NCBI GenBank assembly: GCA_014905825.1 | Contig: JACGCN010000062.1 | Coordinates: 1-64,000 of the forward strand | Direction of reading: 5' to 3' | Length of the DNA: 64,000 nt | Source of the DNA: Lyophyllum atratum | Taxonomy: Eukaryota > Basidiomycota > Agaricomycetes > Agaricales > Lyophyllaceae | Shown: positions 1-64,000 of the stretch, piece after piece | How the letters are laid out: every line of letters begins with the position of its first letter | How positions within the stretch are numbered: position 1 is the first letter of the stretch | Notes under the pieces: generated by a model | What the model was told of the DNA's origin: nothing | The model's database searches: none | The model's input: only the letters and a program-made list of their open reading frames with translations | Translations under genes and position numbers: made by a program

Positions 1-1159
1 AAGTCAACCCTTGAGCCAAGGTAGCCTCGATGTCCGGGACAAATATTGTCAGGTTCCCGCGTATTGTAGATTTTGTCATCAGTCGGAGAGGAGACCGCCA
101 CTTCCTGTGCAAAACGAGCCACTATAACGGTGCTGAGATATCCTAAGTTACACGGTTAGCCTTCCTTAATCAACAGTGGAAGCTGGTAGGGCTCACGCGG
201 ATATCAGCTTTCCAGGACCAGTGAGCAGACCTGCTGGAAAGCCGCTGAGGGAAAAAACCTCTCGTGGATGATGAGCCAGCAAATGATGCACCCAGGAAAC
301 TTCGTATGGGAGGTGGCGCTCAGACCGGCAGCAGCAGAGACACTTCGAGCGAACTCCAAGCCACCTTTTGTAATCAATCGGCTGTCAGAATACCGAGCTT
401 CATACTAAAATTTAATCGGCACTCAACTCATGCACCCATTGCGTAGTGTTGTAGTTGGTAGCCCTTAAGCCATTGGTCTGATATAAGTCCGGCTCGTTCC
501 CTATTTCAAGGTAATCCAAAACGATCCCTTTGTCCCGTGTCCCGTATTTCGGGAGATGAAAATGCCTTGACGATCGAGCGCGCTTGGACGACCGCCGCTG
601 TGACATTATTAGACCCCAGGTTGACCCCCCAGGTAACGTGTGTGTCTGTGAAAGTGGTTCAACGCACACGGACAAGACCCAAACAGCAGAAACACGCACC
701 CGAAGGAAGGAACCGCGCAGTGGCGTAAAAGGAGTCCCCGACCGTGATATTAGTGGCCTCGGGATACGGTACCACAGCAGTGACGGGAGGGAAAATTGCT
801 TGGGCGAACTTTTCAAAGAGGTAAGTACAAGTCATGCGAAGGACATTGTGACACAGTACCTCGATATCCTGCTGGAAGTTCGTGTGGTCTTCGCTGTTCG
901 CACCAATGCGTATGTCCGGAGGCTGCCCCGTAATTTGCTTCAAATTGTCCAAAGTGTTGAAGAAGAAGTCGTTCCTTGATGTTGTTCCTACCCAATCAGT
1001 CCACCGATCCATTTCAATAGATAGAGATATCAGAGACGGTGACACCCTTGGGGCTGCCTCAGGGGCGAGCAAAGGAATATTGACATTGAGCGCATGGGTA
1101 AAGGAGACGATTGCCGCGAGTAAGGAGATCTTTCGTGTGGAAGAGCCGACCATGCTCAA
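1..1159 (-). pseudogene. Glycoside hydrolase family 79 gene, broken and partial (runs off the window)
   Basis: GH79 enzymes (beta-glucuronidase/heparanase-like, secreted, clan GH-A) remove uronic acids from glycans. The first exon begins at 1159 with a short basic N-terminus and a hydrophobic signal peptide. Family blocks follow: PPDIRIGANSEDHTNF, YPEATNITVGDSFY, HVTWGVNLGSNN, and YLEIGNEPDLY, which holds the acid/base Glu. Introns in the 5' half are clean GT-AG. The 3' half is damaged: a 7-bp tandem duplication at 531-544 shifts frame just before the NEP motif, an extra T shifts frame after SAAAGLSATSHTKF, and another shift lies near the window start after a HRYSGSFCTGSGG block. The recognisable order of blocks shows it was one gene. 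Assembly error could explain one shift, less easily three. Likely a recent pseudogene. Confidence 0.8.
531..544. repeat. 7-bp tandem duplication causing a frameshift in the GH79 gene
   Basis: TGTCCCG is present twice in direct tandem. Removing one copy joins the frame ending in EIRD to the frame reading KGIVLDYLEIGNEP, so the duplication is the exact lesion that breaks the reading frame upstream of the catalytic Glu. Confidence 0.8.
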
Positions 1160-1193
1160 CGATTTTGATCATGCTCGGACTTACGGGTGTACA

Positions 1194-1199
1194 TATATA
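1194..1199 (-). promoter_or_regulatory. Probable TATA box of the GH79 gene
   Basis: TATATA lies about 35 bp upstream of the GH79 start codon at 1159. The remaining sequence up to the Helitron edge at 1685 shows no supported gene and is presumably the GH79 promoter region. Confidence 0.35.
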
Positions 1200-1684
1200 C
1201 TTCATCTCGGCAGCGGGTTGGTGGCCTCGTGGAATAGCAGCAGATTCACAATTCGATTCGATACCATAGGATGTGGGGTCACAGAACAGAACACATGTCG
1301 CATGCTCTGTCTTCGATATAGAGAAGGTGATGCGCGGTCCTCAGGTGACCAGATATCAGGCTACCTTAGCCAGTGCCAGTCTGAAAATCTAGAGATCGCA
1401 CCGCAATTGTTTTCTAGACAGACCCGATGAGACCAGTACAAGTCGGCGGCAGGTTGTCGCAGCACGCCTGCAAGCCTTCGTTCACAGAAAGGACCAAGTC
1501 TCGGGAGAGGAGAACCCGAGAGAGCCACAAATCGAGAAGGAAACGAAGGTCGTGAGGACAACGTGAGCATACAGTCGTGAGTAAGGTTGAACGGGTTCTC
1601 CGGAACGGCCTAGCTTCACGGTCCGTGGCCCATCATGCAGACTCAGCTGTTGACCGTCGTAGACAAGGGATTTGTATTTGTTCA

Positions 1685-1710
1685 CTAGCAGATACCCGTG
1701 CGTTGCACGG
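1685..1710 (-). other. Helitron copy 1 3' terminus: CTAG end plus hairpin
   Basis: The plus strand reads CTAGCAGATAC, then the hairpin CCGTGC-GTT-GCACGG (1696-1710). On the element strand this is a 6-bp stem with a 3-nt loop, about 8 nt before the terminal CTAG, the expected replication terminator of Helitrons. Confidence 0.88.
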
Positions 1711-1944
1711 AACAGTTAATTGTGGTTATTTATTTTGCATGATAGATAATGTACACAGGACTGAGGTAGATGATCTATGGGGCACCATGATTCATTGCTT
1801 ATGGCACTGGGTATTAGTGGGTGGAATAAATGGAAAGAGAAGACTTGCAGGTAAATGCGGGCTATCAGTGGGAGTCACTCTACGGTTGATGATGCGTGAT
1901 GCCGTGGGCGCATTGACATGGAACACAGATGTCAGACGCTGATA

Positions 1945-2229
1945 CTGTACTAATACGACCAAGTCTTCATGTAACGTGTAACGCAGGGGGATGAAGAGAA
2001 GAGATTTTGGGTATGTAACGCGTAACAAATTAGGTTGAAGAGCGTTACAAATCAGATTTTAAGGTCAAAAATCCTGATTTTCCTCCAAGACTGATGTGGT
2101 ACGAAATTTTGAGGGGTGCATGAAGAGTTTTTGGTCTGGTAACGTGCAAGATATGGTTATGAAGAGATGATCAGGTCAATTTTTTTTGTAACGCTCAAAT
2201 CAGATGAAGAGTTGGTCGTATTAGTACAG
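1945..2229. mobile_element. MITE with TA target duplication (mariner-like) inside Helitron copy 1
   Basis: The 285-bp element has 26-bp terminal inverted repeats beginning CTGTACTAATACGACCAA, with one mismatch between ends, flanked by TA at 1943-1944 and 2230-2231. It is absent from the matching position of Helitron copy 2, so it inserted after the two copies diverged. It contains several GTAACG motifs and no coding capacity. TA duplications point to a Tc1/mariner-type source, but the family is not certain. Confidence 0.8.
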
Positions 2230-2582
2230 TACGTTTCCTGAAAAGCGTCATGGTTGTAATGTGCATGGGCAGTCAACCAAGCAAGCGATGGAAGTGGGAG
2301 TGTCCTCTTGATTGCAGCTCTGGCAGTGTGACAGTGGATGGGCAGGGTGTGCTAGGCATGTCGACTAAAGAAGCAAACATTCTGTAAGGAAGAGTTATAT
2401 AACTAAGGACGGGGCCAAGATTGGGCCGTTGTTGACTGATGAGAAAGATGACATTGAATAAGCATACCCTAATTACTGATGAGTGCCAGAGAACGTCATA
2501 GAATGTGATGTAAATTCTACTAAGGCATGTGAGAGGTGGAAGTGTTCGCCATTATTATTGTGTACAATATGTGTGTGGCATA

Positions 2583-3545
2583 CTAAGGCAAATTTGGCGG
2601 TGCTGCTGATGAGGAAGAAGCCTCGGCGTTTGGTTCGGTCGTCCTCTGACGCTTTGTGGGGCTCGGACTGGGGCTTGGATTTCCATAGCCAAATTTCAAG
2701 TTGCCTTTAGTAGGTGTGGCTGACGTGTTCAGCATCAGTACAGAAGATGTATACTATAATGAGATACACATACTTGATTGACTGCCTAGGGGGCTTTCAA
2801 CTTTTGGGGTGATGGGTGTTCGTCCCATGAACGTCACCTTCTCAATCTCCACGACGAAAGTCTTGGATCCGTCAGTTTTTAAGCCCGTCAGGAAACCTCC
2901 TACTGCGACATATGCCCCTGGCTGTGGAATGCGCGCTTTATCTTTCCATTTAGGAAATTGGCAGAATGTGGGGAACGACGCTTTGCTGCCAGGCGCATCT
3001 TTCAAATGAGATGTCCACGGCTCTGGGCGTATGTCGAAGGAATGATCACTGTCGCTTGAACGATCGACAATGCCTGCGATTGTAATGTAAGGTGAATGAT
3101 GTACGTCGATTTCGTTGGTGGCCTTGATAAGCTTGTGAAATCAAGTGAGGGGTGGAAAAACACCATTGATGTTAGAACGTACGGAAACTATATCTCCAAC
3201 CAAAGAATAGTCATTCAGTGCCAAACCCTCAGATGCAATTGCTTCCGTAGCAATGCGTGGAGGAACTTGGGCCACCTGTGAGAAGGACAGAGTATATAGT
3301 GTTTACGAAGCACGGCGAAACTTTGGAGGACATACATTAGCAGTCACAAAGCAAAAGTCCAGGCCGCCGGCATCAAATGTGAGCTTTTTGCTATTGAAGT
3401 AGCGAAGAGATGCCAGAGCTTGACAGGTGTCGCTGAAGAAAAGGTGGGCATCAAAGGACAGGGAGTTTGGCTTTGCCTGGGGGTCCAAAGCCCGACAGTT
3501 TTCTAGGACGGCAACAGCTGAGATTGTGACGGAGCCGCCTGACAT
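2583..3545 (-). pseudogene. Helitron OB-fold (RPA/SSB-like) protein gene, copy 1, with in-frame stop
   Basis: This is the second gene of the Helitron, downstream of and co-oriented with the Rep-helicase. Exon 1 (from 3545) reads MSGGSVTISAVAVLENCRAL. After a GTATGT-CACAG intron, exon 2 includes LVGDIVSVRS, HHSPYITIAGIVDRSSDSDH and GAYVAVGGFLTG. A third exon gives a tail with KFGYGNPSPSPSPTKR. Repeated beta-strand-like segments with conserved glycines and a GAYV-VGGF block resemble OB folds, and single-strand-binding RPA-like genes are known Helitron cargo. A TGA at 3141-3143 interrupts exon 2 where the intact copy in Helitron 2 has sense codons. The OB-fold assignment is inference from pattern and context, not a database match. 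Confidence 0.65.
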
Positions 3546-3750
3546 GGTGAGGCAGTGATGATGGTAATAATATTTTCGGAACATAGTGTAAGTAGTAATG
3601 TAATATGATGACGACCAAGTCTCAAACATTCTGGCAATTTCTGTGGCAAATGTTTATATCGACATAAACAAAGGGTGTACTACGTCATGATGGATACTAA
3701 GAAAGTGATCAGAGAAACGGGCACAAACATGAGCAGTGACAGGCGCATAC

Positions 3751-6700
3751 CTAGGGTAAGATGACTTCGGGATAGACAATGTTCTTCGTTGTTGATGTCC
3801 CGAGATTACTGTCGGAGAGGAGAATCTTTATACGACGGGTAGATGTGGCTCGTGACAGTGCAACATATAGCTGCCCATGGGCAAACACAGGCACTCGGAG
3901 GTCAATTCCGACGAACTTCACCGATTGCCCTTGGGATTTGTTGATTCTCAAAGCGAAAGCAAGCTTGACAGGGAACTGTCGTCGACGAAGTTGAAAAGCG
4001 AAGTCAGTGGTAGACGTGGGAATAAGGGAGATACGTGGGATCATGACAACATTACGGTCATGGTCACCACCAAGGACGCGGCATTCTAGCACACGGTCAG
4101 ACATGCGAGTGACGACCATACGGGTACCGTTACAAAGGCCTTGTGATGGGGACAGGTTGCGAAGAAGGATCAAGGGGCATCCCATCTTGAGTTTCAGTTC
4201 GCCAGGCGGCAGGCTGGATGAGTTGATGGAGCGTAAGAACTCAAGAGGCATTGGGAGGTGGTCATCGTCAGCACCGGCCTCCTCAATCACATCATCAGCA
4301 CAGATTCTTCACCGGCCATCCTTTGAAGGACTTCTTCATTGATGTCTCCAACGTCAGAGTTCCGTGGTGCGAGGATCATGCGATTCTGAAAGTACTCGGG
4401 AGGAGGAGGATGTTGGCCATCGACGCCGGGATAGATGAAGTCAATTAGGGATGGAGGGGAGTTTGCAAGCATATGGTCAGGAATGTTGACTGTGTTGTGT
4501 TCATCATTGTGACGTGCATGTCCGATATCGAGCAACCATTGTGCAAATTGCTGAGATTCTGGCTCGTCACGATCCACACGCATGTTTCGCCGCAGTGAGA
4601 GAACTTCGATATGATTCCAAAGTGATGAATGCTGGAGTGTGGAATCGACTATCTCCTCCTGAGAGCCTTTGGGAACGACAGGAAGTGTTTGCAAGAAATC
4701 ACCTCCGAAAATGACAGTAATGCCCCCAAATGGTCGATCATCGCCCCGAATGTCACGGCAGGTGCGGTCAAGAGCTTCGGGCCCAAAGCGGTGCTGTGCA
4801 CTGACTTCATCCCAGATGATGGCCTTTGTGTCCCTAAGGAGACCCGCACGAAGACTATTCTTTGGAATCGCACAGAAGGAATCTGACGCGAGGCCATTGA
4901 CAGGTATCTTGAACATTGAATGAGCTGTTCACCCACCTGGAATGAGAAGTGCTGCGATGCCTGATGAAGCGACACATAGAATAATGCCAGCTTCAGCACG
5001 GATCTTGTTGCAGATAGTCTTGTACACAAAGGTTTTGCCTGTGCCGCCTGGCCCATTGAGGAAGAATGTAGTTCCATCGCCTGCTGAGATAGAGTCGACA
5101 ACCCGGTGGTATGCAGTGCGTTGTTCTTCATTCAGCAGTGGCAGGCGTCTGTTGAGGCTAGCCTGTTCGACATCGTGGCGGTAGAGTAGCTGCTCTGAAA
5201 TAAGCGGGTTGACGGTCTGTGCATCCCAGTCATGTTGTATGCGAGGCATGGAAGGCCAGTCAGCAAGTGAGTGACCGGAATCGTTCAAAATGTTATTGAG
5301 GAGGAAGAGGCCGTAGTCGTGAATATCGTTGTCGGAAGGGTCAGGGAAATTACGGGCGATGACTTGGGGGCGTAAATCATCACAGATGTTATGGCAGAAC
5401 TCGTCCCACAGGATGTCAGGCTGCGATGGCTCACAGAAAAGGAGGATGGTGGCAAAGAGATGGCGAAGGCGTGTTCCAGTTTGGAAATGAGCGGCTTCTT
5501 CAAGACATAAGTGCCATTCCCCGTCATCCTCAAGTAGACCGCGTGCTAAGCACGCAGCGTGAAAGGTGTCATGAACAATACCGTTGTAGGTCAGGAGATC
5601 CTGGTAGGAGCAAGGTCCCTTTACAACAGTAAGCAGAGTTCGGAGGTAGAAGCGCTCGCCTGCGGTCGGACCGACGAAGTACATGCGGCCTATAGCAAAG
5701 CCTTGCTGTCGTTGTGCCCATGACTTTGCATCCTTCTTCCAAACAAAATGCTGTGGGAACTCCTGATATGTATATGTTCGAGCGAGGACCCCAAGCGCTC
5801 CTTCTGCAGCATTGGCAGCAAAGAAAGCAGTCAATGGAGTGCGTTCGGATGCAGCACGCTCAAGAATGACGTGGGGGTCTTCATCTGGGTCAAACGTAAC
5901 CATGTGTTGGCCAGGTAGGTGTACTTGGAGGCGGACAACGTTAGGAACTTGGTTGTGGATGTCGAAGAGGAAGATTCGGTGGATGGCTTCTGAAGCGGAT
6001 ACGTAGCGTCCATTGATGAATCGCTGTACTTCGTCATGGCGGTTGACCTCAAGAGAAGCACGGTCACTCCCTTTTTGGATGTATTTGAACAGATATTTGA
6101 AGGAACCGACAGATGCTGCACATTCGACATTAATGTGGCAATCAAAGACGGCGGAAAGATAGGGGGAGTAGGGCACAATCCAGCGATTGTCAACCCACGT
6201 GTTGCCAATGAGATACGAACGACCATCGTTAAGCCGCGCATACAGAGGATAGCCATGGCCGTCTACGGTTGTGGAGTCTTGGAAAGACTTGGGATACCCT
6301 TTGGAGCACTTCCCATCTACCATGCAGGGAGCGCTGGGAAACGCAGCACCACAGGGACCATGGATCATGCATCGCTTGACAGTGTCGAAAAGAAGTGGTT
6401 GGGTTTCAGGATCTGGCCATTGAGCGGAGATGCAGGAGTCTATTGCATCTGGCGTAAGAAGCTTGAACGGCTCCTTCAAGAATATAAGGAGGTGCATGTG
6501 AGGAAGGCCCCGTTTCTGAAACTCGATGACGTAGACATAGGCGACAGCATGGCCAAAGATTCCATGCTTATGGATGTGCTCGACGACGGCTTTCTTCTTT
6601 AGTTGGAAAACACGGCCAACCAGGTCTGGGCGGTCATAAGCTGATTGGTGGTTGAGCAACTCGCGGGTGATCTCAGGCCATTTGGGGTTCGTGGTCATAG

Positions 6701-9180
6701 TGGCGAAAATGTCGAATTTGCGGTAGTAGCGTGCAATTGCCATAGAGTCCTGAAAGCGTTGCTGCATATGTCGAGGACCTCCAATGTATGACGAAGGCAA
6801 CACGACACGTTGGCCGAGGTCGTTGAAGTCAAGCTCGTCCTCACCCTCTGCCACAGCATCCTCAAGTCCCCCATAAAGAGCAGCGCGCAGCCGTGATTGG
6901 TTGTTTTTAATATATGACAGTCGCTGGGAGTCAATACATGCATACATGTCGACCAAGAATCGTTGGAAAAGCCGGCCACCACGAAGAACAGTAGAGTACT
7001 CTGTTGGGCGGACTTGGATTCTATATGCAACAAAACGTGGGAGGGTGAGGCGCCTGGGTTGGCGCCCAGGTTGGTGAAGAAGCATTCCAGGATGCCAACC
7101 GGGTTCCCCTCGTGGAAACAGCAGGACATAGTACAGGGGTACATATGCGGGGTGCAGGTTACTGATGGTTCGAAGGGCGCCATCCCGACGATGGATCTGG
7201 ATGTCTCGTGGCTGCGAAGCGGCGTCGCCATCAGGAAGAATGACAGCAACTTCATCTGCAGTGGGCAAGTTGTATCGTCGGTGATCCAGGCCAGGCGCTA
7301 CTCGCAAACACACGGAAACATCGTCATTGACATCGTAGTGCTCTAAGATTTGGTGGGCGTGGCGATAGACAGCAGCGTACTGGTGACTGTGGAGCAGCAT
7401 GTTCTGCAGGGTGTCCATGATCTGGCGGTTAAGACCTTCATTTTGTTGCATACGATGTTCAAGGGCTGCACGGGGCTCGTAGATGTACAGTTGGGCATAT
7501 ATCGGGGGTCGCCCAGGGGCAGGGGTGAGGGATCCAGAGCGATGACAAAGGTCACCAAGAATTCGGAAGACAGGAGGCATATTACCCCGATTGACGGAAT
7601 GATCCTCCTGAACACCCAATGACGTAAAGGCGAATGCACGGTTGTACTTCCAAATGTCAGTGCAGAACGCCTTAGCTGCTGGAGTAGGGCTTTCAAGTAG
7701 GTCTCGAAGGGGTGGGGGAGGCTCCTGCAGTGGAGGGAGGCGAACTTCTCCGTTTTTACAGCATCCAAAATTAGGAAATGTATTGGTGGAGTCAACAGTC
7801 TTCTCATCTAACCAATGCAGCGCCCCACAATGAGGGCATGGGACGTTCATGCGCCCAAGGTCATGGCGACCGTGGGGTTCACGATACGGTCTCCTGGCTG
7901 CACAAAATATATCTCCGTCATTACCCTGCTCCCAAGGCGGACGACGGCGCTCCTCTGAAAGAAGGACGTGAGTGTGGGGCAATAGCAGCATGGAATGAGA
8001 CATACGTGGGACGGGAATTGGGGGATCAACGACGTGCTGCCTGTCTTGGTGCGCGCCAAGTGGTCCTTCCCGCTGCAAACGTTCTCTTTGTCTTCGTGCG
8101 GTCTGAGCAATGCTGCGAGCAGCTGATGTAGAAGTCAGCAAAGAATCCTAAGCTATGGCTGATGACGTACTCTGAACATTGTTCTGGGGTAAATTGGGTG
8201 GGACACTTGGACGGCGTACGTCTGCAATGAAATGAATGCCAATGCGAATAGTGTTTGAAGGTCCGGTTAATGGACCGCCTGTTGTAACCGGGACTGGACT
8301 TAACCGGACCAATGTAGACCGGACTTTCGGTCCATGGTCTACCTGTCCAAAAATATTGTAACCGGACTGGGTTGAACCAGTTGACACCGGTTACATCCGT
8401 GACCAGACACGTGACCTACTCAGCCCAAAAGACTCGTGTCTGGGAACGTATTTCGGCTTTTCCGGGCCAGCTTTTGATGTCCTCGGCTTCCCAAAAACAC
8501 AAACATGCCCACAATGAAAAGATCTACCAGATCTGACATTTTCGCACAGGTCAAGTGGTCACGTGACTGGGTCGCGTCCCAATTTGGATGACGTGTACGA
8601 CCTCCCAAATGAGCATCAAAGTCAGTGTTTCGGCCATAGCACCTTCAATTTTGAATCAATCAATGACTTCTAAGCTCCAGTACACTGTTCATGCATGTAT
8701 CTAGCCGTTTGACATCACTCCCCGCGCCCTGGGGGGCGGGAATAGATGGATGGGTGAAAATGACGTTGGATGACAGTGAAAACCGGTCAGAAAACCGGTT
8801 CAGACTGGCCGGTCCCCAGTTCAAGAAAATCCGGGAATTTTTTAACCGGGGCGGTCCCCGGTTCAAGCCTTGAGGGTGCAAAAAACCGGACCTGACCGGA
8901 CTTTCAAACACTAAATGCGAAACACGTATGATAGCCACATACCAGGAATATAGTGATTATTCACCACTGCTGGGGGCTCTAGGGATCGCTCAACCCTCTC
9001 CCGTTGTCGGCGTGCGCGCTGAGCTGTAGATCTTGCATTCGCAGGTAAGGAAGGCGCCGGCTCTCTGTCCTGGACAGGCGTGGGATGTCGACGTCGACTG
9101 GGGCTGCGGATGCGAGAGATGATGGCATCCCTGGTCCGTGCACGGGCATGCCGTTGTAGATCTTGAGGATGATCAGGCAT
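3751..9180 (-). pseudogene. Helitron Rep-helicase (RepHel), copy 1, disrupted
   Basis: This is the rolling-circle transposase: an HUH Rep nuclease fused to a PIF1-family helicase. The largest open stretch (4929-8141) contains a CPHC zinc-binding motif near the N-terminus, KRGLPHMHLLIFLKEP (HUH motif), KYLFKYIQKGSDRA (catalytic Tyr region) and NGPGGTGKT (Walker A). The helicase continues in 3751-4916 with IIWDEVSAQHR (Walker B), FGGDF-QTLP, and YVALSRATS. Lesions versus copy 2 are a TGA at 4929-4931 replacing the Arg codon CGA after LLIPGG (a CpG-type change) and a frameshift near 4290. N-terminal exons are separated by about 50-nt introns, one of which holds a 665-bp MITE. The repeated basic motif ARRQRER recurs in the N-terminus. 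Not functional as it stands. Confidence 0.85.
8249..8913. mobile_element. hAT-type MITE inserted in an intron of Helitron copy 1 RepHel
   Basis: Terminal inverted repeats begin TAGTGTTTGAA. Perfect 8-bp target duplications AATGCGAA lie at 8241-8248 and 8914-8921. The 8-bp duplication and the YARNG-type start (TAGTG) fit the hAT superfamily. The interior is non-coding and full of CCGGT/ACCGG motifs in both orientations. Removing the element and one duplication restores a roughly 48-nt GT-AG intron of RepHel (GTATGTGG...ATTGCAG). A related copy lies at 53418-54055. Confidence 0.85.
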
Positions 9181-10140
9181 CCTTCAAGAAAAAGGGGCGT
9201 AAGAGGATGGGTCGGATAACATGAGATGGGAACGCACGGTTTTGTGGAAGAGACGTCTGGCAAATGACGGTGTCCATAGGGGGTGGCGGTGAGGGAGCAG
9301 ATATAGGCGCGGCGGCACAGAAAAACGTGGAAAGGAACCCGAAGTTTTTTTTTCCAAAAAAATTTCGATCATGTTTGGGCAGAAAACGTGCGATCGAGGG
9401 TCTGGTTGTGGGCGGCGTGTCGGGTGAGTGAATGAAGAGAAAGGTAGGATGGGGGTGGAGTGAATAGACGACAGGTCGGTGCAACACTTTCCTGAAGTCG
9501 CCCTTTAGGTTGAGTGGCTCGGTGCAACACTTCGCACACTCAAAGGGTGGGGGAGGGGAGGCAGGGACAGGAAAGTAGCATAGGGATTGCCCAGGGCTAC
9601 TGTTGGGAGTGGTGTGGAGGGGCCACCGGCGCGGCATACAATGTGCCACAGGCCCGGTCATCCCCTGCTGACGCGGCAGAGCCACAGACTCAAGAGGGGG
9701 GGGAGGATGGAATTGAAAAGGGAAAAATATGTGTATGCTCTACACTGCGTTTGGGGTGGCATACGTGCATCATGGGAGCTAGGCCGCAACTTATACGGAA
9801 TAGCCTATGCCTTGGTGGCACCCCGCAGTGATCCCGGCGTCAGGAAAGACGACGATGAGGTTGGGAGACGACACGTCACGGTCGACGACGCATCGTTGTT
9901 TGTTTGGCCGTGTTTGCTGAACACGGGGACGGAGTTCCCCGGATTGGCGGGCCCGATGCTGCGGCGGGATGCAAGTTCAAAATTGACGGTTGGAAAATTG
10001 CAAAGGGAGGTGAATTTGAAAATGGGAGAGTTTGCGAGGGGGCTGGGGCCAATGAGATTGCAGGTTTGTCTAGGTACAGGAACCAATGAGATTGGAGGGT
10101 TGTCCCCGTGGGAGATTTCCAGGTTTCTTTGTATAATAGA
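9181..10140 (-). other. Helitron copy 1, 5' non-coding region and TC terminus
   Basis: No gene supported here. It lies between the RepHel start and the 5'-TC end at 10139-10140. Two GGT/CTCGGTGCAACAC blocks near 9476-9535 match two such blocks near 17238-17295 in Helitron copy 2. The last 130 bp repeat CCAATGAGATTG twice. Confidence 0.6.
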
Positions 10141-10167
10141 CTAGCGGATACCCGTGCTTCGCACGGG
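10141..10167 (-). other. Helitron copy 2 3' terminus: CTAG end plus hairpin
   Basis: The plus strand shows CTAGCGGATA followed by CCCGTGC-TTC-GCACGGG (10151-10167), a perfect 7-bp stem with a 3-nt loop. It is the same architecture as the end of copy 1. Confidence 0.9.
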
Positions 10168-10675
10168 ATTGAGGCTTGGACATAACGTCAACATATGTAT
10201 TGCAGTGCTTCCATTCACAACATCTATGTATATACATCTAAGGGGAACCATGATTTGTTGCTGATGGCAGTGACTATCAGTAGATGGGAGAGATCAAAGG
10301 AGAAGATGCTTGCAGGTGTCTGTCGGACTTGGTCTGCTGTGGATAATGCGTGACGCCGTGGGTTGGTTGGCATGGAATGCAGACGTGAGACGATGATAAG
10401 CGACATGAAAGGAGTCATGTTCGTAGTGTAAGGGGGCGTTGAACCAAGCGAAGCAATGGAAGTGGGAACATCCTCTTGCTTGCAGCTCGGTTAGTGCAAC
10501 AGTAGATTGGAAGGGTGTGTTAGACATGTGGGGTCCAGAAGAAAAGGTGTTGAGTAGACATTTATATAAGAAACAGAGACGGAAGAAAGATGGAGTCGCT
10601 CTTGACTGAATAGAAATATTACATTGATTAAGTATACAGTGATTACTTATGACAGGCATAGAACATTATAGAACG

Positions 10676-11712
10676 CTACGAAGGCTTCTGGGAAGTCGAG
10701 GCTTTTGCATCCGCTCTCGATCTTTTAGACGGGATGGGGCTAGGGCTAGGGGGAGCGGGAGTGGAGGTTGTAGATGCTTCTGGCTCTGGTCGTTTTGTTG
10801 GAATACTGGAGCTTGGCGTTGTCGGCGTAGGACTGCCGTAACTGAACTTGAGGCCTGGTTTAGACGGAGAACCTAGAAGTAGAAGTTACACGGTGATTGT
10901 GTGTCTTAGTCGAAGTGGAATGGACATGCCTTGTTGCCTCCCTGTGTTATCAGCCGCTTTTGGAGCAATAGGTGCACGTCCTAAGAATGTGACTTTATCG
11001 ACGTCAATAGTAAAATGATGAAGATCTCGTGTTCCTTCATCTTGGTGCATTCCGGTTACAAAGCCGCCAACAGTGACATATGCGCCTGGTTTGGGAATCT
11101 GTGCCTTCCCTTTCCATTGCGGGATTTGACAAACAGTGGGGAAAGTTGTCTTTGCATTGGCATTGGCGTCCTTGGCGTACGATGTCCACGGTTCAGGGCA
11201 AAGTTCAAAAGTGCGCTCGGAGTCGTTACTGAGGTCTACAGCTCCAGAAACGGTGATGTAAGGAGAATTTGCGACATCGACATTGGACTCAGCCAGAATA
11301 AGCTGTAGAGATACGTTGAGTTCCGAGAAGCGGCAGTGATCATGATGATGGCGTACGTTCACGATATCCCCAACCAACATGTAATCGGCCGTTGTTGTGT
11401 CACTTGAAGCGATCGCCAATTCTGAAATGCCGGAGGGAACCTTCGAAATCTGTCACAAGTAAAAACATAGTAGATATGGACAAAGGTCAGCAGGAAAGAA
11501 CATACATTTGCAGTCAGAAAAGCGAAGTATATGCCTTCCGAACTGAAATTCAAGCCCTTTCCATTGTAGTAGCGTAAAGATGCCAAAGGCTGACAACTGT
11601 CGTTCAGAAATAGATGTGTGTCAAATGTGAGGGATTTCGGCTTAGTCTGAGGATCAAGAGCACGGCTGTTCTCCAAAACGGCGATGCCAGAAATCGTGAC
11701 GGAGCCACTCAT
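10676..11712 (-). CDS. Helitron-encoded OB-fold (RPA/SSB-like) protein
   Basis: Probably binds single-stranded DNA during rolling-circle transposition. Exon 1 starts at 11712 (MSGSVTISGIAVLENSRAL). An intron with GTATGTTC...GTGACAG follows, and exon 2 contains YMLVGDIVNVRHHHDHCRF, ANSPYITVSGAVDLSNDSER, IPQWKGKAQIPKPGAYVTVG and DVDKVTFLGRAPIAPK. The last intron (10873-10929, 57 nt) appears to use a GC donor (GCATGT) with a normal TAG acceptor. It leads to a low-complexity Pro/Ser tail with KFSYGSPTPTTP and a bipartite basic stretch (KRPEPE...SKRSRADAK), possibly nuclear targeting. Copy 1 has the same exon layout with a GT donor, supporting the model. Open throughout, about 290 bp downstream of RepHel. 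The OB-fold call is inferred from pattern and Helitron context. Confidence 0.65.
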
Positions 11713-11998
11713 GGTTGAAAAGACAAAAGAGATTGCTGCAGAGAATGATTATGAGTCAGATTCTAGAAAGATTTTGGATGTTCCGTCATCGTCATTTATA
11801 CATTACCGTCATCATTAATTAGGATGGGCTGGCAACGTAAAACAACACCATACAGATGGAAATGTCTGCACACATATTAGGTTGAGGGTCGAGTGTCAAT
11901 ACTAATGCTATCAAAAATGGTATAGTAGTGGACGGTGTGGAGGCTGCTGAGGGAAACATTAGAGACATTGATAATGGGATATCAAGTGTGGTACATAC

Positions 11999-14900
11999 CT
12001 AGTCAAACAACACATCATCATAGACAATGTTTGTCGTTGACGTACAGCCGATGTTGCTGTCGGAGAGGAGGAGTTTTATGCGATGGCTGGATGTCGCACG
12101 TGAGAGAGCGACATAGAGCTGGCCATGGGCAAAGACAGGAACACGAAGGTCAACACCAACATACTTGACAGACTGGCCTTGGGATTTGTTGATTGTTAAT
12201 GCAAATGCGAGTCTGACAGGGAACTGTCGCCGACGTAGTTGGAATGCAACGTCAGTTGTTGTCGTTGGAATGAGGGAGATGCGAGGAATCATCACAATGT
12301 TGCCATCATGGTCCCCACCAATCAGACGCACTTCCAGCACACGATCTGACATGCGGATGAGGACCATCCGAGTCCCATTGCAAAGGCCGTGCGACGGTGA
12401 AAGGTTGCGCAGAAGGATGAGGGGGCACCCAATCTTGAGGCTCAACTCTCCGGGTGGAAGGCTGGAAGAGTTGATGGACCGCAAGAACTCGACTGCCATG
12501 GGAAGGTGGTCAGGTCCATCCGCACCAGGCTCTTCGACGACATCGTCGGCACTGTAAAACGTCTGTCGTTGACCTGCCATGCGATCAAGTACTATGTCGT
12601 TGATGTCGCTGACATCGGAGTTTCGAGGGGCGAGGATCATGCGATCAAGGAAGTATTCGGGTGGAGGAGGATTCACGCTGTCAATGGCTGGATAGATGAA
12701 GTCGATCAAGGATGATGGACTGTCCGTGCGCATGTGCTCTGGGACTTCAATCACGTTCTCTGTGTTGTTCAGACGACCATGGCCGACGTCGAGTAGCCAT
12801 TGGGAGAAATGTTGACTGTCAGCATCAGCTTGATCAAGGCGCATGTTCTGCCGAAGGGAAAGGACCTGGATGTGCGGCCAGAGGGTAGAATGCAGAAGTG
12901 TGGAGTCGACAATCTCCTCTCGAGATCCTTTTGGGACAACAGGAAGAGTTTGCTGGAAGTCGCCTCCGAAAATCACGGTTATACCTCCGAAAGGTCGGTT
13001 TTCGTTGCGTATATCTCGGCAGGTGCGGTCAAGGGCTTCAGGGCCATGGCGATGCTGAGCACTTACCTCGTCCCAGATGATGACCTTTGTACTTCGAAGG
13101 AGGTCGGCACGCTTGCCCTCCTTCGGAATTGTACAAAAGGAATCTGAGGCGAGGCCGTTGACAGGAATCTTGAACATTGAATGAGCAGTTCGGCCTCCAG
13201 GAATGAGGAGTGCTGCGATCCCTGATGAGGCGACGCAGAGGATGACATCTCCATCGCTACGGACCTTGTTGCAGATGGTATTGTACAGGAAAGTTTTACC
13301 TGTTCCTCCTGGCCCATTGACGAAGAATATGTTGCCAAGGTTATTGGAGATGGAGTGCATGATGGCGTCGTATGCCAAACGTTGGTCACCATTCAACTGA
13401 GGCAACTGATTCTGAAGAGTGCAGTGCTCCGTATCACGATCATACGCTAACTGTTCCGCAATCAGAGGATTGAGGGTGTGTGCATTCCAGTTGGCGTCAG
13501 GGCGGGGCATGGAAGGCCAGTCTGCGAGAGAATGGCCTGATTGGTTGAGTACGTCTTCCAGAAGGAAGAGACCATAGTCATAGATATCATGGTCGGAGGG
13601 CTCCTGCATTCCAATGGCGTTCAATCGCCGGCGCAAGTCGTCACAAATCTGGGGGCGAAACTCGTTCCACAGAACATGTGGTTCCGACGGCTGGCAGAAG
13701 AGGAGGATGGTGGCAAACAGGTGACGGAGACGTGATCCCGTTTGCATGTGAGCAGCTTCTTGCAGACATAGGCGCCATTCACCATCATCCTGTAAGAGTC
13801 CTCGGGCAGAGCATGCACCGTGAAAAGTAGGATGAAGGACCCCATCATATGTGCGGAGATGGTCAAACGACTGCGCACCCTTGACGACAGTGAGCAGTGT
13901 GCGGAGGTAGAAGCGCTCGCCAGCAGTTGGCGACACAAAGTACATGCGACCAATTGCAGTGCCAGACTGACGTATAGACCATGATTTGGTTTCGTTCTTC
14001 CAAACAAAGTGCTGTGGAAACTCCTGGTATGTGTACTGTCGTGCAAGTATCCCAAGTTCTCCTTGATGGGCGTTCGCTGCGAAGAATGCTGTCAATGGAG
14101 TGCGTTCGCCTGCAGCACGTTCCAAAAGGAGTGCAGGATCTTGAGCGGGGTCGTAAACAACCATGTGTTGGCCTGGGAGGTGTAGTTGGAGACGAACGAC
14201 GTTGGGGAGTTGGTCGTGGGTGTCAAAGTGGAAGATGCGGTGCATGCTCTCGGATGCGGATATGTAACGCCCGTTTATGAATGACTGAATTTCGTCCCTC
14301 CGACCGACCTCCAGCGAAGCTCGATCTCCTCCTTTTTGGATATACTTGAAGAGGTACTTGAAGGATCCCACAGACGCAGCGGCTTCCACATTGATATGGC
14401 AATTAAGCATTGCGGACAGGAACGGGGAGTAGGGCACAATCCAGCGATTGTCAAGCCAGGTATTCGCAATGAGGTACTGTGCACCATTATCTGGACGTCT
14501 GTAGACAGGGTAACCATGGGCGTCGATGGAGGTGAAGTCGTGGAAGTGTTTGGGATAGCCTTTGGAGCATTTGCCATCTACCATGCATGGTGCGTTTGGA
14601 AACGCAGCACCACATGGACCGTGAACCATGCACCTTTTCACGGTCTCGAAAAGCAGTGGCTGCGCATTGGCGTCGGGCCATTGTGCCCAGATGCAGGAGT
14701 CAATGGCGTCGGGGGTGATGAGCTTGAAGGGCTCCTTGAGAAAAATGAGGAGATGCATGTGGGGCAGCCCTCGTTTCTGAAATTCGATGACGTAAACATA
14801 TGCGACAGCATGGCCGAAGATTCCATCCTTGTGAATGTAATCCATGAGGGCTTTCTTCTTCAGCTGAAAGACACGCGCTACCAAGTCTGGTCGATCATAC

Positions 14901-16590
14901 GATGTTTGGCCAGGCAACAGTTGCCGCGTGATCTCTTCCCATTGAGGGTTGCATGTCATGGTGAGAAAGATGTCGACGCTTCGGAAGTAGCGAGCGATAG
15001 CCATTGAATCCTGGAACCGTTGATGCATATGACGTGGGCCCCCAATATAGGAAGAAGGCAGGACAGTACGTTGACCAAGGTCATTGAGCTCGAAGTCGCC
15101 CTCACCCTCGGCAACAGCATCCTCAAGTCCACCATAGAGAGCGGCACGAAGTCTTGGCTGATTGTTTCTAAGGTAGGACAGGCGCTGCGAATCTATTGAT
15201 GCATACATGTCTACTAAAAACCGCTGTAGAAGACGACGGCCTCTTAGCAGTGTGGAATACTCCAGCGGCCGGACCTGCATGCGGTATGCAACAAAACGGG
15301 AGAGTGTGAGACGCTTGGGTGCCTGCACGTGAGGCTGGTGAAGTGGTATGTCGGGATGCCAGCCGTTTTCCCCACGCGGAAAGAGTAACACATAGTGGAG
15401 AGGAATATATGCGGGGTGTAGATTACTGATGGTGCGCAAGGGTCCATCGCGACGATGAAGGCGAATGTCGCGGGGCTCAGAAGCTGTCATGTTATCGGGG
15501 AGGATGACGGCAACTTCGTCGGCAGTGGGTAAGTTATACCGGCGGCGGTCCATGTTGGCGGTGACACGGAGGCGGACAGAAACATCATCGTCAGGATTAT
15601 AGTGCTGCAGGATTTCGTACGCATAGCGATAGACGGGAGCATACTGGTGGTGCTGAAGGAGCATGTTCTGAAGGGCCTCCATCGTGGCGTGGTGCAGCCC
15701 TTGATTGCGTTGCATCCTATGCTCGAGTGCTGCATGGGGCTCGTATATGTACAGCTGGGAGTATGTCGCGGGCCTGCCAGGAGTGGGTGAGAGGGAGCCG
15801 GCACGATGGCAGAGGTCACCAAGTATGCGGAAGACTGGTGCGGCTGTACCACGGTTGATCGAGTGGTCTTCTCGAACTCCGAGGGACGTGAAGGCGAACG
15901 CACGGTTGTATTTCCAGATGTCATTGCGAAATGCCTTCGCCCTTGGATCTGCGCTCTCAAAGAGGTGATATAGCGCATCAGGCGGAAGCTGAAGAAGGGG
16001 AAGGCGAACTTGGCCATGCTTGCAGCAACTGAATTCTGGGGACCTGCGACTGGAGCTGGCGAGTCTCTCATCCATCCAGTGAAGCGCAGCACAATGCGGG
16101 CACTGCACATTCATGGGTCCGAGGTCATGTCGACGTGCCGGTTCGTGATATGGTCTGCGCGCTGCACAGAAAAGTTCACCGTCGCGTCCCTGCTCCCATG
16201 GTGGTCGCTGTGGCTCATCTTTGGTGAAGGTGGATGACGTTAGTGAGGCGGTCAGGCATGTTGACTGAAAAGACTCACCATGCGGGGGCTGACGCGCCAT
16301 CGGAGGAGGTGGACCCAAGGGTAAAAGTTGCCGTGGTATGCCTGAAGGAATTGAAGTTGTTAATGCGATGGGCAAATGAGGATGGTCATGGACGTACGAA
16401 TATCAGCAGCTGCTGCATGAGCCCTCTGTTGTCGTTCCCTTTCGCGACGTGCACGCTGACCGACGGTACGTGGGTGAAGTTGTGCTATAGGGGGTGCAGG
16501 TGCGGCTGGTCTCTGCTGTCGCTCTCTCTCCCGGCGTGCCCTCTGCGCTATTGAGCGTCGGCTGGGCGGTAGAGCAGGTGGCTCGGGCAT
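11999..16590 (-). CDS. Helitron Rep-helicase (RepHel), intact
   Basis: A rolling-circle transposase of about 1.5 thousand residues. Exon 1 starts at 16590 (MPEPPALPPSRRSIAQRARR) and has two copies of the basic motif QRARRERERQQR. A GTACGT-TTCAG intron and a GTGAGT-AAAG intron then lead into the main exon at the PQRPPWEQG block. Domains in order: CPHC/CCKHG zinc-binding region; Helitron N domain; KRGLPHMHLLIFLKEP (HUH); KYLFKYIQKGGDRA (Tyr); PIF1-like helicase with NGPGGTGKT, VIIWDEVSAQHR, FGGDFQQTLPVV, LRQNMR and YVALSRATSSHR. No stop or frameshift was seen in the main exon. Alignment with copy 1 shows that copy's defects. The element could be autonomous. Confidence 0.9.
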
Positions 16591-17526
16591 TCACGTCGCT
16601 GCAATAGTGGGAGGCGGGGGGTGTGGCGTGGCACGCTGTGGTGGTGGACACAGTGGAAGAATGGAGAGATTGCTCTGGAGAACATTCTGTTTGAGCGGAC
16701 GGTCAGTAAATTTTTTTTAGAAAAAAAATTGTAAGATGCTGACCGATGCTCCGAAGTGCGATGAATCCCTCAGTGGGCATTGCTGACTGAGTCGTGGAGG
16801 TTAGGGCCACGGAATGCAAAGGGTTGGATCCGGCGCCATGACCCACCCCAGTAGGCTTGCCCACCCAATGTGCTGCGGCAGTCGAAAGGAGTAGGTGTGG
16901 GTTAGGTGGGAAATGGTGGTGGACGCGGCGGCATGCTAGTGACGTCGGACTTGTGAAGGGAGAAAGTGAAGTACCCTTGGGAAAGCCCAGAGGTACGGGT
17001 GGGGGCCGTCGGCGGCCGGGACGCTGAGGTGTGGAGGGGAGGAGAGCAATTGTATTAGGGGAGGTGGCTGTGTGGTGTTGATTGGTGACGTACCGTATAT
17101 GAGGCGGGTTGGCGCATTCCACTCTTCTGAATGGAGGGCGGCACCTGCGATGATGGGGTCGCAGGCTCTGAGTTCCACCCAGAACGGCACGCCTTCCAAG
17201 AGTAAAAGTCGTTGGAGTGTGGCAGAGAGGACCACAGGTCGGTGCAACACGTTCCTGTGGTCACCCCTATGGTTGAGTGGTTCGGTGCAACACTTCACGC
17301 AGTCAGAGGGGTTGGGAAAGGGGGTTGGGGGGGGAGGGAAGTGAGGTACCCTTGGGAAAGCCCAGAGGTACGGGAGGTGGATGGTTGGTGGAAGATGCAG
17401 GCGGGGACGGATGAGGTGGCAGGTGATCGTGGCTGTGTGGGCCGTTCCGATTGGCGACGTTTGTGGTCGGGCGGTTAACGGGCCAATGAGAGCGTGGGAG
17501 AAACGCCAGTTCTTTTGTAATATAGA
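16591..17526 (-). other. Helitron copy 2, 5' non-coding region with a repeated hairpin
   Basis: No gene supported. GTACCCTTGGGAAAGCCCAG followed by AGGTACGGG occurs twice in direct orientation (about 16973-17000 and 17347-17374). Each copy can fold on itself (GTACC-TTGGG against CCCAGAGGTAC). Two GGTTCGGTGCAACAC-like blocks lie near 17238-17295. Confidence 0.6.
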
Positions 17527-17623
17527 TAACTGCGGCCTGCATATCAGGATCCAGATACATATGTCAATCATACTGTACGAGTATCCATGGTGGAAGAAAA
17601 AATGAGAATGATTGGTGCTGCAT

Positions 17624-17724
17624 TGCCCTCTGCAAGGCTCGAACTTGCGACCTCAGGATTGCACATCCAAGGATGCGTCATATTACTATGAGACCTGCGC
17701 TCTAGCCAACTGAGCCAAGAAGGC
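17624..17724 (-). tRNA. tRNA-Met (CAU), elongator type, with intron
   Basis: The minus strand folds as a cloverleaf. Acceptor GCCTTCT pairs with AGAGGGC and is followed by discriminator A. The D arm is GGCTCAGTTGGCTAGAGC, the anticodon loop CTCATA carries CAT, the variable loop is AGGTC, and the T arm is GCAAG-TTCGAGC-CTTGC. An intron of about 26-27 nt sits one base 3' of the anticodon, the standard position. The anticodon stem is CAGG/CCTG with a T-T pair next to the loop, as seen in other fungal elongator Met tRNAs. It lies about 100 bp from the 5' end of Helitron copy 2. Confidence 0.88.
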
Positions 17725-17858
17725 GTTGGCAAGCAGGAGGGAGTCAAGCATTCCTTGCGTATGGGAATAATCTCTCGGAAATTCCCGACCTTTCCCTCGC
17801 GTGACAAATTGCACTCGGAAATTTAGCAACTGCTGGATTCTAGCAATCAAATTGAACA

Positions 17859-19823
17859 ATGCGTATGGCGTCCAGATTTCTACGATTCTCTATCCCACTG
17901 ACTCGCAACTTCACGCAGCTCCCAAGAAAGCAAAGAAAATATCTCTCAATGAGTTCCTCGGCGATGCCGGTAAGCTTACCATGGCAGCTTCCCCGAGCAA
18001 ACCTGATTCTCATATTGCCCACAGCGTCAGGATCCTGGGCTGATGAGATGGATTCGCTTCCCAACGCTCGTACGTGACAATAAACTACTCCTTGCTTCTC
18101 CTATTAAGTCATGGAATAGCCGCTGTGCGCAGCGAAGATGATCAAGGACGCCCCGGAGATCGCTACGGGCGCAGAGGAGACGATTTTCTGTCCAGCCGAC
18201 GTGAGTCACCTCCATCTGCTCGCAATGCTCGCTACTGATGATCCGTGAAGCCGATAGGAGTGGACCTCCCAGGGATGATGTTCCAATGCCCACACAACCT
18301 CCCTATACAGCATTCATCGGCAATCTCGCTTTTGATCTCACCGAATCGGAATTAGAGGAGTTCTTTAGTCCCTCAAAGGTTCATCTATCAGTACCCTGAA
18401 CGCAGCCCACCTTTTGCTCACTGTTGAAACAGACGAAATCAGTGAAAATTATCAGGGATCGAGAAGACAAACCCAAGGGCTTCGGTTACATAGAGTTCGA
18501 GGAACTGGATGGATTAAAAGATGGACTGGCAAAAAGCGGCTCGGTGAGTATCCGTTTTTGTAGCTTGATCGCGAGACTTATCAGTTCCTCAGAACTTCTC
18601 TGGCAGAACTATCCGAGTCAGCGTCGCAGAGCCTCGTAATTATTCTATTCGCCTTTTATCCTACAGACATCTAACTTTTCCTCTAGCTAAGGAGCGCGGC
18701 GCATTCGGCGCCGGTGGCGGCTTCGAAGACGAGGCAAAATTCGAAAACCCCTGGAGACGTGACGGACCTCTTCCCGACATCGGGCAATCGCGCGATTCAT
18801 CCCGCCGTCGCTTCGACGGGCCTCCATCTGGAGGAGAACGAGCTTTGCCCAGCGTTGCCGAAGGCGCGAGCGATTGGCGATCCAGCCGTGCGGCCCGCCC
18901 CTCCATCCCCGACGAGCCCCCTCGGCGCAAATCCGGTTTCTCCACCCCCGAAGGTCAGACCAGCGCAGCCGATCAAGCCGAAGTCTGGACCAAAGGGAGC
19001 AAATTCGTGCCAGCACCTAGCGGCACAGAAGAGAAATTTGGTAGCCTTAGGGGTAAGGGTGATATGGGCCCCCCTAAGGAGTCGCTTGCGGAAGAGAGTG
19101 ACTGGAGGAGCTCAAAGCCTAAATCCAGCGTTTCTCGTGAGTTTATCGCTTAATGCTCGATGTCCCTCATCCTTTGCTTATCACTTGCTTGCTTAATCGA
19201 CTCAGCGAGCAGCTCGACGCCTCCGACACCCCAGCTGAATCGGAGGAAGCTTGAACTTTTGCCACGTTCAGGCACTGCTTCTACTACCCAGACCCCATTA
19301 TCCTCCCCAAAAATGAGCTCCGCGTCTGCAGCCGCCCCCGCCGCCTCACGAGCGAGCCCTTTCGGTGCCGCAAAGTAAGTTGACTACACTCAACTTCCGT
19401 ACGAGACCATGCGACTCACAGTCATATTACAGACCAGTAGACGTCACTAGCAGAGAAAAAGAGGTCACAGAGCGCCTGGACAAGGAGCGGGAGGTGGTAA
19501 AGGAGCGACTGACCATGTCGCGCACAAGCTCGCGCCAAGGCTCCGAACGTAGTCCGTTCGGCACGCGCACGCCCCCCGCCTCAGCCACAACCGGCTCTAA
19601 CACGCCGGCTTCACCAAAACTCGGCAATGCCGCTGCTGCTGGCCAGCCCAAGCCTGCCTTGGCGCCCAGTGTACGGCCTACGCTGAGCTTCGCTAACGCC
19701 GCAGCGGCCAAGAGGGATGCCGCAGCTGCGGCTGAAAAGAAGGCTGGGGAACAGGATGAGAAGAAATCTGGGGCGGACGAGGTTGAGCAGGTTACAGAGA
19801 AGGTCGCGGAGGTGGCTGTCTAA
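17859..19823 (+). CDS. Translation initiation factor eIF4B (TIF3-like), RRM protein
   Basis: eIF4B helps eIF4A unwind mRNA 5' leaders in the cytoplasm. The start at 17859 is supported by splicing ATGC to CTCCCAAG (intron GTATGG...ACGCAG), giving MPPKKAKKISLNEFLGDA, the family N-terminus. The next short exons encode GSWADEMDSLP and an Arg/Gly/Asp-rich linker. The RRM follows: TAFIGNLAFDLTESELEEFF (RNP2 region) and KGFGYIEFEELDGLKDGL (RNP1 region). The long C-terminal part is disordered and rich in SDWR/SSRxxRPS-type repeats (SDWRSSRAARPS, SDWRSSKPK), ending with a Lys/Glu-rich segment and VTEKVAEVAV. About nine exons with 45-60-nt introns, all splices in frame. Host housekeeping gene. Confidence 0.9.
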
Positions 19824-20334
19824 AAGCTCTGTTTGACTTAAGATTATTTGTGCCGTGTGCAGAATTTGACCGCCCTTCACAGCTGGTGTCGAAATACGCT
19901 GGGACGGCCATATATATCGTTTTTCAAATTTCATGACCCTTTTTGTGAGCGATGTGCAGGTTCTGAAAATTTGGTTCTTTTGGACCCGGGGCATTCACCA
20001 GGTCGCTTCTTGATGTTTGACACGAAACCGCACTGAACCATGTAACATACCTGTTCTTTTGTTGAATCAGGAGTCTCAAGCCTTATCGTTGTATGCCGAC
20101 GTAATTTCATATGGGATGCTGTTGTCCACACGCAACTCGCTTGAGCAAGCTCTTATCCGCTACGATTCGGCCGGAATGGACAGATTGTCACATACACGTC
20201 ACGGAAATAGAACGATAACGGCGAAGCACTCGCCCCTCGTGTCCTTCCTCCATGGAGCCTGGCGTGATTCACCATGTTTTAAACATAGCTCCTAATCAGT
20301 AGAGTGCTACCCCTCTTCCTCGTACCGTGCTGCC
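19824..20334. other. Intergenic region between eIF4B and the NCS1 permease
   Basis: About 0.5 kb with no supported gene. Presumed eIF4B 3' end and permease promoter. A short upstream permease exon here cannot be excluded. Confidence 0.4.
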
Positions 20335-22560
20335 ATGAGACGTCCAAATTTCCTACGTCTCTCAACATGGTCTCTTGAACCGGAGATGGCCACATTTGGC
20401 CCATCAGCGGCCTGGAGCAACAAGGACATGGATCCAGTCCCGCCGTCTGGGAGGACGTGGACAACCTGGAACTATATCGCGTATTGGGTTTCAGATGCGA
20501 CTCATGTCGCGATGTGGTCATTTGCAAGCTCAATGCTGGCAATCGGTCTTACTTGGTAGGCTCTGTATCGATTAAATACGCGTTGGATACTCACACTCGT
20601 TCTTCCTTGAAGGAGACAGGCTTTGGTAGCTATCGCTGTGGGCCACATCATGATCTCTGTATGTGAATCGTCAAGATATGAACCGGAGTCAAGTCTTATT
20701 CGTTCACATTGTAAAGATTGTTGTGGTACTCAACGGAACCGTCGGGGCGCGCCTGCACATATCCTTTCCCGTGCTAAATCGCTCCTCTTTCGGCTTCTGG
20801 TTCAGCTATTTCAGCGTGGTGAGCAGAGCGGTGCTCGCCATGTTCTGGTTCGGGATTCAGGTTACACGATCCATTTACATGTCCAAATACCATGAGCTAA
20901 TTTGCCCATGCAGACATACATCGGCTCTGAGTGTGTCTATCAAATGCTAAAGGCCATATGGCCGTCCGTTGCGCGTGTGCCGGACCACCTTTCGTCTTCA
21001 TCCCCGATCACGACAGTTCGTTCGTAATATCAATACTATGAATCCTCCTCCCTCGTCTCAATCATCGCTTTACAGAGATGATGTCGTACTTTCTCTACTG
21101 GCTGCTTCAGTTTCCGCTCTTGCTCGTGTCTCCCCAAAGGATCAGGCACTTCTTTACGGCACGAGCCATAATCGTCCCCATCGCGTACCTTTCAATTCTC
21201 ATCTGGGCGATGGTCCGAGTTCCCGCCCGTATCAGCCTGACTCCACAGAAGGGATCACTGAGCGGAAGTGCCTTGGCTTGGGCGTGGCTAAGCTCGCTAA
21301 ACAGCAGCCTTGGTCTGTACGCCACAGTTTCGATCAATATCCCTGACTTTACGGTATGAATTCCGTTTCGCGACTTCAATGATCAGGAGACACTCAGGTT
21401 TCTTCCTCAGAGATACGCCAAGAACGAGCGCGTGTACGTTAAGTTGTCTGCCACATCAGTCACCATTGGCTAACATCACTACCAGGCAATTTGTACAACT
21501 TCTCATCATCCCAGTGGCATTCACACTCGTCGGATTCATAGGTTTGCTAGTTCATTTTCGTTCACTCCACCAATAAGAAATACTTATATCTCGTTAGGCA
21601 TAGCCGTAACTTCTGCAGCAGAAGTCATATATGGCGAAATTCTCTGGGACCCCCTCAAACTGATAGACCACTGGGACAACAGAGCCGCTGCATTTTTCGC
21701 GGCCTTCAGTTTCCTCATCTCGACCATTGGAGTCAACATCTCCGCAAACAGCCTCAGTGCAGCGAATGACCTAATGGTGATCTTCCCTAAGTATATCAAT
21801 ATCAGACGTGGACAAGTCATCTGCGCTCTTATTGGAGGCTGGGCCCTTTGCCCTTGGGAAATCCTTGCAACGGCGCCGGGTTTCCTCACCTTTATGTCCG
21901 GATACACAGTATTTCTGGGCCCTTTCGCTGGAATGTGAGTATCAGCCTTACTCCTCTGTTGAATTGAAGCGTATTTAGCGCTACCTATAGTATGGTAGCC
22001 GATGTTAGTACCCAATCATTCTTCTACAGGCATTCCGTTGAGCCACTGCCCATAGTACTGGTTAGTCCATCGAGGAAAAGTTGACGTGCCTGCAATGTAT
22101 CATCCCCGAGGAAGGTACCGCTACTGGAAGGGCACTGTATGTCGCATTTGTCATTGCTGATTACACGACTGACACTCAACACATGTGTAGAACTGGAGAG
22201 CAGCCGTCACCCTCCTATGTTCTGTGACCCCCACCCTGCCTGGCTTGATTGGAACCATCAACACCAATATAAAAGTTGGAAACGCGTTGCATCTATTTGA
22301 CGTAGCGTGGATCTATGGCGTACGCCATATCCTCCGTTCTCCTTGATCTTGATGATTAACATATTCTACAGTTTTTCTCTGCGTTGACTATTTATTGGAG
22401 TCTTTCGACGCTCTTCCCTGCCCGGGAGACATACCTGGACAGCGCCGTACTCGCCGATGATCTGGTGAACGAGGAACAGCCATCTCTGGACTCTGATTCC
22501 AGCACGGGCGAAAAATCTTCGTCGAAGGATGAAGGTCACAGAAATTCTGTGATCGTGTAG
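20335..22560 (+). CDS. NCS1-family nucleobase/nucleoside permease (uracil/uridine/allantoin type)
   Basis: A plasma-membrane symporter of the Fur-like NCS1 family. WSNKDMDPVPPSGRTWTTWN is the classic N-terminal signature, and TM1 YIAYWVSDATHVAMWSFASS follows. Later exons give AMFWFGIQTYIGSECVYQML, INIPDFTRYAKNERVQFVQL (the conserved N-PDFTRYA substrate region) and FSFLISTIGVNISANSLSAA. The C-terminal half has DYWFVHRGKVDVPAMYHPRG and further TM helices, and the protein ends in an acidic, Ser-rich tail (HRNSVIV). About ten exons. Every junction checked keeps frame, one of them with acceptor ...ACAGAG. The start at 20335 is the first ATG in the exon, so the extreme N-terminus is uncertain. Substrate cannot be read from sequence. 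Confidence 0.85.
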
Positions 22561-22701
22561 ACTCGCAATTTCGCGCCCAAATCTACTAGAACGATATCTT
22601 CTTTGCGCCTAGCGGGATCATCAAAATGCCGTATTCATAAGCTATCAATCGCGAAGCACAGGCTGAAAGTGGTATCGGCAAATTCAAAGGCTTGTAGCCT
22701 A

Positions 22702-24306
22702 TTATGTATAATGTTTCACGAGAACTCCATTGATAACCTCTTCTTGCACGCCTTTCTCTTGTCCTTCTTTCAGAGCCGTCTGACCATAGGCAGAGATACG
22801 CCCCTTTCGCCAAGCCTCCATCGTCGGCGCTACCTCATCATCACATCGCCTCTGAATTCCCACTCGCTGCAGAACAGGGCTCTCTTTCAAGGGAACCAGT
22901 TTGACATCGTCATGCGCAAACCCAAAATAAACGATGCTACGGCGCGCAAGGTGGCGCTGGTCCGATGGCGGCTGGACGACTTGATGTATCGTGCCCTTGT
23001 AATACAGACCGGTTAGGAAGTCCATAGCCTCGCCAGTGTTCACAACCTGGAATTGACGTCAAATATCAGCTCGAGCAGAACAGGCTATCGGACATACGTA
23101 CGATAGCATTATCGATATGTTTAACCCATTTCCAGGTTCCGTCGGGAGCTTTGATCTGAAGTGCGGATACAGGCTGGCTCCAGAGTAGGGTCATCGTGCC
23201 AAAATCTATACAGCGACGTTAGAAGCAGTACGGGGAAATTCTGGAAGGGAGACGTCGAGCCTGTATGTCCTTTGAACCATACGCCGCGCGTTTTTTGCTC
23301 TTCCTCTTCACTGCGAGGGTAACTATGGATGAAATTTTAGTCGTCGGAGAACACTTCCGTGACCAAGAAGGACACGCACTACTTCATCATGCGAACTAGA
23401 GGTGAATGGTATCAGAGTCAATTATGTAGATTCATCGATAGGAAATTAGGCGACGCACGGTACGATTCGCCTTCAGCATCGAAATTGTGCAAGTCGACCA
23501 GTGTGTCTTCCGGTAATTCGAGTGAGCGGGCGACAAGTCTGGAAAAACAGGGTTGCATGAGTTTAGTGTGGGATATGAATCACTGCTGAAGTATCACCTC
23601 AATAGCGGGTGGAGAACGTTGAAGTGATTGTGTTTCGTGAATGCTGCAATTTCGGGGATGAAAGGTCGTAAAGCCTCGGGGTGTTCTTTTCTCGTCACAT
23701 CTCGATGCACTGAATGGACACTATAAACGTCGGAGATCTGACACAAAGCAGAAGTCGAGTTTACTGTTGTACGTCTCAACTTGGTCGCGTACACCTCCTT
23801 CGATGTGCTGGATATGCAGTCAAGCATCAGCATGGAAGATATGTTTTATATAATTTTTACCCAGTATCCTCGTGGCTTATATCCTTGATAGCTTCCCGTG
23901 GTCTTCATCTGACCGACATACTTATTTTTCTCTTCTGGAGTGACCTCCGAAAAAGGGATATGCGCAATATCAAACATTCGTGTCGTCTTGCAAAATGACA
24001 CGAGGATGCTTTGAACACATGAAGGAAAACGCATCACCGAGAGATGCGCACCTGTTCCTGAGTGTATCCATGATTGATCACATAGAAGAAGCCGATGGTC
24101 TTCATCACGTTATGGACCTCGACCACAAGTTGTGCACGACCTTCAGGCGTCTTGTACTTCTCCAGATCAATGATAGCGAGATCGGCATAGTCAACTAGAG
24201 ACATGAGCCAGATACAGACGCGTTGTAACGACATCTGAACATGCCACTTACGTTCTTCTCTAGTCGGCGGGGGTTGTGGAATGTGACGGAGCACAGCATG
24301 AGACAT
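22702..24306 (-). CDS. 2-oxoglutarate/Fe(II) dioxygenase, isopenicillin-N-synthase-like
   Basis: Oxidises an unknown small molecule using Fe(II) and 2OG. The N-terminal DIOX_N part is MSHAVLRHIPQPPPTREE, then LDYADLAIIDLEKYKTPEGR and TIGFFYVINHGYTQEQ. Middle exons encode SLELPEDTLVDLHNFDAEG. The catalytic core has GHTDFGTMTLLW (HxD metal ligands), IVNTGEAMDFLTGLYYKGTI followed by HQVV (distal His), and RRSIVYFGFAHDD (2OG-binding Arg region). Ends VINGVLVKHYT. Many short exons. The intron between GHT and DFG appears to have a GC donor (GCTCGA...TATAG) or a mutated GT. Such enzymes are common in fungal secondary metabolism, but no cluster core gene is present here. Confidence 0.82.
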
Positions 24307-24689
24307 GGCTAATGAACGAAGATGTATAATTCTCGGGGCTCCTCTGAGTGCAGGAACAGGAAAGAATCCGGAAAGCCTTCGAATTTGTTTACTTAAGTCT
24401 CAGGCTCCCAACCTGAAGGCTTCTCACAGGATGTCAAGAACCTGTCGCCACATGATCAACCAGACCACGGCCAGACTAGAAAAGAACACGAATACATCGC
24501 CCTGTTTCTATATGTTTCGACCTGCGTTCGTAGCACGCACCTCCGTGGTTTCGAAACCGGACTACACCGAAGGTTAAATCAGTGGGCTGGTTGATTTTCC
24601 TGAGACCGTGATGTTAGACATGGTGGTGTGGTACGAGTAACCTTTGCTTGCTCACCTACTTCATAGAACCAGAGGACAATGGATCACCC

Positions 24690-27520
24690 GAGTGTAAATG
24701 CCGACAGTGTCTCGATACTACGCCGTAATACGCGTCGGTACGAACTTATCGTGAAATTTCATCGAGGTCTTGGTGCCGAGTTCGTGACAGCAGTGTACTG
24801 ATGAATTCCCTAGCCCCATGATTGGACGGATCGAGCAGTGGTCGAATCGATAACACTGCAAGCACGTCCTAGGCTCAAGTATCTTGCTCAATGCTCATCT
24901 AGGCGACATCGTTGCGAAACCGTCGAGGCTGTCGACTCGAGGGTGGAACGCCCACGTGTGATGATTACGTCAGTCCAAAATGTGGCAGGTCGCGTGCGCC
25001 GGCCTGCGCCGTCACAGTGTCGCCACGCTCACGATGATCTAGTTGGGTAACGACCGACTCGTTTGATATTTTAACATATTTAGACGAGGGCCGATGACCG
25101 ATACGAGGCCTATATCACACCCCAGTGGTCTTCCACAACACCAATATCTACGAAAGTAAGATGGCTTGACGAACCCAGGGCCGGTCGGACCCTTACACAC
25201 TTTTGCTCGGAGTCCGTCCACGCGATTCTGGCCCAGTTCTGGCCACCAGACACCATTCGAAACGGGAGCCGGTTTCTGCCACCTGTGTCATCTCCAGGAA
25301 AACATTTCGACGGCCTCTTAACACCCCATTTGCCCGTCCAGAAATTCAACTGCCAGCTCACCTGTGACCTATCAAACAAGTTTTTACTAGCGGAGACGCA
25401 TCCACGGAGCTGCAGGCTGTAGATTATCGGGGTGCCATGGCGTATCCTGAGTCGCTGACAGGTCGATGCACACGCGCGTATCCTGTCTATGAGTCAGATA
25501 CTGGGCGCTTATACTTCATGAAGGATTCTTGGAGGGCTGAGGAGCATGGAAAGGAATCTGCTATCCTTCGGACGCTTCAGAAGGCAGGCGTACAGCATAT
25601 CTCTGGATTGGTCTGCGGCGATGACATTCCCCACCAAACTACTGTCACAAATCTTCACGTTCCTCTTCGGGACAGAGGCACAGCTCAGCTCGAGGCTTGC
25701 TCTACTGGTCTATTTTGTTCACAACAGGCCGACCCCGTCACTGAGTTCGGGGATCCGAGCGCAGTACTCTCGAGGCCTAAAAATGCGTCCTGGATATGCG
25801 GTAACGACAGGAGACGAATCACCGGACGATATCATCATCGTATGATTACAGACGTCATTGGATCTCATCTTAAGAACTTCACGTCGTCGAAGCAGATGAT
25901 GGAAGCCATCTCTCAAGCGTTCACTGGTAGTTCCATTCGTCCTTCTTGTTGCCCGTATTGACTCTTTCTCTAGCGCATCAGCAAGCCTATGAACTGTGCA
26001 AAATTATACATCGAGATATTAGCGCCTACAACATCCTCATCACAGAAAACGGCCAGGGAATTCTTAGTGATTGGGATCTTGCGAACTACGAAAAGGATAT
26101 AGCAGCAAATTCGCCCAGACGGCAGGCGCGCACCGTCAATCCCATTCTTCTATGTCAATGGCAACCTACTGATCAATGTCTATTGCAGGGTACTTGGCAA
26201 TTCATGTCATGCCTCCTCCTGATGGATAGGCACAAGCCGCACACCATTCAGGACGACATCGAGTCCTTTGTCCACCTCATCCTATACCACAGCATTCGTT
26301 ATCTTCGGCACACCAAATCTCACACTGTCAGGGCCCTCCTCTCCAAAATCTTCGACGATGTATATCAGGAAGATGATGGCTCCCAGGTGGGAGGCATAAG
26401 CAAAAAATCCCTGTTCAGGGACAAAGAAAAATTCAAGCCCTTCAAGAACTTCCAACTCATGAACAATGCCCCTTTGAACGCGTGGATTTATGATGCTCTT
26501 TACACCGTGGACGAATGGATAAAAGAAGTCGACTCGGACGGTGTCAAAATGGAGGACTCGGAGCTAGCGAATCTGCGGCTCTATGACCATCAATACATGG
26601 CTGAGCAGTTCGCCAGCTGCCTGCAGCAACAGGGTTGGCCATCTGGCGACAAAGCCGTCGACTATTTGCCTGCAGTTGCTCATGGCAGCACTTCCAGCCA
26701 AAGCGGGAGCACGGGCATTAGCAGGGGGAGTGGCTCTAAGCGCAGCCTTAGCATAGAGGATAATGAGGGATATGAGGGTCCCGGATCGAAGGCGAAGAAG
26801 CAGAAAGCTGGTGGGTCGGAGGGCAGGCACTCTAGCCGCTAGCTATATCATGAAAAATTGAAGTGGACTTTAGGCCGCTTCTTTATGACCTACTTATGTT
26901 CTCAATGTACAATGTACCGCGGTATTTTCCAGATTTCTGACCTTCAGAGCGAGAGCAAAAGCAGATGTGATTATGAATAGGATCATAGCCAGTGGTCTTT
27001 CCTTGAACGGATTTCGCGGCGTGAATTTAGAGATGGTGATATTCTTGAGAATATGTTTACGACCTCGCCTCTTGTAATTCACCTCTATGGAAGGGAAAAT
27101 TTCTAATCGGTGGCAAAGAGGACCCACGATCGAAATAGTCTATTAGAAATCAAGGCAGAGGTCACAACCTTTTCTGATATGGTACGTCTCGCCAGCCACC
27201 ACATTTTGCGAGAGTTCCACACCATGGTCCTGAAGCGTTTTCAGTTTGTGCCACTGCTCCTCATCCAGCATCCTGTCCACCAATGCCCATCTTAGGCAAG
27301 CGAGTCGGTTGCCCGGAAGTGGTCGCATGACACGAGATTCCAGCATCTCGACCGTGGCCAACTCATTGCCTTCAGCATTGCGCGTACAACTTTGCATCCG
27401 AATTCTCCACAGAGATCGGCATACCAAACCCATGCGATCGGATCGTCGATAATTCATTGCATTGGGGACACTGACGTCAACAGGGCATTGTTTGGGACCT
27501 TCGACGTCAAGCTCGATAAG
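24690..27520. repeat. Segmental duplication, unit 1 (FunK1 copy A + F-box gene)
   Basis: Resembles 28610-31940 in the same order: a CAGTGTCTCGAT block, a GATCGAG-AGTGGT block, the FunK1 promoter (GGAAAACATT-CGACGGC), kinase exons, the 3' flank (CTTGAACGGATTT-GCG...TTGAGAATATG), and a piece of the F-box gene (GACGTCAACAGGGCATTGTT). The two units are tandem direct copies that have since diverged by indels. 24307-24690 shows no supported gene. Confidence 0.75.
25341..26842 (+). pseudogene. FunK1-type protein kinase, copy A, internally deleted
   Basis: FunK1 kinases are a basidiomycete-expanded family of unusual protein kinases of unknown targets. Compared with copies B and C, the promoter and first codons (about TSGDASTELQAVDY) are joined in frame directly to RGAMAYPESLTGRC, so about 240 residues of the N-terminal domain are lost. 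The first few codons also carry an indel and stop. The rest reads AYPVYESDTGRLYFMKDSWR, HISGLVCGDD, then after an intron HQQAYELCKIIHRDISAYNI (HRD catalytic loop) and DWDLANYEKD (DFG equivalent). The intron before GTWQFMSCLLLMDRHKP is shared by all copies, and WPSGDKAVDYLP and a basic tail ending HSSR follow. A protein could start at the ATG at 25437 but would be a truncated kinase. Confidence 0.75.
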
Positions 27521-28360
27521 AGTGTCGGAGACGACTGTTAGGCATTCAAGGAAGTCGTTGGGAGAGAAATTGTTGTCGGTGACAGACAGCTTCGTAAGGC
27601 GGCACATCGACCGCCCAAGGAACCCAATGAAGCTTGACCGCCCCCATACTATTGCTTTGTATGTTGTCGTAGTTTGGGTTAGAACGTCTCGAATAATGAT
27701 TTTTTGCCATGTATGCTCAGTTCTCGAAGGGCAGGAAGAGTCAACGAGTCAAAGAACAGCGCGAAGTTCGTAGGCCTTACGGTCACTTTCCTGAGCTCTT
27801 GCAAGGCGAGGGATCTGACTGCACATCAACGCAGACTCCCCCGCCGATGAGCCAATATGTGTAGAAAGGCTAAGTGCCGAGCTTGGAATACAGGTGAATA
27901 AGCTTGGCGGGAAGCCATCTGTGTGAATTCTGCGGAGGCGTCGAGAGAAATAGCGACGAATAAAATAGATCCGCGTTGCGGAGCGAAAGCTCGATATGAA
28001 TCTCCTTGAGTAGCAGGAAGATCTGGGAATAGGTATTCGGGACAGAAAGGCTGATCGACAACGGTATGAGCCTGCCCTGGCAATCCAAGAGCGTAGATAG
28101 AGACGAGATGAGGCGTCTGGGATGCACAATAGGGCTCCAAAATCCAGATGTGGATGGATATCCAGAGTACTGGTGTGGATAACGATATCTCCCTCCAGTA
28201 TTTGATACTTCTCCAAGCAACAGTGGACAGACGGAGGATTTCGGGGCTGTGATAGGGTTTGATGGTAGGCAGAGTGTGAAAACGTTGGGCCATATTTCAG
28301 CAAGAAGTTGACCTTCTCGAGTACCGCTCCCTTCCGGTGATCAATACCGGGCACCTCAAA
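27143..28360 (-). pseudogene. F-box/LRR-like protein gene, degenerate
   Basis: Reading the minus strand across frames gives a typical agaricomycete F-box protein in pieces. WRSIKYWREISLSTPVLW is the post-F-box WxxIALSTPxLW block. Next come RLIPLSISLSVPNTYSQIFL, LQELRKVTVRPTNFALFFDS, LPALRELSIHGKKSL, then MCRLTKLSVTDNNFSPNDFL with VVSDTLIELDVEGPKQCPV. The order fits one gene but at least three frame changes and stops separate the blocks. The C-terminal part (27143-27607) is the longest open stretch. It is convergent with FunK1 copy A and part of the duplicated unit. Confidence 0.6.
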
Positions 28361-28609
28361 GTCCTTCTACCCGATTGGCATATGCTGGGGACCACTGATC
28401 TGCCTGTAGGTCCTAATCTTCTCAGCGAATGTAAGGAGATAGCGTCGGAGATAGGTGAGACTCATTCGTTCCCGACAACCTCATCATGACTAACTTTATA
28501 TGTCGAAAGAAGCTATCATGTACCTCGAAGTGTTTTCAAGTGAATGAATACATGACCTATCTGCCGCGATGTGCTGGCAGGTGCCGGCCAAGCGCTGGCC
28601 AGCGAGTGT

Positions 28610-31600
28610 GTAGGTGGCCTTGTAGCAGTGTCTCGATGCTGCGGGTAATCTGATTAAAGTCTCGAGCGTTGGGGTCGTGGCAGGGTGCTGGTGACTTCCG
28701 AGACCCATTGTTTGACGAATCGAGTAGTGGTAGCTATAGGTAGCATCGATAACATCAACACGGCCTGTTGCACGAGTTGTTCACGTTGAAATTACGTAAG
28801 GTTGTTTGTTGAACAAAGTCACGGTGGCAAGAAAGTACGCGTCGCGCTCATCATCCCAACCAGGAAGACTGGGAAGATTGACGACACGACTTACTGGGCA
28901 TTTCTAGGGTCTGAGGCCAAAAATCGCTACGAGACTTGTAACGCAGCCCAGTGGACTTGCTTTTCGACGACATTTACAAAAATAGTGCGGCTTGGCGGAC
29001 TGGTGGACCCTGACACTCCTTTGCTCTTTCTGCGCGGTTCTGGCCACAATCGATCCGAGATCCGTTCTTCCGCCACCTGAGCCATCGTCGGGAAAACATT
29101 CTGACGGCTTCGCAACATCCCATTGTTCCTCAAGCTTATAAAGTAGGTCGATTGGCCTTCTGAAGGTGTTATTCCTGACAGCCCACCATGTCTAAGCTAT
29201 CCAAAAATTCGACTTCCAGTTCTCCTGTCAAACAAGCTGTCACTAGTGGCTACGAATCCGCGCAGCTGGACGCCGAAAAATATCGCAACCACCTAGCTAA
29301 AAGCATGACTGGCTTTTTCGTGGGCCCTATGCCCGTGGAACAATTTCTTGAAGACTTCTTGCCACCACCGAATGACCCGCGTCCTGTACTTCCTACGACT
29401 TTCTTCGACGACATGGGCGAGAAATTCAGGTTAGAATCTGACATGTGTAAAGCATTTGTGAGTCGACGGCAACTCGTATCCCTAAGTCGTCTCACCGTTC
29501 GGACAAACAGGAGGAATATGTCCCCAGTAACCTCATTCCAGGTTTCAAGATTGTAAACACTTCGAACCACAGGGATCGTGACTCTGAGACAAAGCTCAGG
29601 CCAGATCCTACCCTATACCGAGCGGATCTAAATACAGATGACAAGAAAACACAGTATAGCGAGATCGAACTTCACTTTGAGCTCAAAGCGAATACTCTCT
29701 ACGATCCTTTCGAAGATCCAAAGGAGGGCGCCGACATATTGAAGCATAACTTCGAGTCCACGAAGATAAAACGAACCGATTGTCGGGGGCAGCTCCTCAG
29801 CTACGCCACTGAATGGTTCTCTCGCCAGCATCGCTGCTTTGGTTTTACCGTTTTCATGGGCGATCCTTATATACGCTTTATTCGATGGGATCGTGCCGGC
29901 GCCATTGTATCGGCCAAGTTCAACTATCGGGAGGACTCCAGACCGCTCATGGAGTTTCTTTGGCGCTTCTGCCATCTTACACGCGCTCAGCGTGGCTGGG
30001 ATCCGACAGTGCGCCTCGCGCATCCAGAGGAGGTCAATTTGGCCCACGAGAAGCTCTCGCAGTGGAAGCACGATCTTTACCGGGATGTCGTGGTTTTCTC
30101 TATGCCAGTTGGCGACACCAAGCGCGAGTTTATAGCGTGGGGTGCCATGGCGTATCCGGAGTCGTTGACGGGTAGATGCACACGCGCATATCCCGTGTTC
30201 GAGGAGAAAACTGGGCTCTTAGGTTTCTTGAAGGATTCCTGGAGGGCTGAGGACCTCGAGAAAGAGTCTGCTATCCTCCGAACACTTCAAGAAGCACGCG
30301 TAGAACACATTCCTGGATTTGTTTGTGGCGATGACCTTCCCGACCAAACTACTGTCACCGATATTTACGTTCCTCGTCGAGCCAGCGGCACAGCTCCCTC
30401 GGAGGCTTCCTCTACTAGTTCAGATGGTTCCTCGAGTGGCTCAGATGTTTCAGAGGAGGACGTGCCCCTCACTGAGGTCAGGGAGTCCAGCGCAGTACTG
30501 CCAAGGCCTGAAAGTGCGTCCTGGATATGCGGTAACGACTAGAGGCGAATTACACGACGATATCATCATCGCATGATCACGAACGTCATCGGTCATCATC
30601 TCAAGAAGTTCACGTCGTCGAAGCAAATGATGCAAGTCGTCTCTCACGCGTTCACTGGTAGGTCTACTCGTCCGACTTGCAGTTCCCCGTATTGACTGTT
30701 CCTCCAGCGCATCAGCAAGCCTACGAGCGGTGCGAAGTTATACATCGAGACATCAGCGCCTACAACATCCTCATAAAAAACAATGGCGAAGGAATCCTCA
30801 ATGATTGGGATCTTGCGAAATATAAGAAGGATATAGTGGCGAATCGGCCCAGACGGCATGAACGCACCGTCAGTCCCATTCTTCTGTATCGATGGCCACC
30901 TACTGATCGATGCCTATTACAGGGCACCTGGCAATTCATGTCATGTTTACTCTTAATGAATAGGCACAAGCCGCATACCATTCAGGACGACATCGAGTCC
31001 TTTGTCCACCTCATCCTATACCACAGCATTCGTTATCTTCGGCACACCAAATCTCGCGAGGTCGGGACAATCCTCTCCCGAATCTTCGATGATGTATACC
31101 ACAAGCCTGATGGCTCCCAGGTGGGAGGCATGAATAAAAAATACCTGTTCAAGGACAAAGGAGAATTCCTCCCCTTCGAAGGCTTCCGACTTCGCAATAA
31201 TGTCCCTTTGAACACGTGGATCTATGATGCTCTTCACGCTGTGGACGAATGGATAACAAAAGTCGGCCAGAAGGGTGTCATAACGAATTTGGAGGCGCTA
31301 AAGGGTCTGCGGCTCTATGACCATCATTACATGGCTAATCAGTTTGCCAACTGCTTGCAGCAACAGGGTTGGCCATCTGGCGACAAGGCGGTCGACTATT
31401 TGCCTGCAGTTGCTCACGGCAGCACTTCCAGCCAAACCGGGAGCACGGGCAGTAGCAGGGGGAGTGGCTCCAAGCGCGGCCTTACCACAGAGGATGACGA
31501 GGAATATGTGGATTCCAGATCGAAGGCGAAGAAGCAGAAGGGTAGTGTGTCGAACAGCGGCCGTGTTCTCCGGAGTAGCAGGAGAGGTGGCAGTGCCGCC

Positions 31601-31940
31601 TGAGTCGTTTCCTTGTGGCCTATTTACGATCGTTGTCGTACAATATACCTGGATATTTTCACGGATTCTGCTAGTCTCTATTAGATAGACACATTAGTTG
31701 TAGTCGCCATTAGAGCGAGAGCAGAAAGATGGACGCAGATGTCGTAATGATACTGTGAATAGGAGCATGGCCGAAGTAGTCCTTCGTTGAACGGATTTTG
31801 CGTCGATTTGGAGGTAAGGCAATCTTGAGAATATGAGCTCGCCTCAAAATCCGTCTGATCAGGTCGTTGATAATTCGCGTTAAGGACTGACGTCAACAGG
31901 GCATTGTTCAGGTCCTTTGATGTCAAGCTCGGACTCGGAC
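28610..31940. repeat. Segmental duplication, unit 2 (FunK1 copy B + F-box fragment)
   Basis: Second unit of the tandem duplication (see 24690-27520). It retains the full-length kinase but only a short remnant of the F-box gene near 31860-31940 (GACGTCAACAGGGCATTGTT and GATGTCAAGCTCGG). 31604-32185 otherwise holds no supported gene. Confidence 0.7.
29188..31603 (+). pseudogene. FunK1-type protein kinase, copy B, full length with one in-frame stop
   Basis: The most complete copy. It starts MSKLSKNSTSSSPVKQAV at 29188. The N-terminal domain includes MTGFFVGPMPVEQFLEDFLP, an intron after MCKAF, EEYVPSNLIPGFKIVN, and LLSYATEWFSRQHRCFGF. The kinase part has AYPVFEEKTGLLGFLKDSWR, IPGFVCGDDLPDQTT, a Ser/Glu-rich insert, RYHHRMITNVIGHHLKKF, VIHRDISAYNILI, DWDLAKYKKD, GTWQFMSCLLLMNRHKP and WPSGDKAVDYLP, with a Ser/Arg-rich tail. 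A TAG at 30540-30542 replaces the Trp codon of the NWRRI-RRYHHRM block (TGG in copies C and D). Otherwise the frame is open, so this may be a very recent loss, a sequencing error or a read-through candidate. Confidence 0.8.
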
Positions 31941-32185
31941 AGATATGTCTTTCGATTAATGTCATGTAGTCGCAGGTAGTGGCGGAAGTACCTGTCCTTG
32001 TTCTTCGTGCCGATGTAGGCACTTCCTTGGCGGACCGGGGTATGCCGCAGGAGCACCGAGGCATAGCACCTAATTGGAGTCTAATGTCTGGCGCCTTAAG
32101 TCAAGAGGAATGTCCATCATGGATTACAGCTGTATAAGATAAACAAAGAACAATTACCCGACTCCATTCAGTGAGCCAAAGTACA

Positions 32186-34136
32186 CTATAGATGTGCCCG
32201 AGATATGGCACCCCTGCTCTCCAACAACCGCACTGCCTGCTTAACGTCCGCATCTAGCGTAGTCGACCATGCTATGAAAGAAGATATTATCATCGTGTCA
32301 GTATTTCCTCTGGCCACCCAAGAACAAAATTAATGAACAGCACGTACTCCACTTCCAATTCTCTTTGATGGCATCCCCCAACTCAGGCAGCCTCTCCGGG
32401 TCATTATCAAGTGGAACACCCGGAAGCTGTAATCCGAAAAGCCGGCCGTTGATGAGGGAGCGTTGGGCCACTTCCATCGCGACTGGACGGCGTATCTGGT
32501 CGTAGATGGCGAGGGCGCTGGGCACGCTTTCGAGTGTCGTTAGGTGGTGGCCGAGAAGCGTCGCTAAGATAAAGGCATCCTGTGTATGATAAGTACAGCC
32601 GGCGAGAAGTGGATAAGCTGAGAAGATGCTACCTCGATAGCTTGTCCTGCTCCTGAGGCTTGTTGGGGAGACATGGCGTGTGCCTTGGTTAAAAATTAGG
32701 GTAAGCTAGACTCGGGTTCTACGACGAATATGACCGTACCGCATCGCCCATAAGTGCGACATTACCGAATGTCCAAGACTTCAGCGGTTGAGAGGCATGG
32801 ATTGCCCATCGCGATGGTTTATCGACGCACTAACGAAGATGACAATTAGTTCCTGGAAACACCAAATGGCTAGAGATTTACCTGAAGAATCGCCTGTAAT
32901 TCAGGCTCCCAATGCGCATGCGTAGCGAGCAGATGGTCCTTCTCGACGTTCATAACCCACGGGCCATCGAACGGGGTACCAGCAAGCTCCTCATCAGCAT
33001 GAAACGCGCCAACATTGATAAGCTTTCCTGAGGAAATTGGATATACCACAACGTTCTATGCGTACCACGTTAACACGTCGCGTCTGCGCTCATTTCGTGT
33101 TGGAGACTCACCACATGCTGGCCCATATACTAAAAGCGATTGTAATCAGTGCCGCGTCCCGTCAAACGCCAAGACGTCAGAAGAAAACACTTACCATGGT
33201 CGGAATGGAATTAGTTTCTGGGACCCGGATCTTCAAATGGGGATGCTCATCCCTATACTTCTGGAGGCGCTCGGTTGGGATCAGAGCCCGATAGGCCACG
33301 ATACCCGTCCAAGCCGGCTCAATGCTGTTCAGCAACGCTTCCGACTCGAGGAAGCTCGCGGCATGCTTGGCCTTGTGCGTGAGCATGGAGCGACGGACGG
33401 CGGACTTGATACCGTCCGCACCGATGAGGATGTCGCAGGTGGCGGTGGTGCCGTCTTCGAAGTTGAGGGTGATTTTACCTGATTTTCCTTGGGTGTAGGA
33501 GTGGAGGCGGTGGGAAAAGGAAGTGGTGTAGCGGGCAGGGAGGTGGTCCATTAGGACTTGGAGGAAGTCGGGTCGATGGTATCGGAGGAAGCTCCCTGAT
33601 GATACGCAAATTAGACCTCGTATAGCGAAAAACTATGTGAGGCGTACCTTGTGTTTGAAGCTTATAGAAATCCACACCTTCCAGTTGGTCGCTTTTCCGA
33701 AATATGAATGTATCCGCTACAAAGTCGAACTTTCAGAATTACAGCGTTAGATTCAGGAGCCTTATACGCACATAGGTCATAGCTTGGCTTCAACGCCGTT
33801 ACTCGTGCAAGATCTTCGCTCAGCCCAAGATGTTCCAGGATCTTCCACACGCGAGGCCATACCCCTATTCCTGCACCCACTTCTGAGAATTTAGTTGCTC
33901 CCTCGTAGATATCAACATCGATATCCGGATACTTCGAAAGGGCGACTAAAATAACACCCAATAAATAATTGACTCGATCATTATAGGCAATAGGGGAAAG
34001 TAATTACCAGCAAATGCGAGACCTCCAATACCTCCGCCGCTGAGAGAAAGTAAGACCTCATTCAACACCGCGGCCAACAATGGAAAAGGGGGAAAGTAGC
34101 GCACCAAATGGCAACACGGAATTTCTTGGCTGGCAT
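32186..34136 (-). CDS. FAD-dependent monooxygenase (salicylate-hydroxylase-like)
   Basis: A flavoprotein hydroxylase using NAD(P)H and O2 on aromatic or related substrates. The start at 34136 is set by splicing MPAKKFRVAI to CGGGIGGLAFA (Rossmann GxGxxG), then VALSKYPDIDVDIYEGA with the acidic end of beta-2, and FSEVGAGIGVWPRVWKILEH. The second FAD motif is CDILIGADGIKSAVR (DG motif). VALMGDA, then after an intron AHAMSPQQASGAGQAIEDA, is the GD motif. The C-terminus is ENWKWTWSTTLDADVKQAVR followed by LLESRGAISRAHL, with the stop at 32186 reached through a long last intron. About nine exons, all in frame. Not linked to a visible metabolic cluster. Confidence 0.85.
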
Positions 34137-36432
34137 TGAGTATTAGCGGGGTCAAACCGAGAGCAGCGCCTTTAAACCTGAAGTATATCAACTCTATCTA
34201 TCTAGATCCGGGTCCAGACAGAAAATTACAGACATAGCTCCGTGAAACGCGCCCTCGACTTCAGTAAAATGTCTCGTCCAAAGTGATCGCATCAACCCAG
34301 AGTAAGTCTTTAGCGCAGAGGTTGAGCGATCCTTTGACAAGCGATGTCGGGAGGCAGGGCAAGCGAGACATAATCTTGTGAACAGGTTCACCAGCGGTCG
34401 CGGCAAGGTCAAAAATCCGGGTAGATGTTTTTTAATATTCAAGCCTGGGACGGGCGAGCATGGTGCAGAACGTGGGGGCTCCGAGACCAGCGTCAGATCA
34501 GTGCTATGTGCCTAACTATCCATCAGCGTGGTCGCGCTGTGAACGATATGTGGCAGCTCTGTCGCATTCCAGTGAGCGACACCTGCGAGGGGGGCAACCC
34601 GTTGAGTACCCCAATGCACGTTGTAGAGGTTCGATGTAGTCGGTGACCATAGACAAGCAACGATACTCTTGGCGTACCCGTATGTTTCGGTGGACCGCAC
34701 CGTCCGCATCGCAGAATGTCACTGTACGGCATAGACCTCGGTGACTGCTACAGATCAGCCAAGCGCATAGAGCATATGCAAATTAGACGGTACCTCCTCA
34801 ATTTTATCGGTGAATTGACAAGTGCCCGAGTCAATATGTACGACAGCGATAGTCACAACATGTGGCTATCCAGGGCTATCCACGTCGTCCTGTAGCAGCG
34901 GTTGGTCCGGACATGTTGGCTGGTACGAGACTCACCATGCTGGTGGTAACTCTAGACCATGGCAGATAGGCCATCATCATAGTACGAGTGATCGGTGATA
35001 AGCATCATCGCCGCTCTCTGTCTCTTAACTGTGATGAGTGCCATCGCTCTGAGCCTCTACCTTGGTGACAATCTCATTCTTCGCCATTATTGGACTAGCA
35101 AACCCAAGCCACTCGTCAACACGGATGAAGCTCCTCAAGCGATCGAACTCGCTCTCAGTCGACTCTCGCCCGAGCTCCTCCTCCTTTCCACTTTTTGCCT
35201 CCCGCACAAACCAATCCGTGCTCCAAACGCTTGGCAACCTATGTCTCTATCCATGTCTGATTCCTGGAACGTTCTCAAAATGCACTTCGATCGCGAGGAT
35301 ACACGTCAATCCGACCTTGCTATGTCCATGTGACTCCAAAATCCTTCAGAGCGCTAGATCTTTGGGCACTTACATATGGATGAACGCCTCCGTCTCTCAG
35401 CCTGAGAATCTTATACGCAATGGAATCTTAGTAAGACACTTCAAGTTGCCCTTGCCAAAAGCCCTGGTTTCTTTCACTTCCCAACGTCGGCCAACGCGTC
35501 TCCTACTAGAGTCACTAGCACATCACAGAAAAACTTGATCACTTAGCCCACTTTATCCGGTCGACCACTGGAACCTCCCTTTCTCCATCTCTGCCCACCC
35601 TCGAGGAATTGACCTAGAGCTGCCCCTCGCGACGCGCTAAAAAATTCTTAGGACCTGCATTCTCCTCCGCCCTGGCACACCTGCGCTAGATTGTGTTCAG
35701 AAGTTCCTCGCCTACAACTGACCAGCCTTCCCACCTCTCTCGGCCGAGTCACCCACCTCTGCTCAATTTTCAAATGGCTGCAGAGTCTGCTTAAGAATGC
35801 CGCGTATCCCTTCGTCTCATCCCACGACGCTGACTTGCCTTGAGGTGGGTGTACTGAGGTCGAAGGATCAGAATTCAAAATTCCCTCTAAGGGTGCGCCA
35901 TACCTAGGACAACCCACTTCTGTTCGAACACGTTCATGACGAGATCCCGAGGACGACGACCTTCCCCGTTCGAATATGAAGCCAATCCGAAATGCGGGTC
36001 GACCCAAACCTCCTGGCTTTTCTATGCTTCCTCACGGACTTATTCTTCTCCGGATTCCAAGTGATCCCCTGCTCTAATATCTGATCAAAATGTCTCCCCG
36101 ATGCTAGTGAGACTGTCAGCGCTCCTTATGATGAGAAGGTCTGCAAAGGCGAGAGAGCCAGAACGAAAAATATCATAAATTATATACGTAATAACACCCC
36201 CCTCCCACCTAGTCCATGTCCATGTCTCAGTCTGCGCATACAACCCCTCCCCCCCTCCCACCACACGAAAAAAATACACAGCGTCGCATGTACAATAATA
36301 GTAATGTTCTCGCAGAACCACAATCATGCCAAAACACAATAAATAGCACCACCATGCATGCATCTCCCTCACCCCTCATCCCACCCCATGACCATCACCA
36401 CCACCATTCATCCCACTCCCAACCCCTGCGCC
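34137..36432. other. Gene-poor interval
   Basis: Open frames here are short. The longest plus-strand ones are at 34995-35333 (hydrophobic N-terminus IIAALCLLTVMSAIALSLYL) and 35062-35538, and they overlap each other. None shows a recognisable domain. 36085-36432 is the 3' flank of the membrane-protein gene. A decayed transposable element is possible but nothing diagnostic was found. Confidence 0.4.
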
Positions 36433-38061
36433 CTACCGATACCCCTGATAACTCTCATAGCTCGGCGGCCCCGCCTGCCCCACCCCCCCTCCCCCTCCCG
36501 CCACACTCGCGCGGACAGCCGCATACGGATCCGCATACTGCATCGTCCGGCTCACCCGCGGCACCTCCTGCGCCGGCGCCTGGAACCCACTCGGCGCCGG
36601 ATCCGAGAACGCCCCATACGCGTCCATACTCTGCCTCCCCGCACCCGCACCCTGCGTCGTAGGTGTGTACCTATGCTCATCTGCGAACGGCGATCCCGCG
36701 GGCTGGGACTGGGGGTGGTACTGCGCATGTGATGGGGGCTGGGATTGGAAGGAGGGAGAGGAGGACGCGCCGGGGCGGGGGATGTGCGTGTAGTCGTCGT
36801 CGTCCTCCTCGTCTTCTGCGAGGCCTTCTTCGAGGTCTTGGTCTTGCGTGGTGGTGGGGCGGGTGAAGGGGGGGTCGCGCGGGCCGGCGGGGGCGTGGAG
36901 TTTGCCGGAGCGCCAGTCGAGGATGAGGAGGATGAGGGAGCCGAGCCAGAAGCCTGTACTCGCAAGGGGGGTTAGCAGGGACGTGGAGGGGGAGGGGAGG
37001 GGAGGGGGGAACGTACCGAAGGCGAGCCAGAAGAAGATGGCGGCGGCTTTTTTGGTGCTGCAGAACCCGTCGAGGCCCTTCTTAAAGTCGTCCCCAAGGT
37101 CTTTATGCGGGTCGTTATCCGGGTTCTTGCACCCCGGCTGCGTCCACGCCGAGATCGTGACGATGAACCTGGGTGGTGTGCGTGGATCAGTGGCGGGATG
37201 CGGCGGGGCGAGAGGCGGGGGGCACTCACGAGATGAGAAGGCTACATGTGGTGCCAACGGCGGTGAGGATGAAGCTCACGCGGACTTCTTTAAGCGCACG
37301 CGCGAGGCGCACGAATTTGTCGTATTTCTCGTAGATGACGGGGACGAGGAGCATGAAGGAGGAGAGGACCATGCCCGCTACCGAGATGAAGATGGCAAAG
37401 CCCGAGAGACCCGCTGGGGTCCATTGGGTCAGTGGGTGGCAGGAAGTGCAGGGACGCGACGCGACGTACATGGTCCCACCTTCCATTTCGCCTGGAAGCT
37501 AGCAACGCTAGCGTAACACGCCATAGCGAGGAAGTTGAAGAAGATTTGTGAGGAGTGGAACACGATGGCCGGCTTGGACACGATCATCTGTAAGCGCGCA
37601 CGACATGGTCAGCGTCTGCAACCTTGGATCAAGACAGGAGAAGATGAACCCAGATCCAGAGGACCCATAATACAGGAATGAAGATGAGCAGCGCGAATTC
37701 GCCCGGAGTCGCGCCCATTACACCATGCAGCAGTCAAAGAACAACATGATTACGTAAATCTACTGCAGCACAATTTCATCCGCAGTTGTACGGCAGCGGC
37801 CTAGCGCCAGGGGAGCCAAGGCCGAATGTGATGGAAGCCAATAGAAGCCGGGGCATGTTGGGATGGGATGCGGGAGGTGGGAAGATGAAAGATGGGGATG
37901 GGGACGGGGATGGAGGGGAGGGGGGATGGGGAACTCACGTTGTCGTCGAAGACCATGCCGTGCCCGCCGTGGCCTATCCCACCTGACATGGTTGCTGCAT
38001 TAGAGCTTTTGGAGGGCGAGATGCGGGATGCGAGACCCGTTATCTGGTCGAGGAGACCCAT
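36433..38061 (-). CDS. Conserved fungal multi-pass membrane protein (MARVEL-like topology)
   Basis: The N-terminus MGLLDQITGLASRIS and a Gly/His-rich GGIGHGGHGM segment start at 38061. After introns come MGATPGEFALLIFIPVLWVL (TM), AIVFHSSQIFFNFLAMACYA (TM), GFAIFISVAGMVLSSFMLLV (TM), SFILTAVGTTCSLLISFIVT (TM) and KKAAAIFFWLAFGFWLGSLI (TM). The third and fourth segments are followed by a charged EKYDKFVRLARALKEVR loop and a Cys-containing extracellular loop (QPGCKNP...GFCSTKK). The C-terminal about 180 residues are cytosolic-looking: an acidic DEEDDDDY patch, then Pro/Gln/Ser/Gly-rich low complexity ending PSYESYQGYR. Function unknown. The topology resembles MARVEL/SUR7-like proteins, which is inference only. 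Confidence 0.75.
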
Positions 38062-38448
38062 AGTTGGCGGTGGGTGGGGTAGAGCTGAGGTGGGATTGTG
38101 AGATGTAGTATTCGTGAATGTGAGTTAGGGGAGTGGTGTAGCGTTAGTCGTGCGGGTCGTATAAGTGTTGCGTCGAGAGCAGGATGTGTGCGCAGTTCAA
38201 GTTGGTGATATTTGCAATCTCCGCGTTCGCCTATGATGACAGCAACACCCTGCCCCATAGCCACGTGCACATCCTCCGTACCACAAAACATATTGGCTTC
38301 ATCCATAGCACTGATACTAGCTATAGCATAGTTCGTATTTATATCATTCGTGAAATCCCTGGAGTGTTGCACCCCGCACGAAAAGCTGACTCCAACGTCC
38401 ATTATTTACCTCTATTGACCAACCCCCTCCTCACCTCCAACCACCACC
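38062..38448. promoter_or_regulatory. Divergent promoter region (membrane protein / MMTAG2)
   Basis: About 390 bp between two divergently read genes with no supported gene inside. The last 40 bp before the 38449 start are pyrimidine/CCACC-rich, as is common upstream of basidiomycete starts. Confidence 0.4.
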
Positions 38449-39343
38449 ATGTTCGAGCCCGTCCGAGGCGGCACCCGCGGCGGCCAAGCCGAGTTCAAAT
38501 GGTCCGACGTCTCTGCAGACAAAGATCGCGAGGTAAGCTATACCCCCTTACACCGCCCCCATCCCCATGCCTGACCCCATCACGCCCACAGAACTACCTC
38601 GGGCACAGCATCAACGCCCCCACAGGCCGCTGGCAGAAAAACAAAGACGTGCACTGGTACAACCGCGACCAATCCCAGACGGACGCCGAGCACGCCGAGG
38701 AGATCCGCAAGGTCAAGGAGCTCGAGGCCGATGCCCTCTCCGTCGCATTGTAAGTTCCTTCCCCGCCCAGCAAGTTCATCTCCTCCAACACATTTACTCC
38801 CCCAACAGAGGCTTCGAGCCCGCCAAAAAGCCCGCCATCGCACCCGCAGGCAGCGCCCCCTCCTCACCCACCCTCGCAAAGCCCAAATCCATCTCCGCCG
38901 ACCCCAAAGCCATCGAGAAGGAAGAGAAGCGCCGACGGAAGGAGGCCCGGCGCGAGGAGAAGCGGGCGAGGAAGGAACAGCGTCGCATTGGGGATAGGTC
39001 AAGGTCGAGATCGAGATCACGGTCCCCCCGACCGCTGTCACAGCACCAGCACCGACTCAAGCCCCGAAACCCATCGCGCTCGCGCTCACCCCGGCGCATC
39101 GATACCTCCCGACCCCGCGCCCTTTCTCCTCGCCGTCGTTCACGCTCACGGTCCCCGGCGTACGGCCAGGTTAGTCGGGAGAGGGGGCATGGCGATGAAC
39201 GCGGGTATGGCGAGGACCAACGGGAGAGGGAGAGGGAGCGGGATAGGCGGCGGTGGGACGCGAATTCGAGAAGGGAGAGGCCTGCGGGTGGGGACAGAGA
39301 GCGGGAACGAGAACGGGGTGGTGGTGGACGGCGGTACGCCTAA
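38449..39343 (+). CDS. MMTAG2-family protein (multiple myeloma tumor-associated protein 2-like)
   Basis: The N-terminus MFEPVRGGTRGGQAEFKW followed by SDVSADKDRENYLGHSINAP and GRWQKNKDVHWYNRD matches the conserved N-terminal domain of this eukaryotic nuclear protein family. Three exons: GT-AG introns after DKDRE and after DALSVAL. Exon 3 encodes a Lys/Arg/Glu-rich segment (KEEKRRRKEARREEKRARKE) and an RS-like region (RSRSRSRSRSPRP, RRRSRSRSP), then Arg/Glu repeats ending GGGGRRYA. RS-type tails suggest association with RNA processing, but the molecular role is not established. Confidence 0.85.
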
Positions 39344-40481
39344 TCTGCTTTATCGCCTTTTGTACTATGTACGTACACCCTTGCTTACCCATTTGACGCG
39401 CCATGATACACCCTTTGTGACTTCATTACCGCCCTCCATATATATCCCCATACGCTTGTTTTACCATTCCCCTCAACTCCTAGGAAGTTTACCCGAAACC
39501 CACTCAAACTCAAACACGACCTCGTGCGTTTTATCTAAACAGCCACGTACGCCAATCTTTCTACAAATCCAGCCAGGCTCGAGGCGTGGCTGGGAGGAGA
39601 CGCTGATCGACCTTGTCTATGTATGCCTATGTAGGTCGCCTAGGCTCTGTACACGCATACACTGCTTCGCTTTACATAAACTGCTGTAATTCATGACCTG
39701 TACAGTACATCCGCGTAGGCCGCGTAGCCACGACCTATGCGGCCTACAGCACTACGCGAAAAGTTCCTACAGGGACTACAGGGGAGATTTGTACCTGATC
39801 AAAGCTGTACGCAACGGGACAACCGGATGGCCTCGATAATTGGTTTTCGACTGGCACTCCAGCTGATATTTTGTAGGGCAGTCCGAGGACCGAGATGCAG
39901 CTAAGAAAGTCTTTGAATTGTATGATGAAATACTATGTACTGATAATGTAGAGTAATTACGAGGTAGTACGAGGTGGGGAAAGTAAAGGGGTAGAACAAA
40001 TAATGATGTGCTTTTTAGTGGTCAGTGGCCAGGAGCTGAGGCCCTACTCGTCGTTCTCAATCTCTGGCTGAGAAAAGAGGTACCCTTCCTCAGCACTTTG
40101 CTCACAATCACCAGCATACTCCCTGCTCAACACGATCAGAAGAGGTCACGGCGATGTGAAGCTTGAAGGCTCTTGAGGTGATCCATGTAAATGGGCTGAA
40201 AGGTTTTCGTTGCGACCTTGCGAACTTTATAACGTTCAGTGGCTCCCATTTCCAGGTGTATGTAATCACTCTGATCTGCATCGAGGTATATCAAATTGTG
40301 ACTTGTTTCTACGCGCCTACGGCTCTATACAGAGTACGCGACTACCCGGTTATACATAGGCCAACGTAGCCAGCGATAACTATGTAAGTCTACGTAAAAG
40401 TAGCCTCAGTATGGAACTAGAATGCTTTTCCAGATGCGTGCTTAATAAGTCCCTCGCAATTGTTTCCTGCTGACCGCTTCA
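39344..40481. other. Intergenic region left of the KDZ transposon
   Basis: No supported gene. Contains an imperfect hairpin at about 39714-39746 (GTAGGCCGCGTAG against CTATGCGGCCTAC, 12 of 13 pairs) and other short GTAGGC/CTAGG motifs. It ends at the GGTATGAT target duplication. Confidence 0.4.
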
Positions 40482-40489
40482 GGTATGAT
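40482..40489. repeat. Left 8-bp target-site duplication of the KDZ transposon
   Basis: GGTATGAT, identical to 51105-51112. The ancestral empty site would read CTTCA-GGTATGAT-ACAATCC. Confidence 0.9.
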
Positions 40490-40814
40490 CACCTGATAAT
40501 ACCACGTAAGCCCTCTTATTAGAGGTGTATTTACTATGTAGTGCGCCTTCATGTTAGAGGTTTTCAAAGCTTTTAGGGCCTGTTCCACTATACCTTGAAT
40601 ACCTCTGAGGACTTGTAAATACTGCTCGTCGTAGTCATCGGTACATACGGCACCCATTGCCGGTTGTTTGGCATCGTCGTGTATGGCCCTCGTTGGCATC
40701 ATTGTGGCCACATCATCCCGGACATCGCCGGCGCATCATTCCATCACATTCCCACCAGCTCCCGCTCATCAAACGTCGGCGTCCCGCTCGTCGCACGGCG
40801 GCTTCCCGCCCCAC
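40490..40814 (+). repeat. KDZ left terminal inverted repeat (325 bp)
   Basis: Reverse complement of 50780-51104. No difference was found when compared by eye over the full 325 bp. Weaker similarity continues to about 40858 (TCATTTCTTACTCAAA, TAATAAA). An open frame running outward through the repeat is present in both copies because they are identical. It is not treated as a gene. Confidence 0.88.
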
Positions 40815-40927
40815 ACTCATTTCTTACTCAAAATTCGTGTAATAAATCCCAATAAATTATATATAAATACCTCTACGTTACTGGCTACATAAAATGATAC
40901 AATGAGTGGCGATGATGGCGGGGTGTG

Positions 40928-43900
40928 CTACTGGGAGACGATGCAAAGGACGTTGAATGCGAGCTCAGCGAGCTGCGCATCGTCGTCGTCATCTCCCTCC
41001 CCGCCCTCAGCAGCCTCCGCCCCGCCGGCCCTCCCGCTACCCCCGCTGTCGTCGTCGCCATCATCACCGCCGGCGTTGTCGTCGCCCTCCCTGTGGTCGT
41101 CCGGTAGAGCGTTGCCTGGCTCGAAAGCCGTGGCGTGTATGCTGACGCCAGGGGAGATGCTCCCAGTGAACCCAGAAAGCTGTGCCAGCTTGCGAAACCG
41201 GCGCATATGAGCTTCGTCGTACCTGCCTCGCTCCATGCGATAGATGGCGATTTGGTGTGCGAGGCCGGGGTTTGTCCGTGCAACCTCCTCCTCTCTCCGC
41301 CTCAGGTACAGGGCCTCGTCCCTGATGTAGGTGATGACCCGCGGTATCTCGACGTCAAGCCGCTGGATCTCTTCGCGTGCGCGCTCCGTTTTGAAGTATC
41401 GGTCCATAGCGAGGCGGCTGGCCGGCCGTGACCACGGACGATCGCGGATGTCCTGGCGCGAGTCCCGGAGGAGGTCGAAGTCCGCAAGGAAAGCGTATTC
41501 GACAACGCTTTCCCAAGTGAGCTGGGGACGAGGAGGGGTGACGGTGAAGGCGGCCTCGTTGTACTTGTCCAACGCGGTGCGGATGGCCTGTGACCGAGAC
41601 GACAGCGCTTGCGCTATGTGCTTCCGCAGTTTGTACCCTGGAGAACGTCAGCGGGGTAAGGAAGGAGGAAGCATGGATACTCACCGGTCTGCGACATGTT
41701 CATCTTGGTGAGCTCGAACATGCGAGAGACGATCAGCATCTCCAGCTGGTCGAGACACCTCTGGTACCGCCTCTTCCCCACCAAGTCCGCCGCCCTAGCC
41801 CATTCTACACACTCCGGCGTCCAAGCCACCGCAATCGACAGCTTCACCTCCAGGGCCTGGACAGTTGCGACGTCCCTCTCATAGTTGTCAACTGCGTGTC
41901 GGCGCTTTGTCTCAATGGACTGCGTGAGGTCGGGGCGAGCGCGGACGCCCGGAGTGGTGGCCAGGCTCCCCGGTGTGATGACGTTCCACTCTTGCTGCGC
42001 GGCATCGAGCTTGATCCTTGTCAGAAAAGGTCAGCGGCGACCAAACGACGAGGTGAGCAGGGCTACTCACTTGCTTGCCCTGACGTTGACCAGCTTCTGG
42101 TAGTACTCCATTTCCAGCGTCTCCTCGAGCGGTTCCTTCGAAAGCGCCTTCAAGTACGTCCTCTCCTCCTCGAGCCATTGAGGAAAGATGGCGGGGTCGG
42201 GGATATCTTGATCGTGCATGGTTTTCTTGAGCGCTGGTATGCCTTTGAGGATGTCGAGCGCCTGCTTATAGTTGTTCACTAGAAATTCACCTGAAACACA
42301 TCAGCTGGTAGCTAGATAAAATCAGACGGAGCACGTACTTAGGCTAGGGTAGGTGTCGAACGTGTCCGTATGCTTGATGAATTCCACGATCTTCTGCTGG
42401 CGATGAAAGACGCTGGCGTATCGAAGGGAGGATGCGAGGGCGTTCGACTTGGAGAAGAACCTCTCGCAGCCTTCCAGATCCTCCAGCCCCATGCCTTTGA
42501 CGTAGGTGGCGAGGAAGTTGAGCTGGCAGAGGCGGTTGTGGGCATGGCCGTGGAAGGCCCCGATGAGGCACGTGCAGTTGAGCTCCTGCGCGCGGCGGCC
42601 GAGAGGGCTGTTCTTGAGCGTGATTTTCAGCTTGCAGCCGATGTCGTAGCCTATGCCGATGCCGTCTCCGAAGGCGTCCAGCAAGACTTCAAGGACGGCC
42701 AGGGGGTACTTCGAGCTGAAGACCTCAGGTGAGCTAGATTTGAAGAAGAAAGAAAACAGACTTACAGCTCGCCACTCCGAACCATGTCTGCGAGCACCAG
42801 GACGAACCCGTGCCGACAGAGAGCCAGGAAAATACCTGTCTCGTCAAATATTCCCCACATCCTCGCAGTGATCGCGTCGGACATGTTGCTCCATCGAGGA
42901 GAGCAGGGGCTCTCTTCCTCGTCAGGGTCGTCGGCAGGAAGAAGGCCTTGGACGATTTCCTTCGCCCATCTATCAACGCGCTCCCGTGTCACGATGTAGT
43001 CGCCATCGGCCTTCCTGAAGTCGGGGAGCTCCTTCGAAGCCGCGACTGCTGGGGTATCGGTCTCTGGCTCCTCGCCCGTCGGCTCAGGTGGCGCCTCACG
43101 GAGCAGGACTCTCTTGAGCGAGTCGTTACCGTCGAAAGTGGCGAGGATCTTGAACAGGAGCGCGGCTTCCCCGACTAAGGTGTACGTACAAGCCGGGCAT
43201 GAATTCCGCACGCGCCAGAGGGGCTCGTCGCGTCCAAGCTCGGCAAGAACGCTTTGTCGAGTTCGGTTTCGAAGGTCGAGATACAAGTCGTATGTAATCG
43301 AAAACTGCTGGCTGAGGTAGGGGCGGAAGGGCACGCCATGGAGGTCGCACAGGCCTTTGACGAAGGGCTGGATGGCCAAGTGTGGGCAGCGAAGATGTTG
43401 GTGTCGATAGAGCTCGAGGACGCGGCTGGTGAAGGCGAGGTGTGGCGCGAAAGGAGAGCAGGGCATAAGACCCTGCCTGATCAGGGCGGCAGCTACGCCG
43501 CGATCGCCCTTGGCAAGCTCTGCGTCTACAGAGTAGGTACCTGAGGCAAAGGTTAGAGGGGCCCGTCAAATTATAAGGGGGTACGTACTCCAGCCATCCA
43601 CGACCTGAATCTTCCTGCTTCCTTCCACAACGTCGCTCGCCAGGGGGACGTAGTTCATATCCAAGCCCTTGTCCTTCAAAGAGAAGTCCCATGCCAAGTA
43701 AGCAGCCAGCATGTCGGGCATCTGCTGCTCAAAGCCTTCCGTTCGACGCAGTATGCGGTCCCTGCGGGTCCTGGGGTCGACGCGTCTAGGGTGGATTTTA
43801 TTAGTTGCGCTCGGGGTAGCTATGGGCGAAAACACGACATACCTTGTCTTCTGAGCGATCTTGTTGAAGAATTGCTCGAATTCTCCGCCGGCGTTGCTGA

Positions 43901-44246
43901 TGGCAAACGGAAGAGCGCCGTCGAGGAAGTCGTTGACGTCGACGCCGTCCTCGACGCCTGTCATAGGTTGTTCTTCGTAGAACGGTACGGCGCGGAGAGT
44001 CTCAAAGGCGACGCGCTCATCCACATCCATGGCTATGAGCAACAGAGTCATTGACAAGGCGCAAAAAAGACAGCTAGTAAACGTACCACGCACTCTATCC
44101 TGGTGCTCTCTCGCTCCATGGCTTCTATGCTCCCGGATGCCCTTGCTGTTGAGGAGGCTGCTGGTACTGATTCGACCGCTCGCGGTTTTATGGGAGCTGC
44201 GCACACGGATTTTGGAAGACGACGCAGAGGATCTGGTAAGCGTCAT
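40928..44246 (-). CDS. KDZ-superfamily transposase
   Basis: A cut-and-paste transposase with an RNase H-like DDE core. It starts MTLTRSSASSSKIRVRSSHK at 44246, and intron 1 leads to AMDVDERVAFETLRAVPFYE. Landmarks in order: RNSCPACTYTLVGE (Cys pair, probable zinc site), RMWGIFDETGIFLALCRHGF (first catalytic Asp block), SGELSKYPLAVL, GIGYDIGCKLKITLKNSPLG (second Asp block), IGAFHGHAHNRLCQLNF, GLEDLEGCERFFSKSNALAS (probable third acidic residue), then a long helical region with SRPASRLAMDRYFKTERARE. An acidic, Gly-rich tail (DDHREGDDNAGGDDGDDDSG) precedes the end LAFNVLCIVSQ. About nine exons, introns 50-60 nt, no stops found. A canonical CxC2 N-terminal zinc region was not recognised. Confidence 0.88.
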
Positions 44247-44506
44247 TGTTGAAGTTTAACTTCAACTTGTGATACACAACGTCACGTGTTCACGTACATG
44301 TTGAACTTCAACTTGAACCATCTCTGGCCTGGGCGTCGTCAGACCTCTCTTCCACGGTAAGCCTTCTCTCTACTTGAATCTTGTGTGCAGATCGTGAGGC
44401 TCCTTCGGAATCTACCCTGGGGCTGAGGAGCCAAGCGAGACGCATACTTGGTTCAAAAATTTCAAGACCTGATACATGTTTGCTGACTTTCTCATGTCTA
44501 GATTCT
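44247..44506. promoter_or_regulatory. Shared divergent promoter of KDZ transposase and TET/JBP with paired palindromes
   Basis: Contains GTTGAAGTTTAACTTCAAC at 44248-44266 (9-bp arms around one T), directly next to the transposase ATG. GTTGAACTTCAAC at 44300-44312 has 6-bp arms around one C. CACGTG lies between them at 44283-44288. AACTTCAACTTG is common to both palindromes. A likely 5' intron of the TET gene ends TGCTGACTTTCTCATGTCTAG just before 44501. Confidence 0.5.
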
Positions 44507-46055
44507 ATGGATGGTATGGTTGGGCTCCGAGAGGTAAGACATCCCTGCTTCTGGGAGCAAGGACTTACAATGAGCCTCTAGACACGCTCTGGCAAGGCCT
44601 TCTCACCATACGGCAGCTATTTCCCGTTGCTGTGCCCTCCGACCTTCGAACTCGGCCCCCTCCTCCAGCAATCCATCCTTGAGCAAGGCGACGAACTGGA
44701 GGACCACGACGGCCTACTCATGGAGGTGGACGACATTCCGACTGCCGACGCCACGCCCTCTGAGCCAGAGGACGAACGACCTGCAAAAGTGCCCAGACTA
44801 GACCCCACTCCTGCTGCTCCTTCGTACGTCCCTAGGCCGCCGCCTCCGCACCTCTCTCCGTCTCACAAGCGACGCTGGCGCAAACGCGAAGCCAAGTTCG
44901 GCGTCGAAGGGCACCAACCCCGCCCCAATATCGTCGAGCAAAGGGTCAAAGGCGCTGAACCCATACGCACAGAGCTCCGCACCGAGAAGCTCCCCGCTGC
45001 CAACGGGGCGTACGTAGCAAAGAACGGAAACCCGGATGGGGCGAAGAAGGTGCAGCAGGTCGAGGAACTTCTCGCACGCGGTTTTGACTCGGTCCCCTGG
45101 GAAGGAATGTGAGTAGCCTCTTCTCTGGCCTCTTATCTTGGTTGACCCCGTGCAGAGACTCCAGCCCTCTCTTGGACCGCGAAAACCGGGTTTTCTCGGT
45201 TCTTGTGGGAAGACCGGACGACGAGTCATACGCCGCCGCTGCCACCCAGGCCTACGACGCCCTCTCCAGGTTTGCCCAAGACGCAAACTTCACGGCAGCT
45301 GAGAGAAAGCACCGTCGCGGAGCCTTCCCTGCCGTCAACGTGGGTGTCCATCATGGGAAAGGCACCCCTCAACCTATGTGGGTCACGGACGACGCGCGGT
45401 CCGAGGGCGTGGATGCGCTGCTCAACGACCCAGCCATTCAACGACTGGCAGCCTTTGGAAGCTGTGAGTCCCTCCACCTCGCCCTCACCTCTTACTGAGC
45501 CCTTTCCCCCCCTTAGCTTCCTTTCGTATGTGGTGCCCGGGTGTGTTCGACTACTACCAGACGCGCCTCAACGCCCTTTGGAAGCGGATGCCCTTCCTTC
45601 GGCGGGCGTTTGATAAAAGTATATTTCCATGCAGTACGTTTAATTTCGGCCCGAACGTGTGGACGTACAAGCACCGGGACCCTCTCAACTGTCCCTTCGG
45701 CTGGTGTGCCGTCTACGCACTGGGCAACTTCGACCCGAAACGGGGAGGACACATCATCCTCTGGGAGGTGAAGAAGGTGATTGAATTTCCCCCGGGGTCT
45801 CTTATTCTCCTCCCTTCCGCCACCATCACCCACTCCAACATTCCTGTCGCACCCGGCGACTCCCGCGCATCCTTCACGCAGTATTGCGCTGGCGGCATCT
45901 TTCGATACGTGGACTACGGCTTCAGGACGGCGAAGGCGTTAGCTGACGAGGATCCCGAGGAGTACAGTAGAATGGAGAGTCTGAAGGACGGCAAGTGGAA
46001 GGCAGGCCTGGAACTCTTTAGTACATTAGATGAGCTGCAGCAGAAACCTGAGTAG
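44507..46055 (+). CDS. TET/JBP-family 2OG-Fe(II) DNA dioxygenase, transposon-borne
   Basis: TET/JBP enzymes oxidise 5-methylcytosine or thymine in DNA. The catalytic core lies in the last exon: YKHRDPLNCPFGWCAVYALG (HxD metal ligands), GGHIILWEVKKVIEFPPGSL, LPSATITHSN (distal His) and SRASFTQYCAGGIFRYVDYG (2OG-binding Arg). All expected catalytic residues are present. Upstream exons encode an acidic EQGDELEDHDGLLMEVDD stretch, HKRRWRKREAKFGVEGH (basic), PPLNCP-independent NRVFSVLVGRPDD, and NVGVHHGKGTPQPMWVTDDA. Introns follow VPWEG, AAFGS and LRE, all in frame. The start at 44507 is the first in-frame ATG after a likely 5' intron, so the N-terminus is uncertain. Divergent from the KDZ transposase. 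Confidence 0.87.
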
Positions 46056-47024
46056 ATACCCGTAATACAATTCTTAGAAGCCACGCAGAGAAGAAAGAAA
46101 GCAAGACCCACGACGCACATAGTCATGTCTTGTCAAACCATGGAAAGTCTAAGATATGGCCATTGCCTGATGGAAGGTACACATTACATTAGAGAAGCTT
46201 CAGTAGATACTAGTAATACAGTCATTTGAATTAACACAGAGAAGAAAGGAAGAGAGACGTTAGAACTACGAAGTACATAGGGTGATATGTAGTCAAACTT
46301 GAGCATAATCAACAACAATCATACATGCCACAAGGCCATACCCTGACGAAAACCAGGCTATAAAATGGCCACATTGCTCGATGTTTAAAATTTCAGGTGG
46401 ATGCTCAAGGTATATACCCTACCTACCTACTGCCCACCCTCACAGAGCTATAGCTTGCCTCAAATCATATACAAATCAGTGATCTCTGTTTCACCCGCCA
46501 AAATGTGTCAATTTCAACCTCTCAGATCCCCTCCGACCTCTTTGGTATATCTTCCCTACAGCTAATCTACTATATTCGTGAGGTGTTCCCGTTGATACGA
46601 TTTTTGCCCAGCTATAAAGGAGCCTGGCAGCCTGAAAACAATATACTTCCCAATTTTATTTTGAACTCAGGTGACGCCGCGCCGAAATTCTGTCTTCGCA
46701 GCCATCTTCTATGCACGTCGCCGAGCAACATGTTTTTTCAGGAGGGTCACTTTCGGGGTAGGAACGGCAGGATAAAGATGTGCGAGATTTATGATTTTCA
46801 GGTGCAGTACAATAGGGTGGGGGTGTAGGAATGACAAATGGATGCCAACTCTCGAAGCTCTCTATATATTAATGACTTTCGCGGCTGTCGAGAGGTTCCT
46901 GTGGTCCACGGTTGTGCTACGCGGGAGTCATCGAGTTTCGACGCTTTCGACGCGATGAGACGCGATGACATGTGGTGGGATCCAGTAGTCATTATGTTCT
47001 ATGCAACTACACCTACCTACAAGG
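46056..47024. other. KDZ internal non-coding region
   Basis: No supported gene. It holds two diverged direct copies of a block (about 46053-46140 and 46202-46310) sharing AGATAC-AGTAATACA-TC, ACGCAGAGAAGAAAG, GACG-ACATAG and GTCAAAC, consistent with a local duplication. Confidence 0.45.
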
Positions 47025-47290
47025 ATACATGGTGCAGTGGTTAGTGCTCACACCGTGAGTGTACCATGACACCCGGGGGCCGTTGGTTCGACTCTTGGCT
47101 TCAACATTTCTTTTTGTCATGAGACCTAACATTTTCATGGCATTTTCCAAGGTGTTTGCCCACCAATTTTCTGGCATTTCCTAAGGTGTTTGCCCACCGA
47201 TTTTCTGATATTTTCTAAGGTGCTTACCCACCGATTTTCGGCCATTTTCCAAGTTTTTTGCTCACCAATTTTCTTGCGTTTTGACTTAAC
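47025..47290 (+). mobile_element. Putative tRNA-derived SINE-like insertion inside the KDZ element
   Basis: Box A-like TGGTGCAGTGGTTAGTGCTC and box B-like GGTTCGACTC are about 55 bp apart, as in a polymerase III promoter. The arms do not fold into a proper cloverleaf, so this is not a working tRNA. It is followed by a body of about four degenerate 34-40-bp tandem repeats and no clear poly(A). Ends and target duplication were not identified. Confidence 0.35.
47139..47285. repeat. Degenerate tandem repeat, about 34-40-bp period, four copies
   Basis: Units follow GGCATTTTCCAAGGTGTTTG then CCCACCAATTTTCT, with small substitutions (CCTAAGG, GCTTACCC, CGATTTTCGG). It lies directly after the tRNA-like head at 47025. 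Confidence 0.7.
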
Positions 47291-47442
47291 GCGCGGGGGC
47301 TTGGATGGCACGGCGATGTGATATATTACGTGTAACTACAACGGTACCTAGCTACGGCGGTCAGAGGGCAAGGAGGAGGGGCGGGCGCGGTGGAAAGGCA
47401 GGTGTCGCGAGGTCAGTAGTGGTAAATAAATAAAAACGTCCT

Positions 47443-48693
47443 TCAACGCATGGGGGCCCCTTTCACGATGAGCTCGTGCATAGACAGGTACACGAAGAGC
47501 CGGTTGCCCTGCTCTTCGCTGCCCGTCTTGTACAACGCGCGCATCTGTGCACGGCCTAAGCCTCCTACGGCAGCCTTCCTGAGAGGACGTGGGCGTTAGT
47601 TCGGAAAGGGAGGAAAGACACGAAGCTTACCTGCCAAGGTATACGCCTGGCCGGACTCCCGCGTAGACGACGAAGTACGTCTCTGCGTCGCTGAGAGGCT
47701 TCGGCTCAAGGTATTGCGCCAGCGAGTGCCTGGCGTGCGGTCGCGGCGGGCGTGGCGGAGGAGGGAGTGAAGGGGGATGCACCTCGCGTTGATCTCGGGA
47801 TGAGGCTGTAGGCGGGCACGGCGGTGATGGCGCGCGCTGAGGGGGAGAGGATGGAGGTTGGGGCGATGACGGAGGCGAGGAAGGCGTCGGGGGCATACGC
47901 GTCGCTGCCTGGGGACGTGGCAAGGGAGGCGGTCGCGATGACGCACGGCGATGCGACGGAGGAGGTGTGCAGGAGATCGGAGGCGGGCGTGGCTTCACTT
48001 CGGTCAGGCGTGGCAGAACGGGTTCCTCGGTTCGTACCGGACCAACGGTGCCGTTAGCCCTGGCGTGCTCCCAGGCATCAAAGGCTTCCTGGACCGTCCG
48101 GTAGCCCTTGTGTCGCTGTCCAGGAAAATGCCACACCTGCATCTCGGCGGCGGCCCTATGCCGTCAGCGTGGCTTGCAACGTAGCTGAAAGAGCTCACCA
48201 TGTTTCAAACACTCCCGTCTTCCTCCCATGGAAGACGACGTACGCGACCTTGTCCCTCCTCGAACGCTTCTGAGGCGCTGAGCACGGAGGTGCGTGGAGA
48301 GCGACCAGATCTGCGTCCTCGAACACGTCGTCGAGATTCAGACCGTCGATGCTCAGGTCCTCCGCCGTCAGCTCAGCCGTGAACAGCTTGCCTACCTGTG
48401 GAGAGGACGGAGGAGTGGCCCAGGGCAAAATGGGGGAGGGAGTCGGCGATTCAGTGACCGAGGAGAGCCAGGAAGACACATGCGAGGAGAGGAGGGACCC
48501 GTGCGACGACGCCCGCTCTGCTGCAAGGCGGTTAGCTGCTACTGTGCGGGAAAGGGGGCGGAAATGGAATGCACGTACCGTGGTCGAGCACGAGGGTTGA
48601 GGAGGAGGGAGCTGTGGTGCCGTTGGTGAGTGTTGCAGTGGAGAGCTGTGGAGAGCTATAGTATGACTTACTGTGGGGCTTGCGATCGACCAT
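47443..48693 (-). CDS. KDZ cargo protein with RNase H1 N-terminal (viroplasmin-type) domain
   Basis: Starts MVDRKPHTPSSSTLVLDH at 48693 after correcting two short introns. A Ser/Pro-rich N-terminus carries EDLSIDGLNLDDVFEDADLV. The recognisable domain is KVAYVVFHGRKTGVFETW, spliced (GTGAGC...GCATAG) to AAAEMQVWHFPGQRHKGYRT and VQEAFDAWEHA. This is the GRKxGIYxxW...QVxxFPGxxxKxFxTxxEA pattern of the RNase H1 N-terminal fold, which binds RNA/DNA hybrids or dsRNA. After a long Pro/Arg-rich linker, a second weaker copy reads YFVVYAGVRPGVYLGR, then KAAVGGLGRAQMRALYKTGS. It ends GAPMR at 47443. No RNase H catalytic domain is present. It may bind nucleic-acid intermediates of the element; that role is inference. 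Confidence 0.7.
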
Positions 48694-48917
48694 GGGGGCG
48701 AGGAGAGAGAGGGAACAAAGAGGTGGGAAGAAAGAATGGGGGAAACAAAGAGTTGAACACGCACGCGTTTTGTTGCCATCAACCCTCACGGTTGGTTCCT
48801 CGCTGCACGTGTACTCGACGCTTGGACCCTCTGACGCTTGGACCCTCTCCAGCGTGCCTTGTTCCAGGATCATGAATCTGATGGTTGACCCCACGTGCTT
48901 GTTGACTTCTGACACAG

Positions 48918-50511
48918 ATGTCTTCGCGGTCTCCTACCCCTACTGCGCACGACGGCGAGAGTCTTAGCTTCGCTCAACGAAACCCCCTAAAGGACGCGCA
49001 ATCAGCGCAGAAGCGCGCGAAGAAGTCCTTCACACAAGCCGAGAAAATCACCCGCGCCGCCAGAACGGCCACCACGAAGGCGCGGACTCTGGCTTTCAAC
49101 GAGGACGTTGCTGCATTCCACGCCCTGCGCGAGGAGACTGTCGAAGAACTCGCCAAGAAGCACTCATTCAAGCCGGCCTACGTGCGCAAGGCGCTCACAC
49201 ACGCCAGCAGTTTTAAAGCAACACGCGAGCCCTCCCTTCAAAATGCGCTGGTCCACCACAAGATGCTGGAAGTCAACCAGGGTAAGAGCTCTCCCTCTCA
49301 GGTCCGTTACCCCCTCACGAACCTCACCAGATCGCGTCCCCGGCAACATGGCGAAGCTCAAGGAGATTCAACAACTAGTCGCGGCCGACCAGACGCTACA
49401 GAACGTCTCCAGCGAGCGGGAAGAGCAGCTGAAGGAAGCGCTCCGCGAGAGCCGCCTTCTGAAGAGTCGCGGCTCCCGCCCCTCAAACAAATCAGCGGCC
49501 ATGGATGCAAAAGCGGTGCTTGCAGGCATCGTCACAGAGGTACGCATGCCCCCTAGCTCACTGAACCTGGCTGACAGCTCGCAGCTCGAGAACCTTCACG
49601 AACGCACCGGGGCCACCAGCTTCGTCTTCGTCACGCGTGGCCACGTTCAAGACACCTTCATGCCCGGCTTTGCCGACACGGGCGACGCCCACCGCTTCTT
49701 TCACGACGTGCTGCAGATGGCGCCAGTAGACCTAGCCACGAAATTCGAGCTATGGTCTTGTTCGAAGGCCCGCGGTACGTGACTTACTCCGCTCCCCGCT
49801 GTTTCTTTTTGACGCCGCCCTTTGTTCATCAGCGGGCGCCGTGGTCGACAGCTTCCAAAGCATGCGTTCCGACGCTACACGACTGATATCGGAGGGGCTC
49901 TGTAAGTCTAATAACCCCTCTCTTTTGCCTGGCTAACTCCGACGGTCCTTCTAGTAAGGCTGCTGGAGCCGAAAAAGGTCACCATGAAGTACATCGACTA
50001 CGACGTCGGCATCGTCTTGAAGCACAAGGTCGCGCTTCTGGGCTGGCCCTCAGGAGTGCCGTTCGTTAACCCCTCGAAGCTGTCCACCGTCGGCGAGGTC
50101 AGCAAGCTACGCAAGGCGCTAACTAGTGGGGAATGCCGGTGGGTTGCACAGAGTAAGAAAGCGCAGGAGGCACATGCGAAGGAGATGAAGGAAAAGGAAG
50201 CGGCGGGCGGGCTGACGAAGACGAGGAAGACTCGGTCAGACAAGGGGAAGAAACGTGCACGGACGACTGGGGGGAAGCGGGCGAGAGGCGACGGGGATGG
50301 GGATGACGAAGAGGAGGAGGAGTTGGACGAGGCGCCCCCGACGAAGAAGAAGAAGAAGAGCGCCTCCCATCGCGCGAAAGAAGCCGCGTCGGCTGCCTCC
50401 CTCAAAGCTGCAAAGGCGAAGCTTCCCCCTGCGTACAAGAGCAAGGAGTTCGTCCGTGACAGCGACGAAGAGGAGGAGGAGGAGGAGGAGGAGGAGCAAA
50501 GCGACGGCTGA
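48918..50511 (+). CDS. KDZ cargo protein: HTH-like N-terminus, coiled coil, acidic C-terminus
   Basis: Starts MSSRSPTPTAHDGESLSF at 48918. Residues about 60-100 (LREETVEELAKKHSFKPAYV then RKALTHAS) look like a helix-turn-helix. A helical segment follows (MAKLKEIQQLVAADQTLQNV, SSEREEQLKEALRESRLLKS), probably coiled. The conserved-looking globular core reads LHERTGATSFVFVTRGHVQD, FFHDVLQMAPVDLATKFELW, then VALLGWPSGVPFVNPSKLST and LRKALTSGECRWV. The C-terminus has basic runs (KGKKRARTTGGKRAR, PPTKKKKKS) and an acidic end DSDEEEEEEEEEEQSDG. Five exons, all in frame. Similar GWPxGVPFxxPS proteins are, as far as I recall, common unnamed genes in agaricomycetes. DNA binding is inferred. Confidence 0.65.
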
Positions 50512-50779
50512 CGGCTCTCGCCGTGCCCGAGCCCTCTCCATCCTCGCCTCCGTGCTCCCCATTCGCCTGCCTATCGTAGCCCGTAGTCTATCCCTTGTCT
50601 CCCAGAGCGCACGCACTCGCGGCGCTTCTTCATCAATATCATATTGTGTTCCCCTTGCAACTGTAGTCCATCTGCTGCCCCCATAAGAACCCCACTGGGC
50701 CAGCGTCATAGAAGCAATTTATTAGGAGGTATTAGCCTTTATTACATGAAATTTGAGTAAGAAATGAGCTGTCTACAAC

Positions 50780-51104
50780 GTGGGGCGGGAAGCCGCCGTG
50801 CGACGAGCGGGACGCCGACGTTTGATGAGCGGGAGCTGGTGGGAATGTGATGGAATGATGCGCCGGCGATGTCCGGGATGATGTGGCCACAATGATGCCA
50901 ACGAGGGCCATACACGACGATGCCAAACAACCGGCAATGGGTGCCGTATGTACCGATGACTACGACGAGCAGTATTTACAAGTCCTCAGAGGTATTCAAG
51001 GTATAGTGGAACAGGCCCTAAAAGCTTTGAAAACCTCTAACATGAAGGCGCACTACATAGTAAATACACCTCTAATAAGAGGGCTTACGTGGTATTATCA
51101 GGTG
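50780..51104 (-). repeat. KDZ right terminal inverted repeat (325 bp)
   Basis: Reverse complement of 40490-40814 without visible difference, ending GGTATTATCAGGTG at 51104. Weaker inverted similarity continues inward to about 50718. Confidence 0.88.
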
Positions 51105-51112
51105 GGTATGAT
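51105..51112. repeat. Right 8-bp target-site duplication of the KDZ transposon
   Basis: GGTATGAT, identical to 40482-40489. Confidence 0.9.
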
Positions 51113-52139
51113 ACAATCCTATCAGTATCTCTGCCGAAAGCGAATTATCTTCTCGATATCTCTTCCGCGTGTCAAGCGGACGCATTTGTATAGCAGAACA
51201 CAGAAGTAGGATGCAGTACGCATATCGGAGATCAGGTGCAGGGTGGTGGCTGTGGCTGTGTTCATCCTCAGGCTCCTCCTTCTCCCACCAGATCGCCTCA
51301 GAGTCACAGGGGACAACCAATCCAATCGACTCCCTCTTGTAGTTCTCTCCTACATTTTTTGCACGCAGCTTTTCGGAAAGCCCGCAGCCGCAGCGGCTTG
51401 GAACTTAGGTCTTAAAAAGAGCTACATATCGCACTGCTCCACCCCCGAACTCTGGACGGCCTTTCGTGTTAGCGTGCCGATTTGTAAACGGCGAACCATA
51501 TCTGTCCACACATCTGGACATGTCTCAGGCCTACGCACCTGGATGAGTAGATTGGGATCGATGCTGCATGCCCACTCGTAGCCGAATGGAATGGTCAAAC
51601 CACTAGTGGTGGCGATGGCATCCTACGCCTATGAATCACGTAGCTCACCGTTTCGCATGGACTCACCCCTGGACGGACGTTGGAACCCATGAGGACTGCT
51701 CTTCTGAACAGCTATTGCACGACACATTCCCCTTATCTTGAGGAGATCATCATGGAACCTGGTCATAGAGATGCTGACGTATCTCTGTCCTCCTTATCGC
51801 ACTCGCACCTCGACTAGGCAAGATCACAATGACTAGCCCCTCCTGTTATCTGCCCGCATTCGACCTTTGGCCTCTCATACATGTTATGTTATTCTGCGCC
51901 TCCGGTCACACACTACTAGTGTACGCAACTTCGAGGTCTACCCAAAGCCACTTGCCATATCGAACTTTCCGAAGCTGATTCACGACTATTCGTTGGCTGT
52001 TCTACACGCTCAATGCCGCCGTTGACCTCGATCTATGCACGCCGGCAAAACTCATCTTCCCGGATCATAGACTTCGTCACGGTCTCGATCCGAGCGGGCT
52101 TATTGATGTTAGGTCATAACGAAGCGGTCTAAAGTCCAC
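51113..52139. other. Interval right of the KDZ element, no clear gene
   Basis: The longest open frame (51243-51581 plus) has no recognisable domain. Fragments near 51640-51990 on the plus strand (ALLNSYCTTHSPYLEEIIME) could be remains of an F-box/LRR gene convergent with FunK1 copy C, as in the 25-28 kb unit, but the match is weak. Confidence 0.3.
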
Positions 52140-55100
52140 TTCCATCTTCCATGCTACTGCGGAGAGAATGGCTGTCCTCCGACCCACCAGCCTTCTGCCT
52201 CTTCGCCTTCGATTCGGAACCATCATATCCCTCGTCATCCTCTGTGGTAAGGCTGCGCTTCGCGCCGCTGCCAAGACTACTCCCTACACTCTTGGAGAGT
52301 GGCTATGAATGCTGTCATGAGCTAGTGCAGGCAAATAGTCCACAGCCTTGTCCCCAGATGGCCAACCCTGTTGCTGCAGGCAGTTCGCAAACTGATCAGC
52401 CATGTGTTGATGGCTATAGAGCCGCAGACCCGATAGCGCCTCCGGATCCGTTATGACGCCCTTCGGGCTGACTTTTCTTATCCATTCGTCCACAGCTTGA
52501 AGAGCATCATAGATCCACGTGTTCAAAGGGACATTATTGGCGAGTTGGAAGCCTTCGAAGGGCGGAAATTCTTCTTTGTCCCTGAACAGGTATTTTTTAT
52601 TTATGCCTCCCACCTGGGAGCCATCATCTTGCTGGTATACATCATCGAAGATTCGGGAGAGGAGTGCCCCGACAGTATGAGATTTGGTGTGCCGAAGATA
52701 ACGAGTGCTGTGGTATAGGATGAGGTGGACAAAGGACTCGATGTCGTCCTGAATGGTATGCGGCTTGTGCCTGGTCATCAAGAGTAAACATGACATGAAT
52801 TGCCAGGTACCCTGCGATAAATATTGATCAGTAGGTTGCCATTGACATAGAAGAATGGGACTGACGGTGCGCTCGTGCCGTCTGGGCGAATTTGCTGCTA
52901 TATCGTTTTCGTATTTCGCAAGATCCCAATCATTAAGAATTCCCTCGCCGTTGTCTTTGATGAGGATGTTGTACACGCTGATGTCTCGATGTATAACACT
53001 GCACCTCTCGTAGGCTTGCTGATGCGCTAGAGCAAGGTCAGTAAGGGCAACAAGAAGGACGTACAGACCAACCAGTGAAAGCGTGAGAGACGACTTTCAT
53101 CATCTGCTTCGACGACGTGAACTTCTTGAGATGATGTCCGATGACGTTTGTGATCATACGATGATGGTATCGTCGGGTGATTCGCCTCCAGTTGTTACCG
53201 CATCTCCAGGATGCGTTTTCACTTCGGAGTTCCACGCTAGGCTCCAGGACCTCAGTGAGGGGACCATCCTCCTCCGAGACATCTGAGCTACTAGAGGAAA
53301 CATCTGAGCTGGTAGAGGGAGCCTCCAAGGGAGCTATGCCTCTATCCCGAGGAGGAACATAAAGATCTGTGACAGTAGTGTGGTGGGGAATGTCATCGCG
53401 ATTCGCTGCAAACCAATTAGTGTTTAAAAGTCCAGTCACCATGACTGAAAATGACTGGACTGTAACTGATCTGTGACTGGTAATGACCGGACTTCCAGTC
53501 CTGTCATCCTGGAATGACTGGTGCACCAGTCCAGTTATTTTCATAATCTGGGATTCTGCGTAACTGGAAATAACTGGTCGCGACCGGTTTGTGACCGGTC
53601 ATTTCTATACATACTATATTCTTGATTATAGCCCCGTTATAGGGCTTTAGAATGACCCTTTCGTCAAATAAATCGGATGAGAACTGAATGTGCTATGGCC
53701 AAAACAATTTCAGAACACTGAGTTTGAGTGCAGACTGTACTAAGCATCTTAATCAGCTCATATCTCAATCAGATCTTATTGGATTCTCACGACCCAAGAT
53801 TCATCCGAAAGGTGGAAGCATACTCTACATTATATGTGACATATATAACCAGTTATCACCGGTTATAACCGGCTCAGGACCAGTTTTCGTAAAACCGGTC
53901 AAAACCGGTCATAGAACTGATTGTGACTGATGGTGACTGGTCGCCATCAGTTCAGTTCGGTTTTTTGGAGTTTTAAGCATCACATGTGACCGGTTACAGT
54001 CCGGTCTTGCCTAATTTGGCAAAAAAACCAGACTTGACCTGACTTTAAATCACTAAAACCAATCCAGGGATGTGTTGTACGCCTGCCTTCTGAAGCGTCC
54101 GAAGGATTGCAGATTCTTTTTCGTGCTCCTCAGTCCTCCAAGAATCCTTCCTAAAACCTAAGCGCCCAGTATATTGTTCGTACACAGGATATGCGCATGT
54201 GCATCTACCTGTCAGCGACTCGGGGTACGCCATGGCACCCCATGCTATAAACTCGCGTTCGGCGTCGCCATTCGAGACTGTGAACACCATCACTTCCGGA
54301 TGGAGATCGTTCTTCCACTTCGCAAGATGATGATTGGCTAGAGTCACCTCGCTCGGCTGCGCGAGGCGTACTGTTGGATCCCATCCGCGACCAGCGCGGT
54401 CCAAATTGGTGAAACGCCAGAGGAAATCAATGAGCGGTTGACAATTCTCGCGGTAGTTGAACTCGGCCGATACGATGGCGCCGGCGCGATCCCATCGAAT
54501 GAAGCGCATAACGGGATCGCCCATGAAAATGGTAAACCCGAAGCAGCGGTGCTGGCGAGAGAACCATTCAGTGGCGTAGTTGAGGAGCTGCTCCCGGCAC
54601 TGGGTTTGATATTCGCTCATGGCCTCGAAAGTATGGCACAATTTGTCAGCACCCTCAGTTGGATCCTGGAAAGGGTCATAGCAGTGGTTCCGTCTAAGTT
54701 CAAAGTGGAGTTCGAGCTCGCAGAGCTGTGTCTCCTTGCTATCTGTATTCAGATCCGCTCGGTATAGGGTAGGATGTGGCCTGAGCTTTCTAGTAGAATC
54801 AAGGTCCTTCAAGTTATTGTTTGAAGTGTTTACAATCTTGAAGCCTGGAATGAGGTTACTGGGGACATATTCCTCCTGTTTGTCTGGACGGTGAGATGAC
54901 ATAGGAATACGAGTTGTTCTTGACTCACAAATGCTTTACACATGTCAGATTCTTTCCCAAATTTCTCGCCCATGTCGTCGAAGAAGGTTGTAGGAAGTAT
55001 AGGATGTGGGATATTTGGTGCTGGCAAGAAGTCTTCAAGAAATTGTTCCACGGGCATAGGGCCTACGAAAAAGCCAGTCATGGTGCCAGACAAGTGGTTG

Positions 55101-55200
55101 AGATAATCTACGGCCTGCAGCTCCGTGCATCCGTCGCCGCTAGTAACAGGTGGGTTGACAGGTCAGGTGAGTTGGCAGTCGAATTCTGGATGGGTCAGTG
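52140..55200 (-). pseudogene. FunK1-type protein kinase, copy C, split by a hAT-type MITE
   Basis: Nearly full length. The N-terminal exon holds MTGFFVGPMPVEQFLEDFLP (its first codons lack an ATG and are shifted), then after an intron EEYVPSNLIPGFKIVN, LLNYATEWFSRQHRCFGFTI, FIAWGAMAYPESLTGRC and HIPGLV. Here the reading frame is cut by a 638-bp MITE and resumes at RDDIPHHTTVTDLYVPP. A small indel beside the insertion also disrupts frame. Next come RYHHRMITNVIGHHLKKF, VIHRDISVYNILI, DWDLAKYEND and WPSGDKAVDYLP. A 1-base shift near 52290 displaces the conserved tail (GAKRSLTTEDDEGYDGSESK). Divergent from copy D. Confidence 0.78.
53418..54055. mobile_element. hAT-type MITE inserted in FunK1 copy C
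   Basis: Ends TAGTGTTTAAAAGTC and (inverted) TAGTGATTTAAAGTC, with 8-bp target duplications AAACCAAT at 53410-53417 and 54056-54063. The interior is non-coding, dense in ACCGGT, CCAGTC and GACTGG motifs. Same family as 8249-8913, with more divergence between its own ends, so probably older. Confidence 0.83.
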
Positions 55201-55718
55201 GGGTGTTACGAAGCCGTCCAAAAGTTTTGCTGGAGATGATGCAGGTGGCAGAAAGCCAGATCTCGTATCGAATGGCGGCCGGTGGCCAGAATCGCGTGGA
55301 CAAGGGCAAATAGTCACGATCCGTCAAGCCGTGTCACTTTCGTAAATGTTGTCGAAGACCAACCCCAGTTACCCCACTGAGGTGTGACATCGGCCGCGTA
55401 TCTGTTATCGGCCTTCGTCTATGTACAAAGGATTTGGGTCGTTACCCTTCTCTGTCTTTCTCGTGGTGGTCATGATTCCAAGTTGATTCCAAGTCATATG
55501 TACGAGCGCGACTTGGACTCGGACTCGGACCTGGACACACATTTCAAACTGACGTAATGCCCGCACGTGGGAATAGGCTTGGGCCACCTTCGATGAACGT
55601 GGCACTGGTAAGACGGGCTTGTGTTATCGGTCCTAACACTACTGAATTTGTCCAACAATGGGGCTAGGGAAGTCACCAGAACAGTGACACTGCCACGAGC
55701 CCAGCACCCAATATCCCA

Positions 55719-57314
55719 ATGGAATTTGCCCGTAAGGGCTTACCGACTCTTGATCGACTCGTACACTCTCGTCAGGGCCGTACTAGTATCGAGACACTGT
55801 TACAACTCATCGAACGAAAACACTTGGAGTGCGCATATCCCGTATACGAACGTGCGACCGACAGCTTGTATTTTTTGAAGGACACTTGGAGGGCCGAGGG
55901 CCTCGAGAAAGAGTCTGCAATTCTCAGGGAGCTCCAAGCGGCGAAGGTGCAACATATCCCAGGATTGGTTTGTGGCGATGATCTTCCCGGCGACGCTACC
56001 GTGACAGATCTCTATGTTCCTGTTCAAGCAGATACTAGTGAGACTGGTCCCCCAGCCACTGATTCCGCTGCTGCTAGTATAGCCATCTCTTCGCAGCCAG
56101 ACAGCACCCTCCCTGCAGTGTCCATTCGCGTCAGCGCGCAGAATGATCACACCACAGCTACTCCCAAGAAAGATGCACCCTGGAGACGTGGTACCAATTG
56201 GAGACGAATCATCCGTCGATACCACCATCGTATGATCACGAACGTCATCGGTCACCACCTCAAAAGGTTTCCCTCCTCGAAGGAAATGATGCAGGCCATT
56301 TCCGACGCGTTCACAGGTCTGTCTGCTCCTCAGTTCCTTTTCTTCTTACTGAGTTTTCTCTGGCAGCGCATCAGCAAGCCTATGAGAAGTGCACTATTAT
56401 CCACCAGGACATTAGTGCGCATAACATACTCATAACGGACGATGGTCGCGGCATCCTCAACGACTGGGATCTGGCAAGATACCAGAAGGACATCATTTTC
56501 AACGGGCCAAGACAACACGAACGCACAGTTGGGACATATTCTTATTTCCTTATGATCTTCTGCTAAGCAATGTCTTGTATAGGGCACCTGGCAGTTCATG
56601 TCCTGCCTTCTCCTCATGGAAAGCTCTAAGCTGCATACGATTCAAGACGACATTGAGTCCTTCCTCTACATCGTTTTTTATAATTGCCTTCGGTACCTTC
56701 CCCACGACAAACGGCCCGAGCTCAAGCTTATCATGCGGAAAATCTTCGATGATGAGGATCGCTTATCAGACGGTACCAGGTTAGGTGGCTCCAACAAAAT
56801 GTCTCTACTCCACGCGCAAGGGCGGTATTATCTTCTCCGCCCAAAAGGACTTCAACTTGACAATAACACCCCTTTGACTGGATGGCTCGAGCATATGTTC
56901 TCTGTTGTGAACGAGTGGATCCTAGCGATCGAAGATCAACACGTACACGAGGTGGACCAGACAAAGCTAGAGGGGCTACGCCTGTTTACCCATCGGTACA
57001 CTGCGGATCAATTTTTCTGGTCTCTTCAGCAAATGGGGTGGCCGTCGGGAGACAAGGCCATCGACGCCTTGGCTTCATCCTCCGGTGGGCAAAGCGGAAG
57101 CCAGGTCAGAAGCAGGGCTGAGAGCGGCATGCAGAGCAGGATCAGCGGTAGCAGCGCTCAAAAGCGCCGTCTTGCCGCCTCGCAGGACGCTGACGAGGGG
57201 TCTGGGGGATCTTCGTCTGGAAAGAGGAAGAAGAGCAAGACAAACAACTCTCAGGTGCCGGAAGGCAGTCGCTCTTTTCACAGTAGCATGGCGCCAGAGG
57301 CCAGTGGAATTTAG
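55719..57314 (+). CDS. FunK1-type protein kinase, copy D, 5'-truncated, HQD variant
   Basis: Lacks the N-terminal domain seen in copies B and C. The first ATG (55719) opens MEFARKGLPTLDRLVHSRQG, which does not match the family, before joining at CAYPVYERATDSLYFLKDTW. Kinase blocks: VQHIPGLVCGDDLPG, NWRRIIRRYHHRMITNVIGH, then after an intron (GTCTGT...GGCAG) HQQAYEKCTIIHQDISAHNI, where the catalytic HRD Arg is Gln. DWDLARYQKD, a second intron, GTWQFMSCLLLMESSKLHTI, WPSGDKAIDALASS and a Ser/Lys-rich tail follow. Open from 55719 to 57314. More diverged from A-C than they are from each other. Whether the novel 5' end is expressed is unknown. Confidence 0.7.
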
Positions 57315-57540
57315 AGCACCATTATTATCATATCTGTAGCATTATATCATCGTATGGCAGAATCATTATCGTTGAGCCCTCGACGAGTACTCCAGTACTT
57401 AATAGTATCATTTCCGACAAAGTTGATAACGCGTGCAGCAACCGGTCACCTGATACGTGACATACATGACAACTGAGGTCCTCATTTCCTTTGTCCCAAG
57501 TCTGTATCAAGTCTGCCTCTCTTCCGCCACCGCGTACAGA

Positions 57541-58099
57541 ATGCATATGCAAATCGGTAACTTCACGGCCTGGATTTCTATTGATAACGTCGAACGAACA
57601 CAGTACGCCCTTGAGTACTCCCCTGATGGTATGGTTGCGACATGCTGGATGGTGTCCGAACAGGGGAAGGTGCGCTTGCACAACAATATTTTGAGGCATT
57701 CATGGACATCAATGATCGCAGAACTTTTCTGACTCCTGGAAGGACTCTTCGCGGACATTTTCAAGCACTGGCCACGTGCTTGTGGATGGTCAGGAAGGTG
57801 GTGGGACGGTCATCTATAGTGCCAAGAAGGGGTCCCGTCCTACTTCTACTGTTTCTCGAATCGGTTACAGAACTTCAGCAACTACCATAAGACAAAGCTG
57901 GAGCTGACTGGTGATCATACGTCCCTTCTGTCGCCTGCACATCCATACTAATTACATTTTAGATGACGATCAATATTTGCACAATGCAACTTCTACAGAT
58001 CTCGGGGAAATTAAGCTTGAGATATGGAAGTGCCGAGTCGAGGGGAAATCGAAGAAATCGAAACGCCAAAGAGCTATTGCCAGGCTATGTGACCAATAA
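57541..58099 (+). pseudogene. DUF7918-like gene, short and frameshifted
   Basis: Agaricomycete DUF7918 proteins (function unknown) contain an N-terminal FxAWIxxDxxxLxxYxVE block. Here MHMQIGNFTAWISIDNVERT and GMVATCWMVSEQGK are spliced (GTGCGC...CGCAG) to NFSDSWKDSSRTFSSTGHVL. The next block, SRIGYRTSATTIR, is followed by a frame change of about 10 nt before KLELTDD. Across a further intron this continues DDQYLHNATSTDLGEIKLEI, the family's TDDDxYL...DLGEI block. It stops soon after (ARLCDQ). Shorter than usual (about 250-300 residues) and shifted, so probably not functional. Confidence 0.55.
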
Positions 58100-59858
58100 T
58101 TCGCGAACCCATGCTCTGATGAGATCAAACATGGTTCGCGAACACGCCTCTAATCACAAGGAGGGCAATTTAGAGGTGGGTTCGCGAATAGGTTCACGAA
58201 CCCTCCTTCCCGACGGCATTTGGGTCGCTCCACCAGCCGCATCGCGCCCTTCACATGCACCGCCACTCAATAAGCTCCGCTCATCGTCCGATACAGCGAT
58301 CAAAAATTTCCTTTTTTGGTCAACACTTGTCTCGACGTTTCAGCCCGATTTCCTTCATCTCCCCCGTTCACATTCGGGGCGGCCTTTGATGGCAAGTGCA
58401 AGGCTGGATGTATTGAGTGCGTGGTAGAACCAGTGGTACATGGTAGGACACAGGTGGTACACAGTAGGACACAGGTGGCACATGGGTAGGACACATCCAC
58501 CACAAAAATTAAATTCTTGTAGATTACGGCGGAAAACCAGTCGGGAAGCCTGAGAATATAGTCTCTCTATGTCTGAACACTGTCTGCAAGAATTCTATTG
58601 GGATGTGGAAAGTGGAATACTGGAACCTATCAAGCGCAGTGGTAGCACACAAGTGCAACGCAACCATCAACAGACTTCGAGATCTCATATGTATTTGTAC
58701 TTGGGAGTCTGCAACAGGTAGGAAACAGTCGGAAACATGCAAAGTAAAACACAAGTTTGTTGAATTATTTGGAGAGATCCCTTCATTTCAGCTACATAAT
58801 AGAAAGAAAATATATGGTTCAGCTTATCTTGATGTCTTAATTACCACTAGGTATAGTCAACGAAGTATTACAAGCTTCGTCGTCGTCGTTTGCGACCGTG
58901 AGGAAGCGTGTGAAATCATCTCGGCAACGACCGAGACGCCAATTCGAGTCGCCACGTATACGTTACGGTTGTATCTATTCACCTTCCCCCCATTCATCGA
59001 CATCCACTCCGCCTCCCTCTTCACGTCCACCCGAATCAAGCCCAGTACCTTTTGGTAAGTCAGCCGTCGTCACACTTTCAGGAAGTTCATTAACCCCCGT
59101 ATCTCCCTTTTTTCTAGCTGGCGTCGCAGTCAGTCTCTAGCATCCACCATCCCCCTCGTGCCGCCGCCAGGTTGTAAGGGCAAGTTTCGCGCAGACCGAC
59201 GGCAGGAGGAGGCTCAGTTACTGGTGGGGGAAGTGGAGAGGGTCGAAGGTCGACTGTTTCTTCAAATACAGGATGGTGGGGGAGGTGCAGGTCAGCCATC
59301 TGTACCCCTAGCGACTACGACGATTGGGTCACAGCGGAGGGGAGGGGTGCTGATGCACACGGGCAGGCAGTCGTGCGGCGTCGTGCTGCTCACATGTGGC
59401 ACCGTCGCACATGGGTATGGTATGAGTTCACCAGACGTCGACGGACATCGAAACTGCTGAGGAGGCTGGTGGGGGGGTTAGACACTACATACTATAGTTG
59501 TAGACATAACTAATATATGTCATTTGCTGGTTCCAGTATCTATCGAGGCAGGAGGAGAATCAGGGTGCCCATACGAGTACGACCATCTGAAGCGCGGCTA
59601 TCTAAATGGAGTTTGCCCAAATGAGGAAGTGGCGGCGCTGACGGTCTGAACGATGAGCTCGAGAGTAAAGGGAGGGCCCATCCAAATCGGGGTATATAGG
59701 CGGGACTGGGTGTGCGCAAGGGCGTAGGGTGCTTCTAACTTAGAGCAATATTCGTGAATATGCCCTTCTGATTAGAGGCAATATTCGCGAAGTCATCCTC
59801 TGAGTTAGAGGCATGTTCGCGAACCCCATCTGATCTCATCAGAGAGTGGGTTCGCGAA
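58100..59858. mobile_element. Unclassified element with inverted arrays of TTCGCGAA palindromes
   Basis: Left end: TTCGCGAA at 58100, 58135 and 58181 (plus TTCACGAA at 58193). Right end: TTCGTGAA at 59751 and TTCGCGAA at 59784, 59816 and 59851. The sequence between palindromes also matches in inverted orientation: TTCGCGAACCCA, CTCTGATGAGATCA, then ATGG-TTCGCGAACA-GCCTCTAA. No target duplication was found. The interior contains a minisatellite and short open frames without recognisable domains (58603-59058, 59158-59460). Probably a non-autonomous DNA transposon. Confidence 0.6.
58427..58500. repeat. Short minisatellite
   Basis: About three to four degenerate units of roughly 21 bp built from GGTAGGACACAGGTGGTACA, within the TTCGCGAA element. 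Confidence 0.6.
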
Positions 59859-59929
59859 GTCACGCCAGCATCAGGTGCATACATAGTATAGGTTACTACT
59901 AGTTACAAGCATACTCGGGTACATGTAAT

Positions 59930-60755
59930 TATACGCTTCCCAGGCCGACGTACTGGAGTTGGTTGTGAGGAATTGCATTATGACGGTGGTTTCCAATGTA
60001 GTAAATTTGGACTACCGATTCAATCAGCTGGTAAACATAATGCGACTCTTCAGGCTTCGAGACGCGTTCGCTCCCCTGATAGATATTGATAAGCCGTTAC
60101 AGCATAAATATAGCTACCACGCACCTTTCTGCTGAGTGGTTGACTAGCAATGTGGATTACTGTTCCACGTCGTAATGTAACGGACCCGGCTCTTCCGCCT
60201 TTGTATTCGAAATCTTCCCTCAAAAACGCGGATTCTCCTGCCTTTAGTCCGAGCGGTGAGCATGGGTTTCGATTTGCAAGGGATGGGTACATACTGAGAA
60301 GTACTCCTTGGACCTCGGTCCCCCAAGCCTTTGTGCCAATAAGATGTGCGGGACCATCGGAGACTTGATGAGTGGCAAGACAGGTTCTCGGGAGGTACGC
60401 TCACGCTTAGCCCTGACACGGTATGCTGCGTTTAGTGCTGTCAATTCGGGCGGCGCAACGCCTGCCTGGGGCTATTTCGTATGCCATAAATTCAGAGGAA
60501 GTGAGCATAACGTCTTCTGGCCTACTGTGTGGTACAACATGAGGACATCGGTAATTTCGACCGTTTCTCCAGCTGGTATGTCCACGAACTGTCCTTGAGC
60601 AGCGGCATTCAACTCTGTGGCTGGAACGGAGACAGAGAGCTTGACCCGAGTACGAGCCTTGTGAGATAGTCAGCTTCCATGAACGAAAGGTCGAGCCATC
60701 TTTCGCTCACCGGGTAGGCGGGCTGTTGATAGGTTGGGTTCGTGGTGTGTGACAT
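59930..60755 (-). CDS. Unknown small protein, multi-exon
   Basis: Not recognised. Starts MSHTTNPTYQQPAYP at 60755, spliced (GTGAGC...CACAAG) to ARTRVKLSVSVPATELNAAA and FVDIPAGETVEITDVLML. A middle junction near 60400-60520 is unclear. It resumes at HLIGTKAWGTEVQGVLLSMY, SLANRNPCSPLGLKAGESAF and TLRRGTVIHIASQPLSRK. The last intron (GTGCGT...TATCAG) is followed by GSERVSKPEESHYVYQLIES, ending LQYVGLGSV at 59930. Beta-rich, about 190 residues, no signal peptide or membrane segment. A TATATAAA box lies about 50 bp upstream of the start. Reading-frame continuity over several exons makes it a likely real gene. Confidence 0.5.
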
Positions 60756-60799
60756 TGTCGTCGTGAGGCGATGGACAGATCTGCAATTGGGAAGGGTTT

Positions 60800-60812
60800 A
60801 TATACCTATATT
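60800..60812 (-). promoter_or_regulatory. TATA box of the unknown gene at 59930-60755
   Basis: The minus strand reads GGTATATAAACCC, about 45-55 bp upstream of the ATG at 60755. This spacing is normal for a fungal TATA promoter. Confidence 0.45.
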
Positions 60813-60861
60813 GAAACCCTCATATGACTCGGTACTGGCAAGTAAGGTGTGAAATAGTACA

Positions 60862-61165
60862 GGATCCTAGACTCTTGCCATCACGAGAAGGCCATCTCAT
60901 TATGGAAGAACAGTTCGGCGCCGGGGTCCCTGTAGGGAATGTTCTATGAGTAAGTCAGTGGGTCCACAGGGAAGGGGGAATCTTGACTCAGGACTGCTCA
61001 GTTGTTGTGCCTTGAAACTATCGAATAGAAGATATTCTAGTACAGAATCTAGATAGGCATCTGGAGAAGCCATCCACTATGGAAGCACGGTTCGGCGCCA
61101 GGGTCTCCGTAGGGTATGTTCCATAAGCAACCCTTCTGTGGGTCCATAGAAAAGGGGGGATCTTG
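60862..61165. repeat. Tandem direct duplication upstream of the unknown gene
   Basis: Two diverged copies, about 60880-60985 and 61050-61165, share GAGAAG-CCATC, TATGGAAG-AC-GTTCGGCGCC, GTAGGG-ATGTTC and GTGGGTCCA-AG, then AAGGGGG and ATCTTG. No coding potential. It lies between two minus-strand genes. Confidence 0.6.
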
Positions 61166-61247
61166 GAGAAGATATACCGAGGGGCCCAGGGCAACAAAGC
61201 TTCAAATGTTGGGGCAAGCCAGAATGACAGGCGAGCACGTGGATAGA

Positions 61248-62861
61248 TTAACGATGCAAGAAAGCAGACAAAAATTGGCGAGTCATATGGGTGCTTCTAC
61301 GGATACACGCAACAGTGCGTCGTACCCAGGTATATTCACAAATGAACCGCATGAACATGGTGCTTAGCGGCAGTGGAGGTTCTCGGAAAGCAGCCCACTG
61401 TTTGATAAAAGCTGGGTCGAGCCCTTCCCATGGATCAACACGTTCCTCGTCATGCGGGCGAGGTCGAGGGGAGGCCAGTAGCTGCTCTCTAGTCGTCAGT
61501 GGGTAAACCTCTTCTTCCAAGAACCGAAGAGCCTCTGCACCCGTGAAACGTTGTGAGACAATCCGAGTTCTTAGCCTGTCAAGGAATGGCGCTAGCATAG
61601 GAAGATCTGGAGTCAAGTGCTGGAGTGGCTTCAGCGCATTGCGTCGATGAAATGTGATTGAATACATCTCACTTGATAATGATAGCGCAATAGCAATCCC
61701 AAAGAACCGACATCCCAAGCAAAGGGGTCAAAGTCGAACTCCCCTTGACAAGTATCGAGCGGCACACAACCAGGTGTTCCCTGCCAAGATTTTTGGTAAG
61801 GAAGTCTGCACTCGTCTAAGGTCCACGTTTCGGGGAACTTGGTAGCGAGGTCGAAATCGAAAAGGGCATAAGTTAGTTGCCCATTTGATCGTAGATGTAT
61901 GCGATGAGGGTTTTCGAAATCCCGACCGAACCCCGCGAAATGATTGACCAGTATGTTTCCGTTGCTGATGTCCTGAAAATGCTGAATGTGAATATGGAAA
62001 TTAGAACTGATTGTAAGAAACATACTCCGTGGGCAACCTTATGGCCGTGCAGAAATGTCAGTCCCTGAGAGATTGCAGATCAGTACTTGTGTTGAATTTC
62101 GTCGGCGGGAATCTATTATACCTTCAGCAAACATCGTATGATTTCGAGAACTTCGCTCATGCTCGAGGGAATGGGCTGTGCCCAATTATCGCCCCACCTG
62201 TTTCTATATTGAGCCGCCTGTCCAACGTTGTCATTGATGTAGCGAAACGCACCTTGGCATAACAGCAAACCAGAATTCACCGAACGGGAGCAACTCAAGT
62301 ACAGGAATGACATGATTAAAGTCTTCGTGGGACACTGGACTGCCTAGCTCATGAAGGAATTGAAAGATTTTATGCTCTTCACTGCCATCAGCGACTACCT
62401 TAATAGCCACATGCCGCCGTTGTGAATCTTGGGCGTAGAAGACATTTCCCTTGAAAAAATAAGCAATAGAATAAGAGTTCGTATTGGACGGAGTCTCACT
62501 GAATGGCCCAAGAAGGCTGCCAAAGGGGGAGTGAATTGGTAGCCGGCTACCTCCGATGCTCCTCTAACAATGGCATACGGAAATTCGGAATCGCATGATT
62601 CATCGGGGGAAAGCGAAGGTTGGGAGACGGTAGTGAGGCATCCATCTCTGTCAAGCACTGGGATGTACGGTGTATAACCGTGGCTCGAAAACCACTGACG
62701 CATAAAATCAGAATGAAATATAGCATCCCGCTTTTCAATATTGGCATCATCGCGGCGAGCTTTCAACTCCTTCTGTATCTCTGACTGTGATTCGTGAAGC
62801 AGGTTGGGACGTTGAATGATGTTGAGAAAAACTGAACGCGTACTTCCGTTGGTTCATCCAT
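61248..62861 (-). CDS. Protein-kinase-like protein (agaricomycete), HGD/DFD variant
   Basis: Starts MDEPTE at 62861, spliced (GTACGC...TCACAG) to SEIQKELKARRDDANIEKRD. The N-lobe is NSYSIAYFFKGNVFYAQDSQ then RRHVAIKVVADGSEEHKIF (VAIK lysine and alpha-C Glu). The hinge region is FGEFWFAVMPR. The C-lobe has GLTFLHGHKVAHG, spliced to DISNGNILVNHF (HGD instead of HRD, with the metal-binding Asn kept), LTYALFDFDLATKF (DFD in place of DFG), WQGTPGCVPLD and FAWDVGSLGLLLRYHY. The last exon is helical and ends FLSAFLHR at 61248. About six exons, all in frame. ATP and metal residues are present, so activity is possible. Partner and role are unknown. Distinct from the FunK1 copies. Confidence 0.72.
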
Positions 62862-62996
62862 CTTCTACGTATCTTCAACAAGAATATGGGTTGAAGGTCG
62901 TTCCGAGGTTCGCTTGAAGGTATCGATAGAACGACCTTGTGAAAATTGTAATCTGTAAAGTTCAACTGGTCCAGGTCTGGTTGGGGTTTGGTCACG

Positions 62997-63027
62997 GTAG
63001 TAGTACTAGTACTAGTAGTAGTAGTAC
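62997..63027. repeat. GTA/TAG microsatellite
   Basis: A trinucleotide run with two ACTAGT-like interruptions in the upstream region between the kinase-like gene and the KMT6-like gene. Confidence 0.7.
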
Positions 63028-63111
63028 GGCCGGCTGCCGCCACCGAAGTTCGAACTTGATGCACGTGATCGACCCACATTAACGTTACGCCGATGTCACA
63101 CCCCTATAGAA

Positions 63112-64000
63112 GTGCTTCTATTTATGGCTCTCATATGTACCATGCCGAGCGCGCCCAACATATTCATGATAAATCTTGTGGACTCAGGAGCTGTCTACAT
63201 ACGCATCAGCCCAAAATTGCACCGTTCTATTCGCCTACTATCCGTGACATGCCTCCTTAGCAACTGGCCTTGCTCTCATCCAGGGCCCTGTGATAACAAC
63301 TGCCCCTGTTTTGCTAACGACGCGCATTGTGAGCGGAGCTGCCGCTGTGACCGAAAATGCGATCATACATTGTATTTCTATCCTTCATGACGAGCGGCTA
63401 CTTACTCCAGCAGGCCTCCGCCGGTGGCGGGGATGCCAATGCGCCAAGTCTAAGCAGCAAGGCAGGCAGCATATCACATGCAAAACCTCGCGGTGCCCAT
63501 GCTATCGCGCGCACCGGGAGTGCGATCCCGAACTCTGCATCAAATGCGAAGCCAGGTCCGTATATACAGTCTTTTTCAAGTAAATCCCGACTATCCGGCC
63601 TCACCTTGTGTCTTCGTATCTCAGAGGTGGGCTCGTGATCTTCCATACCATGCCCTGCATTTCGCCCAACTAAAAAAAACTTTCATCAACACTTAGACGC
63701 TTCGTCTGATATATGCAAGAATGCTTGTATACAACGTGGTATACCCAAGGTGCGAACACTTTCCTGGCAAAAGCACGGCACGTCTGCTGACCTTGTGTGG
63801 TGCGCCCACTCAAAAGTGCACAGAGGTCCGACAGAGCGCATGGGGGTTGGGGCTATATATTGCCGAGGAGGCCAAAGAAGAGGAATTCGTCATCGGTCCG
63901 TGAAGCAAATTCTCCCCTGAACCGGTTGGCCCGAATTGACGCCTTTCCCGCATAGAATACACCGGTGAGCTCGTATACGAGGTCACTTCAATCTGCCGGG
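63112..64000 (+). CDS. KMT6/EZH2-like histone methyltransferase, partial (CXC and start of SET)
   Basis: EZH2/KMT6 methylates H3K27 for facultative heterochromatin. Two Cys-rich exons match the pre-SET CXC region: NWPCSHPGPCDNNCPCFAND, then HCERSCRCDRKC, and later RRWRGCQCAKSKQQGRQHIT, CPCYRAHRECDPELCIKC. The next pieces are ICKNACIQRGIPK, KCTEVRQSAWGLGLYIAEEA and, across an intron (GTCCGT...CGCATAG), EYTGELVYE, the beginning of SET. The gene continues past the window. The roughly 500-700-residue N-terminal half of EZH2 (SANT etc.) is not seen upstream, and the splices around 63330-63405 and 63550-63690 could not be resolved without a frame problem. It may therefore be a truncated or decaying copy. 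The start shown is only the first ATG of that frame. Confidence 0.6.

Follow-up and report, generated by a model that had tools for sequence, protein, structure and literature searches.

A complete KDZ DNA transposon of Lyophyllum atratum carrying a TET/JBP-like dioxygenase gene and two putative nucleic acid-binding partners

DNA transposons bearing TET genes have been reported in three fungal lineages, including Kyakuja and Zisupton elements in Agaricomycetes, and escape from methylation has already been proposed for them (Kojima, 2025; PMC12730594). According to the same work, two Kyakuja families of Laccaria generate 7-bp duplications and have no inverted repeats, an 8-bp duplication is given for Dileera, Gly331 and Asp337 of CcTET are positions relevant to AG-type TET, and plant Vandal elements encode an anti-silencing protein. 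In Cryptococcus neoformans, KDZ1-KDZ3 (9.2-11 kb, with inverted repeats of 139-241 bp and a KDZ transposase) are experimentally mobile and create duplications of 8 bp in KDZ1 and 4-8 bp in KDZ2/3, so that mobility is documented for elements in this size range that have long repeats and 8-bp duplications (PMC12810828).

The DNA analyzed here, hereafter the window, comprises 64 kb (bases 1-64000) of a 210,204-base contig, C111, in the 64.76-Mb assembly of Lyophyllum atratum. Positions 40490-51104 are occupied by a complete KDZ DNA transposon of 10,615 bp, with the following features:

40482..40489, no strand: target-site duplication, left copy, GGTATGAT (direct comparison; single-copy GATATGAT in the empty allele)
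40490..40814, + strand: left terminal inverted repeat, 325 bp, starting CACCTGATAATACC (repeat comparison)
40490..40569, + strand: probable transposase-binding end, outer 80 bp (conservation across other ends)
40928..44246, - strand: KDZ transposase, 8 exons, 986 aa (spliced model and Pfam KDZ)
44507..46055, + strand: TET/JBP-like 2OG-Fe(II) dioxygenase, 4 exons, 466 aa (spliced model, equal to the public model; modelled fold; residues)
47030..47094, + strand: tRNA-like A box and B box, possible SINE head (box search)
47125..47260, + strand: 34-bp unit in four tandem copies (repeat search)
47443..48693, - strand: hybrid-binding protein, RNase H1 N-terminal domain and Pro-rich linker, 5 exons, 345 aa, 365 aa in the public model (spliced model)
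48918..50511, + strand: GTF2I-like fold protein with an acidic/basic tail, 5 exons, 462 aa (spliced model, equal to the public model; modelled fold)
50780..51104, - strand: right terminal inverted repeat, 325 bp (repeat comparison)
51105..51112, no strand: target-site duplication, right copy, GGTATGAT (direct comparison)

The initial annotation had described identical 325-bp inverted repeats, perfect 8-bp duplications and four open genes, and this description is confirmed. The repeats (40490-40814 and 50780-51104) are 100% complementary over 325 nt and identical on direct comparison, the absence of any difference placing the upper 95% bound on their divergence at 0.9%; GGTATGAT is present at both 40482-40489 and 51105-51112, and each of the four genes yields an open spliced model in which all introns are GT-AG. 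The transposase contains a full-length KDZ domain (PF18758, E=7.4e-74, profile positions 1-217 of 217, above the cut-off), as expected from its earlier assignment, and inverted repeats together with an 8-bp duplication were found in all four elements with these ends that were examined. Cut-and-paste transposition by the KDZ enzyme is well supported by this anatomy. When the left repeat was compared with six other ends, which belong to three elements, two of them near-identical copies, identity was 98-100% at positions 1-40 and 85-98% at positions 41-80, versus 65-68% at positions 161-325. This strong conservation of the outer ~80 bp suggests that they are probably the portion that the transposase requires, and their probable binding by the enzyme is proposed on that basis.

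In size, long inverted repeats, 8-bp duplication and KDZ transposase the element resembles KDZ1-KDZ3 of C. neoformans. However, the transposases of the latter have a CxC1 domain, while that of the window has only a weak CxC1 match below the cut-off (E=0.0053; CxC2, also below, E=0.21), and the available text on KDZ1-KDZ3 does not mention a TET gene such as the one carried here (PMC12810828). The combination of a KDZ transposase and an HxD TET/JBP gene in one transposon, as well as the CA..TG ends, is shared with the TET-bearing Kyakuja and Zisupton elements, although an 8-bp duplication and 325-bp repeats separate the window element from the two Laccaria families by which Kyakuja was judged (7 bp, no inverted repeats; PMC12730594). 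The 8-bp duplication and inverted repeats agree with the Zisupton lineage, and Dileera, with 8 bp, also fits. TET-bearing KDZ transposons and the idea of escape are already published, while the three-gene cassette described below was not found in that report, whose main text contains no mention that we could find of RNase H or of accessory or additional genes (PMC12730594). Among open-licence PMC papers, no report was found of the cassette, or of GTF2I in connection with a basidiomycete.

The same ends delimit three other elements, at C130:635542-638382, C130:639873-642714 and C109:25302-27762, flanked by the perfect 8-bp duplications CCCGGATA, CTTTAGCG and GATTTACA, respectively. Each is 2.5-2.8 kb long and, by tblastn, retains only a transposase remnant, in the form of short weak matches within amino acids 921-986, at the end of the gene, and on this account the three look like internally deleted relatives. 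Further, weaker end-like matches are present on C85, C64 and C75. A search with the whole interior gave no second full-length copy in this assembly; it failed to list the element itself and is thus an incomplete survey. The two 2.8-kb C130 elements (635542-642714) are 99.97% identical and mutually inverted, lie 1,490 bp apart and have their own 8-bp duplication each.

That the element is complete and recently moved, as had been proposed, is supported by the identity of its repeats and by the existence of an empty allele. On contig C97 of the same assembly the flanks are found without the element, the left flank stopping and the right flank starting at one point, with a single target copy. Over the 452 bp that aligned between the 601 bp fetched from C97 and the joined flanks there is one difference, located inside the target site, which reads GATATGAT instead of the GGTATGAT of the occupied site. 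The possibility that C97 represents an excision product was considered, but the flanks also differ outside the target site (98% identity on the right), and because of this the change was taken as a haplotype difference and C97 reads as the other haplotype. Many places with TET matches are likewise paired, with equal scores on different contigs, from which we infer that the assembly seems to contain two haplotypes. With both allelic states, occupied and empty, in one assembly, methylation and expression can be compared against a natural control.

With regard to the transposase, C2:899309-902133 is the closest KDZ relative that the genome searches gave (33-38%, exon by exon). The two pair in a 26-domain KDZ tree (C2:900636, support 0.944), built with the window and 25 of 30 cut KDZ loci after omission of four near-duplicates and the window's own locus. 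This pair forms a clade with a larger group (support 0.999), outside which fall the eight TET-near sequences, i.e. those located 2.0-3.2 kb from a TET match. To judge from the tree, a wide distance separates the window transposase from the eight TET-linked KDZ transposases compared in this genome, a set that does not extend to the KDZ genes at C71, C119 and C72, the remaining divergent TET places. One sequence of the group nearer to that of the window, C1:1698024, has a 36% TET fragment at 7.8 kb and was not labelled TET-linked.

For the dioxygenase, the public model agrees completely with ours (100%, full length). The assignment to TET/JBP is borne out by the modelled structure, which has the TET fold and CcTET of Coprinopsis cinerea as best structural match (PDB 7vpn, 7w5p, 8jkk), and the HxD motif (H340/D342), distal His (H393) and 2OG Arg (R404) previously noted are all in place. 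Sequence similarity to CcTET is nevertheless low, with ~13% identity in the structural alignment, and CcTET was not found by the sequence profile: the protein gave no match to PDB by sequence, and its profile returned chance-level rows only. Pfam searches with the window protein gave 0 families at E<=1, Tet_JBP included; in a set of 33 (A2, drawn from the best 120 of 267 proteins found related to the TET protein), 11 members (window protein included) matched Tet_JBP at E<=0.1, with a best value of 2.3e-6. Counting from HxD, N345 and C351 stand where Gly331 and Asp337 of CcTET are compared, a correspondence by count rather than by alignment to CcTET. Given the modelled fold and the residues retained, the protein is likely to oxidize bases. 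In the TET tree, P0012, which lacks core coverage, distorts the root, and no placement was drawn from it.

A KDZ match within 8 kb accompanies 23 of the 59 main TET places in the genome, the window included (counts derived from 92 matches after dropping second-exon rows, with allelic pairs counted twice, and set against a subset of 109 KDZ matches). In 18 of these 23 places the KDZ gene lies downstream on the same strand; four, among them the window, have the genes in divergent orientation, and one shows another arrangement. For five of the six TET places most similar to the window's own (55-58%), there was no KDZ match up to 15 kb away.

The two remaining genes had been suggested to encode DNA/RNA-binding partners, a suggestion that holds as a prediction, one product scoring above the Pfam cut-off for an RNase H1 N-terminal domain and the other having a GTF2I-like fold by structure. 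In the former, here called hybrid-binding protein, PF01693 scored 44.2 bits against a cut-off of 21 (Cauli_VI, E=2.2e-11). No RNase H catalytic domain was found, the search giving no other Pfam family at E<=1, or at E<=10 for the public model (365 aa versus 345 in ours, 94% agreement), so that the protein does not qualify as an RNase H1 enzyme. Domains of the RNase H1 N-terminal type bind both dsRNA and RNA-DNA hybrids and are also known from other agaricomycete proteins, hence the presence of the domain alone says little. The other protein, whose public model is identical to ours over its full length (100%), has the GTF2I repeat fold in its predicted structure. PF02946 gave 0 for the window piece and 12.5 bits (cut-off 27) in one of three pieces, and being below the cut-off the protein is named GTF2I-like fold rather than filed as a family member. 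Among the ~8,000 best word-sharing candidates scored in each protein search, relatives of the GTF2I-like protein numbered 10, the window's own included, and the hybrid-binding protein found only itself. A scan of viral contigs with the GTF2I-like family gave no relative.

Relatives of the TET, hybrid-binding and GTF2I-like genes could be observed by tblastn at a separate, diverged and partly decayed locus, C130:183843-189664, in the same order and orientation as in the window. The main TET exon is 55% identical to that of the window, the hybrid-binding relative has PF01693 at 53.1 bits (E=3.7e-14), and the GTF2I-like gene, with matches to amino acids 272-444 only, seems frame-shifted; no KDZ match was found near this locus. 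The conserved order and orientation favour a real cassette over a one-off, and the 55% identity implies that the set has been long maintained or was assembled twice. Earlier genome searches with the hybrid-binding protein and PF01693 missed this relative (C130:186.55 kb); the PF01693 search also missed the window's own gene, and a search with the C130 piece found itself only and missed the window gene. Counts from these searches are consequently lower bounds. The equal sizes of the longest contigs (3387; 794475) suggest that the TET plus GTF2I-like pairing also occurs in a metagenome and in Mycena belliarum. The view of the four genes as a module stands in part: relatives of three of them recur in order elsewhere, but the interior search gave no other full-length copy, and the three elements with the same ends have only a transposase remnant.

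The reading that we consider probable is that of an autonomous, structurally complete and recently moved KDZ cut-and-paste transposon in which the TET protein loosens silencing while its partners guide it or shield transcripts. The transposase would bind the conserved outer ~80 bp and insert with an 8-bp stagger, and the TET protein would loosen silencing by oxidizing methylated bases in the element's DNA and probably elsewhere. The GTF2I-like protein may bind DNA and the RNase H1-type domain RNA-DNA hybrids or dsRNA, and together they would either recruit the oxygenase to the element or protect the element's transcripts. That TET could free the element from silencing is plausible and shared with the literature. 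A more specific proposal, in which the GTF2I-like DNA binder and the RNA-DNA-hybrid binder form a complex that steers the oxygenase to DNA or nascent transcripts of the element itself, appears quite unlikely as it stands. If true, it would be a fungal counterpart of plant anti-silencing proteins, acting by base oxidation. Plant Spm TnpA is an element-encoded protein that reverses the silencing of its own element, and to our knowledge neither it nor the Vandal anti-silencing proteins are oxygenases; the likeness drawn here is that of element-encoded proteins acting against the silencing of their own element. In our judgement, a recurrent cassette in which TET is accompanied by a hybrid-binding domain and a GTF2I-like fold offers a concrete, testable answer to how a transposon-borne TET would locate its own element.

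The strong conservation of the outer ends could also reflect partners that serve transposition itself, with the GTF2I-like protein helping to recognize the ends, the hybrid-binding protein acting at nicked or R-looped ends and TET keeping the ends unmethylated for the transposase. Two-protein systems such as Harbinger, MuDR and Spm TnpA offer a precedent, but the C130 cassette has no detectable KDZ gene beside it, and we regard this explanation as somewhat unlikely. It seems unlikely, too, that the hybrid-binding protein suppresses RNA silencing, the element blocking RNAi and methylation separately: the nucleic acids bound by this type of domain would suit such a role, as would the failure to find an RNase H catalytic domain, while the occurrence of the domain in other agaricomycete proteins detracts from it. 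Finally, the apparent rarity of both partner families in the protein searches could mean that these are captured host genes, passengers with no role for the element, and that TET is its sole useful cargo. That relatives of all three genes recur at C130 with unchanged order and orientation, at a locus where the TET exon is so diverged, makes this decidedly unlikely.

The spacer between the TET and hybrid-binding genes contains, besides the 34-bp repeats, the tRNA-like A and B boxes at 47030-47094, which were seen in 0 of 30 random sequences with matching dinucleotide composition. Scans with ARAGORN and Rfam gave no hits anywhere in the element, these boxes included. No second genomic copy of them was found, so they may be a SINE picked up elsewhere. 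Outside the element, C97:2059729-2059815 has ~87 extra bases, with a 4-base overlap, relative to window positions of about 40158-40161, perhaps a small insertion in the other haplotype. A sequence of ~1.3 kb is repeated at 82-85% in inverted orientation (window 52137-53399, 30328-31595 and 25618-26892), and a 183-bp repeat at window 53418-53600 has some thirty further genome matches, at 76-98%, among the matches listed.
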